In this document: in pieces, positions 1 through 64,000 of the stretch
Layout of the letters: the number at the start of each line of letters is the position of its first letter
How positions within the stretch are numbered: the stretch's first letter is position 1
Source: Candidatus Bartonella washoeensis Sb944nv
GTDB taxonomy: Bacteria; Pseudomonadota; Alphaproteobacteria; Rhizobiales; Rhizobiaceae
Length of the DNA stretch: 64,000 nt
Direction: 5' to 3'
NCBI RefSeq assembly: GCF_000278135.1
Contig: NZ_JH725024.1
Span: forward strand, 270,934-334,933
Notes under the pieces: model-generated
What the model was told of the DNA's origin: nothing
What the model saw: only the letters and a program-made list of their open reading frames with translations
The model's database searches: none
Made by a program: the position numbers and the translations under genes

Positions 1-539
1 TAGCGGCAGCACGTGCCAATATCCAAGTGTTAGAAGCACAACGAAGTGAAACAGAAAGCCAAACAAAGAGCTTAGAACTTACGCGTGAAAAAGCACAACG
101 TGATCTTGCTTCAACCATTATACGGGCTCCATTTGATGGAGTTATTGGAAATTTAACAGCGAAAACGGGCGATTTTGTTATGAATGGCCAACGCCTCGCA
201 GCATTAGTCCCTATAAATGCACTTTATATTGAAGCCAACTATAAAGAAACACAGTTACAAAATATTCGTGCTGGACAAACTGCTTATATTGCTATTGATG
301 CTTTCAAAAAAGATGCATTCACAGGTACAGTGCTTTCTATTGCACCTGCAACAGGAGCTGTTTTTTCTCTCTTACCCCCACAAAATGCCACAGGCAACTT
401 TACCAAAATTGTCCAACGCATTCCAGTACGTATTTCTATTCCAGAAGAAGTATTAAAAACCGGACGTATTCGAGCGGGAATGAGTGTTTCAGTAGAAATT
501 GATACACGTACAAAACCGCACGATAAAAATCCCTCATAA
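1..539 (+). CDS. emrA: EmrA/HlyD-type efflux adaptor, C-terminal part (cut by window edge)
   Basis: Periplasmic adaptor (membrane fusion protein) of a drug efflux pump, linking an inner-membrane permease to an outer-membrane channel. The reading frame is open from base 3, so the N-terminal membrane anchor lies outside the window. What is visible is the end of the coiled coil (LEAQRSETESQTKSLELT), the lipoyl-like half motif (ASTIIRAPFDGVIGN) and the beta-barrel domain (IEANYKETQLQNIRAGQ through GMSVSVEID). It ends 21 bases before the MFS permease gene, the classic emrAB order, so co-transcription is likely. Family assignment rests on these motifs. The substrate cannot be read from sequence. 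Confidence 0.88.
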   Translation, partial: AAARANIQVLEAQRSETESQTKSLELTREKAQRDLASTIIRAPFDGVIGNLTAKTGDFVMNGQRLAALVPINALYIEANYKETQLQNIRAGQTAYIAIDAFKKDAFTGTVLSIAPATGAVFSLLPPQNATGNFTKIVQRIPVRISIPEEVLKTGRIRAGMSVSVEIDTRTKPHDKNPS

Positions 540-560
540 CGAAAAGCAAATGATCTTACT

Positions 561-2132
561 ATGACATCTCCCATTGCAGAATCGGTCCATTCTCAAGAAC
601 GCATAGGAATCCATAAAATCGTAGTTTTCATTGCTATGTCCTTTGGCATGTTTATGGCTATTTTAGATATCCAAATCGTTTCCTCATCTTTAGCTGAAAT
701 TCAGGCTGGACTTTCAGCAAGCTCTGAAGAGATCTCATGGGTTCAAACCTCCTATCTCATCGCTGAAGTTATTATGTTACCCCTTTCTGGATTCTTAGCA
801 AGATTGCTTTCAACGCGTATTTTCTTTAGCATATCAGCTATTGGTTTTACGATTACCTCTGTTCTTTGTGCAACAGCAACATCTATTGAAGAGATGATTG
901 TGTACCGTGCACTTCAAGGTTTTATTGGTGGAGGAATTATCCCTAGCGTTTTTGTCGCTTCTTATGTACTTTTTCCTCCTTCTAAACGTCCAATTGTTAC
1001 CCCTATCGTTGGATTGGTAGCAACGTTAGCACCCACCATTGGTCCAACAGTGGGAGGCTATATCTGTCATATTTTATCATGGCACTGGCTCTTTCTTATC
1101 AATGTACCCTGCGGGGCTATTATCTCAATTCTTGCTTGGAAATTGATTAATTTCGATAAAGCTGATCCCTCTTTAATGACTAAATTTGACTGGTTAGGCC
1201 TCATTTCTATGGCTATTTTTCTAGGAACTTTGGAGTATATTCTAGAAGAAGGTGCGCGTCATGATTGGTTAAAGGATGACCTGATTCTCAATTTATTCAT
1301 TCTCATGATTTTGTCTGCAGCCTTATTTTTCTGGCGCGCTTTTACTGCAAAAGAACCAATTGTTGATCTCTCAGCTTTTTCCAATTTCAATTTTTCAACT
1401 GCATCAGTTTTTTCTTTTATGCTTGGAATAGGTCTTTATGGACTCACATATCTTTATCCTGTCTATTTAAGTCAAATCCGCCATTATGATGCCCTCATGA
1501 TTGGAGAAACGTTGTTCCTTTCAGGATTCGTCATGTTATTAACCGCACCCCTTGCTGGATTTCTTTCAGCCAGAATTGATGCACGTTTGATGATAGCAAT
1601 AGGACTTTTGGGCTTTGCGTTAGGAACTTGGATGGCTAGCTCTATCACAGACAACTGGGATTTTGGTCAACTCTTTTGGCCTCAAGTTTTCCGTGGTGCT
1701 TCTGTTATGTTATGTATGGTCCCTGTTAATAATATTGCCCTCGGACTACTCCCACCAAAACAAATGCAAAATGCCTCTGGACTTTTTAATCTCACACGCA
1801 ATCTTGGTGGTGCTGTAGGGCTTGCTATTATCAGTACTCTTATAACGAAACGGACAGACCTGCATTATGGACGAATAGCTGAGACTCTCCAACAAGGAAA
1901 CAGACAAGCAACCGAAATGCTTTCAAGTCTTACTATTTATTTCAAAACTGCAACTTCGGATCCACATACTCTTTCTCTCTTCCAACTTTTTAATATGGCA
2001 CGTATACAAGCAATGGTTATGGCTTTTAGCGATATTTTCTTTATAATAACCATCATCTTTAGCATCTTGACATTCATGACTGTTTTTCTCAAAAAAATAC
2101 CACCCCTCAGTGATACCCCTTCACACCACTAA
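561..2132 (+). CDS. emrB: EmrB/QacA-type MFS multidrug permease (DHA2, 14 TM)
   Basis: Proton-driven inner-membrane exporter of the DHA2 family, working with the adaptor encoded just upstream. The 523-residue length is normal for 14-helix members. Visible features are a first helix ending in MAILDIQIVSSSLAEI, the WVQTSYLIAEVIMLPLSGFLAR segment with the loop 2-3 region, motif C-like GLVATLAPTIGPTVGGYI in helix 5, and many further hydrophobic helices. The C-terminal tail is short. The start follows the adaptor stop closely. No frameshift is seen. The gene is followed by more than 1.2 kb of decayed sequence. Confidence 0.9.
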   Translation: MTSPIAESVHSQERIGIHKIVVFIAMSFGMFMAILDIQIVSSSLAEIQAGLSASSEEISWVQTSYLIAEVIMLPLSGFLARLLSTRIFFSISAIGFTITSVLCATATSIEEMIVYRALQGFIGGGIIPSVFVASYVLFPPSKRPIVTPIVGLVATLAPTIGPTVGGYICHILSWHWLFLINVPCGAIISILAWKLINFDKADPSLMTKFDWLGLISMAIFLGTLEYILEEGARHDWLKDDLILNLFILMILSAALFFWRAFTAKEPIVDLSAFSNFNFSTASVFSFMLGIGLYGLTYLYPVYLSQIRHYDALMIGETLFLSGFVMLLTAPLAGFLSARIDARLMIAIGLLGFALGTWMASSITDNWDFGQLFWPQVFRGASVMLCMVPVNNIALGLLPPKQMQNASGLFNLTRNLGGAVGLAIISTLITKRTDLHYGRIAETLQQGNRQATEMLSSLTIYFKTATSDPHTLSLFQLFNMARIQAMVMAFSDIFFIITIIFSILTFMTVFLKKIPPLSDTPSHH

Positions 2133-3365
2133 ATGAAGTTATGAATTGCAAGTAAGTATTTTTTTCTGTTAAACTTACTCTCACCCCATGAGCATGTTTA
2201 AAGATCCAAAAATCTACGCTTAATCCTTTCTCTCTAACGGCAGACTACATATCTAGGTGGAAAACGTTGGCCTACTTGTTATGATTATTTATCATAAATG
2301 AATATTCGTACGACCTTAATTATAATAAACAAAAAATGACCTTATCCCATTCCCTCAATTCAAATTTAAGTAAAACAGTTATTTCCTTTTGAGTGCGTTC
2401 TATTTCCAAATGTATAATCAACTGAAAAAATTAGAATAAGATTTGTAATTCTATCACAGCGAATATTTTTATGACATTATTACCTTAGAAGAGAAAACTG
2501 CTTTTGAACTAGCTAACTTAATCACCTAATTCATTTAGCACCAAAGAAATTGATGCACGTAAAATTTTGCTCTCCTCCAAAGATACCGCTACATTCTATT
2601 CCTGCTATTCCAATATATCCGAAATTGGAACAGAAATTTCTCAAAATGCTTATCTTACAAAACACAATGATGAAACCGGTCAGCTCATCACCCATTCCCG
2701 CTTACCCCTATACTCTTACTGTATTGAAGTTGTAATGACTAATCAACTGAAATTATCCGCTGCTAAATTTGAATGATGAAATTGCTAATCGGCATATGTG
2801 GCATATGTAGAGTATCCATAGACTTAAGATAGGTAACATTATTTCATTTATCCCAAAACACCTTAGCAATAGAAACAATTAAAACTTACCTTTACTTATG
2901 CGCCCATAGCGATTTCTTTTTTTAAAATATTGAGAAGTTCAAACTTATGTTTTAAGCATTTTGGTAATAATGCCTTGACCATCATAAAAAAGCCTGCAAC
3001 TTTCAGAGCACTGACTGATGCAATATATCCACCATTTTAAAACAGATCTTGATACAGCTACTCATATTCTTATCCCCTCACCTCTAATCAAAAGTTTATT
3101 CAAAAGCCAAACAATAAACTCTGCAAAAAATGGCGGGAAACTCGCTCCAATGGTTTAAAAAAAACCATTTAAAACGATGCAACACTATTATATTCTTAGA
3201 GGATTAACCGAAGTTATGAAAAAGAACGAGCTGACAACAAAGAAAACATTATGTTTTTATATAAAGCTTGTTAAAAACCTTGCATGTTCTGAGAATAAAA
3301 TACCATTAAAAAAATAATACTTGAAATTTTAAAGGCTTTTATCAAAAGAAAAATCAACAAAATTC
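2133..3365. other. Non-coding, decayed stretch
   Basis: AT-rich sequence with no intact gene on either strand, only short open frames interrupted by stops. One coherent remnant is annotated separately inside it. I see no RNA gene or clear terminator here. Confidence 0.6.
2461..2776 (+). pseudogene. Unidentified gene remnant with a frameshift
   Basis: Two frames read as one continuous, protein-like sequence. The first, from about 2461, gives YDIITLEEKTAFELANLIT and stops at 2527. The next frame, from 2531, continues with SFSTKEIDARKILLSSKD and runs to a stop at 2774-2776. Together they suggest a single-base frameshift near 2527-2531 in the C-terminal part of a lost gene. The last part contains NDETGQLITHSRLPLYSY. 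I do not recognise the family. It could also be chance coding-like sequence in an AT-rich spacer. Confidence 0.35.
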
Positions 3366-3950
3366 TTAGGCCACTTTATGGTGCTGAACACGATTCCAAT
3401 CTTGTACTTCGCCACTCGGTGCTAAAATGCCATGGCATGAGGCAAGATATCTTGGAATCAATTCCAGCGCTTGAAAACGATGTTTTTCATAAGGGCCAGG
3501 CATTGCTAAATCTTTTGTTAAGCTATTTGAAAAACCAAAACGCTGGTAAAATTCAGAATCACCAACAAGCAAAATAGCTCCATGACCTAATTTCTTTGCC
3601 GTTTCAATTGCGTGTCTCACCAAAACTGATCCTATCCCCATACCAGAATACTTAGAGGAAACAGCCAGAGGCCCCAAAAGTAAAGCATGTTGTTTCTCAT
3701 TTTGTCCTTTATGAAACTGAACATGCCAAAGACGAACACTACCCACAAGCTCTCCAAACGCATTTTTGACGACAAAGGAAAGCCCACATGCAGCCAACCG
3801 ACCGCGACGTAAGGCCTCCGATGATTTACGCGTGCGTCCTTTTCCCATAGCCAAATCAAGCAAACGCTCGCGATAAATTGTATCGGACTCCTGCTCAGAC
3901 GCGAGCGTAAAAAGCGAACCATCTTTTGTCTGAAAATGTATCATATTCAT
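3366..3950 (-). CDS. GNAT-family N-acetyltransferase
   Basis: Predicted acetyl-CoA-dependent N-acetyltransferase of unknown substrate. The central part carries the GNAT acetyl-CoA loop (KYSGMGIGSVLVRHAIETA, fitting the Q/R-x-x-G-x-G/A pattern), preceded by the beta strand LLLGPLAVS and followed by GHGAILLVGDSEFYQRFGF, typical of YhbS-like members. The frame extends upstream to 3968 with a GTG start. I prefer the ATG at 3950 (MNMIHFQ), which leaves about 194 residues. It lies about 50 bases downstream of the decarboxylase stop on the same strand and may be co-transcribed with it, so a polyamine-related role is conceivable but unproven. Confidence 0.8.
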   Translation of the reverse strand: MNMIHFQTKDGSLFTLASEQESDTIYRERLLDLAMGKGRTRKSSEALRRGRLAACGLSFVVKNAFGELVGSVRLWHVQFHKGQNEKQHALLLGPLAVSSKYSGMGIGSVLVRHAIETAKKLGHGAILLVGDSEFYQRFGFSNSLTKDLAMPGPYEKHRFQALELIPRYLASCHGILAPSGEVQDWNRVQHHKVA

Positions 3951-3997
3951 CTTTGTCACACGCCTCACTACACCTTATACTACCATAAAAAAATAAT

Positions 3998-5131
3998 TCA
4001 GATCACATAAGATCGCAAAGGCTCAAAACCATTAAATGCAACAGATGCGTAAGTTGCCGTGTAAGCACCGGTTCCATGAATTAATATCTCATCCCCAACT
4101 GTGAGAGATAAAGGTAACAGATAAGGTGTTTTTTCATAGAGGACATCTGCTGAATCACATGTCGGACCGGCCAAAATACAAGGTTCCATTGCCTTATCGT
4201 CATGAGGTGTTTCAATGGGATAGCGGATAGCTTCATCCATAGTTTCAGCAAGGCCGTTAAATTTTCCAACATCAAGATAAACCCATCGAACATGATCATT
4301 ATCTGCTTTTTTGGATATAAGAACAACTTCTGTGCGAATAACACCAGCATTGCCAACCATGCCACGACCTGGTTCAATGATTGTTTCAGGAATGCGATTA
4401 CCAAAATATTTTTTCAGTGCATCAAAAACTGCCGTACCATAATTTTGCGTTGTAGGAACATCTTTCAAATAACGCGTTGGAAAACCACCACCCATATTAA
4501 CCAATTTCAAAGAAATTCCTTCTTGTTCTAAATGCCGAAAAACTGTAGCCGCATCCGACAAAGCTCGCTCCCATGCACTCAGATCTGTCTGCTGAGATCC
4601 TACATGAAAGGAGACACCATGCGCTTGCAAACCTAATTGATGTGCATGACGCAAAACATCAACCGCCATAGCAGGAACACAACCAAATTTCCGTGATAAT
4701 GGCCACTCTGCACCTTCTCCATCAGTAAGAACCCGACAAAACACGCGAGATCCTGGAGCAGCACGAGCAATTTTTTCCACTTCTTCAACACAATCAACCG
4801 CATAAAGCGAAACACCCAATGCATATGCACGTGCAATATCACGCTCTTTTTTAATCGTATTTCCAAAAGAAATACGATCACACGTTGCCCCTGCTTTTAA
4901 AGCCATTTCAATTTCTGCGACAGAAGCCGCATCAAAAGAAGATCCTAAAGAAGCAAGCAAATTTAGAATTTCGGGTGCTGGATTTGCCTTTATTGCATAA
5001 AAAATACGCGATTGTGGAAGAGCTTTCTCAAAATTTAAATAATTTTCACGCACAACATCAAGATCAACAATTAAGCATGGACCTTCAGAGCGATGTGTTG
5101 CAAGGAAATCACGAATACGTTGCGTTGCCAT
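3998..5131 (-). CDS. Ornithine/lysine decarboxylase (alanine-racemase fold, type III PLP)
   Basis: PLP-dependent decarboxylase making putrescine (or cadaverine) from ornithine (or lysine). Family marks are the PLP lysine at about residue 48 in FYAIKANPAPE, the HVGSQQ segment, the phosphate-binding glycine-rich EPGRGMVGNAG, and the active-site cysteine region GPTCDSADVLYEK. The 377-residue length fits the eukaryotic-type ODC group found in alphaproteobacteria, not the large E. coli SpeF fold. GGGAGATG precedes the ATG as a ribosome binding site. A long structured leader about 200 bases upstream resembles the speF RNA, which points to ornithine as substrate and to leader-mediated control. Confidence 0.9.
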   Translation of the reverse strand: MATQRIRDFLATHRSEGPCLIVDLDVVRENYLNFEKALPQSRIFYAIKANPAPEILNLLASLGSSFDAASVAEIEMALKAGATCDRISFGNTIKKERDIARAYALGVSLYAVDCVEEVEKIARAAPGSRVFCRVLTDGEGAEWPLSRKFGCVPAMAVDVLRHAHQLGLQAHGVSFHVGSQQTDLSAWERALSDAATVFRHLEQEGISLKLVNMGGGFPTRYLKDVPTTQNYGTAVFDALKKYFGNRIPETIIEPGRGMVGNAGVIRTEVVLISKKADNDHVRWVYLDVGKFNGLAETMDEAIRYPIETPHDDKAMEPCILAGPTCDSADVLYEKTPYLLPLSLTVGDEILIHGTGAYTATYASVAFNGFEPLRSYVI

Positions 5132-5329
5132 CTATCATCTCCCAGGAGAGCAAACCCTCCTACCCTATGCTTGGACAGCACAGAGCCGCCAATAGCCAAA
5201 AGACAAAATACACACAACCACCCTTTGCACCCTGATTTTTTAATAACCAAGAAGAAAGCAGCATTGTATGCAGCGAAAAAACAGCGCGAAAACGCGTTGT
5301 TCTAATTTTTCTGCCTTTTTGATTGGAGT

Positions 5330-5565
5330 TGATAAAACCACTTCCGCACTGAAGGCAATGAGGTGTGCCTCTATAGTTATCCCAGCATTTTAGCTGGAAG
5401 ACACCAGAAAGGCCCGCACCGTCGTTGCTTCAAGATGTCCTCACTCTTTCGGTTGGCCGTAAGAATGACTGGAGCGGTTAGTTCCAGGTACCGTACCGGT
5501 TAATCTCACCATTTGAGAACCAGCGGACACCCACAGGCACGTGCGACTTTGGGCAAGGGGTGATA
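5330..5565 (-). ncRNA. speF-type leader RNA of the ornithine decarboxylase gene
   Basis: On the minus strand this GC-richer block in an AT-rich spacer has several hairpin-forming segments: CTGGAACTAACCGCTCCAG, the pair CCAGCTAAAATGCTGG, and GAGGCACACCTC. It sits about 200 bases before the decarboxylase start, in the same orientation. A conserved speF leader upstream of ornithine decarboxylase genes is known in alphaproteobacteria, and the position, size and dense pairing fit it. The match is from memory of the family, not a covariance search. Boundaries are approximate. Confidence 0.72.
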
Positions 5566-5582
5566 TAGAACTAATTTTTATT

Positions 5583-6120
5583 CATTTCAATCATTTTTTT
5601 TATTTTAAACATTTTTTAATTTTTAAAGGCAAATTGATTGCAAAAAAGCAACAGCTTCCTCAAGCAGATAAACCATCTTATTTCTTTTAAAAAAATTGCA
5701 ACCTTCACGAAAAAGATACACCTCTTTGCTCCCAATTCATGATCTTGCCTTTAATAGAGCCTTTTTGTTTGGCTCCTTCATCCCATCTCCCAACATCATC
5801 CTTGAAAGAATAACGCAAGATTCATTGGACATCATCATCTTTATGTTTATGAAATCATAAGGACAGCACCACCATTCTATTGATCCATCCCATTGTTGCT
5901 AGCTATTCTCGCATTCAACAGCTCATTAATCGTATGTCATAGCATTTAAAACTGCTTTTCAAAACACACACCCCACGATTAAACTTGTCCCTTTCATTGA
6001 ACTATCATTGAATAAATTGTACTGATCAGAATGTAAGAATTTTTGCAGCAAACCAAATTTACAAGATAAAATATATAAGCGCTTGTTTATATCTATAAAT
6101 CAATATCTTACCTTTACACC
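5583..6120. other. Intergenic stretch without recognisable genes
   Basis: AT-rich spacer between the decarboxylase leader and the trhO terminator. No open frame of protein-like composition and no clear structured RNA were found. The promoter of the decarboxylase leader should lie near 5570-5620 on the minus strand, but I cannot fix it. Confidence 0.5.
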
Positions 6121-6146
6121 AAATAAAAAACTGGGCAATCGCCCAG
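6121..6146 (-). terminator. Rho-independent terminator of trhO
   Basis: On the minus strand a six-pair GC stem (CTGGGC, loop GATT, GCCCAG) is followed by TTTTTTATTT. It lies about 95 bases after the trhO stop and is oriented to end that transcript. Confidence 0.75.
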
Positions 6147-6239
6147 CCTTATCAAATGCTTTTGCACTCACATTGAAAACCCTTTTCTCTTAACAAGAAA
6201 AAAAGCAAAAGCTTTAAGCCCTAAAGAAGTATGATACCT

Positions 6240-7157
6240 TTATGACCCTTGATGAGAATGAATTGCACGCTGTTTTGCTAATTGGAATTGCCTATGACGT
6301 TCGCGAAAGCGCTGCCTATCATTTTCACTCCGAGTATCATAACAAGCATCACACGAGACGCCTTCCTCATAATGAGGCGATAATTTGCTTTCAGCATTAA
6401 GAGGGGAGCGACATGCACGACATAATTCGCGCCCACATTCTTCAAGACCATGTTTCACAGAAACACGTTCATCAAAAACAAAGCACTCGCCCCACCACAA
6501 ACTTTCTTCTTTTGGAATTGTTTCCAAATATTTGAGAATACCACCTTTTAAATGGTAAACCTGGTCATAACCAAGTTCACGAACATAAGCTGTTGATTTT
6601 TCACACCGAATACCGCCTGTACAAAACATAGCAATTTTCTTTTTCTTTTTTAAATCAGCTTCGTGCTTAAGCACCCATTCAGGAAATTCGCGAAATGTTT
6701 TAATACGCGGATCAATCGCTCCTTGAAAACTTCCAATCGCATATTCATAATCGTTACGCGTATCAATTAAAATCGTTTCTTCATCTTGAATAAGAGCATT
6801 CCAATCTTCAGGATTGACATAAGTACCAACAGCCTTTAGCGGATCAACGCCGTCAACCCCCATTGTTACAATTTCTTTTTTCAATCGTACTTTCAAACGA
6901 TGAAAAGGCATCTTTGATGCCCATGAATATTTAATCTCGGGCGTTTGAAATACTGGTTCAGCTGTAATAAAATTGACCAATGTCTCAATCGCTGCACAAG
7001 AACCAGCAACAGTTCCATTAATTCCCTCTTTTGCTAAAAGAAGAGTCCCTTTGATACCCTGTGCCTGACATAAATCACGCAAAGGTTTCTGTAATTGATG
7101 ATAATGCTTCAAATCTGCAAAGCAATAAAGAGCAACAACTTTAAAATTCTTTTCCAT
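6240..7157 (-). CDS. trhO: tRNA uridine 5-hydroxylase TrhO (rhodanese family, YceA)
   Basis: TrhO catalyses oxygen-dependent hydroxylation of uridine 34 in certain tRNAs, the first step to 5-methoxyuridine-type wobble bases. The 305-residue protein has the family layout: an N-terminal domain ([18 protein letters not shown]), then a rhodanese domain with [16 protein letters not shown] and the active-site loop [12 protein letters not shown], with its cysteine at about residue 179. A cysteine-rich tail follows ([24 protein letters not shown]), probably metal-binding. Length and motifs match complete family members. It stands alone, with a terminator downstream. Confidence 0.92.
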
Positions 7158-7270
7158 AATATTGCCATAACGCGCGTTTTATTCAATTTCAAGACCTATT
7201 CCTCTACTCTTTGTATATTGTCCTTAATCAAACTATATTGACCATGCTATCTGCATAAAGAAAGTATATC

Positions 7271-7936
7271 ATGTGCCCAAAAATAGAGCGTCTTTTATCA
7301 CTTCTCCAAAGACAAACTGTCATACCTGTTTTGCTCATTGACAATCTGCAAAACATCGTGCCCTTAGCGCACCCCCTTGCCAAAGGGGGATGAAAAACAA
7401 TTGAGGTCACATTGCAAACACAAAATGCGCTTGCTGCAATTAAAATAATCACACAAGAAATGCCTGAATTAATTGTCGGAGCAGGAACAATTCTCAACAG
7501 TGCACACTATGAACAAGCTGAACGAGCAGGAGCAAAATTTATTGTTAGCCCAGGACTATCAAACGAATTAGTCGATTGTGCAAAAAACAGCGAAGTTCCT
7601 CTTCTCCCCAGTGCTATGACACCAAGTGAATGTATAAAAGCACTGGAAAACGGCTATTCATATCTTAAATTTTTCCCAGCTACACCAGCTGGTAGCATCG
7701 CCTTTGTGCAAGCTTTAGCATCCCCTTTTCCTGAAATCCAATTTCACCCCACAGGCGGTATTTGGGAAAACAATGCTGCACAATGGCTTGAACTTCCCAA
7801 CGTATTCTGCGTGGGTGGTTCTTGGATAGCACCTAATCAACTCATCGCGACGCATAATTGGGATGCAATAAGTGCATTAGCACACGCTACCTCACAACTG
7901 CTCTCTCAACCAACAAAAGCACGCTCTACAACATAA
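7271..7936 (+). pseudogene. eda: KDPG/KHG aldolase gene with one internal stop
   Basis: Entner-Doudoroff aldolase (2-dehydro-3-deoxy-6-phosphogluconate to pyruvate and glyceraldehyde 3-phosphate). Read from the ATG at 7271, one frame gives IPVLLIDNLQNIVPLAHPLA, then a TGA at 7391-7393, then KTIEVTLQTQNALAAI and the rest of the family without further breaks. The Schiff-base lysine is present in YLKFFPA, as are GAGT and HPTGGI. The TGA stands where homologues have a residue such as Arg between Gly-Gly and the IEVTL strand, so CGA to TGA is the likely change. Translation restarting at TTG 7412 would lack the first strand and the catalytic glutamate. The 3' end overlaps fpr by 31 bases. Confidence 0.8.
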
Positions 7937-8736
7937 GTAGCAGGTGCATTATTGGCACCTTCAACAAACCCAAAAGCTTCGCACATCCTTGCGCAATCCT
8001 TCAACATTGCCATAGAACCGCAAATCATCACCCGATCTTCATCAGGATTGATTTTCGATAAACCAGTTGTTTCAAAAAAAGCACCACTCTCCATGACAGT
8101 CGTAATGCGGCCCATATGCTCTGAAGATTCGCGAGTGGTCATAGGGTAAAATTGCAACTGCTGTGCATACTCACCAATGAGTGGATCATCTTTTAAAGAT
8201 GCAACAAGATCTTTTGCATAAGCAAGCTCATTCCGCTCACGCGTTGTTTGAATAAGAATCACTTGGGAAAATTTTTCATAAGTTTCAGGATCACGAATAA
8301 GACTTGCAAAGGGAGCAACCCCAGTCCCTGTCGAAAGAAGATAAAGACGCTTTCCAGGAACAAGAGCATCAAGAACCAATGTTCCAGTAGATTTTTTACG
8401 CATGAGAACCGTATCACCAATTTTAATTTTTTGGAGATGTTCTGTCAGTGGACCACCTGGAACTTTGATTGAAAAAAACTCAAGCTGCTCATCCCAAAAT
8501 GGGCTTGCAATCGAATAAGCACGATAAATTGGCTTTTCTGCATTTGGCAAACCAATCATCACAAATTCACCTGAACGAAAACGAAAACTTTCCGGACGAT
8601 TCAGACGAAATTTAAACAAGCGGTCTGTATAGTGATAAACTTCCTGAACTGTAAGCGCAAAAACATTTTCAGGAATCGGGAAGTCTGATGCAACGCTGCT
8701 GATATTTGACTGAACATGAGTAGCAGACGTATTCAT
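7906..8736 (-). CDS. fpr: Ferredoxin-NADP+ reductase
   Basis: FAD enzyme moving electrons between NADPH and ferredoxin or flavodoxin, supporting Fe-S cluster assembly, heme chemistry and oxidative stress defence. The FAD-binding RxYS motif is seen as YRAYSIASPFWDE, followed by VPGGPLTEHL. The NADP domain has LLSTGTGVAPFASLIRDP and ERNELAYAKDL, and the C terminus ends in YVVERAFVG, as in bacterial subclass I/plant-type-like Fpr. The 276 residues include about 20 extra N-terminal residues. AAGGAAGAG precedes the ATG. It converges on, and slightly overlaps, the broken eda gene. Confidence 0.92.
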   Translation of the reverse strand: MNTSATHVQSNISSVASDFPIPENVFALTVQEVYHYTDRLFKFRLNRPESFRFRSGEFVMIGLPNAEKPIYRAYSIASPFWDEQLEFFSIKVPGGPLTEHLQKIKIGDTVLMRKKSTGTLVLDALVPGKRLYLLSTGTGVAPFASLIRDPETYEKFSQVILIQTTRERNELAYAKDLVASLKDDPLIGEYAQQLQFYPMTTRESSEHMGRITTVMESGAFFETTGLSKINPDEDRVMICGSMAMLKDCARMCEAFGFVEGANNAPATYVVERAFVG

Positions 8737-9382
8737 AAAACTCTTCCTTATCTCTTTGATTGAACATCAAATCTCACATTTTAAAAAATGATATAATGCC
8801 CATATAATTATCTGCCAATATTTCTCTTCAAACATAAACCACGCAATCAACATCTTTTGTCTTAAAACTAAGGAAATAGAAGGCATATCATACAAACTTA
8901 AGCAAAATGCAATAAGCTCTTCAGTTGCAACACATCATCAATAATGCGCATGATTCCCATCACATAAAACTCTTAACTTCAAAAAACCTACGAATTAACC
9001 TCAAAATAATGAAGAACCTTCATGATGAGCTCTCAATCATGCTCTCTTAACCAATTCTCTCATAGTGAAATAGTGATGTGCCTTCATTAATATACACCTA
9101 ACCACAAGCCACCAAAAAGCAAAAAACTTAATCCTGCTTATCATTATTATATCACAGTAACATACACAGAAAACAAATCTACCTATTGTCCTCAAGGAGA
9201 AAGCATTTTATGTTAAAAATTGCTTTTGTGGCATATAATGCAGTATAAGCTACTCATAATTTTAACAATAACAAACAAGATGCATACCCTTTTCATATAT
9301 CATAGAAAGCTATATGAAATAATCGAAGGAAACTTCTTATCTCACTGACATAAATAGAATTTTAAAATGCATAAATCTATTA
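8737..9382. other. Intergenic stretch without recognisable genes
   Basis: AT-rich spacer between the divergent fpr and alr genes. It must hold both promoters. No protein-like frame, hairpin terminator or RNA gene could be supported. Confidence 0.5.
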
Positions 9383-10486
9383 ATGATGAAAAAAAATACA
9401 TTATTTCCTTATACCGCTGTAGCAACCATTGATGTTGGTGCCATTGTCGCTAATTATACAACTTTAGCTAAACGCGTTGCCCCAACAGAATGTTCTGCTG
9501 TTTTGAAAGCAAATGCTTATGGATTAGGCGCTGATAAAATTGCTCCTGCGCTTTATCAAGCTGGTTGCCGAACTTTTTTTGTTGTCCAAATCGAAGAAGC
9601 ACTCCAGTTAAAAGCTATTTTACCCCCAGATGTCATGATTTCTCTTCTGAATGGACTTCCACACACAGCGGAAGAATTTGTGGCACAATCGAGTATTGTT
9701 CCTGTTCTAAACTCTTGGAATGCAATCGAGGACTGGCAAACTCTTTGCCAAAAAAAGGATAAAAAATTTCCCGCAATCATTCAAATCGATACTAATATGA
9801 ATCGATTAGGACTTGATAAAAAAGAATTACAAAAACTCATCAAACAACCTACAATTTTTGAAAAAGCAGAAATAAAATATATTCTCAGTCACCTTGCAAA
9901 CGGAGATGATGCTACCCATTCATCCAATTTTACACAATTGGCTACTTTAAAAACCATACTTGCGCAATTGCCTGCTTGCAAAGTTTCCTTTGCTAATTCC
10001 GGAGGTATTTTTCTTGGGAACGATTTTTATTTTGACCTTGTTCGCCCAGGCATTGCACTTTACGGTATTAATCCCCATGGAAAACATCCAACACCTCTAA
10101 AACCTGTTTTAAAACTTGAAGCCCAAGTCATTCAAAGCCGCTTTATTGAGGCAGGAGTGCCCGTTGGTTATGGAGAGAGTTTCATTACCCACAGACCAAG
10201 CACGCTCATAACTATTTCTATCGGCTATGCAGATGGTTGGGTACGCGCTCTTTCTAATAAAGGAAGCGTTTATTTCAAAGGAAACAAACTACCCATTGTT
10301 GGACGCGTTTCTATGGATTCCACAGTGGTAGATGCTACCGATCTTGATAAAAAACCGCAAAAAGGTGATTGGATAGAACTCATTGGAACACACCAAACAC
10401 TTGAAAAAGTATCGACTGATGCTAACACCATTCCTAATGAAATTCTAACTTCTCTAGGAAACCGTTATCAACGCATTTACATTTAG
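9383..10486 (+). CDS. alr: Alanine racemase
   Basis: PLP enzyme making D-alanine for peptidoglycan. The PLP lysine is at about residue 42 in SAVLKANAYGLG. The second catalytic base region is VPVGYGESF, followed by ISIGYADGW, and VGRVSMDSTVVD and GIALYGIN also fit. The 367-residue length is normal. Two ATG codons stand in tandem (9383, 9386), with only a weak ribosome binding site, so the first two residues are uncertain. The gene is monocistronic. Confidence 0.93.
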   Translation: MMKKNTLFPYTAVATIDVGAIVANYTTLAKRVAPTECSAVLKANAYGLGADKIAPALYQAGCRTFFVVQIEEALQLKAILPPDVMISLLNGLPHTAEEFVAQSSIVPVLNSWNAIEDWQTLCQKKDKKFPAIIQIDTNMNRLGLDKKELQKLIKQPTIFEKAEIKYILSHLANGDDATHSSNFTQLATLKTILAQLPACKVSFANSGGIFLGNDFYFDLVRPGIALYGINPHGKHPTPLKPVLKLEAQVIQSRFIEAGVPVGYGESFITHRPSTLITISIGYADGWVRALSNKGSVYFKGNKLPIVGRVSMDSTVVDATDLDKKPQKGDWIELIGTHQTLEKVSTDANTIPNEILTSLGNRYQRIYI

Positions 10487-10727
10487 AATCATTAAAGAAA
10501 TGGAATAGTGAAAATATCACCTTATAAAGTAGCTTTATCAGCCTTTTTATAAAATATCTTATGACAACTAATCATATACTATTGCTCACTAACGCTCTCT
10601 CCCACACATTCCGTTGATCAATATTTTTCATAAAAATTCTTAAAAGAACAATAGAAATCATCAATTGTTGGTTTTAAAATCATCATCAGTAAAACAAAAA
10701 GAAAGCAATAACACGCAAATTAACATT

Positions 10728-10763
10728 AAAAAAAGCTCGCACAGAATGTTCGAGCTTTTTTCG
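10728..10763. terminator. Bidirectional terminator between alr and gcvP
   Basis: AAAAAAGCTCG, an eleven-base loop, then CGAGCTTTTTT. A-runs and T-runs flank the stem on both sides, so it can end gcvP transcripts on the minus strand (20 bases after the stop) and also alr read-through. Confidence 0.8.
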
Positions 10764-10782
10764 TCAATACGAAGAAATAAAA

Positions 10783-13587
10783 TTAATACGTATTTCCTAA
10801 TGGTGGACATGAACAAATAAGCGTTCTGTCTCCCGCAACATTATCAATGCGAGAAACAGGAGGCCAATATTTATTTACTGGATCAAGAGAGCAATTGGGA
10901 AAAGCAGCTTCTTGTCGTGAATAAGGCCGTGCCCAAGCATCATCTACCGTATCGATCAATGTATGTGGTGCATTAACTAATGGATTATCGTCTTTTGGCC
11001 AAAAACCCGCACCAACCTTCTTAGCTTCTTCAGCAATAGAGAGCAAAGCATCACAGAAACGATCAATCTCTGCTTTTGGCTCTGATTCTGTCGGTTCAAT
11101 CATCAAAGTGCCAGGAACAGGAAAAGACATCGTCGGCGCATGAAAACCATAATCAATCAAACGTTTTGCAATATCATCAACACTCACCCCATACTGCTCT
11201 TTCAACACACGGGTATCCACAATACACTCATGAGCAACACGTCCATATTTACCTCGATATAGAATGGAATAAGCCTGTGAAAGGCGCGCCGCAATATAAT
11301 TAGCATTTAAAATTGCTGTTTGTGTCGCATATTTCAAGCCATCAGCACCCATCATCCGAATATACATCCACGTAATAACAAGAATAGAGGCACTTCCATA
11401 AGGAGCAGCCGAAACTGCATGTGTTGCTCCCTCTTGTTCATGCCCTGGTAAAAATGGTTTGAGATGTTCTGCCACTCCAATCGGCCCCACACCAGGACCA
11501 CCACCACCATGGGGAATGGCAAAGGTTTTATGGAGATTCATATGACAAACATCTGCCCCAATATCTGCCGGACGAGCAAGCCCAACAAGCGCATTCAAAT
11601 TAGCACCATCAAAATAAACTTGTCCCCCATTTTCATGGATAAGAGAACAAATATCCTTAATACTCTCCTCATAAACACCATGGGTTGAAGGATAGGTGAT
11701 CATAAGAGCTGCTAAACGCTCCTTATGTAACTGCGCTTTCATTTTGAGATCATCAACATCAACATCGCCATCACCCAAACATTTGACCACAACAACTTCC
11801 ATACCCGCCATATGAGCAGAAGCTGGATTGGTACCATGGGCGGAAGCTGGGATAAGGCAAAGCGTACGTTGATGTTCTCCTCGCGATTGGTGATATCGGC
11901 GGATTGCCAAAAGCCCCGCATATTCCCCTTGAGCACCAGAATTTGGCTGGAAAGACACTTGCGCAAACCCTGTAATTTCACACAACCACGCATTCAGTTG
12001 ATGAATCATTTCTTGATAACCCATTGCATCCTCTTTCGGAACAAAGGGATGGATATTGGCTACCGTAGGCCAACTCACAGGCATCAATTCCGCTGCTGCA
12101 TTAAGCTTCATTGTACAAGAACCAAGCGGAATCATTGCCCGGTCTAATGCCAAATCCTTATCCGACAAACGACGCAAAAAGCGCATCATGTCTGTCTCTG
12201 AGTGAACCGCATGAAAAAATGGCTGTGAAAGAAAAGTGCCGTCACGCTCTTTCCCTAAAAGTCGTGAAGAAACTTGATCAACCAATTGCGCACCAAAAAG
12301 CTGTGCCAAAGCGGCAGCATCTTCTTGTGTTGACAATTCATCAAAATTGATCGCAATTGTGTCATCATCCAAAATACGAATAAGGCGTCCACCAGCTTTT
12401 GCTTGACGCGCAATCTCCTGAGCTTTCCCTTTCACAACAATGCTTACACAATCAAAAAAATATTCTCCTTCACAAGGAACCCCTGCTGCTTCTAAACCAG
12501 CAACAAAGCGGCATGTTAAATGATGAATCCGCTGAGCAATTTGCTGTAAGCCTTGTGGCCCATGCCAAACAGCATAAGCTGTTGCCATATTTGCCAATAG
12601 AGCTTGTGCTGTGCAAATATTAGACGTCGCTTTATCGCGTCGAATATGTTGTTCACGTGTTTGCAATGCTAAGCGAAACCCAACGCGCCCTTTCGTATCA
12701 ACAGATTGACCAACAATACGCCCTGGAATAAGGCGTGTTAAAGCCTCGCTTACCGCAAGATAACCAGCATGAGGACCACCAAACCCCATTGGAACCCCAT
12801 AACGCTGCATAGAACCAACAACGATATCAGCACCCCATTGGGCTGGTGGTTCCATAAGAGTAAGCGCCAAAGGATCAGCAACAACGATGACCAATGCTCC
12901 TTTTGCCTTTGCCTCTTTAATAACTTCACTATAATCTTTAAAATAACCTTTTGTATCTGGCCAGGATAAGACAATTGCAGCTGTATCAGAACAAATTTTG
13001 CCATCTTGGCTGATATGAATACCTTGGGTTTCAGCACGCGTTTGCGCAACACTCAAAGTTTGGGGATGCAAAAGACTCTGAAGAGAAATTTTTGTCTTTT
13101 TCTCGCGTGCAAAGCGCACAGCCACTGCATTTGCTTCAGCTAAAGCAGTGGCTTCATCAAGAAGTGAAGCAGCTGCAACAGGCAAACCAGTAAGTTCACT
13201 AACCAATGTCTGAAAATAAAATAAAAGTTCTAAACGGCCTTGGCTAATCTCTGCCTGATAAGGTGTATAAGCAGTATACCAAGCTGGATTTTCAAAAAGA
13301 TTCCGCAAAATAACGGGAGGCACAGAAGTTCCATGATATCCCTGCCCAATAAAACTTTTGTGCACACGGTTACGCCCCATTATTTTGGAAAGTTCTTCCA
13401 AGGCTTTCCCTTCACTTACTGCCTTTGGAAGATTAAGCGAACGTCCCAAATGGATAGAATGTGGAACAGCTTGAGAAACGAGTGCATCAATACAATCAAC
13501 CCCTAAAACATCAAGCATTTTTTGTGTTTCATCGGGGCGAAGCCCAATATGACGAGAAAAAAAATGACGCTCTAACATAGCACTCAT
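10783..13587 (-). CDS. gcvP: Glycine decarboxylase P protein
   Basis: PLP-dependent P protein of the glycine cleavage system. It decarboxylates glycine and loads aminomethyl onto lipoyl-GcvH. The 934-residue single chain carries both halves of the family. The PLP lysine lies at about residue 685 in [19 protein letters not shown], and [13 protein letters not shown] and [14 protein letters not shown] are also present. The start overlaps the gcvH stop by four bases (ATGA type), so translation is coupled. Last gene of the riboswitch-controlled operon gcvT-gcvH-gcvP. Confidence 0.96.
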
Positions 13588-13952
13588 CCAATCAGTGCTT
13601 TATAAGCAGTCTCATCCAGCAACCCTTCAAGTTGCGATTCATCCTGCAACGTCATTTTCCAGAGCCAACCTTCTTTTTCAGCTTTCTGGTTTACCAGTTC
13701 AGGACTATTTACCAAAGCTTCGTTAATTTCAACCACTTCACCATCAAGAGGTGCATAGACATCTGAAGCCGCTTTAACCGATTCAACAACAGCAGCAGAA
13801 TCTCCCTTAGAAAGCTCTGTTCCACTTTGCGGCAAATCAATAAAAACCAAATCACCTAACTGCTCTTGAGCATAATTTGTAATCCCAACAGTAACCACAT
13901 CTCCTTCAATACTGAGCCATTCATGATCTTGTGTAAAATAAGTTTTAGACAT
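13584..13952 (-). CDS. gcvH: Glycine cleavage system H protein
   Basis: Lipoyl carrier that shuttles the aminomethyl arm between the P, T and L proteins. The lipoylated lysine is at about residue 60 in [19 protein letters not shown]. The N-terminal [17 protein letters not shown] is typical, and 122 residues is a normal length. It lies five bases after gcvT and overlaps gcvP. Confidence 0.96.
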
Positions 13953-13957
13953 AAAAA

Positions 13958-15076
13958 TTATCCTTTAAAATAACGTTGTTCAACAAAAGGAAGTGAATGC
14001 ACAGACAGTACAATCTTTTTACCACGCAACTCCGTAAAGACTTCCGTTCCTTCCATTTTCCAACCAACAGGAACGTAACCCATCGCTACAGGACCATCAA
14101 AAGAAGGACCAAAACCACCGGATGTTACCACTCCAATCTGATTGTTCTCATTATCAAGAAGCATCGCCCCTGCACGAATAGGTTGGCGCGTTTGTGGTTT
14201 TAATCCAACGCGACAACGAGAAGGTCCTTTCTGAAACGCTTCAAGAAAAGCCTTTGCCCCATAAAACCGTGCTTTTTCTCGAACATTTTTAGGAACAGCC
14301 CATGTCAGCGCTGCATCAATGGGCGTTGTATCAGGCGTAATATCATTCCCATGCAAACACAACCCTGCTTCCAAGCGCAGACTGTCGCGCGCAGCAAGAC
14401 CAACCCATTCCACACGAGAATCATTCAGAAATTTTACAGCCAACGCATGCGCTTGCTCTATGGGAAGAGCAATCTCAAAGCCATCCTCTCCCGTATAACC
14501 AGAACGCGTTATAAACCAATCTTGTTGTGGCTCGAATCCTTGCATAAACAACAGTTCATTACCAGGTAACCCAGCATCAGCCATAACAGCTGCTGCTTCT
14601 GGACCTTGAAGAGCAAGCAAAACCCTTTCAAGAGCAATGATTTGACACTCAAAACCAACAGCACGTTTCTTAAGTTCAGCAAGATCAGCCTGTGCGTTAC
14701 CAGCATTCGCAACCAGCATAAAGCGGCATTCTGCTAAACGGGTAATGATAAGGTCATCAAGAATACCAGCCTGCTCATTAAGTAAATAATTATAGCGTGA
14801 TTGACCAATCCTTAACAAAGCAGCATCAACAGGAAAAGCATAAGATAAAAATTCCACTGCTTGTGGCCCTTCAACCGCAATTAATTTCATATGAGAAATA
14901 TCAAAAAGTCCTGCATGAGCACGGGTATGAAGATGCTCTTTCATGACCCCAAGCGGATAAGTCAAAGGCATTTGCCAACCCGCAAAAGCACCAAATTTTG
15001 CTCCTGCTTTTTCATGTAATTCATGTAAGGGAAGTATTTTTAAAGAAGATGTTTCTAATTCTTGTCGCGTGCCCAT
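13958..15076 (-). CDS. gcvT: Aminomethyltransferase (glycine cleavage T protein)
   Basis: T protein: transfers the methylene group from aminomethyl-lipoyl-GcvH to tetrahydrofolate, releasing ammonia. Visible motifs are [12 protein letters not shown], the [16 protein letters not shown] segment near the N terminus, and [15 protein letters not shown] in the middle. The C-terminal barrel contains [11 protein letters not shown] and AMGYVPVGW. At 372 residues the length is normal. The N terminus may be a few residues shorter. First gene of the operon, about 40 bases after the riboswitch. Confidence 0.95.
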
Positions 15077-15114
15077 AATATCTCCAAAGTTGCGCTAACG
15101 ACCACACGATGTGG

Positions 15115-15310
15115 TCATCTCTGCACCCCTCTGTCACAAACCTGAGAGACTCGCGAAAAGAGCTTTCGCTTACACCTTCGGCGCGGGCACTCCCGACTTT
15201 CCAGATCTGCCTTCCTCCTTTTACGGTCCTTAGAGCCTGAGAGATTATGGGCTGTTTTCCCCTTCGGCGGCAGGTGCGAAAGTTTGCAGTCTGCACTCTC
15301 CCGCAAAAGA
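15115..15310 (-). promoter_or_regulatory. Tandem glycine riboswitch
   Basis: On the minus strand two glycine aptamers lie in series. The first begins GCGGGAGAG and contains GCCGCCGAAGGGG and CTCTCAGGCTC. The second contains GTCGGGAGTGC, GCGCCGAAGGTG and CTCTCAGGTTTGTGACAGAG. These are the conserved elements of the glycine riboswitch. It lies directly upstream of gcvTHP, where glycine binding is known to switch the operon on. I cannot tell which expression platform is used. Confidence 0.93.
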
Positions 15311-15333
15311 ATGAAAGAAACAATAACGCTCTT

Positions 15334-15706
15334 TCCGACATATTTTTACCTATAGCCTATCTTTTTCACACAGTCATCAGCAAAATAACCATAGTACCCT
15401 AATTTTAGACTTGCATAGGCTATTTTAAAGAGCTTATAATGTAAGGCTTTGAGCACATAAGATAGAAGTAATTGCAGTCCAGAAAACTAAAGAGGAAAGG
15501 AAACTGCGAAAAGATAAAAAAAACAGTATCCTCTCTTGTACGATCTAAATTAGAACTACCAAATTTGATATCTTCTAAGAATAAATATTAAATCGAGAGA
15601 GATGATCTTAACACACAATGAGGTTGTCTTTTTTACAGCTAAATAGTATCATAGACTGTGGTTGTTTATACACCAAACCTCATCGGATAAAGGTTTTAAA
15701 ATAGTC
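15334..15706. other. Intergenic stretch, promoter region
   Basis: Between the divergent gcv operon and the LON-domain gene. No further gene seen. It should hold the gcv promoter on the minus strand and that of the LON-domain gene on the plus strand. Confidence 0.45.
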
Positions 15707-16369
15707 ATGAAAGCTGGCAATATCCATTATAATTGCGAAAATGATCTACCAAAAAAAATTGCTCTCTTTCCCTTAGAAGGTGCGCTTTTACTGCCGGGTG
15801 GCTTTTTATCGCTCAATATTTTTGAACCAGAAGCTCTCGAAATGGTTGAAGACGTTATGCTATCCAATCGTTTGTTAGGTATCATTCAACCCCTTTCCTC
15901 GGAGACAGAGGGCTTCTCTAAACAGCTTTACAAAACAGGTTGTATAGGTCGCATCACAAACTACAACGAAACAGGAAATGGACAGCTTTTCATTATATTG
16001 CAGGGAATTTGCCGCTTCACCGTAGAGCAAGAACTCGTGAATACAAAACCTTATCGGATTGCTGTTATCCAATCAAATACAAGAGACCTACAAGAAGCAG
16101 ACGTCTCAGAGAGCATTAATCGAACAAGCCTCTTAAACATTGTTGAGCAATATCTGAACATACATGAAATAGAATACAATTGGAGCAATATCATACAAAC
16201 GCCCACATCTATATTAGTGAATGCTTTTTCAGCTCTTATCCCCTTTACACCAAGAGAAAAACAAGCTCTTCTTGAAGCTCCAGATATTGGAAGTCGCGCC
16301 CAAACTCTTCTTGCTTTAACTGAACGCTCACTCATGAAGCAAACAGGGATGCATCACCAGTTAAATTAA
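15707..16369 (+). CDS. LON substrate-binding domain protein (LonN-like, no protease domain)
   Basis: A stand-alone N-terminal LON domain of the type widespread in alphaproteobacteria. Its function is not established. The sequence opens with the family signature KIALFPLEGALLLPGG and LSLNIFEPEALEMVED, continues with LLGIIQP and GCIGRITNYNETGNGQL, and lacks the AAA+ and serine-lysine protease domains of Lon. The frame extends to a TTG at 15662. I prefer the ATG at 15707, preceded by AAAGG, giving about 220 residues. It is followed after 13 bases by a Trm112-like gene, so the two are probably co-transcribed. Confidence 0.85.
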   Translation: MKAGNIHYNCENDLPKKIALFPLEGALLLPGGFLSLNIFEPEALEMVEDVMLSNRLLGIIQPLSSETEGFSKQLYKTGCIGRITNYNETGNGQLFIILQGICRFTVEQELVNTKPYRIAVIQSNTRDLQEADVSESINRTSLLNIVEQYLNIHEIEYNWSNIIQTPTSILVNAFSALIPFTPREKQALLEAPDIGSRAQTLLALTERSLMKQTGMHHQLN

Positions 16370-16382
16370 TGAGCATTAAAAC

Positions 16383-16586
16383 ATGAAAAAAATGATGACT
16401 GATCCTAAAATGCTCGAATTGCTCGTCTGCCCAATCACAAAGGGAACACTCTCTTTAGACCAAAAAACTCAAGAATTAGTTTCACTCAGAGCAAAACTCG
16501 CCTATCCTATTCGCGATGGCATTCCTATTATGCTTACCTCTGAAGCCCGTTCTTTGCATGACAATGAAAAAAGCAGTACACAATAA
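16383..16586 (+). CDS. Trm112-like small protein (UPF0434)
   Basis: Small protein of the Trm112/YcaR family. In other organisms relatives act as stabilising partners of methyltransferases. The role in bacteria is unclear. Conserved features are [15 protein letters not shown] and [13 protein letters not shown] at the C-terminal strand. Only one cysteine of the zinc site is present, as in many proteobacterial members. Translation may begin at 16383 or at the ATG codons four and five positions later (MMTDPKM). Confidence 0.85.
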
Positions 16587-16589
16587 AAA

Positions 16590-18025
16590 AAATTAAGCAA
16601 TCTTCATTCAATTTTTCTTTTGGCAGAAACTGTTATAAATCAATTCGCCCTTAAGAAATATCCTTTTTTACGCAATTGTTTCAATATGAGTCTGTCTCAA
16701 AACAGTGATTCTGGAAAAACCAGCACCATCATTCTCTTTGCTCCAATTTTGCGCTACTTTTGCATTAAGACAGTTCAGTAAGAAACACACTTATTGCTTT
16801 TTCAAAGATTTTTTGATTCTGAATGCGAAGATACAACCCCCATTCTTTATACGGAAGAGACAGTAAAAAATAATAAAATCATAGGAGTTGCAACTCACAA
16901 CATAACCAAGAATGGTTACATAAATAGACTTATGGCGCTCATTTATAGAATAAGAAATTATATTCAAATTGATAGCAAAACAGGAGAGATCATAGATGGC
17001 TGCGTTGCCTCTATCGTGCCTAAAAAGGCATAATGGTTTGGGAAAGGAACGGAGAACAATAACTCAAAATGCGATTGCAAGATTAGCAGCAAATCATTTA
17101 TAATGGATATAACCACAAAGCATTTCTTATTTTAGCTTTTCATCTTAATTTTGAAAATTTATGCATTGTCAATCAAACAGAATTGGCAAAAAAATGAATA
17201 AACCCAAGCAAAATTTTAAGCACAGCGTAAAGCATTTAATTACCATGATTGTGCTTTCGCAAAGTTACCACACATTGGGATCAATACACTCTATCGCCTT
17301 AACCCAAATTTGGGTTAGAGAAGCAGTGCCAAAAAACCAAATCAGTAACTAAAGATAATCTCAAACACCATATCGAAACCACTAGTATGCATGATGTTTT
17401 TGAAAAAAGCAAACCACTAAAATAGATCTAGAAAAATATCTCAAAGACCATGAAAGCACACTCCATTTGCCCATTTTACAATCAAATTGCCTATTTTAAA
17501 ACAGAATTAAAGACTTTCAGCCTCTCGAAGTTTCCTGAACTCCCACTAAAAAAATCATAATCTTGAAAGATAACGCTTCTATTGGTACCCAAATGGTACA
17601 AGAGATAGCGATGAAAATGGAAAAAGCTTAAAGCCTCATAGAAGACTTCTAAGACAAGTAAAAATCACGTGTTAAAAATCTAAACTGCGCTCCTTTTAAA
17701 ACCAGAATCGTTAAATTATTCATGACTTTCATAAATAAAAGTGGCTTTATACTGACTTGGACTTGTTTTCTTTTTTGCCATTCGATTTTTCGAATTTGTT
17801 AAAACGCATTCTATGCGCTCCTGAAAAGGTCTCGCTATACAAGATTTTTGAAGGGCAATTATACGTTTGCTTTCGCAAACCGTTTTTTTGATCAAAAAGG
17901 ATGGAAAGATTGATTAAAATCCCATCAAAATAGGGAAACATATTGCAACAGTCGCACTTTAATTTGAGAAAAAACAACAAGCAAACTTGTCTTAATTCTA
18001 ATTAACGCTTTAAGGAAATTAACCT
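16590..18025. other. Decayed stretch with short open frames
   Basis: No complete gene can be recognised on either strand. The longest plus-strand frames (16794-17033, about 79 codons; 17161-17352) have no recognisable motif. The first looks moderately protein-like (IIGVATHNITKNGYINRL), so it may be the tail of a lost gene. The sequence is AT-rich and full of stops, in keeping with a reductive genome. It leads into the Brt-like RNA. Confidence 0.5.
17865..17889 (+). terminator. Possible rho-independent terminator
   Basis: GTTTGC, loop TTTC, GCAAAC, then CGTTTTTTT. Plus-strand orientation. It would end a transcript from the decayed stretch just before the Brt-like RNA. Confidence 0.5.
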
Positions 18026-18049
18026 ATGAATAAGCTTGTGGTTTTGGTC

Positions 18050-18290
18050 GTATATGCAGCGATCAATAGGGCCTGGAAACCCGAAACTCAAACGCGAAAA
18101 ATAACCCGGTTGGCGGGTATAGTGGAGTTACGGGGGTTCTTTTTATGTCCAATTGCCATGGGCACTATAGGCACTAAAAGCAAGAAACTTTTTGAGTTCA
18201 GTACTTCCAAACCCCGGAAGAGCAATGCGAGGGTGCTCCTACCCAGCGGGGGAGCTGAGAATGAAAACCAAAAAGCCACATTTTAATAAC
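18050..18290 (+). ncRNA. Brt-like structured RNA upstream of an XRE regulator
   Basis: A GC-richer block in AT-rich surroundings, directly before a broken XRE-family gene. It contains strong hairpins: CTTCC...GGAAG at 18204-18220 and a GCTCC-TA-CCC-AGC-GGG-GGAGC stem at 18235-18255. Bartonella Brt RNAs (about 200 nt, genus-specific) lie immediately upstream of XRE-type trp regulator genes, described in B. henselae where they affect badA expression. The same order, size and structure are seen here. An open frame of 86 codons spans it, but its composition is not convincing as protein. Assignment is by context. Ends are approximate. Confidence 0.62.
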
Positions 18291-18617
18291 ATTTCTGTAA
18301 GCAAAAAATTCGCTTTAGAAGAAACGTCATGGGGTTTTCTCAAAAACAATTAGGCAACCACTTAGGCATAACTTTCCAATAAATCCAAAAATATGAAAAA
18401 GGATTGAATCGCGTGACAGCAGAACGCTTAAAGGAAATCGCCAATATATTGGATGTTCCACTGTCGCTTCTTTTACGCTGATATCTCAACAAAAGAGGAT
18501 GCCACATACCATCATGATGAAAGAATAGCGAGCAAAGCTGAATATCTGCTTTTAAAGAATTTCAGAATGCTTAAGCCCGAAAAACAGAAAGCAATCTTGC
18601 GGTTGATTTCTGATTAG
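18290..18617 (+). pseudogene. XRE-family regulator (Trp type), broken
   Basis: Reading from 18290 gives RFRRNVMGFSQKQLGNHLGITF, a stop where homologues have a second Gln (CAA to TAA, about 18380), then IQKYEKGLNRVTAERLKEI, a helix-turn-helix of the Cro/cI type. After the end of that frame (TGA near 18480) a shifted frame continues with DISTKEDATYHHDERIASKA and a C-terminal RMLKPEKQKAILRLISD to a TAG at 18615. So one nonsense and one frameshift mutation break an otherwise full-length gene of about 108 codons. It follows the Brt-like RNA directly. The regulator is probably inactive while the RNA may still be made. Confidence 0.78.
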
Positions 18618-19157
18618 CATAAAAGCACTACATTGTTTTCATAATTTTGGTGAGCGTTTTTTTATGAACAGCTTTGTAAGCTTTATCACATGAAAAGAAT
18701 TTATTAAGTAAAAATGAAAAAAACAAAGTGAAAAACAGAAACGATACTGGAAAGAAATCCCATCAGTAGCTTTCCTATGAACCTGCATACAAGAATAATT
18801 TATCATGATGAAATATAATAAAAAAATTTATCAGCACAATGCGTAATACAATCATTGCAAAACTCAAACTTCTCAAGGGAAACAATTGACAGAAGATCAG
18901 CACTTCACTAGATTGTGGCGCTGTCAAGGAAATTTTCATACGGCTTGGCATAAAATGTTCAAGCTTTCTCAGCTCTTAAACACCAAGAGGGTGGTATATT
19001 CAAAAATGACCAAACTTGTGCTGTTATAGGTCAGAATTGGTGTACATGAAAATTAAACCTCTGAAACCAACAATATGATTTAATATTCCTGGACAATTCG
19101 CCCTTTCATAGGGTTCGCCTAGGGAAGAAAAATGGAGAAGGACAGGAGTATAAAAAA
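18618..19157. other. Intergenic stretch before asd
   Basis: AT-rich spacer with no recognisable gene. The asd promoter should lie in its last 150 bases. Confidence 0.45.
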
Positions 19158-20189
19158 ATGAATTTTAAAGTTGCAGTTGTCGGCGCAACCGGAAATGTGG
19201 GTCGTGAGATGCTAGCAATTCTAGAAGAACGTGGTTTTCCGGCTCATGAAGTGGTACCTTTGGCATCACGCCGCTCATTAGGGCAGACCGTTTCTTATGG
19301 TGAAAAAACTTTAAAAGTAAAAGCACTTGATACGTACGATTTTTCCGACACAGATCTATGCCTTATGTCTGCTGGGGGAAGCATTTCTAAAGAATATGCC
19401 CCTAAAATCGGAGCTACCGGCTGTGTGGTGATCGACAACTCATCCACTTGGCGTTACGACACCAGTATTCCATTAATTGTCCCAGAAGTTAATTCAGAAG
19501 CTATTGGTGGGTTTTCCAAGCATAATATTATAGCCAACCCCAATTGTTCAACAATTCAACTTGTCTTAGCTTTAAAACCTCTCCACGATGCTGCAATTAT
19601 TAAACGCGTCGTTGTATCCACCTATCAATCGGTTTCCGGAGCTGGTAAAGAAGGAATGGATGAGCTCTTTGAGCAATCACGAGCAGTTTTTGTTGCAGAT
19701 CCAATTACATCAAAAAAGTTCACTAAACGTATTGCCTTTAATGTCATTCCTCATATCGATGTTTTCATGGAAGATGGCTATACGAAAGAAGAATGGAAAA
19801 TGGTGGTTGAAACCAAGAAAATTCTTGACCCTAAGATCAAATTAACAGCTACTGCTGTTCGGGTTCCTGTCTTTATAGGTCATGCAGAAGCTGTTCATGT
19901 TGAATTTGAAAAACCACTAAGTGCCAATGAAGCACAAACCATTCTGCGTGATGCACCAGGATGCCAGCTTATTGATAAACACGAAGATGGCGGTTACATA
20001 ACACCCTATGAATGCACCGGAGAAGATGACACCTTTATTAGCCGTGTTCGCGAAGATATCACTGTCGAAAATGGTCTAGCTTTCTGGATTGCGGCTGACA
20101 ATTTAAGAAAAGGAGCAGCGTTGAATGCAATTCAAATTGCTGAATTACTTATTTCTCGTAATTTAATAAGATCTAAGTCAGCTGCCTAA
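19158..20189 (+). CDS. asd: Aspartate-semialdehyde dehydrogenase
   Basis: Reduces aspartyl phosphate to aspartate semialdehyde, the branch point to lysine/diaminopimelate, threonine and methionine. It has the N-terminal NADP loop VAVVGATGNVGREML and the catalytic cysteine at about residue 130 in IIANPNCSTIQLVLALKPLHD. The SVSGAGKEGMDEL segment, HIDVF, and VRVPVFIGHAEAV with the active-site His are also present. Length 343 is normal. AGGAG lies a few bases before the ATG. A terminator follows. Confidence 0.95.
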   Translation: MNFKVAVVGATGNVGREMLAILEERGFPAHEVVPLASRRSLGQTVSYGEKTLKVKALDTYDFSDTDLCLMSAGGSISKEYAPKIGATGCVVIDNSSTWRYDTSIPLIVPEVNSEAIGGFSKHNIIANPNCSTIQLVLALKPLHDAAIIKRVVVSTYQSVSGAGKEGMDELFEQSRAVFVADPITSKKFTKRIAFNVIPHIDVFMEDGYTKEEWKMVVETKKILDPKIKLTATAVRVPVFIGHAEAVHVEFEKPLSANEAQTILRDAPGCQLIDKHEDGGYITPYECTGEDDTFISRVREDITVENGLAFWIAADNLRKGAALNAIQIAELLISRNLIRSKSAA

Positions 20190-20198
20190 ATAAAAAAG

Positions 20199-20241
20199 AC
20201 AGCATGAAGCAAAAATGCCTGATGCTGTGTTGTAGTTTTTC
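20199..20241 (+). terminator. Terminator after asd
   Basis: ACAGCAT and ATGCTGT form a seven-pair stem with a 16-base loop, followed by GTTGTAGTTTTT. It is 10 bases after the asd stop. The T-tract is interrupted, so strength is uncertain. Confidence 0.55.
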
Positions 20242-20273
20242 CTGTCATCCCAATAACAAGTGTTTTATCATAT

Positions 20274-20912
20274 TTATGGAGCAGGATATGTCACAATACG
20301 GTAGCGCGTTTCATTGCGTTCAAAGTTTCTGAAATTGACGTCATCTGGAAAAAAGGGATTATAAGCGGTCACATGTTTTACAGATACACTATGCGCCTTC
20401 GGTGATGGATTCAAAATTGTTCTTTCGTCCCTTTTTTTTACGCCTGTCGCATCAATAATGACATCTTTTCTGTAAAGTTTTTGCACTTTCTTCTGCATTT
20501 TCTGAGGCACAATAATAGTTTTAAAATCAGAGACGGTCCGCTTCATTTTTCCTTTTTGTGCTTTTATCACAGAATGTGGCTTCACATGCATATGCGCGAA
20601 AGAAATCGTAGGAACGTTTTTAACATTTAAATAATTCGCAGATGCCCAACCAGCCTTTCCATTATAGTCAAGTGAGCACCAAGCTCTATTGGAGAGACAG
20701 CCATTAATTTGCACCTTTGCACCAGTTGGAATTTTTGTGATAGCTTTGTAAGCTGTAGCTGGACCTGTGCGCAAAACCACATGACCTGTTGCTACACGAG
20801 CAACTGTTCCAGCAGTCGCATTAGGAGCAAACATCCCAAACCCTAATCCACCAAAAGACAATAAAATCGCACCCAAAGACAATGTGGTCGATAAAAAATT
20901 TTTCTTTAACAT
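20274..20912 (-). CDS. Exported SH3-domain protein
   Basis: Periplasmic protein with one bacterial SH3 domain, probably binding cell-wall or protein ligands. The first 34 residues form a signal peptide (hydrophobic stretch LSLGAILLSFGGLGFGMF, then NATAGTVARV). The SH3_3-type domain spans about residues 35-100, with VLRTGPATAYKAITKIPTGA, CLSNRAWCSLDYNGKAGWAS and ANYLNV. The rest is basic and low in motifs, with VKHVTAYNPFFPDDVNF near the end. It converges with asd. No specific role can be assigned. Confidence 0.8.
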   Translation of the reverse strand: MLKKNFLSTTLSLGAILLSFGGLGFGMFAPNATAGTVARVATGHVVLRTGPATAYKAITKIPTGAKVQINGCLSNRAWCSLDYNGKAGWASANYLNVKNVPTISFAHMHVKPHSVIKAQKGKMKRTVSDFKTIIVPQKMQKKVQKLYRKDVIIDATGVKKRDERTILNPSPKAHSVSVKHVTAYNPFFPDDVNFRNFERNETRYRIVTYPAP

Positions 20913-21338
20913 TATTTCTTCTTCCTCTCTAGAATATGAAAGGCAAAATATTCACCTTTGCAAAATTTGCCGCATTTCAATTAAGTGGTGATTAATTTTT
21001 TGTCGTCTTCAAAGGCCTACCATATTGAGAGAACAGCTCTGTTACTTTGTTTCTACCACTCTACCCATACGGCCCCATTGACCTGATTGCAGTATTCAGA
21101 GCCCATAGGTTCGCTGCTTTCAAGGACGCAAATTTGATCACTTGCTTACAAAGCCAATCGTCTTACTTAAAGAAGTTTTGAAAGAGCTATTAGTTCCCCA
21201 AAAAGTTCATTGTAACATCAGAAACTATGCTTAAATCTGCAAGAAGCGTGCGGACTCATGCATATTGTTTGCCTCCAAATGCTTACAGTATAGAAAAAAT
21301 AATATTATTTTTTGAATAAAAATGATTGAATATTCTAT
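20913..21338. other. Intergenic stretch before metQ
   Basis: No gene or RNA recognised. Composition is mixed, with a slightly GC-richer patch at 21040-21180 that may be gene debris. Confidence 0.45.
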
Positions 21339-21362
21339 GAAGCTTTTATACTGTCAAGCTTC
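21339..21362. promoter_or_regulatory. Inverted repeat around a possible -10 box upstream of metQ
   Basis: GAAGCTT and AAGCTTC are separated by ten bases that include TATACT, a possible -10 hexamer. The site is 76 bases before the preferred metQ start, the right place for an operator. Which regulator binds, if any, is unknown. Confidence 0.4.
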
Positions 21363-21437
21363 TTAGAGATAATGCAGAGTATATTGAATCCTTCCTCAAA
21401 AAGTCTCTATTTAAAAGAACAAGAAAGACAAACGCAC

Positions 21438-22256
21438 ATGACATTACATAAATTATCTTGGAGCGCCTCTATTGGATTACTCCTTTTTCTCTTTGCGTTT
21501 TTCTTATCTGCTACCTTTTCCATGGCAGCAGATAAATCAAAAATCAAACTTGGCGTTATGGAAGGACACGAAGCGACTGTTTGGAAAGTTGCCGTTGAGC
21601 AAGCTAAAAAAACTGGTTTAGATATTGAACTCGTTTATTTTTCTGATTATGCTCTCCCTAATGATGCTGTTAATTCAGGAGATATTGACGCAAATGCTTT
21701 TCAGCATACACCTTATCTTAACAGTCAAATTGAGCAACGTGGCTACAAACTTTCAATTGCTGGATATACATTTATTGCCCCGATTGGTGTCTATTCACAC
21801 AAAATCAAGAACATAGAAGAACTAAAGGATGGAGCAAGTATTGGCATTCCTAATGACCCATCAAATGGTGGAAGAGCTTTGCTTCTTCTCAATTCCCTAG
21901 ACCTGATTAAACTAAAAGATCCTCATGATATTCTCGCATCTCCACTTGATATCATTGAAAATCCTAAAAATTTGAAAATTCGTGAATTGGATGCTGGTAT
22001 TTTAGGACGTGCAATCGATGATTTTGATATTGCAATTATAAATACAAACTGGGCTTTGGTCTCCGGATTAAACTTAAATAAAGATGCCATCGCATGGGAA
22101 AAAGCAGACAATAATCCTTATAATAACATTATTGTGGTGCGCACCTCTGATAAAGACGCATCATGGGTTAAAAAACTGGTTGCCGCCTACAATAGCGAAC
22201 CTGTCCGTGCAAAAATCAAAGAAGTTTTTGGCACAACTGCCCAAACATCTTGGTAA
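21438..22256 (+). CDS. metQ: Methionine-binding protein MetQ (no lipobox)
   Basis: Periplasmic substrate-binding protein for D/L-methionine (NlpA family), feeding MetNI. Family motifs include KLGVMEGHEATVWKVAVE, VNSGDIDANAFQHTPYL, IGIPNDPSNGGRALLLLNSL and the C-terminal VAAYNSEPVRAKIKEVFG. The signal peptide LLLFLFAFFLSATFSMAADK has no cysteine near its end, so the protein seems to be released by signal peptidase I, not lipid-anchored. The frame extends 66 bases upstream (21372). I prefer the ATG at 21438, which puts the signal peptide at the N terminus. metN follows within six bases. Confidence 0.9.
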   Translation: MTLHKLSWSASIGLLLFLFAFFLSATFSMAADKSKIKLGVMEGHEATVWKVAVEQAKKTGLDIELVYFSDYALPNDAVNSGDIDANAFQHTPYLNSQIEQRGYKLSIAGYTFIAPIGVYSHKIKNIEELKDGASIGIPNDPSNGGRALLLLNSLDLIKLKDPHDILASPLDIIENPKNLKIRELDAGILGRAIDDFDIAIINTNWALVSGLNLNKDAIAWEKADNNPYNNIIVVRTSDKDASWVKKLVAAYNSEPVRAKIKEVFGTTAQTSW

Positions 22257-22262
22257 TTGCGA

Positions 22263-23297
22263 ATGGAAAATCCTGCTCTTATTTCTTTAAAAAACGTTAG
22301 CTGCCATTTTGGAAAAACAGCGAGGCTTCCAGCAATAGACCGTTTATCCCTTGATATCTATGCAGGTGAAATTCTTGGGGTCATCGGACGCAGTGGGGCA
22401 GGCAAATCCACACTTATGCGCTGCTTAAATGGATTAAAACGCATTGATGAAGGAGCTCTTTTTTTTGAGGATATAAATATTTCAAATCTATCAGAAACAG
22501 AATGGGCACCTTATCGTCAACGGATTGGTATGATCTTTCAACATTTCAATCTTTTATCATCGCAGAAAGTCATTGATAACATTGCATTACCACTTAAACT
22601 AGCAGGTATAAACAAAAAACAACGCTGTCAACGTGCCCTTGAACTCATTGAATTGGTGGGATTATGTGGTAAAGAATACTGTTATCCTGCAGAACTTTCA
22701 GGGGGGCAAAAACAGCGTGTTGGTATTGCACGTTCTCTAGCAGCTAATCCCAAAATATTATTATCAGATGAAGCAACCTCTGCTCTTGATCCTGAAACAA
22801 CACAATCTATTCTAGAGCTTCTGGCCGATATTAATAAGCGTCTCAATCTTACTATTGTACTCATTACGCATGAAATGGAAGTTGTGCGTGCCATTGCTCA
22901 TCGCGTTGTTGTTCTCAATCAAGGACGCATTGTGGAAGAAGGACGTGTGAAAGATATTTTTACCTCACCACAAGAGGAAACAACTATCGCCATGCTCAAA
23001 CTTGTGACACCACAACTTCCTGAAAAATTTGCAAAAAAACTTAAACCTACCGGTCAAGAAGCGATCATTGAGATTAATATTGCAGGTAAAATTGCTCAGC
23101 ATCCTTTTCTTCATCTTCTTGAAGATGAAACGGGTTTAAGAGCACGTATTTTACATGGTGGCATTGATACAGTCCAAGGTGAAACGATTGGGCGCTTATT
23201 TCTCAGTCTTCCCGCAAAAAACGAAGTGGCTTTGCAAAAAGCTGTCAAATGGTTGACCGAAAAAAGTCGATATTGCGAGGTCTTAGGCTATGTTTAA
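22263..23297 (+). CDS. metN: Methionine importer ATP-binding protein MetN
   Basis: ATPase of the methionine ABC importer. Walker A is GRSGAGKST at about residues 42-50, followed by the Q-loop in IGMIFQHFNLLSS. The signature is ELSGGQKQRVGIARSL, Walker B is KILLSDEATSALDPE, and the H-loop is VLITHEMEVV. The last 80 residues form the C-terminal NIL domain (IARIL-type strands, GGIDTVQGETIGRLFLSL) that gives feedback inhibition by methionine in homologues. The ATG at 22263 is the best start. The end overlaps metI by eight bases. Confidence 0.94.
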   Translation: MENPALISLKNVSCHFGKTARLPAIDRLSLDIYAGEILGVIGRSGAGKSTLMRCLNGLKRIDEGALFFEDINISNLSETEWAPYRQRIGMIFQHFNLLSSQKVIDNIALPLKLAGINKKQRCQRALELIELVGLCGKEYCYPAELSGGQKQRVGIARSLAANPKILLSDEATSALDPETTQSILELLADINKRLNLTIVLITHEMEVVRAIAHRVVVLNQGRIVEEGRVKDIFTSPQEETTIAMLKLVTPQLPEKFAKKLKPTGQEAIIEINIAGKIAQHPFLHLLEDETGLRARILHGGIDTVQGETIGRLFLSLPAKNEVALQKAVKWLTEKSRYCEVLGYV

Positions 23298-23949
23298 TGT
23301 CCTTTTTTATGAACTTCCCAATGCCATTTTTGATACATTGTTGATGGCAATGAGCGCTTCCTTGATGGCACTTATTATAGGATTGCCACTCGGTCTACTG
23401 CTCTATACAACTGCACATGGAGGAATTTTTGCATCGCGCCTTCTCAATTGTCCCCTGAGCATTATTATTGATAGTCTTCGCGCCATCCCTTTTATTATTC
23501 TTGCATTTTACCTTCTCCCTATCACCCGTATGGTTGTGGGAAGCGGTGTAGGAATACCTTCAGTGATTTTTGTTCTCACCATTTCAGCCATTCCTTTTTA
23601 TGCACGAATGGCAGAACTTTCTTTTAAAACAGTTGAGAACGATCTCATTGAAGCTATTCGTTCCATGGGAGCAAACCGTCTTCAGATTGTCAGGTATGTT
23701 CTTATTCCTGAAGCGCTTCCTAGTCTGATCACGGGTTTTACAGTCATGATCATTTCTCTTATCGGAGCCACTTCACTTGCTGGATATCTCGGCGGAGGTG
23801 GTTTAGGGGATATGGCGATCCGCTATGGTTATCAGCGTTATAATACCTCAATTATGACAATAGTCATTATTCTTTTGATCTTGCTTAATGTCATTATTCA
23901 ATGGACTTCTGACAAAATTGTGCAAAAAATTGATAAAACAAAACATTGA
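23290..23949 (+). CDS. metI: Methionine importer permease MetI
   Basis: Inner-membrane subunit of the MetNIQ importer, with five predicted helices in 219 residues. The ABC permease coupling motif is seen as ENDLIEAIRSMGANRLQIVR, followed by VLIPEALPSLITGFT and GATSLAGYLGGGGLGDMAIRYGYQRY, which are typical of MetI. Translationally coupled to metN. It ends six bases before the convergent MaoC gene. Confidence 0.94.
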   Translation: MFNVLFYELPNAIFDTLLMAMSASLMALIIGLPLGLLLYTTAHGGIFASRLLNCPLSIIIDSLRAIPFIILAFYLLPITRMVVGSGVGIPSVIFVLTISAIPFYARMAELSFKTVENDLIEAIRSMGANRLQIVRYVLIPEALPSLITGFTVMIISLIGATSLAGYLGGGGLGDMAIRYGYQRYNTSIMTIVIILLILLNVIIQWTSDKIVQKIDKTKH

Positions 23950-23955
23950 AATAAT

Positions 23956-24435
23956 CTAGGAATTCAGGTACTTCTCCCCAACCATAGCAACAATAAGCCA
24001 CTGAGCCGTGAGAGCTGGCTTTTTTAACTGCTCAATTTCCACCGTAACTCCATAATGAAAAACAACTCTGCCAGAAGGGCGAATCTCAGCATTATTTAAG
24101 ACAAAACGAGCACGCACCCGCGCACCTGTTTTAACCGGGCTCATAAAGCGTACTTTATCAAAACCGTAATTAATCCCCATTGTTGCCCCTTCCAACTCTG
24201 GAAGAGCTTCATAAGCTAGTGTAGACAAAAGTGATAATGTTAAAAAACCGTGTGCGATAGTGCCACCAAAAGGGGTTTTTTTAGCCTTTTCCGTATCTAC
24301 GTGGATCCATTGATGATCATCTGTTGCGCATGCAAATTGATTAATCATATCCTGCGTAACAAGACGCCATTGCGATAATCCTACTTCCTTCCCAATAAAA
24401 TTGGCGACGTCTTGTACTGCTATTTTTTGCTGCAT
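23956..24435 (-). CDS. MaoC-like (R)-specific enoyl hydratase domain protein
   Basis: Single hotdog domain of the MaoC/PhaJ type, predicted to hydrate enoyl-CoA or a similar thioester. The hydratase motif is present: TDDHQWIHVDTEKAKKTPFG supplies the Asp and His pair, followed by GTIAHGFLTLSLLS. Length 159 agrees with NodN/MaoC-like proteins. The natural substrate is unknown. Alone on its strand and convergent with metI. Confidence 0.85.
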   Translation of the reverse strand: MQQKIAVQDVANFIGKEVGLSQWRLVTQDMINQFACATDDHQWIHVDTEKAKKTPFGGTIAHGFLTLSLLSTLAYEALPELEGATMGINYGFDKVRFMSPVKTGARVRARFVLNNAEIRPSGRVVFHYGVTVEIEQLKKPALTAQWLIVAMVGEKYLNS

Positions 24436-24600
24436 AACGCTATTCCCGTTTTATTTGCTAAAAACAACCCACACCCCTCTTGCTTTTATAAAACCCATTG
24501 ATTACAGCATCAATAATAAAAGATGAACTATCTTAGAAGAAAACATACCTTATGAATAAGAAAACACTTTAATAAAGTAATGTTCAAATAGGAAAAAATA

Positions 24601-25935
24601 ATGGCAAGCAATGTGAGCCTAACAGGTTTGGCGCGTGATTTGAAGAAGCACGCAGAAAACCACCAACCTATCCGTATTGGCTTAGTTGGCTGCGGTGAAA
24701 TGGGAACGGATTTACTGTCAAGCATTGCACATATGGATGGTATAAGGGTCGCAGCTGTTGCCACCCGAACACCATCACGTGTTTTTCATGCCGCAGCACT
24801 AGCCTATGGTGAAGATGGACATGTACGTGAAGTTGAAAATATCAACGCCCTAACTCAAACCATTGAAAATGGTTTAATTGCAGCCACAGATGATTTTGAC
24901 CTTATTTTGCGCAATGAACAAATTGATATTATCGTTGATGCAACAGGCTATCCTGAAGCTGGTGCAGAAATTGGTTTCAAAGCGTTTGAAAACAACAAAC
25001 ATCTTGTCACAATGAATGTTGAAACAGATGTTACGATTGGCGCTTATCTAAAAAATGAAGCGGAAAAACGAGGCCTCATTTACACACTTGGTGCAGGAGA
25101 TGAACCTACTTCTTGTATGGAACTCATAGAATTTGTTTCAGCACTTGGGCATAAAATTGTTGCAGCTGGGAAAGGAAAAAACAATCCTCTTATCTTTGAT
25201 GCCACACCGGATGCTTATGAAGAAGAAGCATTGCAACGTAATATGAATGTTCGCATGCTTGTTGAATTTATTGATGGTTCCAAAACAATGGTTGAAATGG
25301 CAGCCATTGCCAACGCAACAGGCCTCCTTCCCGACTGCCCAGGAATGCATGGCCCAAAAGCTTCTATCCAAGATTTAAGCAAAGTTCTTATTCCAAAACA
25401 GGATGGCGGTATTTTAAAAAGTTATGGTGTTGTCGATTATTCGATAGGTCCAGGAGTTTCTCCAGGCGTTTTTGTGATCGCAGAAATAACGCATCCGCGT
25501 TTACGCGAACGTATGGAGGACTTAAAAATTGGTCAAGGGCCCTATTTTACCTTTCATCGGCCCTATCATTTAACTGCAATGGAAGTTCCGCTAACCTGTG
25601 CACGTATCATGCTTTATGGTAAAAAAGATATGGTGCCACTTAGCACTCCAGTAGCAGAAGTTTGTGCTGTTGCTAAAAAAGATTTACACCCTGGTGATCA
25701 ACTAGATTTTATTGGTCTTTACAGCTATCGTGCTTGGATAATGAGCACTTCAGAAGCAAAGGCACGCTATGCTATCCCTTGTGGTCTTCTAGAAAAAGCA
25801 ACAGTTACAGCTGAAATTAAAAAAAATGAACTTATCACACTACACAATACCGCTATTCGAGAAGACACATGGATTGCACGCCTCCGTGCTAAACAAGATC
25901 TTTTATTTAATTGCCTCTCTTCCACAAACACATAA
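24601..25935 (+). CDS. Rossmann-fold NAD(P) oxidoreductase with C-terminal SAF domain
   Basis: The N-terminal half is a homoserine dehydrogenase-like Rossmann domain (IRIGLVGCGEMGTDLLSSI, IDIIVDATGYPEAGAEIGF, HLVTMNVETDVTIG). The C-terminal part contains a SAF-like beta clip (STPVAEVCAVAKKDLHPGDQL). Proteins of this layout occur widely in Rhizobiales and are thought to act on sugar-acid or polyol derivatives, but I know of no firm reaction for this clade. Length 444 and lack of breaks suggest a working gene. AGGAAAAAATA precedes the ATG. Monocistronic. Confidence 0.75.
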   Translation: MASNVSLTGLARDLKKHAENHQPIRIGLVGCGEMGTDLLSSIAHMDGIRVAAVATRTPSRVFHAAALAYGEDGHVREVENINALTQTIENGLIAATDDFDLILRNEQIDIIVDATGYPEAGAEIGFKAFENNKHLVTMNVETDVTIGAYLKNEAEKRGLIYTLGAGDEPTSCMELIEFVSALGHKIVAAGKGKNNPLIFDATPDAYEEEALQRNMNVRMLVEFIDGSKTMVEMAAIANATGLLPDCPGMHGPKASIQDLSKVLIPKQDGGILKSYGVVDYSIGPGVSPGVFVIAEITHPRLRERMEDLKIGQGPYFTFHRPYHLTAMEVPLTCARIMLYGKKDMVPLSTPVAEVCAVAKKDLHPGDQLDFIGLYSYRAWIMSTSEAKARYAIPCGLLEKATVTAEIKKNELITLHNTAIREDTWIARLRAKQDLLFNCLSSTNT

Positions 25936-26177
25936 TTAAACTCTTATCTGCCTTTTTACTTGTAAATAGCTATAAATTATAGAAAAATAGCAGATCTACC
26001 CTTTTAAAAAAGATCCCCTGAATGGTTTTGCTCCTCTACCCATGTGCATATAAAAACTCCACATACCGTCTTCAAGCTCCCCCTTATCCGACGCAGTATA
26101 AGCGCATCTCAGATATACCTTTTCTTCAAAAATGATAAACAAAACACTCCGATAAAAGAGAGGAATTTCCATTGGGT

Positions 26178-26519
26178 TTAAAGAATTAATCCTATAAGAG
26201 ATGCCACAACACCAATGAGATCCGATGATAGTAAAGAAGACAAAACGGATATAAAACCTACACAACCCCAAAATGCTTTAAAGTAAGACACTTTTTCAGT
26301 TTTTCCAAAAGCGAATTCATCTTGCCCTCCAGCACCACGAATAATAGCCATATCTACCGGCACTATATTTTTTCCTTTTGCCACTACAACAGCAAAAGGT
26401 GCCACTTCTTGAAAGCGATCTTCTGTGCTTTCCGCATGGCTTTCTACAGTTTGTACGAAACAAATAATAAACGCAGTTAAAACATATAAACACACATGAT
26501 TTTTAAATATTTTAAACAT
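26178..26519 (-). CDS. Small exported protein with an autotransporter-type signal peptide
   Basis: The preferred start (26519, preceded by AGGATTAAAG) gives about 113 residues. The N terminus MFKIFKNHVCLYVLTAFI closely resembles those of the four large autotransporters downstream (MKIFKNHLFLY, MVKISKNHLSLC, MIKVFRNHVYLC, MINVFKNRTHLC). After the signal peptide come about 60 polar residues (APFAVVVAKGKNIVPVDMA) and then a hydrophobic C terminus (VGFISVLSSLLSSDLIGVVA). There is no passenger or beta-barrel. Function unknown. It may be a reduced relative or a gene that acquired the leader. Confidence 0.65.
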   Translation of the reverse strand: MFKIFKNHVCLYVLTAFIICFVQTVESHAESTEDRFQEVAPFAVVVAKGKNIVPVDMAIIRGAGGQDEFAFGKTEKVSYFKAFWGCVGFISVLSSLLSSDLIGVVASLIGLIL

Positions 26520-26634
26520 AGATTTCTTTAATCCTCTTTTTTCCACTGAAAAATTAAAAAATATTTACATCTATAAAAACAAAATTTATTTTAATAATTT
26601 AATTATATATACAATATGGTATATTTTATGCATT

Positions 26635-26721
26635 TACATAATGCATTATGTATTTCATGTAAATACATAATGCATTATGTATAATGCATTATGTATTTCA
26701 TGTAAATACATAATGCATTAT
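26635..26721. repeat. Array of perfect palindromes in two 43-bp direct repeats
   Basis: The 12-base palindrome ATAATGCATTAT occurs four times, starting at 26638, 26667, 26681 and 26710, with spacing 29-14-29. Around the second copy the palindrome is perfect for 20 bases (26663-26682), around the first for 18. The whole is a 43-bp unit (26641-26683) followed by a second copy identical over 38 bases (26684-26721). It is 116-202 bases upstream of the small exported protein gene on the minus strand. Regular spacing suggests an operator array for a dimeric regulator. Confidence 0.85.
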
Positions 26722-27864
26722 TAAAATTTTCAAAATAAAAAATAATTAGTGAAATAAATGATTACAAATTATATAATTTAAATAAGACATATCAGTCTTA
26801 TAAATTTAATATCTTATATTACATAAAAATAAAAAACATCATTAATCTTTATCGCATTATAAAAAATTTGATAATAATTATTTTAGTAAAATAAAAATTA
26901 AAACAGGCATTAAGTAATTTGAGTTATAAATAAAAAATATCTCTGATGAGAAAAAAACGAAGACTATTATAAATGCAAATAGTAGAAAGCCATGTTAGCT
27001 TTTATCTTTACTTTTTACCTGCTCTCTTTACTCTAATTCCAGTAAATGTAAGACTACCAAAATGGTAGATCTCCTCCGCTCTTAAATAAAGACGTATCAT
27101 TCTTTGTAAAAGGACCAATTGGCTTGTTATCTTAATGGGTGCCTCACAAAAACCCACTTTGTACTCGTCTTAACCATCCAAATCATTGTATATTTTAGCG
27201 AACACGCCAGTACCTCTCCACCGCATCATCTTAACCAAACTTCCTTAATTACCCTCTCTATCATAACAATTTTTCTACCATTACTAAGCTATCATTACTG
27301 AAATTATAGATGTATTTTTAAATGTCGTATTGATCAAAAAATACCTCATCATTTTGATACATTGCGCATAAAATGCAATAAAGACATTCCAAAAATCTTG
27401 ATTTGAAATCTAAATCTCATCATCACTCTATTTTTAGCATCAACTGCGATACATTGCTCCATACATTTCACAGTAAAGCTTACCCTTCTATAGTAAAAGA
27501 AGGCTCTTTACAAAAAGCCTCAACTTGAGTTCTGAATCAACAAATGGTAAAATTCATTTTAAACTTACGTAATATTAAGGCTAATCATTCCGAGATTTTG
27601 ATTTTCCAAAACAAGAGCACTTGCCAGAAAAACTCACAAAATATGCTTAATTCTTAAAGTCTTGAGAATGTAGTATTGTATGCAAAATTCAGATAATTTC
27701 TCAATTAGTCAAACCATTTTTAACAAAATCTCTTTTCTGTCGTATACATATGATGCGCAAACGCTCTTATTTGCGTTTTTTTGATATATAGATTAAAATT
27801 GGTGAAAATGATCTAACCGCATTTTGACCTCTCTACATCTAACGACTTTTTTAGGCAATAAATT
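26722..27864. other. Long AT-rich intergenic stretch
   Basis: More than 1.1 kb with no supported gene. Short frames exist (for example 27119-27301) but show no motif. A hairpin with a T-run near 27759 is listed separately. Confidence 0.5.
27759..27783 (+). terminator. Possible terminator upstream of the creatininase gene
   Basis: AAACGC, an eight-base loop, GCGTTT, then a T-run. Six-pair stem. The stretch upstream has no gene, so the transcript it would end is unknown. Confidence 0.4.
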
Positions 27865-28608
27865 ATGATATCGGATACGCCTTTCCTTGCTCTTTTGCCC
27901 TTAGGCGCACATGAATATCATGGAAATCATCTTCCCTTTGAAACAGACTGGATTATCGCTGAAGCTTTTGCAAAAGCACTTACTTTACAAACAAACAAGC
28001 AATTCCCTATCACACTTTTACCAGTTGAAAAAATTGGTTATTCAGGTGAACATATGGATATTCCTGGCACACAAACACGCACATTTTCTGACGCTATCGA
28101 GCGATGGATAAACATTGGTGAAAACTGCTATCGTAAAGGCATTAAGCGTTTTCTTCTTCTCAATGCCCACGGCGGCAATTCACCTTTAATGAGCATTGTT
28201 ATCACCGAACTACGCAGACGTTTTTCAATGCTTGCGGTAGCGACAAGCTGGAGTCGTTTTGGCATACCGCAAGGTTTAATGAAGCCGTCTCAATATCATC
28301 TTGACATCCATGGAGGATTTATCGAAACCTCCTTAATGCTCTATTTAGCACCTGAAAAAGTGCATATGGAGAAAGCAGAAAATTTTCATAATAAGCAAGC
28401 TGATATGATTGCAAAATATCAATATTTACGTGCCTATGGTCCTCACGCCTTTGGATGGATAATGCGTGATCTTAACGTGCAAGGAGCAGCAGGCAATGCA
28501 AGTGAAGCAACACCGCAAGCTGGTGAAGCAATTTTCTCTCATGTTCTTTGTGGGCTTCGTGGTTTACTTGATGATATCAATCGATTTAAAATAAACACAT
28601 TTCAATAA
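27865..28608 (+). CDS. Creatininase-family amidohydrolase
   Basis: Metal-dependent amidohydrolase of the creatininase (MftE/ArfB-like) superfamily. Metal ligands are recognisable in LPLGAHEYHGNHLPFETDW (Glu, His, Asp), LLNAHGGNSPL and DIHGGFIETSLML (His, Glu), with GYSGEHMDIPGTQT between. A stop lies six bases before the ATG, so the N terminus is shorter than in many relatives, which start some 20 residues earlier. True substrate unknown. Creatinine itself is unlikely in this host-restricted genus. It is 13 bases ahead of a CobW-type gene and likely in one operon with it. Confidence 0.8.
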   Translation: MISDTPFLALLPLGAHEYHGNHLPFETDWIIAEAFAKALTLQTNKQFPITLLPVEKIGYSGEHMDIPGTQTRTFSDAIERWINIGENCYRKGIKRFLLLNAHGGNSPLMSIVITELRRRFSMLAVATSWSRFGIPQGLMKPSQYHLDIHGGFIETSLMLYLAPEKVHMEKAENFHNKQADMIAKYQYLRAYGPHAFGWIMRDLNVQGAAGNASEATPQAGEAIFSHVLCGLRGLLDDINRFKINTFQ

Positions 28609-28621
28609 AAAGGCGTGAACC

Positions 28622-29644
28622 ATGGAAAAGACGCAAAATACCCCTAAAAAAATTCCTGTTACAGTTCTGACAGGCTATCTTGGATCAGGAAAAACCACTC
28701 TTCTCAATCGCATTCTCAGCGAAAATCACGGCAAACGTTATGCAGTCATCGTCAATGAATTTGGTGAAATTGGCATCGATAATGATCTTATCGTTGAATC
28801 CGACGAAGAAATTTATGAAATGAATAATGGCTGTGTTTGTTGCACCGTGCGCGGCGATCTTATTCGTATTCTAGAAAGCCTAATGCAACGCTCCCACCGA
28901 TTTGACGCCATCATTATAGAAACAACAGGGCTTGCTGATCCTATTCCCGTTGCACAAACTTTTTTCATGGATGATACTGTACATGAAAAGACCACTCTTG
29001 ATAGTGTCATAGCAGTTGTTGATGCAAAACACCTACCGTCCCAACTTAAAAAAAGCCAAGAAGTGGAAGAGCAAATTGCCTTCTCTGATATCATTCTTTT
29101 AAATAAGATGGATCTTATTAGTGCAGAAGAACGCGCACACGCACAATCGCTCATTCTTGCCATTAATCCCAGAGCCATAATTTATGCAACAGAGCGCGCT
29201 GACATCTCTCTTGATAAACTCCTCAATCGTGGTTCATTTGACCTAAAACACGCTTTAGATAATGATCCTCATTTTCTCGACCACCAACATTCAGACCATG
29301 TGTGCGGCCCCGCTTGCGATCATGATCATCACCACACATCCACCATTCATGACACAACAATAACCTCTGTAAGTTTAAAAACAGGTGCTCTGAAACCAGA
29401 AAAATTTTTTTCATGGATCCAACAGGTGACTCAACAACAAGGTCCTGATATTTTGCGTTTAAAAGGGATTATCGCATTTCAAGGAGACAATGACCGTTAT
29501 GTCATTCAAGGCATACATATGATCCTTGAGGGGCAGCATCAACGTCCATGGCATGAAGATGAAAAACGTGAAAGCCGACTTGTTTTTATCGGCCGCACCC
29601 TTGATGCAGAAAAACTTAAAATTGGTTTTGAAAATTGTGCATAA
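28622..29644 (+). CDS. CobW/COG0523-family GTPase, probable metal chaperone
   Basis: G3E-family P-loop GTPase that hands metal ions (zinc or cobalt) to client enzymes in known cases. Walker A is [14 protein letters not shown], followed by [13 protein letters not shown], the metal-binding CxCC motif in [13 protein letters not shown], the base motif LNKMDL, and a His-rich loop ([19 protein letters not shown]) before the CobW_C domain. Length 340 is normal. Position between a metal-dependent amidohydrolase and a WD40 protein suggests, but does not show, metal delivery to the neighbour. Confidence 0.88.
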
Positions 29645-29654
29645 GCGAGTAACA

Positions 29655-30626
29655 ATGCCGAGCACTACCCATTACAATCTGCAAAATTATTGCCTTTCCT
29701 GTGGTTTTATTGGCCATAAACCAGCTTTCGTTTCGGTCGAAGGTTTAATTGTTTTTTTAAACCCAATCCCAAAAACCATTGAAGTTCATCAAGGAATAAT
29801 TTCAAGCCATTTTGCCCATGATAATACAGCGATTATCACTGGTGGAGAAGATGGAAAAGCTTGTCAAACAACAGCAGATGGTCATACAGAAATACTCGGA
29901 CACCAAAAAGGCAAATGGATAAGCAATGTTGCTTTTGGACCACAAAAAGTTTTTGCCTTTTCTTCTTCACGTTTAACATTGGCAAATGTCGGTAAAGGAC
30001 ACCAAGAGCTTATGCATGAACGCAGTGTAGAAGGTCTTGCTTTCGCCCCAAAGGGCTTACGACTTGCCGTTGCCCATTACAATGGTGTTACCCTTCATTG
30101 GTTATCAACACAAACATCTCCAACCACATTGGTATGGAAAGGAGCACATTTTGGCGTTACCTTCTCACCAGATAATCGCTATGTAATTTCTACTATGCAA
30201 GAGAATGCTCTCCATGGTTGGCGTCTCACTGATAATCAACATTTACGCATGAGTGGCTACCCAAGCAAAGTCAAAAGCTGGTCTTGGAGCGCAAAAGGAA
30301 AATGGTTAGCAACATCAGGCGCATCAGCAGCAATTGTTTGGCCGTTTCATACAAAAGATGGCCCCATGGGGAAAACACCATTAGAACTTGGTACACGTAC
30401 AAATGCACTTGTTAGCAACGTTGCATGCCATCCAAGCGAAGACATTGTAGCAATAGGCTTTAATGATGGAGTCATTTTATGCACGCATTTTCGCGATGAA
30501 AAAGAAATCCTTCTAAAAGATTATGGGAAAAGCGCCATTTCCGCGCTAAACTGGGATCAGACGGGACACAACTTAGCCTTCGGGAGTGAAAGTGGTGAAT
30601 GTGGAGTTATAAACATCTCTGTTTAA
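29655..30626 (+). CDS. WD40-repeat protein
   Basis: Predicted beta-propeller of about 324 residues with several degenerate WD repeats, for example SHFAHDNTAIITGGEDGKAC, LRLAVAHYNGVTLHWLS, FSPDNRYVISTMQENALHGW and KSWSWSAKGKWLATSGASAA. No signal peptide, so probably cytoplasmic. The frame extends upstream into the CobW gene (to 29526), but the ATG at 29655, 10 bases after the CobW stop, is the sensible start. The same CobW-WD40 pairing is common in Rhizobiales. Its partners are unknown. Confidence 0.82.
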   Translation: MPSTTHYNLQNYCLSCGFIGHKPAFVSVEGLIVFLNPIPKTIEVHQGIISSHFAHDNTAIITGGEDGKACQTTADGHTEILGHQKGKWISNVAFGPQKVFAFSSSRLTLANVGKGHQELMHERSVEGLAFAPKGLRLAVAHYNGVTLHWLSTQTSPTTLVWKGAHFGVTFSPDNRYVISTMQENALHGWRLTDNQHLRMSGYPSKVKSWSWSAKGKWLATSGASAAIVWPFHTKDGPMGKTPLELGTRTNALVSNVACHPSEDIVAIGFNDGVILCTHFRDEKEILLKDYGKSAISALNWDQTGHNLAFGSESGECGVINISV

Positions 30627-30792
30627 GAAAACAACAATAATCACCACAGATAAAAAGCCGCACAATCCTCCAGAAAAAATTGGGCATACCTCCCCTCTTC
30701 TTCTCTAAAAAATAAACACACTTACAAGGGGTTTTCGATCACAAATAAAAAACCATTTAGATGCAATAGCAATAATAGAATTTTAATAAATG

Positions 30793-30819
30793 AAAAGGCA
30801 ACATCTTCTGCTGCCTTTT
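30793..30819 (-). terminator. Terminator of the first autotransporter
   Basis: On the minus strand AAAAGGCA and TGCCTTTT enclose an eleven-base loop that can pair partly itself. It is 26 bases after the stop codon, with T-rich sequence following. Confidence 0.7.
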
Positions 30820-30844
30820 GGATGAAAATGCATATCACATCTTG

Positions 30845-33829
30845 TTAAAAAAGATAGCGCAAACCAGCAGAAAAACCTACTCCTGAAAATCCAGCTTTGG
30901 TCAGCCGATGCTGATAGACTATATCTCCATGAAGTGTAAATTTCGGAGATACTCGCGCATTAAAACCACCCCCTACTTCTAACGAAGAGCCAAAAGCACC
31001 TAACTGGAAATCTCGTTTAAAAGAAACAAACTGTCTATCTCCAAAACTATGCGAAAAATAAAGCTTACCATAGAAGGAAATCACACGCCTCTCTTCAGAA
31101 GAAGAAAGCAGTTTGCTTAAACGCCCACCAAAACGTACCATCCATTGATCAAATTTTCCCAGATCAACATCAAGATTATCAACATCACGCACATGATCAA
31201 ACTGAAGATGCTGATAAACAAACTGAACCTGTGGATCAAAAATAAAACCATTACACCCTATTGCAAACGTCTTTCCGCTGGTTAAGGAAGCACTTGACTG
31301 CTGCCCCTTTAACGTTGCCACCTTGCCCCGTGCAAAAGTGAAAACATCACCCCTAAAAAGACCATAAGAGAACACCCCATTCATATAAAAACCCCTGTCA
31401 TGCTGCAAACTTCCATAAGCAGCAACAGACCATTTATCAAATGTGCTCTTTTTGCTTTGTTCAACATTTTGAGGATGTAGAGTGAGACTTCCATAAGTTC
31501 CCATAAGCCCAAAGAATGTGCGACTGCATGAACTCTCAATTTCCTTCAGCAAAACACCTGCTTCCAGTGCTGTATAATCGAGTTCGGCTCCATACCCATA
31601 TTCAAAAGCAGAAAGATTTGAAGCATAATGATAACTTCCACCATAACCGCGCGCAAAAAAAACTGAAATTTCATCACCTTTCAAAGAACCATAAGAAATG
31701 CTTCGCATTGTCTCCAATTTTTTATTTTGAGAGGTAAAATCCATCAAACCCGTGTAGAATAAGGCATTTGGCAGAAGGAGATAGGTTGATAATTGCGGAA
31801 CAACCGCTCTAATTCCTAGCTCGGAAGAAAAACCAGGCTTAACAGGAACAGAAGGAGTAGATGACGGATCTACTGGATCAGATGGCGCAGAGGGAGAAGG
31901 CGCAGGTGTAACAGGTGTCAACGGAGTAGATGTAGAATCTACTGGATTAGATGATGTAGAGGAAGAAGGCAGTGGTGTAAAAGCTGTAGTCTCAGAAGAG
32001 TCTGCTTCTGGTTTGATATAGATACCTTCAAGGCGAAAATCCCAAAATTTTCCATCACCTGCAACTAATCTCTGCGTAGCATCTGCTTCCCCAAAAGAAG
32101 AACCTGGACCGTAGCCACGAATACGATATTGATAAGGAAAACCATTTACTGTAGTATAATCATTAGCGAATTTAAAAGAATTTTCCTGTGCTATCCCAGA
32201 AACTTGAATAATTGAAATGCTTTGATCTCTTCCCTCATGGACTTTTTTATCTGGAATTTTTGGAAAATTTTGCATATGAACAAGAGTCGTTCCAGAAACA
32301 TCACCATTAATCAAAATACGATCAGTTTTTTGGGGGTCAAACGAGCCATCATTATTTAAAAATACATTGAGCTTAATCTGAACATTACCCTCTGCACTGT
32401 AAACTTCCCTCGTTAATTTACCCGCGCCCGCTTCATCTATTTTTCTTCCAATGCGCAGCGTTTGATAACCATTGGATACATGTTCATCAAAAACAATCGT
32501 GCTATCAGAAAGGGCTACAGACGAAATAGATGAATCTATAAAATCAAATTCTCTTGACTCCCTGCGTTTGTTTTTCGTTAATACCCATTCAGAACCATGA
32601 ATTAAATAGAGATCAGCAGTCGCTCCTCCATAAACTTGACTACCTCCTCTAAGTTTAGAAGCATCAGCATCCACTCGCACAGAAGAATTATTGACAGCTT
32701 TTAATAATAAATTACCAGATACACTTGTACCCTCTGAAAAACGAATATATGCATTAGCATTATTACTATAGATGACTGTGCTTTCTGGAACTGTAAAGGC
32801 TGTCTTTGACAAATGAACAACCCCTAACCCAGATTCAATTGCTGAAAACTGTAAATTTTCTCTCTCATTTTGAATTAATTGAATTAAGTCTTTAGTAAAA
32901 TACATACCATAGGCTTTATCACCTTTGATTGTAATCGTTGAATCTTGGATATCAACTTTGGTCATCTGAAGGCGACTGAATGAATTTCTACCCCTCTTTT
33001 CACCAGAAGTTAAAACGCCTGGCAAGCTCTTAATCACTAAACCATGAATATCAGTTACTTCAACAGAACCTGTCCTAAAAAGAGTACTCCCACCTTGCCC
33101 CATATCAAAAACTGCTTTGGGGAATATATAATCCTCGGATATAGTGTCATCACCATCAACACCCACCATTCTTTCAGCCTCTCCAATAACCTGAAGAGAA
33201 TCTAAAATAAATCGCCCTCCCCGTTCTGAAGAAAAAGCACTGTTGTTTTTAAAATAAACTGCTCCATCCGAAAACCCAAGTTCTGCACCATCCGTCATTA
33301 AAAAACTTGCTGAATGATTAGAATTCGTCTCAACATGTACAGAAACTAAGGCAACACGTGATCTCTCTCCTGAAGCTATAACAGCCGCCCCCCTGCCATC
33401 AATCACCCCATGGGTCATCTCAATGACCCCATCATCAACATAAAGAGCAACAGGTATATCTTCAAAATATAAACTCTTTAAAACAGCTTTTGCTTTCCCT
33501 TGCACATCTACACCATGTCCAAAACCCTGCTTGTCACTATTGTAAAAAATAATCCTTATTGCATCAACAACCGTATCTTGGCCTCGCACCTGTATGGCAA
33601 TGGGACGAGGAGAAGTCAAAGAAGGAGATACCCCCTCAGGAGTCATTAAATGATAAGTTTTATCTTTAATTGTATGCTTTTGACCATCACTGCATTGATA
33701 AAACTGAGCTTCTGAGTTACACATCTCGACAGGAGCTCCTTTTGCATTAACATCTACAATTTGCAACAAAGGAAGAATAACTGATGCACAGGAATATAAA
33801 AATAAATGATTTTTAAATATTTTCATCAT
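30845..33829 (-). CDS. Type V autotransporter 1 (about 994 aa)
   Basis: Outer-membrane autotransporter. Signal peptide MMKIFKNHLFLYSCASVIL; start at 33829, or the adjacent ATG at 33826. The N-terminal motif is CNSEAQFYQCSDGQKHTI. A beta-helix-like passenger of G/S/T/N/V-rich repeats follows. A distal conserved block is present (QTLRIG at about codon 458, then TDRILINGDVSG, SISIIQVSG, FWDFRLEG at about 600). Then come a Pro/Ser/Thr linker (about 610-660) and the barrel, beginning AVVPQLSTYLLLPNALFY and ending with aromatic Phe (LRYLF). All four members of the cluster share barrel phrases such as RGYGGSYHYAS and LQFD.VRD..N. Likely a surface adhesin or host-interaction protein, by family. Its ligand is unknown. 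Confidence 0.88.
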   Translation of the reverse strand: MMKIFKNHLFLYSCASVILPLLQIVDVNAKGAPVEMCNSEAQFYQCSDGQKHTIKDKTYHLMTPEGVSPSLTSPRPIAIQVRGQDTVVDAIRIIFYNSDKQGFGHGVDVQGKAKAVLKSLYFEDIPVALYVDDGVIEMTHGVIDGRGAAVIASGERSRVALVSVHVETNSNHSASFLMTDGAELGFSDGAVYFKNNSAFSSERGGRFILDSLQVIGEAERMVGVDGDDTISEDYIFPKAVFDMGQGGSTLFRTGSVEVTDIHGLVIKSLPGVLTSGEKRGRNSFSRLQMTKVDIQDSTITIKGDKAYGMYFTKDLIQLIQNERENLQFSAIESGLGVVHLSKTAFTVPESTVIYSNNANAYIRFSEGTSVSGNLLLKAVNNSSVRVDADASKLRGGSQVYGGATADLYLIHGSEWVLTKNKRRESREFDFIDSSISSVALSDSTIVFDEHVSNGYQTLRIGRKIDEAGAGKLTREVYSAEGNVQIKLNVFLNNDGSFDPQKTDRILINGDVSGTTLVHMQNFPKIPDKKVHEGRDQSISIIQVSGIAQENSFKFANDYTTVNGFPYQYRIRGYGPGSSFGEADATQRLVAGDGKFWDFRLEGIYIKPEADSSETTAFTPLPSSSTSSNPVDSTSTPLTPVTPAPSPSAPSDPVDPSSTPSVPVKPGFSSELGIRAVVPQLSTYLLLPNALFYTGLMDFTSQNKKLETMRSISYGSLKGDEISVFFARGYGGSYHYASNLSAFEYGYGAELDYTALEAGVLLKEIESSCSRTFFGLMGTYGSLTLHPQNVEQSKKSTFDKWSVAAYGSLQHDRGFYMNGVFSYGLFRGDVFTFARGKVATLKGQQSSASLTSGKTFAIGCNGFIFDPQVQFVYQHLQFDHVRDVDNLDVDLGKFDQWMVRFGGRLSKLLSSSEERRVISFYGKLYFSHSFGDRQFVSFKRDFQLGAFGSSLEVGGGFNARVSPKFTLHGDIVYQHRLTKAGFSGVGFSAGLRYLF

Positions 33830-33992
33830 AGCTCTATCGTATAAAATATTTTCAATTTTCAAAAATGAATAAAAATTATAGAAATATCAATTAAATATTT
33901 CATTAATAAAAAATACAAAACAAAAGCGTCATTTTAATACTTAAAATTATACTATATACTTATGTACAATTTACCTTATACTTCATCTATAA

Positions 33993-36650
33993 TTAAAATT
34001 GATAACGCACTCCGCCAGAAAAACTGATTCCAGAAAAACCTGCCTTAGTAAGTTTATGCTGATAAACCAAATCAGCATGAAGCGCAAACTTTGAGGACAA
34101 TCGGGCATTTAAACCCAACCCAGCTTCTAGGGAAGAACCAAAAGCACCCAACTGAAAAGCATCTTTAAAATACACCGTTTGTTTTCCTTCAAAACCATGA
34201 GTGAAATGAAGCTTTCCATAAAAAGAAGCCTCACGATCCTTTTCAGTTGCAGAAAATGTCTTGGTCAAACGTCCACCAACACGTACCATCCATTTGTCAA
34301 GTTTCCCCATCTCAATGTCAAAGTTATCAACATCATGGGCCTTACTAAACTGGAGATGTTGATAAACAACCTGAACCTGCGGATCAACAACAAAACCTTC
34401 ATATCTCATTGCTAATGTCTGACCAGCAGTCAAGGAAACACTTAAAGGATTGCCCTTCAATGTTGCTGTCTTGCCCCTTGCGCGGGTAAGAACATCACCT
34501 TTTAATAAACCATAAGAGAAAAGACCATCTACATAAAAGCCTGCATCATGTTGCATGCTGCCATATGCTGTAGCAGCCCATTTATCAAATGCACTTTTTT
34601 GGCTTTGTTCAACATCTTGAGGCTGTAGAGAAAGTTTTCCATAAGTCCCCATAACTCCAATGGATATTGCACTGTCAGCATTTTCAATTGTTTGCAACAA
34701 AACACCTGCCTCTAAAGCGTTATAGGCAAAATCACCACCATAACCATATTCGAACGCGGATAAGTCTGAAGCATAATGATAACTTCCACCATAACCACGC
34801 AAAAATGAAGCAGGTTTTTCATGGATTTTCATCATTCCACTGGAGGTAGCTCGCAATATCTCCAATTGTTTGTTTTGATTGCTAATATCCATGAAACCAG
34901 CGTGGAATATGCTATTTGGCAACAGCAAATAAGTTGGAACTTGCGGAACAACAGCCCTAACAGCTTTTTCAGGAACAATAAAAGTATCTCTATAATCAAT
35001 AGGTGATTGAACATATTGATTTTCGAGACGAAAATCCCAAAAATCTCCGCTACCGTTCACTAATCTTTGAGCAGGATCCGCTTTTCCCAAAACAGACGTT
35101 GGACCATAAGCATAAAGCCCATACTGATAAGGTGAATCCTTTAAAGCAACATAACCACCAGCCAACTGAAAAGAATGTTCTTTCGCCTCTCCAGAAACCT
35201 GAATAATTGAAATACCTTGATTGCTTCCACCACTCCCCGTATATCCTCCTGGACTTCCTGGAACGCTTTGCACGTGTACTATCGTTTCTCCTTCAACATC
35301 ACCATCAATCAAAACACGATCGGTCTGTTGATTTTCTATAGAACCACCAGAATTCAGATATGTGTTAAGATAAATATGCGCACCATCTTGTGCCTTATAA
35401 ACCTCACCTTCTCCTTTTCCAATGTGGAGTGTTTGATAATTACCGGCTTCGCCGGAGTTTGGTTGTTCAAAAACAATAGAACTATCATCAATAAGATGTA
35501 CCAATGAAATTGATGAAACACCTATAGAACCAGAAGAAACAGAATTAAGAAAACTTCCATTTTTTGGTCGCGTTAAAGTCCATTTTGACCCATGACTCAG
35601 CCGAAATTCAGCATCAGAACTTTCATCAATCCGAGTTCCCCCTATAAGTATAGATTCATCAGCTGCAACCTTCACAAAAGAACCATTCTCAACCTTCAAC
35701 AATAAATCTCCAGAAAGTTCAGAATGCTCTAGAACTTGAACAAGACCACCAGATTTTATGCTATAAATAGCTATACTATTTGGAACCGTAAATACGGTAT
35801 TGTATAAATGAACATTCCCTCGTTTAGACAAGTTTTCTTTCGGCAAACTTCCGAATAACTTATCCTCGCCAAAGAAAATATACACCTCTTCTTTCTGATA
35901 AGGATGTCCATTGTACTCATCTTTGCGCTCTTGCTCATTAAAAAAAAGGAACCCATAAGAAGCATTCCCCTCTACTAAAACAGTGGAATCAAGAATATCA
36001 ATATTGCTAACAATTCCCTGAAATGAAATACCATGCGCATTAGAAACCTTAACTTCACCTTTTTTAAACTTGATAAAGCCAGCATGTTCAGACATCTGAA
36101 AAGCTGTGTTTTTATTATGGCTGTTTATATTCGTTACCTGTCTACCCTTTTCGGTAATCGAAAAGTCGCTTAAATAGACCTGCCCGCCATTTCTTGTTTG
36201 AACTCCGATACCATTTGTAAAATCAATCTCCCCTTTTTCTATATCAACGGATCCAAAATTATCAGCCACTATACCATACTTCGAAAAGTTACTATCCAAA
36301 CCACCCCTGTTTAAAGCATCCTGAATAGTTATATCCCACCCTTCAATAAACGTATCTTTTTTAGATGCTTGTATGGCAACTGTTTTATCAGAACTTTTAT
36401 CAGTTACCTTATAAGTTTTTTGTGCAATGTAGTGCACTTTACCATCATTGCACCGATAAGATGAGCCACTTTCATCACATGAAAACTGATTTTCATCATT
36501 TTGTGTCTTATCACCAATAACAGAACGAGCTTGTACCGTAGTATGAGTGGCATTATTATTTTCCACTTTAGCACCTGCATTGTGCACAAAAAACAGAACA
36601 GATGTTGTAACAGCACATAAAGAAAGATGATTTTTAGATATCTTTACCAT
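33993..36650 (-). CDS. Type V autotransporter 2 (about 885 aa)
   Basis: Shortest of the four paralogues. Signal peptide MVKISKNHLSLCAVTTSVL, with the start at 36650 chosen because it matches the leader of the others. Motif CDESGSSYRCNDGKVHYI. Passenger with beta-helix-like segments, then the distal block (NYQTLHIG, TDRVLIDGDVEG, ISIIQVSG, FWDFRLENQYV). It has almost no Pro linker: the barrel (RAVVPQVPTYLLLPNSIFH) follows within 30 residues and ends VRYQF. It lies 163 bases upstream of autotransporter 1 on the same strand. No clear terminator between the two was found, so read-through is possible. Confidence 0.88.
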   Translation of the reverse strand: MVKISKNHLSLCAVTTSVLFFVHNAGAKVENNNATHTTVQARSVIGDKTQNDENQFSCDESGSSYRCNDGKVHYIAQKTYKVTDKSSDKTVAIQASKKDTFIEGWDITIQDALNRGGLDSNFSKYGIVADNFGSVDIEKGEIDFTNGIGVQTRNGGQVYLSDFSITEKGRQVTNINSHNKNTAFQMSEHAGFIKFKKGEVKVSNAHGISFQGIVSNIDILDSTVLVEGNASYGFLFFNEQERKDEYNGHPYQKEEVYIFFGEDKLFGSLPKENLSKRGNVHLYNTVFTVPNSIAIYSIKSGGLVQVLEHSELSGDLLLKVENGSFVKVAADESILIGGTRIDESSDAEFRLSHGSKWTLTRPKNGSFLNSVSSGSIGVSSISLVHLIDDSSIVFEQPNSGEAGNYQTLHIGKGEGEVYKAQDGAHIYLNTYLNSGGSIENQQTDRVLIDGDVEGETIVHVQSVPGSPGGYTGSGGSNQGISIIQVSGEAKEHSFQLAGGYVALKDSPYQYGLYAYGPTSVLGKADPAQRLVNGSGDFWDFRLENQYVQSPIDYRDTFIVPEKAVRAVVPQVPTYLLLPNSIFHAGFMDISNQNKQLEILRATSSGMMKIHEKPASFLRGYGGSYHYASDLSAFEYGYGGDFAYNALEAGVLLQTIENADSAISIGVMGTYGKLSLQPQDVEQSQKSAFDKWAATAYGSMQHDAGFYVDGLFSYGLLKGDVLTRARGKTATLKGNPLSVSLTAGQTLAMRYEGFVVDPQVQVVYQHLQFSKAHDVDNFDIEMGKLDKWMVRVGGRLTKTFSATEKDREASFYGKLHFTHGFEGKQTVYFKDAFQLGAFGSSLEAGLGLNARLSSKFALHADLVYQHKLTKAGFSGISFSGGVRYQF

Positions 36651-37056
36651 AATTTTACCATAATCCCTTTTCACCATCCGATTAAAAGAACTCACATAAC
36701 TCACATATTGCTAAACTATCTTAACCAAGAACCATAATTTAACACACTATGTTAAGCATGCTACATATAATTAATCTGATTTGTATTTTATTAAATGTAA
36801 AATCAAAAAATTCAACTTAAATTTGTAATTTTCACAAAGAATAAAGAACTTGTGAAAATACAATGAAGAAACACTGTGATATAAAATTTTCCAAAAAAGT
36901 AGTTATCCAAAAAAAGCTTTAGTAAGCTGCATGAAGAGTACAAATCTGATACAACGTCTTAAGAAAAACAAAAAAATCGAACCGGAAAACGCATTTAATA
37001 AAGTGCATAAGGTTCTCTCTTCAAAAGAGCTAGCAAACAAAACTTTTGAAGGAAGA

Positions 37057-37087
37057 CAAAAAGCCACAAGCTAAGCTCATGGCTTTT
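37057..37087 (-). terminator. Terminator of the third autotransporter
   Basis: On the minus strand AAAAGCCA pairs with TGGCTTTTT, and the inner bases (GAGCTTAGCTTG) extend the pairing. The T-run follows. It lies about 30 bases after the stop. Confidence 0.75.
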
Positions 37088-37115
37088 AAAGGAATTGATC
37101 AAAAATATAATAAAA

Positions 37116-40100
37116 CTAGAAATGATAACGCAGTCCCCCAGAAAAACTGGTTCCAGAAAAACCCGCCTTGGTAAGCTTGTGCTGATAAGAAAGATTACCG
37201 TGAAGGACAAACTTTGGAGACAATTGAGCATTAAAGCCTAATCCAGTTTCTAGGGAAGAACCAAAAGCACCCAACTGAAAAGCATCTTTGAAATGTACAA
37301 ATTGTTTTTCTCCAAAACTATGAGCAAGATGAAACTTGCCATAGAAAGAAATAACACGCGCATCATCGATTGCAGTAAGCGTTTTTGCTAAATACCCACC
37401 AATACGCGCCACCCACTGATCAAGTTTTCCCATCTCAATGTCAAATTCATCAATATCACGAACCTTATTAAACTGGAGACGCTGATAAACAACCTGAACC
37501 TGCGGATCAAAAACAAAACCTTCATCCCCTATCATCAACGCTTTACCAGCAGTCAAAGAAGCGCTTAGAGGGGCCCCTTTTAATGTTGCCGTCTTACCAC
37601 GTGCAAGAGTGAGAACATCACCCTTAAAAAAACCATAGGAGAGAAGACCATCCACATAAAAACCTGCATCATGCTGCATACCACCATATGCCGTAACTGA
37701 CCATTTATCAAATTTACTCTTTTGGCTTTGTTCAACATCTAAAGGCTGCAGAGAAAAGCCCTCATAAGATCCTATCACCCCAAAAGAAGCGGTCCCATAT
37801 GCATTCTCAATTGTTTGCAGCAAAACACCTGCTTCTAAAGCGTCATAACCAAGATCGCCTCCATAACCATATTCAAGTGCAGAAAGGTTTGAAACATAAC
37901 GATGACTACCACTATAACCGCGTACAAAAAAGGCAGGGTTTTCATCACTTTTCAACAGTCCTCCAGAAGCAATTCTCAAAGCTGCTAACCGCTTACTTTG
38001 ATTACCAATATTCATCAAACCTGTATGAAATAAAGCATTTGGTAAAAGCAGATAAGTCGAAACTTGCGGAACAACAGCCTTAACACCTGGTTTAGGACGA
38101 GGTTCTGGACTAGGTGCAGGACCAGGAGAAGGTGTAGGACCAGGTTCAGGAGCGGGACCAGGTTCAGGAGCGGGACCAGGTTCAGGAGCGGGACCAGGTT
38201 CAGGAGCGGGACCAGGTTCAGGAGCGGGACCAGGTTTAGGACTAATATATTGATTTTCAAGACGAAAATCCCAAAATTCTCCATTGCCCTTGACTAATCT
38301 TTGATCGGGATGCGCTTTTCCTAAATCAGACGTTGGACCATAAGCATAAAGCTTATACTTATAAGGCGAATGGCCCAACGCAACATAACCACCGTCTAGT
38401 TGAAAAGAATCATGCTCTGCTTTTCCAGAAACCTGAATAATTGAAATACCTTGATTATTTCCACCACTCCCCGTATATCCACCTGGACTTCCTGAAACAC
38501 CACGCACATGTACTGTTGTTCTTCCAGAAACATCACCATCAATCAAAACACGATCAGTCTGTTGATTATTAAGAGAACCACCAGAATTCAGATATGTATT
38601 AAGATAAATATACGCACCATCATCTTGTGCTATATAAGCTTGACCCGATCCTTTTCCAATGCGGAGTGTTTGATACTCGTAAGTCTGAGCAGATTTTAGT
38701 TTTTTAAAATTAATAGAACTGCCACCCATAAGGCTTACGAGTGAAAGTGATGAATCACTCGTTAAGTCTCCCGCTCTCTGTTGCAAAATCCATGTCGACC
38801 CCGCTCCCATGTAAAGTTTGGCATTGGAATCATCATCGACATAAGAACCACCTATAAGGGTAGAAGCACTCGCTAAAACTTTCACCAAGGCTCCCTTCTC
38901 AGCTCTCAATAATGAATGCCCTGAAAGGGTACTTTGCATTAAATTAACAACACCAAATTTAGAGTTGGAACTATAAATAGCTACACCATCCTGAACCGAA
39001 AACATCGTTCTTCTTATATTAACAGCCTCCAATTTAGATGTTTTTTCCCCCTCATTTGAATCTTCGTTATTCAAATATTCACTCGACGGCTTTTCTCCCT
39101 TAAAATATATACCATGAGCCCCGTTACCCTGCACCGTAACAGAAGAAGATGTAACATTAACCTCAATTACATCAACCTTATCCGATAAGTTTCTAGGTAG
39201 CAAAATCGAATTAGGAGTAGCTACAGTATTTTCTGACAAAATGCCATGCGCATTAGTAACATTGATAACCCCCTTAAAATTAATAGGACCACCTAGATCC
39301 GTATGCAAAACTGCATGATTCTTGCCTTCGCTACCATTTCCAGTAATCTTAACATCTTCAAGATTCACCTTTCCACCCAATGTCGAAGAAACCCCATGAC
39401 TGTCCATAAAATCAATTGACCCACCCGCTATCCAAATTTTTGAACGGTCATAACTCAAAATACTTGCCTTCGCATCACGTGTCTTGATGTTTGTATCCTC
39501 TAAAAGAAAAAATGAATTCCCTATTGCCTCAACAGCCTTATTAGTCTTCTTAATAATCCCCTTATTCACCTCAATTATCCCATCACTGGCATAAAGAGCT
39601 ATATTTGTATTCCTGATAATTGGTTGTTTCAAAACAATTTTTCCATCCTTTGATACATCTACACCGTGTGTAAAAGATTTACCAGAAACTCTACTTTTAA
39701 TAGTTACATTTTCCCCCGTAACTGTCGTACCTATCCCCTTTACTGTTATTGCAGTATTAGAGGGAGAAAAGTTTTTACTCTTAATCCTATAAGATTTATT
39801 ATCAATTGTGCGGCTCCCGCAACCGTCACACATATAATACAATCCATCATATAACGTAAGTTTCCCACCATTATATTCGACATCAAAACCATTATATTCT
39901 CTACGTCGATTAGACCCCCTATCTCCGCTAAGAACATTATGGTTAAACCCACTAAGAGAGGGGCTATTAGGTTTACGCCTACCAATAGAGTTATTAAGAT
40001 CAAAATTATCAGATCCGCCACTGCTAAGAATTTCGCCAGAAAGAGGACTGAGTCTATTAAGTGAACTAGAGGCAGAGACATTAGATAACACAGGAGCAAC

Positions 40101-40229
40101 CGTGATCTTATAAGGTATTAGCCTAGCCTCCTCTGCATTTGCCCCCTCCCCTACTCCATTTTGGAGTAAAGAAAGAGCAGCCGTTGTGAAAGTACATAAA
40201 TATACGTGATTTCTAAACACTTTAATCAT
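37116..40229 (-). CDS. Type V autotransporter 3 with PEPGPA linker (about 1037 aa)
   Basis: Start at 40229 (MIKVFRNHVYLCTFTTAAL) preferred over an upstream in-frame codon at 40346, because it matches the paralogues' leader. The N-terminal part has an extra Ser/Asn-rich segment before the Cys motif, here altered to YYMCDGCGSRTI. The passenger carries beta-helix-like repeats (VKGIGTTVTGENVTIKS, IYSSNSKFGVVNLMQSTL). The distal block (YQTLRIGKGSGQAY, TDRVLIDGDVSG, FWDFRLENQYI) is followed by a six-residue repeat linker and the barrel (AVVPQVSTYLLLPNALFH), ending LRYHF. Confidence 0.88.
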   Translation of the reverse strand: MIKVFRNHVYLCTFTTAALSLLQNGVGEGANAEEARLIPYKITVAPVLSNVSASSSLNRLSPLSGEILSSGGSDNFDLNNSIGRRKPNSPSLSGFNHNVLSGDRGSNRRREYNGFDVEYNGGKLTLYDGLYYMCDGCGSRTIDNKSYRIKSKNFSPSNTAITVKGIGTTVTGENVTIKSRVSGKSFTHGVDVSKDGKIVLKQPIIRNTNIALYASDGIIEVNKGIIKKTNKAVEAIGNSFFLLEDTNIKTRDAKASILSYDRSKIWIAGGSIDFMDSHGVSSTLGGKVNLEDVKITGNGSEGKNHAVLHTDLGGPINFKGVINVTNAHGILSENTVATPNSILLPRNLSDKVDVIEVNVTSSSVTVQGNGAHGIYFKGEKPSSEYLNNEDSNEGEKTSKLEAVNIRRTMFSVQDGVAIYSSNSKFGVVNLMQSTLSGHSLLRAEKGALVKVLASASTLIGGSYVDDDSNAKLYMGAGSTWILQQRAGDLTSDSSLSLVSLMGGSSINFKKLKSAQTYEYQTLRIGKGSGQAYIAQDDGAYIYLNTYLNSGGSLNNQQTDRVLIDGDVSGRTTVHVRGVSGSPGGYTGSGGNNQGISIIQVSGKAEHDSFQLDGGYVALGHSPYKYKLYAYGPTSDLGKAHPDQRLVKGNGEFWDFRLENQYISPKPGPAPEPGPAPEPGPAPEPGPAPEPGPAPEPGPTPSPGPAPSPEPRPKPGVKAVVPQVSTYLLLPNALFHTGLMNIGNQSKRLAALRIASGGLLKSDENPAFFVRGYSGSHRYVSNLSALEYGYGGDLGYDALEAGVLLQTIENAYGTASFGVIGSYEGFSLQPLDVEQSQKSKFDKWSVTAYGGMQHDAGFYVDGLLSYGFFKGDVLTLARGKTATLKGAPLSASLTAGKALMIGDEGFVFDPQVQVVYQRLQFNKVRDIDEFDIEMGKLDQWVARIGGYLAKTLTAIDDARVISFYGKFHLAHSFGEKQFVHFKDAFQLGAFGSSLETGLGFNAQLSPKFVLHGNLSYQHKLTKAGFSGTSFSGGLRYHF
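38143..38232 (-). repeat. Five perfect 18-bp tandem repeats encoding PGPAPE
   Basis: Unit GGTTCAGGAGCGGGACCA (plus-strand) occurs five times without change, flanked by degenerate copies on both sides. In frame it gives the six-residue repeat PGPAPE in the linker between passenger and barrel of autotransporter 3. Copy number changes would keep the frame and alter only linker length. Confidence 0.95.
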
Positions 40230-40346
40230 AGTTCCCTCGAAACTCTTCTTCCCCTCACATTGAAAATAAAAGCACCGGTAAAAATATCCTGATGAGGACC
40301 TAAAAACACGAAAAGGTGTAACCAAAAGAACACGTCTACCGCTCAT

Positions 40347-40903
40347 TTAGCTAGCGTGATGAATTATCCAAATAAGCTTGTCTGGAGATCTATGCGCAAC
40401 ACGACGACCACCTAAAAGCGAAACAATTATTTAACGCAACTTTTACGTGTATAATACATTCTGCATTTCGTGTAAAGCAAAAATAAAACCAATGCGTGTA
40501 TTAATTAAATACACAACCCATTATTTCAATCATTAAAAAATTGACAAAAATATAAGAAAAAAAATGCCTAAATTAGTAAAAAAACAATTCTAGAAAACTG
40601 AGCTTTAGTAAGCATTAAACATATGGCAGATAAATCAGATCACCATAAAGTAGAACATTTTAAGATATTATACACGAACACTGGCCTCCCCCACCATTAA
40701 AATTTCCAAGAACAAAATCGATTACTGTATCCGTATTATGATCACCAAAATTTTTAAAAATTTCCTTTAGCATAAAAGGAAATGATCCGCTTATCAGCTG
40801 CTTTCACACACAAAATAAAAAGAAAGAATACGATAACTTTTGTGTTCATATCAAATAAGAACAATGCGAGAATCTTTTGATAAATCAACATAGCTATAAA
40901 TCA
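40347..40903. other. Intergenic stretch between autotransporters 3 and 4
   Basis: AT-rich, no gene found. It should contain the promoter of autotransporter 3. TGCATTTCGTGTAAA at 40462-40476 resembles the spacer motif of the palindrome array at 26.6 kb. Confidence 0.45.
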
Positions 40904-40930
40904 AAAAGGCAGCACAATGTGCTGCCTTTT
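40904..40930 (-). terminator. Terminator of the fourth autotransporter
   Basis: Perfect 12-pair hairpin, AAAAGGCAGCAC, three-base loop, GTGCTGCCTTTT, with the T-run continuing on the minus strand. It is 28 bases after the stop codon. Confidence 0.9.
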
Positions 40931-40957
40931 ACATCAAAGTACATATTGTACCTTATA

Positions 40958-43900
40958 CTAGAACTGATAGCGCAATCCGCCAGAAAAACTGGTTCCAGAG
41001 AAACCTGCTTTGGTAAGCTTATGCTGATAAGAAAGATCGCCATGAAGGACAAACTTTGGAGACAACTGAGCATTAAAGCCTATTCCACCTTCTAGCGAAG
41101 AACCAAAAGTACCTAACTGGAAAGCATCTTTGAAATGCACTGTTTGTTTTTTTCCAAAACCATGAGAAACATAAAGCTTACCATAGAAGGAAATAGCATT
41201 GACTCCCTCTGATCCAGTCCGAGCTTTGGTCAAACGTCCACCAACACGCGCCACCCACTGATCAAGCCCTCCCATCTCAATATCAAAGTTATCAATATCA
41301 CGAGCCTGATCAAACTGGAGTTGCTGATAAACGACCTGAACTTGTGGATCAAAAATTAAACCTTCATAGCCCATTGCAAATGACTGACCACCAGTCAAGG
41401 AAACGCTCAAAGGTTTGCTCTTTAATGTTGCTGTCTTGTCACGCGCAAGGGTAAGAACATCACCTTTCAACAGACCATAGGAGAAAAGACCATCTACATA
41501 AAAGCCTGTGTCATGCTGCATACTACCATATGCCGTGGCTGCCCATTTATCAAATGTACTTTCTTGACTAAGTTCAACATCCACGGGTTGCAAAGAAAGT
41601 TTACCATAAGTTCCCATAACCCCAAAGGACATAGTACCGTACATACTTTCAATTGTTTGCAACAAAACACCTGCTTCTACAGCGTTATAACCAAGATCAC
41701 CTCCGTAACCATATTCAAGTGCAGACAGATCTGAGGCATAACGGTAATTGCTACCATAGCCGTGCAAGAATAAAGCAGGGTTTTCATGAACTTCCAACAT
41801 TCCACTGGAAGTGGCCCGCAGTGTCTCCAATTGCTTATTTTGATTGCTGACATCCATCAAACCAGCTTGGAAAAAGCTATTTGGCAAGAGCAGATAAGTC
41901 GGAACTTGCGGTACAACTGATCTGACAGCTGTGCGCACAGGCGATCTACTTTTAGAGACAGTAGAAGTATACGCAGAATCAGTCACTTCAACATATTGAT
42001 TTTCTAAGCGGAAATTCCAGAATTCTCCACCATCCTTCATAAACTTCTGATTAGAATGGTCTCCAGTCAAAGTGGCTTTTGGAGCGTAAGAACGAAGAGT
42101 ATATTTGTAAGGAGAATTTTCTAACGCAACATAATCACCACTCAGTTGGAAAGAATCTTTTTCTGCTTTTCCGTAGACCTGAATAATGGAAACACTATGT
42201 GCTGTTTTATCACTTCCATTTTTTTCTCCTACACCTCCAGAAACACCTTGCACATGCACTACAGTTTTTCCAAAAACATCGCCATGAATTAAGAGCCTAT
42301 CGGTTACTTGATTGCCACTCAAATCTCTAGGATTTAAACGCGCATTTAAGTAAATCGAAGCATTACCAGAAGCACTGTAGACAACGCCATTTCCTTTCCC
42401 AATGCGAAGAGTCTGGTATTGGTCCTCGTTCGGCGCCTTTACAAATTGAAGGCTACTATTTGCTAAACGCATAGATGAAATACTCCAATCAGAAGTTGAG
42501 ACTGATTGATGCTCATGTCCGCGTTTTGTTAAAAGCCATTGTGCTCCATTGGACAAATCAATTTTTGCATGAGAACTGCTATCAATGAAAGCACCACCTG
42601 CAATTAAAGAGTCATCAACAAAAACTGATAAATCAGAATTATTTTCAGATCTCAATAATAAATCACCAGAGAGATGTGTTTTCTTTTCTACAGAAACAAG
42701 ACCTCTAGAATTATTACCGTAAATAGCTACATTCTTTGAGACTTCGAAATTAGTTTTTTTCAATGAAACCATCCCTGTCATAGATGTTTTCTCCAATTGC
42801 GCTAAAGCACTTGGCTTAACATTCCTTGTTTGCCTAACAGGTTTCCCATTCCTATCCTGATTCTGTCCATCTACTGGTTGTTGGGCCATACCATCAAAAT
42901 ATATACCGTAGGATCTGTCACCATCCACTTTAACAGTAGAAGATTCGATATTAGCGCGATTCAGAGAAGGACGAAGACGAACGTCTGAAGATCTCTTTCT
43001 CCTGGACGACCCTACCTCAACGTTCTCACCAACATCTCTCATCCATAAACCATTGCCATCAGTAACAACATTCCCATTGGCGAAATCAACAGAACCACGG
43101 TCCCTCAATAAGAAAGCGGCACGCCCAGCGACTTGTGCAGGATTTGACCCAGTCTGTTCTTTTTTTGCAGTAATATTAACTTTGTCTAATGCAACATGCC
43201 CTTCCAATTCCGATCTAACGGCCACTCCATCTGTGAGGCTAATAGATCCAGAATCCATTTTTATCTTACCACCGTTACTAGCCAGGCCAGCAATAGCCGA
43301 ATCTCCACTCAAACTAATTGTGGTACTAGCTAAATCAACAGAAGAATCAGGACCTACCAGAACACCGGCATAATGAGCATTGATCGTCCCATCTGTCATT
43401 TTAACCTTTCCACCTCTTTTAGCTTCAAGCCCAATCCGAGAAGACTGAATAGTTGACTGCTTGCTCAAAACAATCTCTGCATTGTCTTCTGCAAGCACAG
43501 CACTCACAGGCAATAACTGAGTAAGACCAACGTTATTCGCGTGCTCAGCAACAGCACCAATGATAATCACTCCCTCCACATTAAGAATTGTACCCTTGCT
43601 ATTTGCATGCACAGAATGCTTAGTGTTATCACTTACCCTTAGTGTATGATCTTTTATCGTATGTGATTTACCATCATTACACGAATAAGAAGCAACCAAT
43701 TCACTCGCACTATCTCTTGCCACTTTTCCCGTATCATTACACGCAAAACTAACAGCTTGTTCACCATCCGAAACAGCAAGTTGTGGGGATGCAGCTGAGA
43801 ATATACGTTCTAAAGGTACATCAGTTAGAACAGGTGAGCTGTTAGATACAGAAAAAGGTGCACTAGAGGAAGAAGCAAAAACTATAGATTCAGATGATTC

Positions 43901-46750
43901 AGATCTCGCAGGTGACGTAATGAGAACACGCCCTCTCGGTCCAGAATTGTCAGGTGAAAAAACTAGATCAGATCCTGTATCTTCAGCTTCCGCAAATTGA
44001 AAAGACTCCTGATATTCTGAAGCAGACAAAAAATAACTCTTTGAAGCAGACAACAAATAATTCTCTGAAGCAGACAACAAATAATTCTTAGGAGGTTCCT
44101 TATATGCGCTATCAACAGCATTATACCAAGATATAAAAGGACCATAAACAAATTCGCTATCTTCTAAACGAAAATCCCAAAACTCTTTACTATCTTTAAG
44201 CAATGTTGCATCAAAAAACACTGCCTGTGGAGGAGTATATGGATAAGCACGAAGAACATACTTATAAGGGGAACCTCCCAATGTAATATACTCACCATTT
44301 AACTTGAAAGAATCCTCTCTTGCTTTTCCGTAAACCTGAATCATGGAAATACTCTGAGGAGCATTTCTTGAACTACCGTTTCCTTCTACATCTTTATTTT
44401 CTGAAAGATCATGCACATGCACCTTTGTTATCCCAGAAACATTACCGCGAATCAAAAGCCGATCAGTCATTTGACTCACATTAGCAACACCTTCCGTACC
44501 TTTAGAACTAAGCTTCACATTGAAATGAATCCAAGAATCACCACTTGCACTGTAGACCTTTTCATCTCCAGATCCAGCTCCAATACGGAGTGTTTGATAT
44601 TGGTAATCGTCAGATCTTTGAGATTCTGGAAACAAAAATCTAACTGTACTATCCTTAAGATTTAGAGAAGAAATAGAGGAAATAGAAGAATTTAAAGAAC
44701 CTGAACCAGAAGCCTCCCCATCTCCATGAAGACTTTTTGTTAAAAGCCACTCTGACCTATCCGATAACATAACCTCAGCACGAGAATTTTCTGCAACACG
44801 AGCACCACCTACCAGGACAGAACGGTCAGCAATTACCATTATATCAGATTTATTTTCAGATTTTAATAGTAAATCACCAAAAAGAGTTGTGCCATCTTTC
44901 AAAAAAACATAACCACTAGAATTACTACTATAAATACCTACACCTTTAGGAACTGTAAAACTAACGCTTTCCAAAAAGACAAACGCTGGCTGTCGCGTAG
45001 TAAACGCTGGCTGTTGTGTAATATTTTCTTTCTGCACAATATTTACTGGTCTTATCGAACCTGCCGCTTGCTCTCCATTTTCAATTTCAAGCTTGGAAAA
45101 ATATATACCCTTAGATCCTTCACCATTTACTGTAAAAATTGAATTCTCGATTCTGGCTCGATTAATGCTAAATTGATTTAAAGTGACGTAATTGTCAAAA
45201 AAAGGAAAGCGAAGATCATTGAAATTACTGGGGTATACATCACTAACATATGCAGAACTCCAGGAATGGATAATAGGACCATCTAGAGAACTATCTAGAG
45301 AACTATCTAGAAGACTATCTAGAGGACTATCTAGACAATCGTTCTCTGCATCCACCTGAGAATCATCATCCTCTGTTGCTTGAAGATTAATTGCATCACC
45401 GCCTGAACGTAAAGTAACAGTTTCACCGCCCCCACTAGAAGGAGTATTTCTATCACCTTGAGAAGAACCCTCAACTGAACCAGCTTGTGAATCAGTTCGG
45501 AGAGCATCTGCACCATCTGAAGAGCTTCCAACTCCATGACCGGTAGAAGGGTCACTTACAAGTTGCTCAGAACGACTCTGATCAGCACTAGAAAGCTGCT
45601 CCTTTTCTTGAGCACCTCCGGCAACTTCACCCCCACTAGAACCCCATTGAAATGGTGATAAGGAACCTAGCCAACCACCAAACAAACCAGTTGACCTAGC
45701 TACCCGACGAGGAGGAAGTGGCTTTTCCACAAGAAAATTCCTCTCATCAGAACTGTAAAGCAACAGACCATCGAAACCAGTAACATGAACAACCCCATTA
45801 GATAATTCAACAGCCCCCCCTCTGACTACCGAAAAAGCTGCATTATGAGCGGGAGACGAAGATATACTCTCTTTCTCGCTGCTTTCCGCAGTAACAACCT
45901 CTCCCCTTGTCCCAGTAACGGCAACATTGCTTAACTTAACACGCCCCCCATCTTCTGAAACAATCCCCACACCACTTTTAAACTGTATCGAACCAGAATG
46001 CATAACTATTTGACCCCCCTCACTCAACAACCCAATCTTCCCCTCATTTCCTGTTTTAATACTTGTACCCTTTAAATAAATAATTGACCCTGTATCAGCA
46101 AAAGCACCTATGCCAGCAGCATCAACTGTCCCACCATACATTTCGATCACCCCACCTAGATATGACTCAAGCCCATTAGAAAAAGACTGAATGGTTGACG
46201 TTTTGCCTGAAACTGAATTTCCTAAAACAATCGTTCCGCCCTTTCCTACAATTACAGCAGGCACATTGTTGATACTCACTGAATCACCGCCTAGCTCTTC
46301 ATCATCGCTCAGCTCTTCATCATCGCTCAGCTCTTCATCATCGCTCAGCTCTTCATCATCGCTCAGCCTTTCATTAACAGAAACAGACTTATTAGGAGAT
46401 CCCAGAATGACGGTCACACCTTTTCCTTCAACTATTGTCTCTGCCGTTTGTGCCGAAACATTACTTCTCCCACTAACGCTAACACCATCAACCTGCACAA
46501 CTCCTACACTCAAAGCACTCTCACCACTCTCTTTAATTTTAAAAGTATACCCTTCTGGGATGGTGTGCCTTGTACCATCATTACAGGAATAAGGGGAAGT
46601 GGTTTCTGTTCCAGTGAGATTATCACATGAGGAAACAACAGCCACAGCATTAGCCCCTTCCCCCATACAAACATCCATACCTTGTAAAAAGAAGAAAAGG
46701 CTTGTTGTAACAGCACATAAATGTGTACGATTTTTAAATACGTTAATCAT
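40958..46750 (-). CDS. Type V autotransporter 4 with two passengers in tandem (1930 aa)
   Basis: Signal peptide MINVFKNRTHLCAVTTSLF. The passenger occurs twice. Unit one has SPYSCNDGTRHTI near residue 55, beta-helix repeats, YQTLRIG near 717 and FWDFRLED near 860. Unit two has ASYSCNDGKSHTI near 1027, YQTLRIG near 1442 and FWNFRLENQYV near 1580. Only one barrel follows (from about 1612, SVVPQVPTYLLLPNSFFQ, ending LRYQF). Unit one also contains low-complexity insertions: SDDEEL repeats near residue 130-150, a Ser/Gly/Gln-rich stretch at about 380-450, a SLDSxLD run, and a NYLLSASE triple repeat after its end. No break is present. The gene is divergent from the iron transporter, with 207 bases between. 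Confidence 0.9.
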   Translation of the reverse strand: MINVFKNRTHLCAVTTSLFFFLQGMDVCMGEGANAVAVVSSCDNLTGTETTSPYSCNDGTRHTIPEGYTFKIKESGESALSVGVVQVDGVSVSGRSNVSAQTAETIVEGKGVTVILGSPNKSVSVNERLSDDEELSDDEELSDDEELSDDEELGGDSVSINNVPAVIVGKGGTIVLGNSVSGKTSTIQSFSNGLESYLGGVIEMYGGTVDAAGIGAFADTGSIIYLKGTSIKTGNEGKIGLLSEGGQIVMHSGSIQFKSGVGIVSEDGGRVKLSNVAVTGTRGEVVTAESSEKESISSSPAHNAAFSVVRGGAVELSNGVVHVTGFDGLLLYSSDERNFLVEKPLPPRRVARSTGLFGGWLGSLSPFQWGSSGGEVAGGAQEKEQLSSADQSRSEQLVSDPSTGHGVGSSSDGADALRTDSQAGSVEGSSQGDRNTPSSGGGETVTLRSGGDAINLQATEDDDSQVDAENDCLDSPLDSLLDSSLDSSLDGPIIHSWSSAYVSDVYPSNFNDLRFPFFDNYVTLNQFSINRARIENSIFTVNGEGSKGIYFSKLEIENGEQAAGSIRPVNIVQKENITQQPAFTTRQPAFVFLESVSFTVPKGVGIYSSNSSGYVFLKDGTTLFGDLLLKSENKSDIMVIADRSVLVGGARVAENSRAEVMLSDRSEWLLTKSLHGDGEASGSGSLNSSISSISSLNLKDSTVRFLFPESQRSDDYQYQTLRIGAGSGDEKVYSASGDSWIHFNVKLSSKGTEGVANVSQMTDRLLIRGNVSGITKVHVHDLSENKDVEGNGSSRNAPQSISMIQVYGKAREDSFKLNGEYITLGGSPYKYVLRAYPYTPPQAVFFDATLLKDSKEFWDFRLEDSEFVYGPFISWYNAVDSAYKEPPKNYLLSASENYLLSASKSYFLSASEYQESFQFAEAEDTGSDLVFSPDNSGPRGRVLITSPARSESSESIVFASSSSAPFSVSNSSPVLTDVPLERIFSAASPQLAVSDGEQAVSFACNDTGKVARDSASELVASYSCNDGKSHTIKDHTLRVSDNTKHSVHANSKGTILNVEGVIIIGAVAEHANNVGLTQLLPVSAVLAEDNAEIVLSKQSTIQSSRIGLEAKRGGKVKMTDGTINAHYAGVLVGPDSSVDLASTTISLSGDSAIAGLASNGGKIKMDSGSISLTDGVAVRSELEGHVALDKVNITAKKEQTGSNPAQVAGRAAFLLRDRGSVDFANGNVVTDGNGLWMRDVGENVEVGSSRRKRSSDVRLRPSLNRANIESSTVKVDGDRSYGIYFDGMAQQPVDGQNQDRNGKPVRQTRNVKPSALAQLEKTSMTGMVSLKKTNFEVSKNVAIYGNNSRGLVSVEKKTHLSGDLLLRSENNSDLSVFVDDSLIAGGAFIDSSSHAKIDLSNGAQWLLTKRGHEHQSVSTSDWSISSMRLANSSLQFVKAPNEDQYQTLRIGKGNGVVYSASGNASIYLNARLNPRDLSGNQVTDRLLIHGDVFGKTVVHVQGVSGGVGEKNGSDKTAHSVSIIQVYGKAEKDSFQLSGDYVALENSPYKYTLRSYAPKATLTGDHSNQKFMKDGGEFWNFRLENQYVEVTDSAYTSTVSKSRSPVRTAVRSVVPQVPTYLLLPNSFFQAGLMDVSNQNKQLETLRATSSGMLEVHENPALFLHGYGSNYRYASDLSALEYGYGGDLGYNAVEAGVLLQTIESMYGTMSFGVMGTYGKLSLQPVDVELSQESTFDKWAATAYGSMQHDTGFYVDGLFSYGLLKGDVLTLARDKTATLKSKPLSVSLTGGQSFAMGYEGLIFDPQVQVVYQQLQFDQARDIDNFDIEMGGLDQWVARVGGRLTKARTGSEGVNAISFYGKLYVSHGFGKKQTVHFKDAFQLGTFGSSLEGGIGFNAQLSPKFVLHGDLSYQHKLTKAGFSGTSFSGGLRYQF
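44005..44092 (-). repeat. In-frame repeat encoding three YxLSAS units
   Basis: Three copies of a unit of about 24 bases containing ATAATTCTCTGAAGCAGACA or close variants encode NYLLSASE, NYLLSASK and SYFLSASE. They lie in the spacer between the two passengers of autotransporter 4. Confidence 0.8.
46294..46365 (-). repeat. Four perfect 18-bp tandem repeats encoding SDDEEL
   Basis: Unit AGCTCTTCATCATCGCTC (plus-strand) is repeated four times without change. In frame on the minus strand it gives an acidic six-residue repeat in the first passenger of autotransporter 4, with a diverged fifth copy (ELGGDS) next to it. Confidence 0.95.
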
Positions 46751-46957
46751 ATATCCAACTTTCTAAATATACTTGATAAAAGGACTAGATTGCAAAAGCA
46801 CTAGAATTGAGTAAAAATGAGGTAATCGATCGATTTTTAACATATGTTAGACAGCTTTACAACATAATGTTTTTTATGAATTTATCATATTGTGCATAAA
46901 AATGCCTAAATTAGGTTTTTAACTGAGTAAACCTTTGTAATTAAAGTAAAGGATAAA
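46751..46957. promoter_or_regulatory. Divergent promoter region, autotransporter 4 and iron transporter
   Basis: A 207-base AT-rich spacer holds both promoters. AACATATGTT at about 46839-46848 is a perfect ten-base palindrome, and ACATAATGTTTTTTATG lies 20 bases further. I see no clear Fur or Irr consensus. Shared control by iron or heme is an inference from the gene pair. Confidence 0.45.
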
Positions 46958-47893
46958 ATGATGATCAAATATTTGAAATGGGTAACTTATGTATTTGTTG
47001 TTGCAATGAGCTTTGCAACCTTTTTATTGACAAATGCAAATGCAGCAAATGTGACCATTAATCACGTTTCAGGTACCACGACTGTTTCCACCTCTCCGCG
47101 AAAAGTTATCGTGTTTGACCTTGCATCGCTTGATAATATGAACCGCCTTGGAATCGAAGCAGTTGTCGGTGTTCCTGAAGGAAAAAAACCGATGTATTTG
47201 CAACAATTTGATGATGCAAAATACGAAAAAATTGGTACACTTTTTGAACCTAATTATGAAAAAATTGCCGCCATTCAACCCGATCTCATTATCATTTCCT
47301 CGCGTACTCAAGCAAAATATGAAGATTTGTCTAAAATAGCTCCAACTATTGACCTAACAGTAGGGAATGAAAACTCTCTTAAAGATATTGAACGTAATGT
47401 GTCTACTCTTGGAAAAATCTTTGGTAAAGAAAAGGAAGCTGAAGAGCAAATTGCAAAACTCAAAGAAAATTTAGCAGAAGTTCGTAAAAACACTCAAGGG
47501 AAAGGTACAGGGCTTATACTTATGACTTCTGGCGGAAAGATAAGCGCCTTGGGTCCTCATTCACGTTTTGATATTTTCCATTCAACATTTGGAATTGCTC
47601 CCGCAACCGATAAACTAACCGTGCAAAAGCATGGACAACTTATTTCCCCTGAATTTATTCTAGAAACCAATCCTGACTGGTTATTGGTCATTGACCGCGA
47701 TGCAGCAATTGGCCGAGAAGGACAATCCGCAGCACAATTGCTCGACAATGAACTTGTTCAACGCACAAAAGCTGGAAAACAAAACCAAATTATTTATCTG
47801 GATTCTTGGAGCTGGTATAGAGCAAGTGGTGGTCTGACTGGGCTTAATGAAACAGCTCAACAACTCAACAATGCCTTTACAAAGAGCAAATAA
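46958..47893 (+). CDS. Siderophore-type iron ABC transporter, substrate-binding protein (FatB/CeuE-like)
   Basis: Periplasmic binding protein of the FepB/CeuE group. Signal peptide KWVTYVFVVAMSFATFLLTNANAANV, without lipobox Cys. Family marks are VIVFDLASLDNMNRLGIEAV, the cleft segment YEKIGTLFEPNYEKIAAIQPDLII, VSTLGKIFGKEKEAEEQIAKL, SRFDIFHSTFGIAP and LDSWSWYRASGGLTGLNETA near the end. The ligand is probably a catecholate or similar ferric siderophore, or a host-derived iron complex. Bartonella are not known for making siderophores, so this is open. First gene of a four-gene locus. Confidence 0.88.
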   Translation: MMIKYLKWVTYVFVVAMSFATFLLTNANAANVTINHVSGTTTVSTSPRKVIVFDLASLDNMNRLGIEAVVGVPEGKKPMYLQQFDDAKYEKIGTLFEPNYEKIAAIQPDLIIISSRTQAKYEDLSKIAPTIDLTVGNENSLKDIERNVSTLGKIFGKEKEAEEQIAKLKENLAEVRKNTQGKGTGLILMTSGGKISALGPHSRFDIFHSTFGIAPATDKLTVQKHGQLISPEFILETNPDWLLVIDRDAAIGREGQSAAQLLDNELVQRTKAGKQNQIIYLDSWSWYRASGGLTGLNETAQQLNNAFTKSK

Positions 47894-47942
47894 GCAAAAA
47901 AATAATTTACTTGTCATAAAATCAATCATAAAATAAAGTTTT

Positions 47943-47982
47943 AAGAGCAGAAGTTGTTTATAAAAAACCTCTGCTCTTTTTT
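47943..47982 (+). terminator. Internal terminator between binding protein and permease genes
   Basis: AAGAGCAGA and TCTGCTCTT form a nine-pair stem with an 18-base loop, followed by TTTTTCG. It lies 50 bases after the binding-protein stop and 20 before the permease start, so it probably lets more binding protein than permease be made. Confidence 0.8.
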
Positions 47983-48001
47983 CGTTAGGAAATAATTTAA
48001 C

Positions 48002-48958
48002 GTGAAAAATTATTGGATAGCCATAATAATTCTCTCCTTGCTATCTATCTTCAGCATTTTTGTTGGTTATTCTGATGTCACACCCTCTGATCTATTATCA
48101 GGTGATCCACATGCTTGGCTTATCTTCTGGCAAACACGTCTTCCTCGTACAGTTGCAGTGCTTTTAGTAGGACCAGCACTTGCACTCTCGGGCATGATTA
48201 TGCAATTGCTTGCACGCAATCGTTTTGTGGAACCATCAACAGCAGGAACCGTTGAATCCGCCTCTCTTGGAATTCTTTTTGTCATGATTTTCCTACCCAA
48301 TATACCTGTTTTAGGAAAAATGCTCATCACTACAATTTTTGCTATGGCTGGCGCACTCCTTTTTATGCTTTTATTACGCCAGATTCCTCTAAAATCTGCT
48401 CTTATTGTGCCACTCACAGGAATTATGTTGGGGTATGTCATTGGCTCCTTAACCAATGCTATTGCTGATCATGAAATGCTTCTTCCCTCTCTTCAAGCCT
48501 ATTTATTTGGTAGTTTTGCAATGATTCTTGATGGAAAATACGAGCTCTTGTGGTTATCTCTTCCCCTGTGTACCCTTGCCTATTTCACCGCTGATCGCTT
48601 TACAGTAGCCGGTCTGGGAGAAAACTTAACCAATAATCTTGGACTTAATTATCGTAACGTTATGTTTTTGGGTCTTTTTATTGTCTCATTAATCACCGCC
48701 GTTGTAGTCTGTACAATCGGGCGCGTTCCTTTCGTTGGACTTATTATTCCAAACATTGTTTCCAATTTCATGGGCGATAATATGCGCCATACCGCTCCTT
48801 GGGTAGCAATCAATGGTGCAGGACTGGTATTAATCTGTGACATCTTAGGACGAATAATTCATCCTTCTCTTGAAATCCCCATCAGTACTATGATGGGAGT
48901 TATTGGGAGCTTTATCTTTATTATTCTGCTTTTACGCTGGAGAAAGCGTTTTGGATAA
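48002..48958 (+). CDS. Iron-siderophore ABC transporter permease 1 (FecCD family)
   Basis: Inner-membrane permease with eight to ten helices over 318 residues. The family motif WLIFWQTRLPRTVAVLLVGPALALSGMIMQ is near the N terminus, followed by FVEPSTAGTVESASLGIL, the coupling segment LGLNYRNVMFLGLFIVSL, and GRVPFVGLIIPNIV. GTG start, with AGGAAA upstream. It overlaps the second permease by eight bases. Confidence 0.9.
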   Translation: MKNYWIAIIILSLLSIFSIFVGYSDVTPSDLLSGDPHAWLIFWQTRLPRTVAVLLVGPALALSGMIMQLLARNRFVEPSTAGTVESASLGILFVMIFLPNIPVLGKMLITTIFAMAGALLFMLLLRQIPLKSALIVPLTGIMLGYVIGSLTNAIADHEMLLPSLQAYLFGSFAMILDGKYELLWLSLPLCTLAYFTADRFTVAGLGENLTNNLGLNYRNVMFLGLFIVSLITAVVVCTIGRVPFVGLIIPNIVSNFMGDNMRHTAPWVAINGAGLVLICDILGRIIHPSLEIPISTMMGVIGSFIFIILLLRWRKRFG

Positions 48959-49901
48959 AAAGAAAGCAACAACGCTTGTACTGACAACGCTTATCGTAAG
49001 TGCATGCATCGTAATCAGTCTTTATATGACGTGGAATATCAACATTTATACGTGGACATTCCGTCTAACCAAACTTGTTTCTCTTCTTCTCATTGCCTAT
49101 ACAATGAGCGTTTCTACCGTTTTATTTCAAACAATCGTCAATAATCGTCTTCTTACGCCTTCTATTATGGGGTTTGATCAACTTTATATTTTAATAAAAA
49201 CCATCACGATTTATTTTCTTGGCTCTCTTTCCTTGCCTTTTTTAAATGCAGAAGGACAATTCGTTCTTGAGGCTTTTATTCTCATTATCTTTTCAATAAG
49301 CCTTTTTCGCTGGCTATTTTCAGGGAGCCTCAAAGGGCTTCATTTAACCCTCTTGATTGGAGTTGTTTTAGGTGGCTTTTTTTTCAGTTTACGCATGTTC
49401 ATGCAGTTACAATTGAATCCAGACCAAATGATGAATTTAACGGACATTATGTTTGCAAACTTTAATAAATTCAATACGTCATTAATAAGCTTTGCCACAA
49501 TTATTGTCTTCATTGTAAGTCTGATTGCCTGGCGTTCACGTTATCTGCTTGATATTCTTGCACTCGGACGCGAGAACGCTCTCAATCTTGGAGTTGATTA
49601 CCATAAAAGCGTTACAGCTATTCTTATTTTTGTTTCCATTCTCGTATCCATTTCCACATCACTTGTAGGACCTGTTACCTTCTTTGGGCTATTAGTTGCT
49701 AACCTTTCTTATGAACTTTCTCCACAAGCAAAACATAGTGTTGTTGTTCCAATTGCGATATTATTATCTATTATCTGTTTGGTTGGTGGACAATTTATTC
49801 TAGAGCAAATTTTCAATATGGCCGGACGCTTGAGTTTTATTATTGAATTTTGTGGTGGAACCACTTTTTTAATTTTACTGATGAAGGGAAAACTAAAATG
49901 A
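48951..49901 (+). CDS. Iron-siderophore ABC transporter permease 2 (FecCD family)
   Basis: Second permease subunit. I place the start at TTG 48951 (LDKKKATTLVL), which has GGAGAAAG a few bases upstream and overlaps the previous stop. The frame is open further back to 48903, but that would be inside the first permease. Motifs are TFRLTKLVSLLLIAYTMSVSTVLFQTIVNNRLLTPSIMGFD, here diverged as in FatC/CeuC, ALNLGVDYHKSV and GPVTFFGLLVANLSYEL. Its stop overlaps the ATPase start (ATGA). Confidence 0.85.
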   Translation: MDKKKATTLVLTTLIVSACIVISLYMTWNINIYTWTFRLTKLVSLLLIAYTMSVSTVLFQTIVNNRLLTPSIMGFDQLYILIKTITIYFLGSLSLPFLNAEGQFVLEAFILIIFSISLFRWLFSGSLKGLHLTLLIGVVLGGFFFSLRMFMQLQLNPDQMMNLTDIMFANFNKFNTSLISFATIIVFIVSLIAWRSRYLLDILALGRENALNLGVDYHKSVTAILIFVSILVSISTSLVGPVTFFGLLVANLSYELSPQAKHSVVVPIAILLSIICLVGGQFILEQIFNMAGRLSFIIEFCGGTTFLILLMKGKLK

Positions 49902-50656
49902 TTGAAATCAATCATCTCTCCAAATCTTATGGAGCTAGATTGATTATTGATAATTTATCTCTTCATCTTCCAAAAGGAGGAATTATTTCTCTCATTGGCC
50001 CCAATGGTTCTGGAAAATCAACTCTTTTAATGATGATAAGACGTCTTTTACCAAGTAATAAAGGCACAATTAACATCGACGGTTTTGATATTGATACAAT
50101 GCCCCACGATATTTTGGCACAAAAACTTTCAATCCTGCGTCAAGATAATCCTTTATCCTTTCGCCTAACCGTATACGATTTAGTCAGTTTTGGACGCTAT
50201 CCTTACTCTAAAGGTTGGTATAACAACGAAGATAAACAATATATTGACAGCGCACTCCGATATCTCGGTTTACAAGATTTAAAAAATCGCTTTTTAGATG
50301 AACTGTCTGGTGGACAGCGTCAAAGAGCTTTTATCGCGATGGTCATCTGTCAAGATACCGATTACCTTCTGTTAGACGAACCATTGAACAATCTTGACAT
50401 GAAACATTCCGTTTCCATGATGAAGCAATTACGTCGCACAGCAGATGAGCTCAAAAAAACCATTCTCATTGTCATGCATGATATCAATTTTGCATCATCC
50501 TATTCGGATATGATCGTTGCATTGAAAAATGGTAAAGCAGCTTATTGTGGAACACCACAAGAAATTATGCAACCAGAAATTCTTAAAGACATTTATGACA
50601 TAGACATTCAGATCCAAACAATCCATGGTGTACCAATCGCCCTTTATTATCAATGA
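49898..50656 (+). CDS. Iron-siderophore ABC transporter ATP-binding protein
   Basis: ATPase of the same importer, 252 residues. Walker A GPNGSGKST at about 34-42, Q-loop LSILRQDNPLSFRLTVYDLV, signature DELSGGQRQRAFIAM, Walker B YLLLDEPLNNLDM, H-loop LIVMHDINFAS. GAAGGGAA precedes the ATG and is inside the permease 2 coding region, so translation is coupled. The tRNA-Gln gene follows after 87 bases. Confidence 0.92.
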   Translation: MIEINHLSKSYGARLIIDNLSLHLPKGGIISLIGPNGSGKSTLLMMIRRLLPSNKGTINIDGFDIDTMPHDILAQKLSILRQDNPLSFRLTVYDLVSFGRYPYSKGWYNNEDKQYIDSALRYLGLQDLKNRFLDELSGGQRQRAFIAMVICQDTDYLLLDEPLNNLDMKHSVSMMKQLRRTADELKKTILIVMHDINFASSYSDMIVALKNGKAAYCGTPQEIMQPEILKDIYDIDIQIQTIHGVPIALYYQ

Positions 50657-50743
50657 GTTCCTCTTATTATGAAGAACAACTAAAATTCTTTTTTAAACTT
50701 GCGTGCTGTGCAAAATCTGCTAAAAGTGACGAAATCTGCTCAC

Positions 50744-50817
50744 TGGGGAATAGTTTAATGGTAGAACAGCGGACTCTGACTCCGTCAATCTTGGTTCGAA
50801 TCCAGGTTCCCCAGCCA
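50744..50817 (+). tRNA. tRNA-Gln(CTG)
   Basis: Complete cloverleaf with encoded CCA end. Acceptor stem TGGGGAA/TTCCCCA, D-arm GTTTAATGGTAGAAC, anticodon arm GCGGA-CTCTGAC-TCCGT with anticodon CTG, T-arm TTGGTTCGAATCCAG closely spaced. It stands 32 bases left of the first end motif of the Mu-like element. Confidence 0.95.
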
Positions 50818-50848
50818 ATCTCAGTGTAGCTGTAGCTTTGTAGCTTGC

Positions 50849-50885
50849 CACTAGGTTTTGTATATTTTGACAGCAGGTTTTGTAC
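50849..50885 (+). repeat. Left-edge motif of the Mu-like element
   Basis: CACTAGGTTTTGTA, then ATTTTGACA, then AGGTTTTGTAC: the core AGGTTTTGTA occurs twice here. The reverse complement of the right edge contains the same modules (see 60203-60330). Candidate transposase-binding sites. Confidence 0.5.
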
Positions 50886-50987
50886 CAATTTATTTTTTCT
50901 CAAAGAGTTTTAAAGGTGTTCTCAAAGGGTCTTCAAAGACCTTTCAAAGATCATTTAAAGCCCCTTTCATGAGTCTTTTTTCTTCTC

Positions 50988-52458
50988 CTATTTTTCCAGA
51001 TCACTAAAGCGTGTAAAGTCGGATTGAAATGCAAGGGAGACGATTCCTGTGGGACCATGGCGTTGTTTTGCTATAATAACCTCAGCTTTACCCTTGGCTT
51101 GCTCCATCGCCTCTTGCCATTTGCTATACTCAGGAGTGCCTTCTTTGGGTTCTTCATTTTTGAGATAATATTCTTCACGATAAACGAACAGAACAATGTC
51201 GGCATCTTGCTCGATTGAACCAGACTCACGTAAATCGGAGAGTTGTGGACGTTTATCGGTTCGGTTTTCAACTTGACGCGAAAGTTGTGACAGAGCAATG
51301 ATGGGAATATTGAGTTCTTTTGCCAGTGCTTTTAATCCGGTGGTAATAGCTGTAATTTCTTGAACGCGATTTTCTAATGAACGCTTTGAACCGCTTGTCA
51401 TGAGTTGGATATAATCGATAATCAAGACATCTAGACCATGTTGTCGTTTAAGACGCCTTGCACGGGCAGCCAATTGTGCAAGGGATACACCACCCGTTTG
51501 ATCAATATAAAGAGGGATTTTTTGTAAGGAACGCATTGCGTAAATGATGTTGGTAAATTGCTTTTCTGAGATATTACCACGACGCATATCAGAAGAAGAA
51601 ACCTTTATTTGTTCTGAGATAATACGAGTTGCAAGCTGTTCAGATGACATTTCAAGTGAGAAGAAACCTACAATGCCCCCTTCATTGGCTTGGCTGTTAT
51701 CATGACGCTTGCAAGCATTAGCAATATTAAAAGCAATATTGGTCGCCAGAGAGGTTTTCCCCATCCCAGGGCGACCAGCTATGATAATCAAATCGGATAG
51801 CTGTAGCCCCCCATTTTTTCATCAAGGGTTTTGATATGGGTAGCGATCCCAGAAAGCTGTGAGGTACGCTTTTTTGCAGCGCTTGCCATGTTAAGTGCTT
51901 TTGCAATGGCTGTATCAAAGTTTTCAAATCCACCTCCATATTTCCCTTTTTCGGCGAGCTCAAATAACTGATTTTCAATCGTTTCAATTTGTTGGGAAGG
52001 TGTAAGTTCTAGAGGCGCATCAAAAGCTGTATTGGCAACTTCATTGCCAAGATTAATCAAAGACCGGCGGATAAAAAGATCATAAATAACACGTCCATAA
52101 TCTTCAGCGTTAATAATAGTGACTGCCTCTGTGGCTAAGCGAACAACATACTGGTATACAGTAATATCTCCAATTTTTTCTTCCATTTGGATATAGGGCT
52201 TAAGTGTAATTGGGTTTGCAAGATGACCCTTTTGAATAATTTGTAAGACAATCTCAAAGATCTTTTGATGTAGAGTTTCAAAAAAATGCTCTGCTTTGAG
52301 AAAGTCTGAAACACGATCGAATCATCATTATTAATCAGGATTGCTCCAAGTAATGCCTGTTCAGCTTCAATATTATGGGAAAGTTGACGAAAAGAAGCAG
52401 GCAAATCACCCCTTTGATTTTCTGTTTCCCAGCATTCTACGAAGTTGACTTTTTCCAT
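50988..52458 (-). pseudogene. Replicative DNA helicase DnaB, broken by two frameshifts
   Basis: Hexameric replicative helicase, here about 490 codons in three pieces. The N-terminal domain (SHNIEAEQALLGAILINND) runs to a frameshift at about 52320. The second piece begins in effect at FDRVSDFLKAEHFFETLHQK and ends at DEKMGG near 51812. There a run of six G (minus strand) looks one base short, and restoring it gives MGGLQLSDLIIIAGRPGMGK. The third piece has Walker A AGRPGMGKTS, IGFFSLEMS-type SLEMSSEQLATRI, DVLIIDYIQLM and the end SDFTRFSDLEK. Probably a phage-derived second dnaB, not the chromosomal copy. The second break could be a sequencing error in the homopolymer. Confidence 0.82.
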
Positions 52459-53327
52459 GGCTCTTTTCCCTTGTCTGGTGCTTCTAGAGTGATTTCTGTG
52501 GTGTATCCGCTTTGTTTCTCATAGCGATGGGTGACGCTTTGGGCTTTCCATGGTCCATCGATTTCACTGCGGAACCCTTGAAGAAGCAGCGGTTGATCCG
52601 CCATGATTTCGGGGCGCCCTTCAAGGGACAAAGAGCCACTGCCCACAGCACGACACAGCCGGTCTGATTCTGAGGCGGCAGCAGCCAGTGCCTCTTCCTT
52701 ACAAGTGTAGCAACAACGCAGACGGCGTACGGGACCGGTAAAACCTGTCTGATGTTTGACTTGCCATTGTTGCCCTTGTGAACGATCAAAATAACAGGCT
52801 TCAATGGTGCCATATTGCGTACGCGGCTCAAAAGTAAATTCCCAGCTCGAACAGTCATGCTTATGGATTGCTAATGCCGATAAGTTCTCTCCACTTAAAA
52901 ATAAAAACTTATTGTCTTTGATGAAAAAACGTGCCTGCATGCGCTCAGCAAGGCGCGTTAAAAAATCAACAGCCGATTGATCCGTACGAATCACATAAGG
53001 GAGAGTTTGTTGAGTGAACTGGGGGCTTATCTTTGCTTGATAGCCATGGCGTTTGGCTAAGGTTTCCACAATCTCGCCAACAGTTTTACCATCAAAATGT
53101 TCACTTGTTTGTTCTTTGAGTTCTTTACGCATCGAGGCGCTTTTGCCACAAAGGCGCAAAAGTTCATGCCCTAAAATGTGGTTATAGCCCGCCAAGCGGC
53201 GCAAATAATCATTCAATTCTCGAACATCTTTCGCACTCAGAAAAACACCTTCTACTTCATGTTTTAACAAGGCAGAGCGCAAAGCAACCAAGCAATCTCT
53301 CACCATATAAGGGTTCCGTTCCATCAT
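52437..53327 (-). CDS. Fusion of a phage early gene to the C-terminal part of tail protein D
   Basis: From about residue 66 on this is the C-terminal two thirds of a P2 GpD-like late control/tail protein: KTVGEIVETLAKRHGYQAKI, SAVDFLTRLAERMQARFFI, and VKHQTGFTGPVRRLRCCYTC to SLEGRPEIMADQPLLLQGFR and YTTEITLEAP. The first 65 residues (MVRDCLVALRSALLKHEVEG, NDYLRRLAGYNHILGHELLR) are unlike GpD and look like an early gene of a Mu-like phage. The N-terminal tube domain of GpD is missing. A large deletion joining early and late regions explains this. The start overlaps the upstream gene by four bases. It is probably not functional as a tail protein. Confidence 0.7.
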   Translation of the reverse strand: MMERNPYMVRDCLVALRSALLKHEVEGVFLSAKDVRELNDYLRRLAGYNHILGHELLRLCGKSASMRKELKEQTSEHFDGKTVGEIVETLAKRHGYQAKISPQFTQQTLPYVIRTDQSAVDFLTRLAERMQARFFIKDNKFLFLSGENLSALAIHKHDCSSWEFTFEPRTQYGTIEACYFDRSQGQQWQVKHQTGFTGPVRRLRCCYTCKEEALAAAASESDRLCRAVGSGSLSLEGRPEIMADQPLLLQGFRSEIDGPWKAQSVTHRYEKQSGYTTEITLEAPDKGKEPWKKSTS

Positions 53328-53593
53328 TTTCCGCCTCCAAAATCCATATGAATAACTGTTCCTGTCTCATCCCTCTTCGAATGAGAAACTTTGCAACGTG
53401 GCAAAGCTTCCACAGCTTGGCCCTCCAAAATCGCCTCTGCTTCGCTTAAGCGGTGAATACTCAATTCCAATTCAAGCGATAACGCTAAATCCACACAGAG
53501 TTTAAGCTGTTCTCCAATCTCAAAACCGCGTTGATAATCGTCATAAAGACCAACAAGCGTATTGGATAATTCTTTGTCGCATAAAGGGATCAT
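53324..53593 (-). CDS. Hypothetical protein of the Mu-like early region
   Basis: 89 residues, soluble, acidic middle (LALSLELELSIHRLSEAEAI), no recognisable motif. It starts at the MuB stop with a four-base overlap and ends overlapping the next gene, so it belongs to the same tight transcription unit. Many Mu-like phages have small unknown genes after B. Confidence 0.6.
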   Translation of the reverse strand: MIPLCDKELSNTLVGLYDDYQRGFEIGEQLKLCVDLALSLELELSIHRLSEAEAILEGQAVEALPRCKVSHSKRDETGTVIHMDFGGGK

Positions 53594-54621
53594 GCCAATT
53601 CCTCCACGTCACGGTTTTTCCATGCCGCTTTGACATGTTTCAGTGTTACCTCACATCCATCCCCAAGCGCTGCCATGCGTGCCAACATCATGGTTTTGTC
53701 AATTTGCCGCAAAGCACCAGCCTTTAAGCCAATCCCTGTCAGAAACTTTATCGCACCAACATCTTCAATCCCCCAATCATGGATACGGGCGGCAATATCT
53801 TCACTATAGGGTTTGCGGCGTTTCAGGTGCATCGCCAAACGGCTTTTAATTTGCGCATAAGAGGGACCATTTTGACGATGAACCAAACGCCCAGAGATCT
53901 CATCATTTCCAACCAAAGCTAACCCTGTGCCATTAATATCAACAAAATGGCGCAACTGATTAATTGCTTCATCCGTTAAATTTTGCGCCTCATCAACAAT
54001 CAACAGCGTGCCTGAACCCACCCGCTCTAATTTTTTACCAATCGCACGCGTTAAGCGGGTGGGATTATATTCCACCACTTCCAATTCTGCCGCCATATCA
54101 TTCAAAATACCATGAACACTGCGCGTATGCGGGCTTGCTGTCACCAAATAAACATGCGGGCGCGTTGCACGATAATGGCGGCAGGTTTCCGTCTTGCCAC
54201 TACCTGCATCAAGCGTAATCATCACCATATCACCAGTACTTTGCGCCAGTGTTAAAGTGTCAATGATCTCACTGGCAATACGATTCCTCTGAAAGGCTGG
54301 CTTTTCAGGGATCTTCTCCAAAAACCCCGCCGTTTCTTTTAAAACCTCAACCCATTGTTGAACCTTCGCATTCTGCTTACCCAATTGCCCCGCATAACTG
54401 CCCGCATACCATTGCGAAAACGTCCCATCCGGCATCCCTATGCGCCGCGCCACCTCTGCTTTCGACCAATCATTCATTTGCCCCAAAGCTCTGACCGCAT
54501 CCACAAGCTCATTCCATAAAGCAATGTCATCACTGTTGCGGTTTTGTGCTGTTCCACTGGGCTGGATTTTAGGTCGCGCCCAAGTATTTTTATCGACCGT
54601 TGCATTTATCGCGTTTTTCAT
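53590..54621 (-). CDS. Mu B-like transposition protein (AAA+ ATPase)
   Basis: ATP-dependent target-DNA-binding protein that captures target DNA and activates the transposase. The N-terminal region has a helix-turn-helix (WSKAEVARRIGMPDGTFSQWYAG), as in Mu B. Walker A is unusual, LDAGSGKTET, still with the GxGKT core. Walker B is GTLLIVDEAQNL. Sensor-like ALVGNDEISGRLVHR and a C-terminal helical domain follow. At 343 residues it is slightly longer than Mu B (312). No break: the best preserved gene of the element besides the regulators. GAGGGAG precedes the ATG, and a hairpin lies about 52 bases upstream. Confidence 0.85.
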   Translation of the reverse strand: MKNAINATVDKNTWARPKIQPSGTAQNRNSDDIALWNELVDAVRALGQMNDWSKAEVARRIGMPDGTFSQWYAGSYAGQLGKQNAKVQQWVEVLKETAGFLEKIPEKPAFQRNRIASEIIDTLTLAQSTGDMVMITLDAGSGKTETCRHYRATRPHVYLVTASPHTRSVHGILNDMAAELEVVEYNPTRLTRAIGKKLERVGSGTLLIVDEAQNLTDEAINQLRHFVDINGTGLALVGNDEISGRLVHRQNGPSYAQIKSRLAMHLKRRKPYSEDIAARIHDWGIEDVGAIKFLTGIGLKAGALRQIDKTMMLARMAALGDGCEVTLKHVKAAWKNRDVEELA

Positions 54622-54673
54622 CTATAATCTCCCTCTCGTATTGATCTAGATTCTTATGGATTTTAGACTATTG

Positions 54674-54704
54674 AATGGGTAGGCTCCCACCTACCCATTT
54701 TTTG
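54674..54704. promoter_or_regulatory. Hairpin with TGGGAG loop upstream of the B gene
   Basis: Plus-strand AATGGGTAGG, loop CTCCCA, CCTACCCATT, then TTTT. Read on the minus strand the stem encloses TGGGAG and is preceded by an A-run, in the 5' region of the B gene. In plus orientation it has the form of a terminator. The same loop occurs in the hairpin at 59206-59232, with a different stem. Confidence 0.7.
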
Positions 54705-54948
54705 TCACTCTAAAGCCGTACGCGATACTCAACCGGCTTCCTTACAAATCTCCCCCCTGCTCCTTTTCACTCAAAGGGGAAACTTAAATCACTTGATACT
54801 CCTCACCCAATGAGGCAGAGACGCATAAAACTGGATTGTATTGATTTGAAAATTGAAATGGATAAGACTTCTCCCCCCTTTCTTTGTTCATTCTTCAACC
54901 CCGCACATGGACCTCAACCAGTTCCCTTAAATCCCCCCTCTCCTTTTC

Positions 54949-56921
54949 CTATTGCTTAGGAAACTTTATCACTTCACGCCCCTCATCAGACGCTGAAAGT
55001 TTTCTCAAAGCTTTGTGCAAATGATGGCTAAATTCTTCCTCCCCCAAAGCCTCATCATCAGCTTGCAAAGCTAAATTGCCCACATTGTTTGGAACCAATC
55101 TCGTAACCTTTGGCTTTATCGCAGCCTTGGATGTTAACTTTTCATCCTTTCGTTCAACTCGGGTATAAACATCTGCCAATTGATCAGGCGCAAGCTTTGC
55201 TGCTAGCTGTTTTTCTGCTTTAACAGCCTTCACATACTCTTTACGCAAACGCCCATTGAGACGTGCCGCCTGCTGGTCTAAAAACCCACATCAGAAAGGC
55301 ATGGTGCCAAACAAATCAACCGATTATGCAAATCATAAACCCGCAAATCCTGATGCAAATGATCCGGATCAAAGCGTACAATCACCTTTTGCCCCGCATA
55401 CTCATTCAATGCCCGCGCCCAATAACGATTGCCATAAAAATGAATCTCGCCCGTCCCCTTTTGCGCACGCAACGCTTCAGATGTTAAAAGCCATAAAGCC
55501 CGTTGTGCCGCCGTTGCTTGCCGAATAATCGTCCCCTCGGCTTGCAAGCTTTCTGCAAAGATCTCATCAAACTACGCCCCGCACAATTCAGCGCCTTGCG
55601 CCCTGTTTGCGCATTGTGCGCACAAATTTGCGCACCAACATGGGCTTTAAACTCTTCAAATCCTATGGCGCTTGCCATAATCTTCAGGCTTGGCATCCGG
55701 CTTATTGCCCGTATATGCCCCCGCACAAAAAGGATGTTTCGAAATCGCTTCTGCTAAATCACGCCATGCCCGCTCAATCGGTTTAGACTGTCCGCTATAA
55801 GGTGTGGTCCATTGCAATTGCACTCCCAAGCTCGTCAAAAGCCCCTGCGGATCATCCGGCTTAATTTTAAAACGAAAGCGGTTTTGCACTCCCCCAGAAA
55901 TCCACTTGCTGGTAAAGGCACGCCCATTATCCAAAGTCATTCGCTCCGGTATTCCATAAGCCTCCACCATATCCCCAATCACCAAACGCACGATTTCCCA
56001 AGTCTCGGCATCAGACAAGCGCCATGATAAAATCTTGCCCGAATAAAGATCTTGAATAGCTATCAAATAAAGCCGCACAGGCTTCTCCGCCCAAGGAACG
56101 CTCACAAAAACATCAAGCTTATGCCCATCCATATTCACCGCTTGCAAAGCATGCAGGTTTGAGCAATCACGCCGTTGTGCCGGATAAAGCTTTTTTGCCT
56201 TTTCTTCTCCCTCACGCGCCAAAACCACAACCGCTTTGGAAACTTGCGCATTAAAACGACGCCGCAAAGCCCGCTCTGAAGGAATTGGCTCCCAACCCCG
56301 TTCTTGTGCAACCGCTAGCATCCGCCGATAACACGCCGAAAAAGCAGGGTGAGAGGGGCGCAAATAATCCGAACAAAAAACCTCCCATGCCCCCTCATGA
56401 CACGGCGCAAATTGCGAAACATTCTCCTCACCATAGGAAGGCGCTAAGGCTGCCAACCAATCAGGGCGCTCATATCCTTCAACCATCTGCCGCCAATTAA
56501 ACAGCGACATCCGGCTCACACCAAATTGCACCGCAGTGCTTGTTGCCGCATCATGCACGCCTAGACCGCCATGGATCAAATCATTCATAAAACAAAGTGC
56601 CTTCAAACGCTCTTCACAACGCCTTTTATGCGCCTTTGAAAGCCCCTCATAACGCACCCAAATGCTTGTCTTTTGCTCCCCTTGCGTTTGTTTTGCATCA
56701 ACACCCACTCCATATCGCACCAACAATGCCGCCTTTGCCCCCTCCGGCAATAACGAGATGTGATACTCCCAAACCGGCTTGGTTTTGCCTAATGTTTGGC
56801 GAAACAATTGTGTATTCAAACGCCATTTCTTAAGCGCAAGATTGTTGAGACCGATCTTTGTTTTCGGCAACCCTGGCAAAGCTGCCTCAGCCAATTCAGC
56901 AATACTAAACCATTCCTTCAT
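54949..56921 (-). pseudogene. Mu A-like transposase, broken by three frameshifts
   Basis: DDE transposase of the Mu A type, about 657 codons in all. Piece one (55656-56921, 421 codons) has the N-terminal Mu DNA-binding winged helix (MKEWFSIAELAEAALPGLPK) and the rve catalytic domain with Asp in VNMDGHKLDVF, Asp in TLDNGRAFTS and Glu in KPIERAWRDL. After a frameshift near 55685 the frame continues GFEEFKAHVGAQICAHNA, after another near 55574 it gives DEIFAESLQAEGTIIRQAT and the Mu-C beta barrel (HFYGNRYWARALNEYAG), and after a third near 55260 RLRKEYVKAVKAEKQ to the end. The full catalytic triad is kept, but the broken C-terminal half should abolish transposition. Confidence 0.87.
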
Positions 56922-57376
56922 GGCTGCCCCCTTTTAATGCGAACCGGCGTTGCGCGCATGGCTTTCAATCGCGCCGCAATCTCCCGCTGTTCCTGCTGAA
57001 GCCTGGCAATCTCTGCTAACCGCGCCTCATCCCCTTGCAACAACAACAATCCATCTTCACTCACCACCTCATCCCAGAGCCAAAATGCCTCTGTCGCCCG
57101 CACAAATGCCTTAAACCGCGGCAGGGAAATATCCACCTGCTTACTTTCCGCAACATAAGCATCCAAACTTGCCTTGCTTAAACACCCAATCCCTAAATAA
57201 TGCGCCATACGCTCCGCAATCACACTGCGCTCAACCCGGCATTCACGCAAAGCCTTAGCCATGGCACGCTTCATGCGTGAGCGAAACCGAACCAAATCAA
57301 TCTGCGCAACCGGTTCACGGCAGGGAAAAACCGGCTTTTGGAAAAAATCAAGCTGCCCGCAACCATGCCTCTTCAT
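56918..57376 (-). CDS. Hypothetical protein preceding Mu-like transposase
   Basis: About 152 residues from the ATG at 57376, which overlaps the end of the ParB-like gene. The frame is open further to 57451, inside that gene. Content is helical, with RMKRAMAKALRECRVERSVIAERMAHYLG suggesting a small helix-turn-helix or coiled region and a C-terminal ARLAEIARLQQEQREIAARL coiled coil. It overlaps the transposase start by four bases. Proteins in this place are common in Mu-like phages of Rhizobiales. Function unknown. Confidence 0.68.
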   Translation of the reverse strand: MKRHGCGQLDFFQKPVFPCREPVAQIDLVRFRSRMKRAMAKALRECRVERSVIAERMAHYLGIGCLSKASLDAYVAESKQVDISLPRFKAFVRATEAFWLWDEVVSEDGLLLLQGDEARLAEIARLQQEQREIAARLKAMRATPVRIKRGQP

Positions 57377-58301
57377 GACACCACCTCCACCGGTTGCTTT
57401 TCCAAATACGCACAAAACCGCTCCCGCGTTTGCACATCTGCCCTCTGCCACACCCCTAATAACTGCGCAAAAATCCGTTCCTGTTCATTGATTTGCGGTG
57501 GCGTATTAATCCCATTGACCAAATCAACAGCCCGCCGTAAATCCCCCTCAACCTGTTGCAAAGCAACCGCCACCCGCCGTTGCGCAACCGGCTCCATCTT
57601 CGCCAACTTTAACAATTGCGCTTGATTGTCCGCCAATGCCGTCCCACGCAAAACCGCCCGCAACTCCGGCTGTAAATGCTGGGCAATGCGGTTGAGGAGT
57701 TTCACTGACTCCTTAGACAAACCAATCCTATCGGCAACATGTGTGGCAAAGGGTAAACTTTACCCTTTGCCACTTTGTCCCCTTCACACGCGATTTCATT
57801 GTGATCTGAAGTTGCATTGCTGTCCCTTTGAGCAATAGGGTCAACTTGACCCAATTGCTCACAATGTGCATCACCACCGATCAAAGGGTAAAGTTTACCC
57901 TTTGATTTTCTGTCGCCACCAACCTTAATTTCCCCATACTTCTTTTCCCACAATTCGCGATAAGTCTGGACAAACAAGGCACGGTCAATCACTGACAATT
58001 CATTGCGAAACAGATTTTCCGCCACTTCTAAAAGCGCGGCATTATCCTTATCAGCTTGCACAACAACGGCATCAATATAGCTATAGCCCAAAAGCTCAGC
58101 AGCACGCAGCCGGTGAGCACCAGCTATAAGTGTGTAATTGCCCTCTTTAGCATTGGGAGTATGGCGCACGGTAATCGGATTCATCAATCCCTCCCGCGCC
58201 ATCGATTGCGCAAGTGCCTTGGCATGTTCATCATCCACAGGACGAATGCGCTCCGGCACAACAATCACATCAAGAGCAAGCTTTTGAAACTGTGCCATCA
58301 C
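57373..58301 (-). pseudogene. ParB/RepB nuclease-domain protein, frameshifted, with palindromic insert
   Basis: The first frame (57702-58301) has a ParB N-terminal domain: VVPERIRPVDDEHAKALAQS, then NYTLIAGAHRLRAAELLGY, then LSVIDRALFVQTYRELWEKK. After GGDRKSKGKLYPL it runs through an unusual stretch with two more copies of a [KL]G[KQ][VL][YD]P[LI] motif and ends out of frame (PHMLPIGLVCLRSQ). A shift of one base near 57730 restores HVADRIGLSKESVKLL, the expected helix-turn-helix, joining the downstream frame (57373-57720, KLLNRIAQHLQPELRAVLRG, LADNQAQLLKLAKMEPV) into one protein of about 308 residues. Such phage ParB-like proteins are thought to act in regulation or segregation. Their role in this element is unknown. 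Confidence 0.75.
57743..57906. repeat. Three long palindromes of one architecture in the ParB-like gene
   Basis: Palindrome 1 (57743-57773): arms GTGGCAAAGGGTAAA and its exact complement around a single C. Palindrome 2 (57830-57860): arms GAGCAATAGGGTCAA, one mismatch, centre C. Palindrome 3 (57880-57906): arms ATCAAAGGGTAAA, perfect, centre G. All share GGGT[A/C]AA at the centre side, while the outer bases differ but remain complementary. Centres are 87 and 48 bases apart, both multiples of three, so each encodes the same short peptide phase. Confidence 0.92.
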
Positions 58302-58696
58302 GCCGCCGCCTTTCTGATCTCTTTAAAAAACAAATCCATCGCACGCCCTGCCCATTTTTGGTAAGCTTTGGCAAAAACAGGTTCCATTAACCGCCGGTTA
58401 ATCACCTGCAGAGACAGAGAAATAGAAGTCCGCTGCCGTGCTTGTATGGCAACAATACGCCGCCGTGGCACCTCAAACTGATAATGCAAAATATGAATAA
58501 CAATCTGCCGTGCTAACGCCGCATCAAATAAGCCACGCGGAGGGTCAATAATATACCGGATTGGCAGATGCTTAAATCCACCACTCACGGCTTTTAAAGA
58601 ACAGGAAAGCATCACCTGTAAACGTTCAACTTCTGAATAAGGATTAACGATATCGCTTCTGACATCTGGGGTCCATAAATTACAAGCAGCAACCAT
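58298..58696 (-). CDS. Small phage protein with DnaA domain IV-like helix-turn-helix
   Basis: 132 residues. The second half (FDAALARQIVIHILHYQFEVPRRRIVAIQ, RQRTSISLSLQVINRRL) resembles the DnaA C-terminal DNA-binding domain, where an RQIAxYL-type helix precedes a xRDHTSVxHAxRxIE-type helix. The likeness is partial and from memory of the family. Start and stop overlap the neighbours by four bases, fitting one early operon. It could be a regulator or replication accessory. Confidence in a coding gene is good, in the fold moderate. Confidence 0.6.
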   Translation of the reverse strand: MVAACNLWTPDVRSDIVNPYSEVERLQVMLSCSLKAVSGGFKHLPIRYIIDPPRGLFDAALARQIVIHILHYQFEVPRRRIVAIQARQRTSISLSLQVINRRLMEPVFAKAYQKWAGRAMDLFFKEIRKAAA

Positions 58697-58893
58697 AACG
58701 CCCCCCTATAAAAACAATATGACCACCCCCTAATCGCCAAAACCAATCCATCCAAACGGCTGCCTGACGACACAACTCTATGCAATTTATCTTGCCCATT
58801 TCGTATTGATCTTTAGACATTGATAAACCTTTTTATCTTATGGTATTTAAATTCATGGCAAATGCGCAAAAACGCAAAGCCGTGTAACGAAGT

Positions 58894-59187
58894 TTAAGCA
58901 GCGTTACCACGCAAAGCGGAATGCTTTATCGAATCCGTATTGGCATGTTTTGCTGCTTTGAAAATGCGACGGCGACTTTTGGGGTAGCGGTCGTAGAAAA
59001 CCTGCTCGACGGGCAAACCGATAAAATCGGCAATAGCGCGTTCGGCTTTCTCGTTAGACCGAGTCCAGATATGTTGAACACTGGATGACGGTAGTTGATA
59101 AGCTTTCGCGAGCTCCGCCAAGGTCATATTACGGCGGCGTAGCTCGGCTAAAATACTATGGCGATCCCATTTTTGTGTGAGAGTCAT
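58894..59187 (-). CDS. Ner/Nlp-type regulator of the Mu-like element
   Basis: About 97 residues from the ATG at 59187, which has AGGAGCG at ideal spacing. An in-frame upstream codon at 59223 is less likely. The core WDRHSILAELRRRNMTLAEL, YQLPSSSVQHIW and AIADFIGLPVEQVFYDRY is that of Ner/Nlp DNA-binding proteins, which in Mu turn down early transcription and block repressor expression. Arg-rich end (RYPKSRRRIF). It lies back to back with the repressor, as in Mu. Confidence 0.82.
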   Translation of the reverse strand: MTLTQKWDRHSILAELRRRNMTLAELAKAYQLPSSSVQHIWTRSNEKAERAIADFIGLPVEQVFYDRYPKSRRRIFKAAKHANTDSIKHSALRGNAA

Positions 59188-59205
59188 AAACTTCGCTCCT
59201 GCTTT

Positions 59206-59232
59206 AAACGGATGCTCCCACATCCGTTTTTT
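59206..59232. promoter_or_regulatory. Hairpin with TGGGAG loop upstream of ner
   Basis: Plus-strand AAACGGATG, loop CTCCCA, CATCCGTTT, then TTT. Read on the minus strand it lies just before the ner ribosome binding site, with loop TGGGAG and a leading A-run. As a plus-strand element it would act as a terminator. Loop identical to that of the hairpin at 54674-54704. Confidence 0.7.
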
Positions 59233-59339
59233 GTGGGGTTAATTGTAAAATATCTGCCCTTCATTTAGGGCTGTAATTAGAGATATAATGCCAAATTCGG
59301 CTTTTGTAAATACCGAAAAAGCATTTGGAGTGATTTTTT

Positions 59340-59870
59340 TTGGCACGCCCTGAAAAAGAACCACAAACAGAACTGGCAAAACGGTTACGTGAAATACGGC
59401 ACGCGCTTGGTTTCACAGAGCGCAAACAATTTGCTAAACATTTTGATATACCCGAAACGACTATGCGCAATTATGAAACGGGGTTACAAGACCCCCCTGC
59501 ATCTATAATGCGAATATACAAGAATCGTTGTGGAATATCCTTAGATTGGCTCGTTACGGGTGAAGGTGAGATGTTTAGTGACATGGCAAAAGCGAAAGCA
59601 GCGGGTTTTAAAGCACCCACCATTCCTGCTGGTCTCATGAAAAAACTCGGTCGCATAGCTTATACAACCTATCGCGATGCAAATATAAAACTCCCCCCTG
59701 AAGATATAGCGGAACTCGCGGCGGAACTTTATGGAAAACTGCAAGAGCATGTTCAAGACATCAACGATACGGAAGAAATAGAGCTTACCTTGCCTCTTCT
59801 AAAATTGCATTTAAAGCGTCAAATAGAAGCTGAAAGAGTACATCTAGAAGCTACACAAGATACGGCTTAA
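59340..59870 (+). CDS. XRE-type repressor of the Mu-like element
   Basis: Probable phage repressor, 176 residues. N-terminal helix-turn-helix at about residues 12-60 (RLREIRHALGFTERKQFAKH, IPETTMRNYETGLQDPP), then SLDWLVTGEGEMF, typical of XRE regulators in temperate phages. The C-terminal half is helical and has no peptidase signature, so it is not a LexA/cI-type self-cleaving repressor. TTG start supported by GGAG ten bases upstream. It faces away from the early operon, as the c gene of Mu does. Confidence 0.82.
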   Translation: MARPEKEPQTELAKRLREIRHALGFTERKQFAKHFDIPETTMRNYETGLQDPPASIMRIYKNRCGISLDWLVTGEGEMFSDMAKAKAAGFKAPTIPAGLMKKLGRIAYTTYRDANIKLPPEDIAELAAELYGKLQEHVQDINDTEEIELTLPLLKLHLKRQIEAERVHLEATQDTA

Positions 59871-60049
59871 TGCCCCTTTAATATGAAAAATCAATATGAA
59901 AATCTTTTTACATTAGGAAATTAATATAACTAATTGATTTATAGTTATATATTGCCTCTAAAAATAGATAATCACCAATAGGTGAAAATCTTTTTTGTTT
60001 TTTTGGTTATTTTTGGCTGATTTTGGAGTGAGCTTCACAATTCACCGAA

Positions 60050-60145
60050 TTTTTTTCACAGGGTCTTCAAAGGCGGTTTTCTGGGCTTTCACAGACCTTT
60101 TAAAATTTTTCACAGGGTTTTCAAAGACCTTTCAAAGCCTTCTCT
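60050..60145 (+). repeat. TTCAAAG-rich direct repeats near the right edge
   Basis: TTTTTCACAGGGT and a TTCAAAGxC element occur twice (about 60051 and 60108). TTCAAAGACCTTTCAAAG at 60120-60137 is identical to 50932-50949 near the left edge, in the same orientation. Possibly iterons or remnants of duplicated sequence. Confidence 0.55.
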
Positions 60146-60202
60146 CATTTTTACCTTTGAAACGCACTTTTTCTGATTTTCACTCTTTTTCGCAATTTTA
60201 GG

Positions 60203-60330
60203 TGTCAAAATACAATTTTACAAAACGCACATTGAATGGTAAAAAATATCCATAAAAACAACAAATTACCACGTATTCCTACCTAATCCCACCTCTTCCC
60301 ACTTAGTATAAAACCTAGTGTCAAATTACA
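60203..60330 (-). repeat. Right-edge motifs of the Mu-like element
   Basis: On the plus strand TGTCAAAATACAATTTTACA at 60203-60222 and TATAAAACCTAGTGTCAAAT around 60307-60326 are inverted relatives of the left-edge motif (about 20 of 25 matching positions for the second). Candidate transposase-binding sites at the early end of the element. Confidence 0.5.
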
Positions 60331-60360
60331 TCCTTTAAAATAAAAAGGGGGAAAATTCCA

Positions 60361-61491
60361 TTATAACTGGCTACAACTGACAGAAAATTGTGTATCTCTC
60401 CCTATAATACCGAGATCTTTGATTAAAAGCGGTTTTCCGATCTCTCCATTATAGGCTTTAACGTGAATAGTTTTCCCCTTCACATCTATGAGATAATAAT
60501 CTCCATTGAAAAGTGCACCAGCTGTATAGACAGGAATATTTCCAAAAACCTTATCATTTTTTGCTCGGCAATAGGATTGATAATGTGTGTGCCCTACAAA
60601 TATTGCTTTAACATTATGAGAAGTGATGATTGACTTAAACACTGACAAATCTTTAGCGTTCTTTTTACGAATAAAAAAGGACTCGCCATCAATGGAAGCT
60701 GCACGAGCATCATGAAAATTAATGATTGTAACTTTACCTCTTGCGTCAGCAGCAGCTAAATCGTTCTTAAGCCAATCCAAAGACTTATTGATTTGCACCT
60801 CCATGGACTGTCCTATCAAACGAACCGTATAGCTTGGGTAATTATGAAGCTGCACATAGTGCACATCTCCATAATCCCAAGAATAACTCAAACTCCCCCT
60901 TATTGAGCGAATATTTCCACGCGAAATGGGAACTAAACTTTCAGTAACATCTGCATTGAAATGCAATAATTGACTACGGTATTTTTTAATTTCCGACACC
61001 ATTCTTGAAACTGCACTTATAGCACAAGCATCTTTATAAAAATTGAATTCTTGAGGATTTGTACAATTACCAACATTATTGGCATAATCATGATTCCCTA
61101 GCCCCTCATAGACAGGCGCTCCAAGGGTTTTATAAACATTTTTATAATCGTCATAGTTTTTTTGTTGGCCAAATTCTGTCAGATCGCCATTGACAATATG
61201 GAACGCAGCTTTGTGGGCTTTTATCACACTGGCAACCTGTTCATTTATCTTTAACCACGGCTCCCTGTTTGACATTCCATTGGCATCACCAGAGTTTAAA
61301 CGCCACGGTTGCGGATCAGCCATGATGATAGCAGTATAATCTTTTGCACGAGACTTCTCTTTCATAGACCAATCCATGAATGCATCATGGTAAAGCCTCT
61401 CGTCGTTTTTTATCTTTTCAGAATCAAGATTAAAACAACCAGAGAGAATAAAAGCAATTACAGTGACTATCAATTCAACTTTATATTTCAT
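60361..61491 (-). CDS. Lipoprotein metallophosphoesterase (calcineurin-like)
   Basis: Exported phosphoesterase anchored by a lipobox: VTVIAFILSGC, with Cys at about residue 19. The calcineurin-like dimetal site is visible in order: IIMADPQ (Asp), VNGDLTEFG (GD motif), GLGNHDYANN (GNHD), VTIINFHDAR (His) and AIFVGHTHYQSY (GHTH). Full length at 376 residues. The substrate is unknown: phospholipid, nucleotide or phosphoprotein are all possible. It lies just outside the right edge of the prophage. Whether it belongs to the island or to the older chromosome is unclear. Confidence 0.85.
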   Translation of the reverse strand: MKYKVELIVTVIAFILSGCFNLDSEKIKNDERLYHDAFMDWSMKEKSRAKDYTAIIMADPQPWRLNSGDANGMSNREPWLKINEQVASVIKAHKAAFHIVNGDLTEFGQQKNYDDYKNVYKTLGAPVYEGLGNHDYANNVGNCTNPQEFNFYKDACAISAVSRMVSEIKKYRSQLLHFNADVTESLVPISRGNIRSIRGSLSYSWDYGDVHYVQLHNYPSYTVRLIGQSMEVQINKSLDWLKNDLAAADARGKVTIINFHDARAASIDGESFFIRKKNAKDLSVFKSIITSHNVKAIFVGHTHYQSYCRAKNDKVFGNIPVYTAGALFNGDYYLIDVKGKTIHVKAYNGEIGKPLLIKDLGIIGRDTQFSVSCSQL

Positions 61492-62208
61492 AATATTTCA
61501 TAAACTTATCACCAAAAAAACATTGCGTATTTTATTGATTATAAAAAATTTCTGAAAAACAATTTTTTAAATTTTCTTGTCAATAATGTGTCAAATCAAA
61601 ATAATGAAAGCAATTATTATTCCAATGAAAATGTGATTTGATGCTATCAAAGCAACATTTATTTCAAACCTTCAACTTCAAGCATCTTATTGGTTGAAAT
61701 TTATGAGCTTGAGCTACGCCTCTCTCAAATACCATCGATACATCAATCGTTTACCAGAAAGCAGCCCCTTATCAGAAACCTAACAGGGTTAGTTGTTATA
61801 AAATATTCCAAACAGAAGAAAAAAACTATTGCGTTATATTTGATCATCCAGCACCTGTAGGGATTAAAGTCAAACACACTCAAGAATCTTATGATTAATA
61901 ATTTAGAAATAATCAAAAATGCTCGCAACATTGGTAAGTATTGCCATTACACTTAAATTCAACCAGAGATAAATAAAATAAACATCACAAAAAATTATTA
62001 TTAATTTGTATGAAAAATAATATAAATTAAATACTTTTAATTATATATACATTATTTATTAAATATAAATACTTGCAAAATTAATACAAATGAAGATTTA
62101 TTTTTGACAAATAGACGAAAATAACATACCAATAAAGACAATCATCGAAATTAATAACAATTATCCATTTTCACTTCTTCTTATGAAGTTCGCGGGGAAA
62201 TGAATATT
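61492..62208. other. Intergenic stretch before the last autotransporter
   Basis: AT-rich, no gene seen. It holds the promoters of the metallophosphoesterase (minus strand, near 61520-61560) and of the autotransporter on the right. Confidence 0.45.
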
Positions 62209-62216
62209 GGGGGGGG
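62209..62216 (+). repeat. Run of eight G in the autotransporter 5' region
   Basis: Homopolymer of eight G, 24 bases upstream of the ATG and just ahead of the AAGGAGA ribosome binding site. Such tracts slip during replication in phase-variable surface genes of other pathogens. Here it is outside the coding sequence, so any effect would be on transcription or translation rate. Confidence 0.85.
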
Positions 62217-62239
62217 CTCTCATAAGGAGAATACTACTG

Positions 62240-64000
62240 ATGTATAAAACATCCCTTTTGTCATGCACGGCTGCATCCGCTATCATCCTACTCAACATTC
62301 AATTGGCTGCACATGCTGAAACTCTCAAAGTTTCTGAGGAGAAAACAGTACCAGTATCAGATAAAACCTATGAAATGATTCACGCAAAAACCGGCGGTAA
62401 AATCACTGGCAAAGATTTAACAGTAATCGGAAATAAAGATATAAACTCAAATGAAAATAAAACCGCTTATGCTATAAAAACTGAAGGCACTGACAGTGCA
62501 ATTACATTACAGGGTAGCACAACCATTAAAGGAACTGATTCTGTCATTTCCTTAGGTGTTCAAGCAAAAGATGGTGCTACATTTCAAATGACTGGAGGAA
62601 CCATTACCGTTTCCGACACTGGTGCTCTCTTCTGGAACAATAATAACAACGAAAGCAAACTAAAAGATGTGACGATATCAAGCGGTAAAGACGAGGCACC
62701 ACTGAATTTTGGAGTAATAGCACACCAAAACGGTACAGTCACTTTAGAAAACATAAAAGTGACACAAGCAGACAATGCCGTAATTGCAAATCATAATTCC
62801 AAAATAACAATTTCTGGAGGATCATTTGAGGCAAAAAATACAACAATAACTGCTCTAAACGGTAGCAGCATTACTTTAACCGACAATGCACAAATTACAT
62901 CATCTGATGATGCTGGGCTCACAGCAAAAACACAATCCAACATCACAATAACCGGAGGAACTATAACAGGGAAAGACACAGCACTGATTACAACAAGAGG
63001 CGGACATATTAAGGTCACAGGTGGTACTCTAAAAACAAAGAGGACTAAAACAGATGCACCAGCTGAAGGCTCTCGCTATATCGATGGTTTTGGAGCATTT
63101 TCTAAGAGCTCTAACAGTATGATTGAGTTGGGAAATACCACGATTAGTGATACTAAAATCGGTCTTGATGCAAAAGATAGTGGCGCAATCAATATAACTG
63201 GGGGAAGCATTAAAGCTTCTGCAGCTGGTGCTGTCTTTGAAAACAGTAAGAGCGACAAAAACAAGCTGGAAAATGTAACTATATCAAGTGATAAAAATGA
63301 TACGCTACTAAATTTGGGAGTAGAAGCAGACAATAGTAGCGTCACTTTAAAAGATGTAACCGTCTCTGAAGCAACCAACGCCATAGCTGCATATGATAAT
63401 TCTAAAATAACGATATCAGGAGGATCATTTTCTGGAAACGATATAGGAGTACATGCACAAGAAGGCAGCTTTATTACTTTAACCGACAATGCTCAAATTA
63501 TATCATCGAGTGGTTATGCCCTCCATGCAAACGGTTTAGATTCCGCCATCACAATGACAACAGGAAACATAACGGGGAAAGAGGCAGCATTAGCTGTTGA
63601 AAACGGAGGACATATTGATCTGAGAAATGTTTCTGTAACAGCAGGAATCAACGGTTTGCAGTTGTTAGGTCTCTTTGATAGCAAACTCGATGAATCAAAT
63701 GATCCTCAAAAACATCAAAACAATGAGATCAATTTAACCAATGCAGATATTCACGTTGAAAATGGAACAGGAATTTTCGTTGGAGCTTTTACTAACGATA
63801 ACATTGAAGATATTCAAGATTTGTCAATTGGTACAGTCAATCTTACAAATTCAGAAATCCATGCCGATGTTTTATTAGGAGATGGTGTTTTCGAAAATCC
63901 AAAATCTTGGGGATCCGACAATTATTGGAACAAGAAATATTGGAACAAGAAAGAGGTTAAAGCAATCTCCAACGGCACCTTCACATTAAACGCAAATCAT
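62240..64000 (+). CDS. Type V autotransporter 5, N-terminal part (cut by window edge)
   Basis: 587 codons open to the window end. Start ATG 62240 with AAGGAGA upstream. Signal peptide MYKTSLLSCTAASAIILLNI ends in AAHAET (cleavage after AHA). The passenger is a regular beta-helix of short repeats, e.g. DSAITLQGSTTIKGTDSVI, QMTGGTITVSDTGALF, KITISGGSFEAKNTTITAL and SITLTDNAQITSSDDAGL, with longer units repeated near 62580-62900 and 63180-63500. Leader and passenger differ from the four autotransporters at 30.8-46.8 kb, so it belongs to another subfamily. The barrel is beyond the window. Probably an adhesin, by family. Confidence 0.85.
   Translation, partial: MYKTSLLSCTAASAIILLNIQLAAHAETLKVSEEKTVPVSDKTYEMIHAKTGGKITGKDLTVIGNKDINSNENKTAYAIKTEGTDSAITLQGSTTIKGTDSVISLGVQAKDGATFQMTGGTITVSDTGALFWNNNNNESKLKDVTISSGKDEAPLNFGVIAHQNGTVTLENIKVTQADNAVIANHNSKITISGGSFEAKNTTITALNGSSITLTDNAQITSSDDAGLTAKTQSNITITGGTITGKDTALITTRGGHIKVTGGTLKTKRTKTDAPAEGSRYIDGFGAFSKSSNSMIELGNTTISDTKIGLDAKDSGAINITGGSIKASAAGAVFENSKSDKNKLENVTISSDKNDTLLNLGVEADNSSVTLKDVTVSEATNAIAAYDNSKITISGGSFSGNDIGVHAQEGSFITLTDNAQIISSSGYALHANGLDSAITMTTGNITGKEAALAVENGGHIDLRNVSVTAGINGLQLLGLFDSKLDESNDPQKHQNNEINLTNADIHVENGTGIFVGAFTNDNIEDIQDLSIGTVNLTNSEIHADVLLGDGVFENPKSWGSDNYWNKKYWNKKEVKAISNGTFTLNANH

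Follow-up and report, generated by a model that had tools for sequence, protein, structure and literature searches.

The window analysed here, a 64,000-nucleotide stretch of Candidatus Bartonella washoeensis Sb944nv DNA, carries a ParB-like gene in two pieces on its minus strand. The N-terminal half (57702..58301) contains a ParB_N domain (Pfam PF02195, E = 1.4e-12) and runs into a linker with palindromes, and the C-terminal helix-turn-helix half (57373..57729, in the -1 frame) matches the ParB-like family PHROG 3264 at profile positions 214-333 of 337. The two halves are joined in most relatives, and intact Bartonella copies are 284-349 residues long. The window ORF 57702-58301 ends at a TAG owing to a frameshift. 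Alignment with six relatives places the junction of a 46-bp loss at 57743..57750, between two TTTGCCA right arms that belong to neighbouring palindromes, and it is this loss that shifts the frame. In the window the linker measures 188 nt, and the other Bartonella linkers printed are multiples of 3. The initial annotation had described the palindromic stretch as inserted in frame; this has to be given up, since GGDRKSKGKLYPL and HVADRIGL lie in different frames of the window, with the TAG stop and the 46-bp loss. Nor do its 45 codons look like a recent insertion, since the Bartonella copies compared all hold a linker there, of varying length and content. A programmed -1 frameshift at the heptamer CCCTTTG, which is present in the window parB sequence, would join the halves and was considered; the 46-bp loss is the simpler account, and the window copy is probably a pseudogene that no longer makes a whole protein. 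Several other Bartonella copies are also broken (e.g. loci L020, L032, L038, L074, and L076). A second, decayed C-terminal remnant of parB, with two degenerate sites, lies on contig 2 of the same genome (L090:1195-1560).

The gene lies in a defective Mu-like prophage. A MuA-like transposase frame (55656..56921, minus strand; Pfam DDE_2 and HTH_Tnp_Mu) is cut short; in the region 54900-56921 it stops early, at 421 aa, with its continuation in other frames interrupted by stops. Since the MuA-like frame ends early and is broken, the defect of the prophage extends beyond the parB frameshift. A MuB-like target-capture gene follows (53590..54621, minus strand; Pfam Phage-MuB_C and AAA_22), and a putative late gene, called gpD/VgrG-like here, is found at 52437..53327 (minus strand) by a partial, below-cutoff match to NF033848. 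This late gene is followed by arrays of sites in relatives and by none in the window. An ORF adjoining it (52135-52458) resembles, by eye, an N-terminal fragment of DnaB helicase (putative). Upstream of parB lies a small conserved gene (58298-58696, PHROG 9734), and short minus-strand ORFs at 62584-63489 repeat PPEIVILEL/PPVIVML-like text and are possibly the antisense of a repeat protein.

Three inverted repeats had been reported in the ParB-like gene, and all three are borne out as putative parS-like sites. Site 1 (57743..57773) is a perfect palindrome with arms of 15+1+15 and the half-site CAAAGGGTAAA. Site 2, previously placed at 57830-57860, spans 57829..57861 (16+1+16) with one mismatch, and site 3 (57880..57906, 13+1+13) is perfect. 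The cores of site 1 and of site 3 (GGGTAAA) are the one assigned below to the helix type of the window protein, whereas the core of site 2 (GGGTCAA) is not. Three matches to the 21-letter motif form were found in the window at up to three mismatches, against 0.07 expected, and 0/100 shuffles reached three. A site scan of the whole window returned the three parB sites only and no array. A perfect 27-bp palindrome of another kind (AAAAGGCAGCACAATGTGCTGCCTTTT, 40904-40930) is unlike the ParB sites and is perhaps a terminator. The turn and recognition helix of the ParB-like protein (GLSKESVKLLN) are encoded at 57691..57723 on the minus strand, as read from the translation and from the modelled helix of an intact relative; the residues that covary with the palindromes are Glu (column 18), Lys (column 21), and Leu (column 22) in the window.

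The protein belongs to the ParB family: ParB_N is found in the window ORF, TIGR00180 scores above its cut-off in an intact relative, and a PDB sequence search ranks Noc, ParB, and KorB highest. In the predicted model of an intact Bartonella protein (L314; mean pLDDT 79.6), the N domain is ordered, residues 128-154 and 156-161 of the linker have pLDDT below 50, and a helix at residues 174-186 holds the covarying residues 175, 178, and 179. The model has the ParB/Noc/KorB fold, with the helix-turn-helix after the N domain, and it aligns with ParB (6t1f; Z 11.6, rmsd 5.5, 179 residues), Noc (7nfu; Z 11.4, rmsd 5.2, 188 residues), and KorB (8qa9; Z 10.8, rmsd 5.1, 183 residues). The top row of the PDB comparison is sulfiredoxin (Z 12.7, rmsd 3.1, 88 residues), which covers the N domain only, and the top Foldseek match is 7nfu (E = 1.2e-9). 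G60 and R63 of GAHR and N95 and L96 of ENLFR are invariant in 12/12 aligned proteins, and R98 is absent in two phages; we take G60, R63, N95, L96, and R98 to be residues of the CTP-binding motif. The alignment used for the model leaves out L273, which has a stop codon, L255, L291, and L295.

Linker palindromes in relatives and phages

A first scan of viral contigs with the window protein found no relative. Searches with a 12-protein alignment matched 57/397 genomes of the order and 16/385 of the class, the genomes being sampled rather than exhausted. In named alphaproteobacterial Mu-like phages, parB lies between the regulator (ner) and transposase genes, and palindromes unrelated to those of Bartonella occupy the same linker between ParB_N and the helix-turn-helix. 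The linker palindrome outranks every other repeat of the gene in POA1180, StopSmel, RcapMu, Aussie, RR1-B, and PeaS; in ThpS it is slightly weaker than another repeat of the gene, and RcWaterboi has an imperfect linker repeat only. Two Microcystis phages were included, one with a weak linker repeat that obeys the helix/base rule described below (L140) and one with none (L139). When five phage genomes were scanned, the linker site was the sole one within two mismatches in four; the exception, POA1180, has four sites elsewhere, one with one mismatch and three with two.

The position of the palindrome is a regular feature of these genes. Of the 99 genes with landmarks in the order/class set, 73 have their strongest inverted repeat in the linker (the landmarks are absent in L185 and L224, both outside this first-set count). 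Non-redundantly, with three duplicates and four Bartonella copies taken out and the divergent Bartonella copy L037 kept, the figure is 69/92, although the linker makes up 15% of the gene. The same holds for 61/71 viral loci and 20/24 loci from a search of the phylum. Weak linker repeats (score below 8) occur in 26 of the 96 non-redundant first-set genes; at the listed repeat, 12 of these obey the helix/base rule and 14 do not, and three of the 14 (L182-L184) resemble chromosomal-type ParBs without a linker. A MuA/MuB-like match was found in the fetched flank of 79/80 viral loci, 32/47 longer order/class loci, and 6/20 longer phylum loci, so that the description "Mu-like" is established for nearly all viral loci and not for every gene examined.

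Randomisation of synonymous codons in the linker reached P ≤ 0.05 in 63/91 genes, and in 28/91 genes 0/200 randomised linkers matched the natural repeat (L174, with ambiguous bases, is outside this null). Selection therefore acts on the DNA and not just on the encoded peptide, and the suggestion of the initial annotation that the symmetry itself is selected gains support. The outer arms that differ yet stay complementary were likewise seen, and the core letters also change in pairs across relatives. The innermost pair is symmetric in 42/67 first-set sites and 43/51 viral-set sites.

Covariation of helix residues with palindrome bases

To compare sites with proteins, half-sites were aligned outward from the centre and set against the helix that follows them. 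The code was derived from 46 representatives, which are 60% N-domain identity clusters of 67 genes with a linker score of at least 8. Three helix columns covary with three bases. At column 21, Lys or Arg goes with G at base -6 in 13/13 representatives, Gln or Glu with C in 21/23, and Trp, Phe, or Tyr with T in 7/7. At column 22, Arg goes with C at base -3 in 27/31 and other residues with A in 15/15, and Arg at column 18 goes with G at base -5 in 35/35. When 253-255 protein columns were scanned for each base, columns 21, 22, and 18 rank first, with z values of 19.2, 16.0, and 11.7, against 5.2, 5.6, and 6.8 for the next best columns. The covariation controls are the identity clusters and shuffles, with no tree.

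The rule was fixed before the viral loci were fetched. Of 390 related viral stretches in one scan, 80 loci were examined, and 71 remained once nine duplicates were removed. Among the 51 viral loci with a score of at least 8, the predicted base was found in 51/51 cases at -3, 44/46 at -6, and 25/25 at -5; the two failures are L265 and L270. Since the viral set holds near-copies of first-set genes (L229, L231, L282, L296, and others), the 46 viral loci below 80% identity to the first set were counted separately, and 107/109 bases were predicted, compared with a mean of 63.7 and a maximum of 79 in 5000 shuffles. When weaker sites are added (score at least 5, 64 loci), 54/58, 61/64, and 30/32 of the predictions hold. 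In a third set from the phylum search, with 19/24 loci from other classes, the predictions hold in 18/18 cases at -6, 17/18 at -3, and 17/17 at -5; this set was kept redundant, its L365 is the first-set gene L214, and, unlike the 46 viral loci, it carries no identity limit relative to the other sets. Statistically, the palindrome bases are specified by the ParB recognition helix. Because three helix residues predict site bases in further data sets, the protein encoded after a palindrome very probably reads that palindrome, as predicted from the sequences.

In Caulobacter ParB, G170, K171, S172, R173, and N178 contact parS, according to the relevant passage of PMC7383237. If the proteins are aligned by the G-x-S turn, columns 18, 21, and 22 would correspond to Caulobacter ParB residues 174, 177, and 178. 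The known R173-G1 contact would lead one to expect covariation of column 17 with base -7; it is weak (z 3.8, fifth among columns).

Specificity types and site arrays in Bartonella

Of 71 genomes of the genus searched, 34 gave matches at E ≤ 1e-8, and some of these matches are weak chromosomal-type ParBs or fragments. The Bartonella linkers between the conserved halves measure 90-312 nt and mostly hold 1-5 sites (L038 has none). Their outer arms are of few kinds (ATCAAAG, TGGCAAAG, and GAGCAATT), and their cores vary symmetrically among GGGTAAA, GGGTCAA, GGGACAA, GGTGCAA, GGATCAA, CGGTCAA, and GTGCAAA. When the proteins are typed by the residues at columns 18, 21, and 22, the type EKL of the window goes with GGGTAAA in 9/9 genes, the window counted, DKR with GGTGCAA in 10/11, KRR/KKR with GGGACAA in 9/9, ERR with CGGTCAA in 3/3, VKR with GGATCAA in 2/2, and RHY with GTGCAAA in 2/2. 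These counts leave out L038, which has no site, L037, which is in the first set instead, and five duplicates; the truncated copies L028, L078, L079, L080, and L093, the fragments L092, L094, and L095, and further unfetched fragments are also outside them. The core of its own type is carried by 35/37 Bartonella genes (35/36 typed), the exceptions being L066 and L076. As this mapping is post hoc and was made on the same data, its sole control is a permutation in which the mapping was re-optimised, which gave a mean of 22.8 and a maximum of 30 (3000 permutations) against the 35/37 observed. Cognate sites account for 49/112 sites in 36 Bartonella linkers; the other 63/112 fit other types and are not explained by simple self-recognition. 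There was no sign of an incompatibility-type exclusion of the same ParB type within one genome: 2 of 15 prophage pairs were of the same type, and the shuffled mean was 2.98.

Sites are also found in groups of 2-9, mostly of different types and often 34-39 bp apart, after a gpD/VgrG-like late gene. The array of L082 (1405-1610) reads EKL, DKR, VKR, EKL, RHY, and ERR in order, and that of L067 (4036-4473) contains all seven core types. Further arrays of mostly different specificities lie directly after the late gene at L085:1207-1460 and L133:1480-1820. The late gene or a remnant of it adjoins 12/13 array loci (L067, L082-L086, and L128-L134); beside the array of L084, no late-gene match was found. 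The arrays are largely without an open frame, and the first sites of L067 and L086 lie in short frames (122 and 84 aa) that overlap the end of the late gene. As a control, 11 kb was shuffled twenty times, which yielded a single match in total.

Interpretation and rival explanations

With high confidence, we interpret the palindromes as parS-like sites that would be bound by the ParB-like protein encoded in the same gene. That the sites serve the ParB-like protein itself had been one of two proposals in the initial annotation, and it is strongly supported by the position of the palindromes, the synonymous null, and the helix/base code in the further sets. Each palindrome would consist of two half-sites in inverted orientation, with two helix-turn-helix copies to read them, and the codons of the reading helix would lie a few dozen to about 300 bases downstream of the sites. 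Since site and reading helix neighbour each other in one gene, they could form a specificity cassette that is passed on and exchanged as a unit. The linker may be able to hold DNA sites because the region it encodes is predicted to be disordered. By analogy with ParB, Noc, and KorB, we infer that a ParB-family clamp would load at the embedded site and spread in a CTP-dependent manner.

The other proposal was a small palindromic element, mobile and multiplying within genes. Rickettsia palindromic elements are likewise palindromic DNA within coding sequences; they are longer and spread over unrelated genes. The presence of copies in several positions, including after the late gene, and mosaic 78-nt tandem modules would suit such an element, but one exact pattern occurs in the 71 genomes at 39 places, which a tally made by hand assigns to 32 parB genes or fragments and 7 arrays, all but L084 beside the late gene or a remnant. 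The same element in many unrelated genes, as expected of a Rickettsia-like one, was thus not encountered: the sites keep to a single gene family and a single type of array location. Since the same linker holds unrelated palindromes in other phages and the core letters follow the adjacent helix, we consider the mobile element very unlikely. Template switching at quasi-palindromes could keep the symmetry without selection, and the perfect arms, a swapped central C/G base, and an arm deletion fit hairpin-related mutation. Such mutation may help to keep the palindromes symmetric; as a full explanation it seems extremely unlikely, since it accounts neither for helix residues that predict bases nor for a palindrome position that stays constant from phage to phage.

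A hairpin in mRNA or single-stranded DNA, selected for pausing at the domain border or as a structure signal in place of a duplex site, would agree with the long, near-perfect symmetry of diverged sequences and with the location at a domain border. However, the symmetry extends up to the innermost pair (see the counts above), which is needless for a loop, and individual bases are predicted by protein residues, leaving this reading improbable in the extreme. A conserved linker peptide with the palindrome as its by-product would have in its favour that most Bartonella sites encode variants of [KL]G[KQ][VL][YDV]P[LI] in one codon phase. We rejected such a peptide constraint, whose probability appears very small: the synonymous null argues against it, GTGCAAA-type sites lie in another codon phase, the linker is predicted to be disordered, and other phages have unrelated peptides.

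The parS-like reading places the gene close to the ParB-parS and Noc-NBS systems, with which it shares ParB_N, the invariant G60, R63, N95, and L96, the helix-turn-helix, and a palindromic site. The linkers of L201 and L207 read GTTTCA-CGA-TGAAAC, which is the consensus parS TGTTTCACGTGAAACA with one added central base, and the covarying positions lie in the recognition helix known to read parS, in terms of the parS passages of PMC7383237. In contrast to the CAC-GTG of parS given there, the half-sites are mostly spaced CA-NNN-TG (PMC7383237). Unlike ParB-parS systems, the phage genes have the site within the interdomain linker codons of the same gene. Among the gene names annotated in five phage records, ParA does not occur, and on this ground plain partition seems unlikely. 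A parS site inside parB coding DNA is known from Bacillus subtilis (parS-359), in a passage that, unlike the phage family described here, is silent on helix coevolution and on a family-wide feature (PMC4442127). The protein also resembles KorB of RK2, a ParB-family repressor whose structure 8qa9 the model matches; operator placement is outside this comparison. Phage ParBs are suggested, in passages of PMC5488378 and PMC6536676, to act in integration or to direct the modification of DNA while it is packaged. Passages on other phages make no mention of ParB, and none of the passages names a target site; the portions of the open-licence literature covered yielded no account of parS sites embedded in the parB linkers of Mu-like phages.

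Since parB sits between the ner and transposase genes, autoregulation, a transcription road-block, and spreading over the early region are likely uses of the embedded sites, and the protein may regulate or mark the early transposition region. If the parS-like reading is right, the targets of many uncharacterised phage ParBs, with 390 related viral stretches in one scan alone, could be read from their own genes, and these would lend themselves naturally to training a protein-DNA recognition code. Proteins annotated as "partition protein" or "ParB-like nuclease" would acquire a specific DNA target and, next to the transposition genes, a role open to testing.

Protection from transposition would be a guess by analogy with MuB in the genome immunity of Mu, where coating by MuB was suggested to spare Mu from being a transposition target (PMC2837660). 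Tentatively, and with doubt, the cassette in Mu-like phages and the Bartonella panels of sites for rival ParBs could together be seen as a phage-against-phage device. Rival ParB proteins would load on, or be titrated by, DNA with panel sites; for example, a co-resident phage would see such DNA as marked "self" and refrain from transposing into it. The multi-type arrays would make the competition of co-resident Mu-like phages testable. The Bartonella non-cognate sites and arrays recall the "stolen" parS with which SGI1 recruits the ParB of IncC plasmids, as presented in the relevant part of PMC10954446; SGI1 addresses one helper family, whereas the Bartonella arrays hold up to seven core types.
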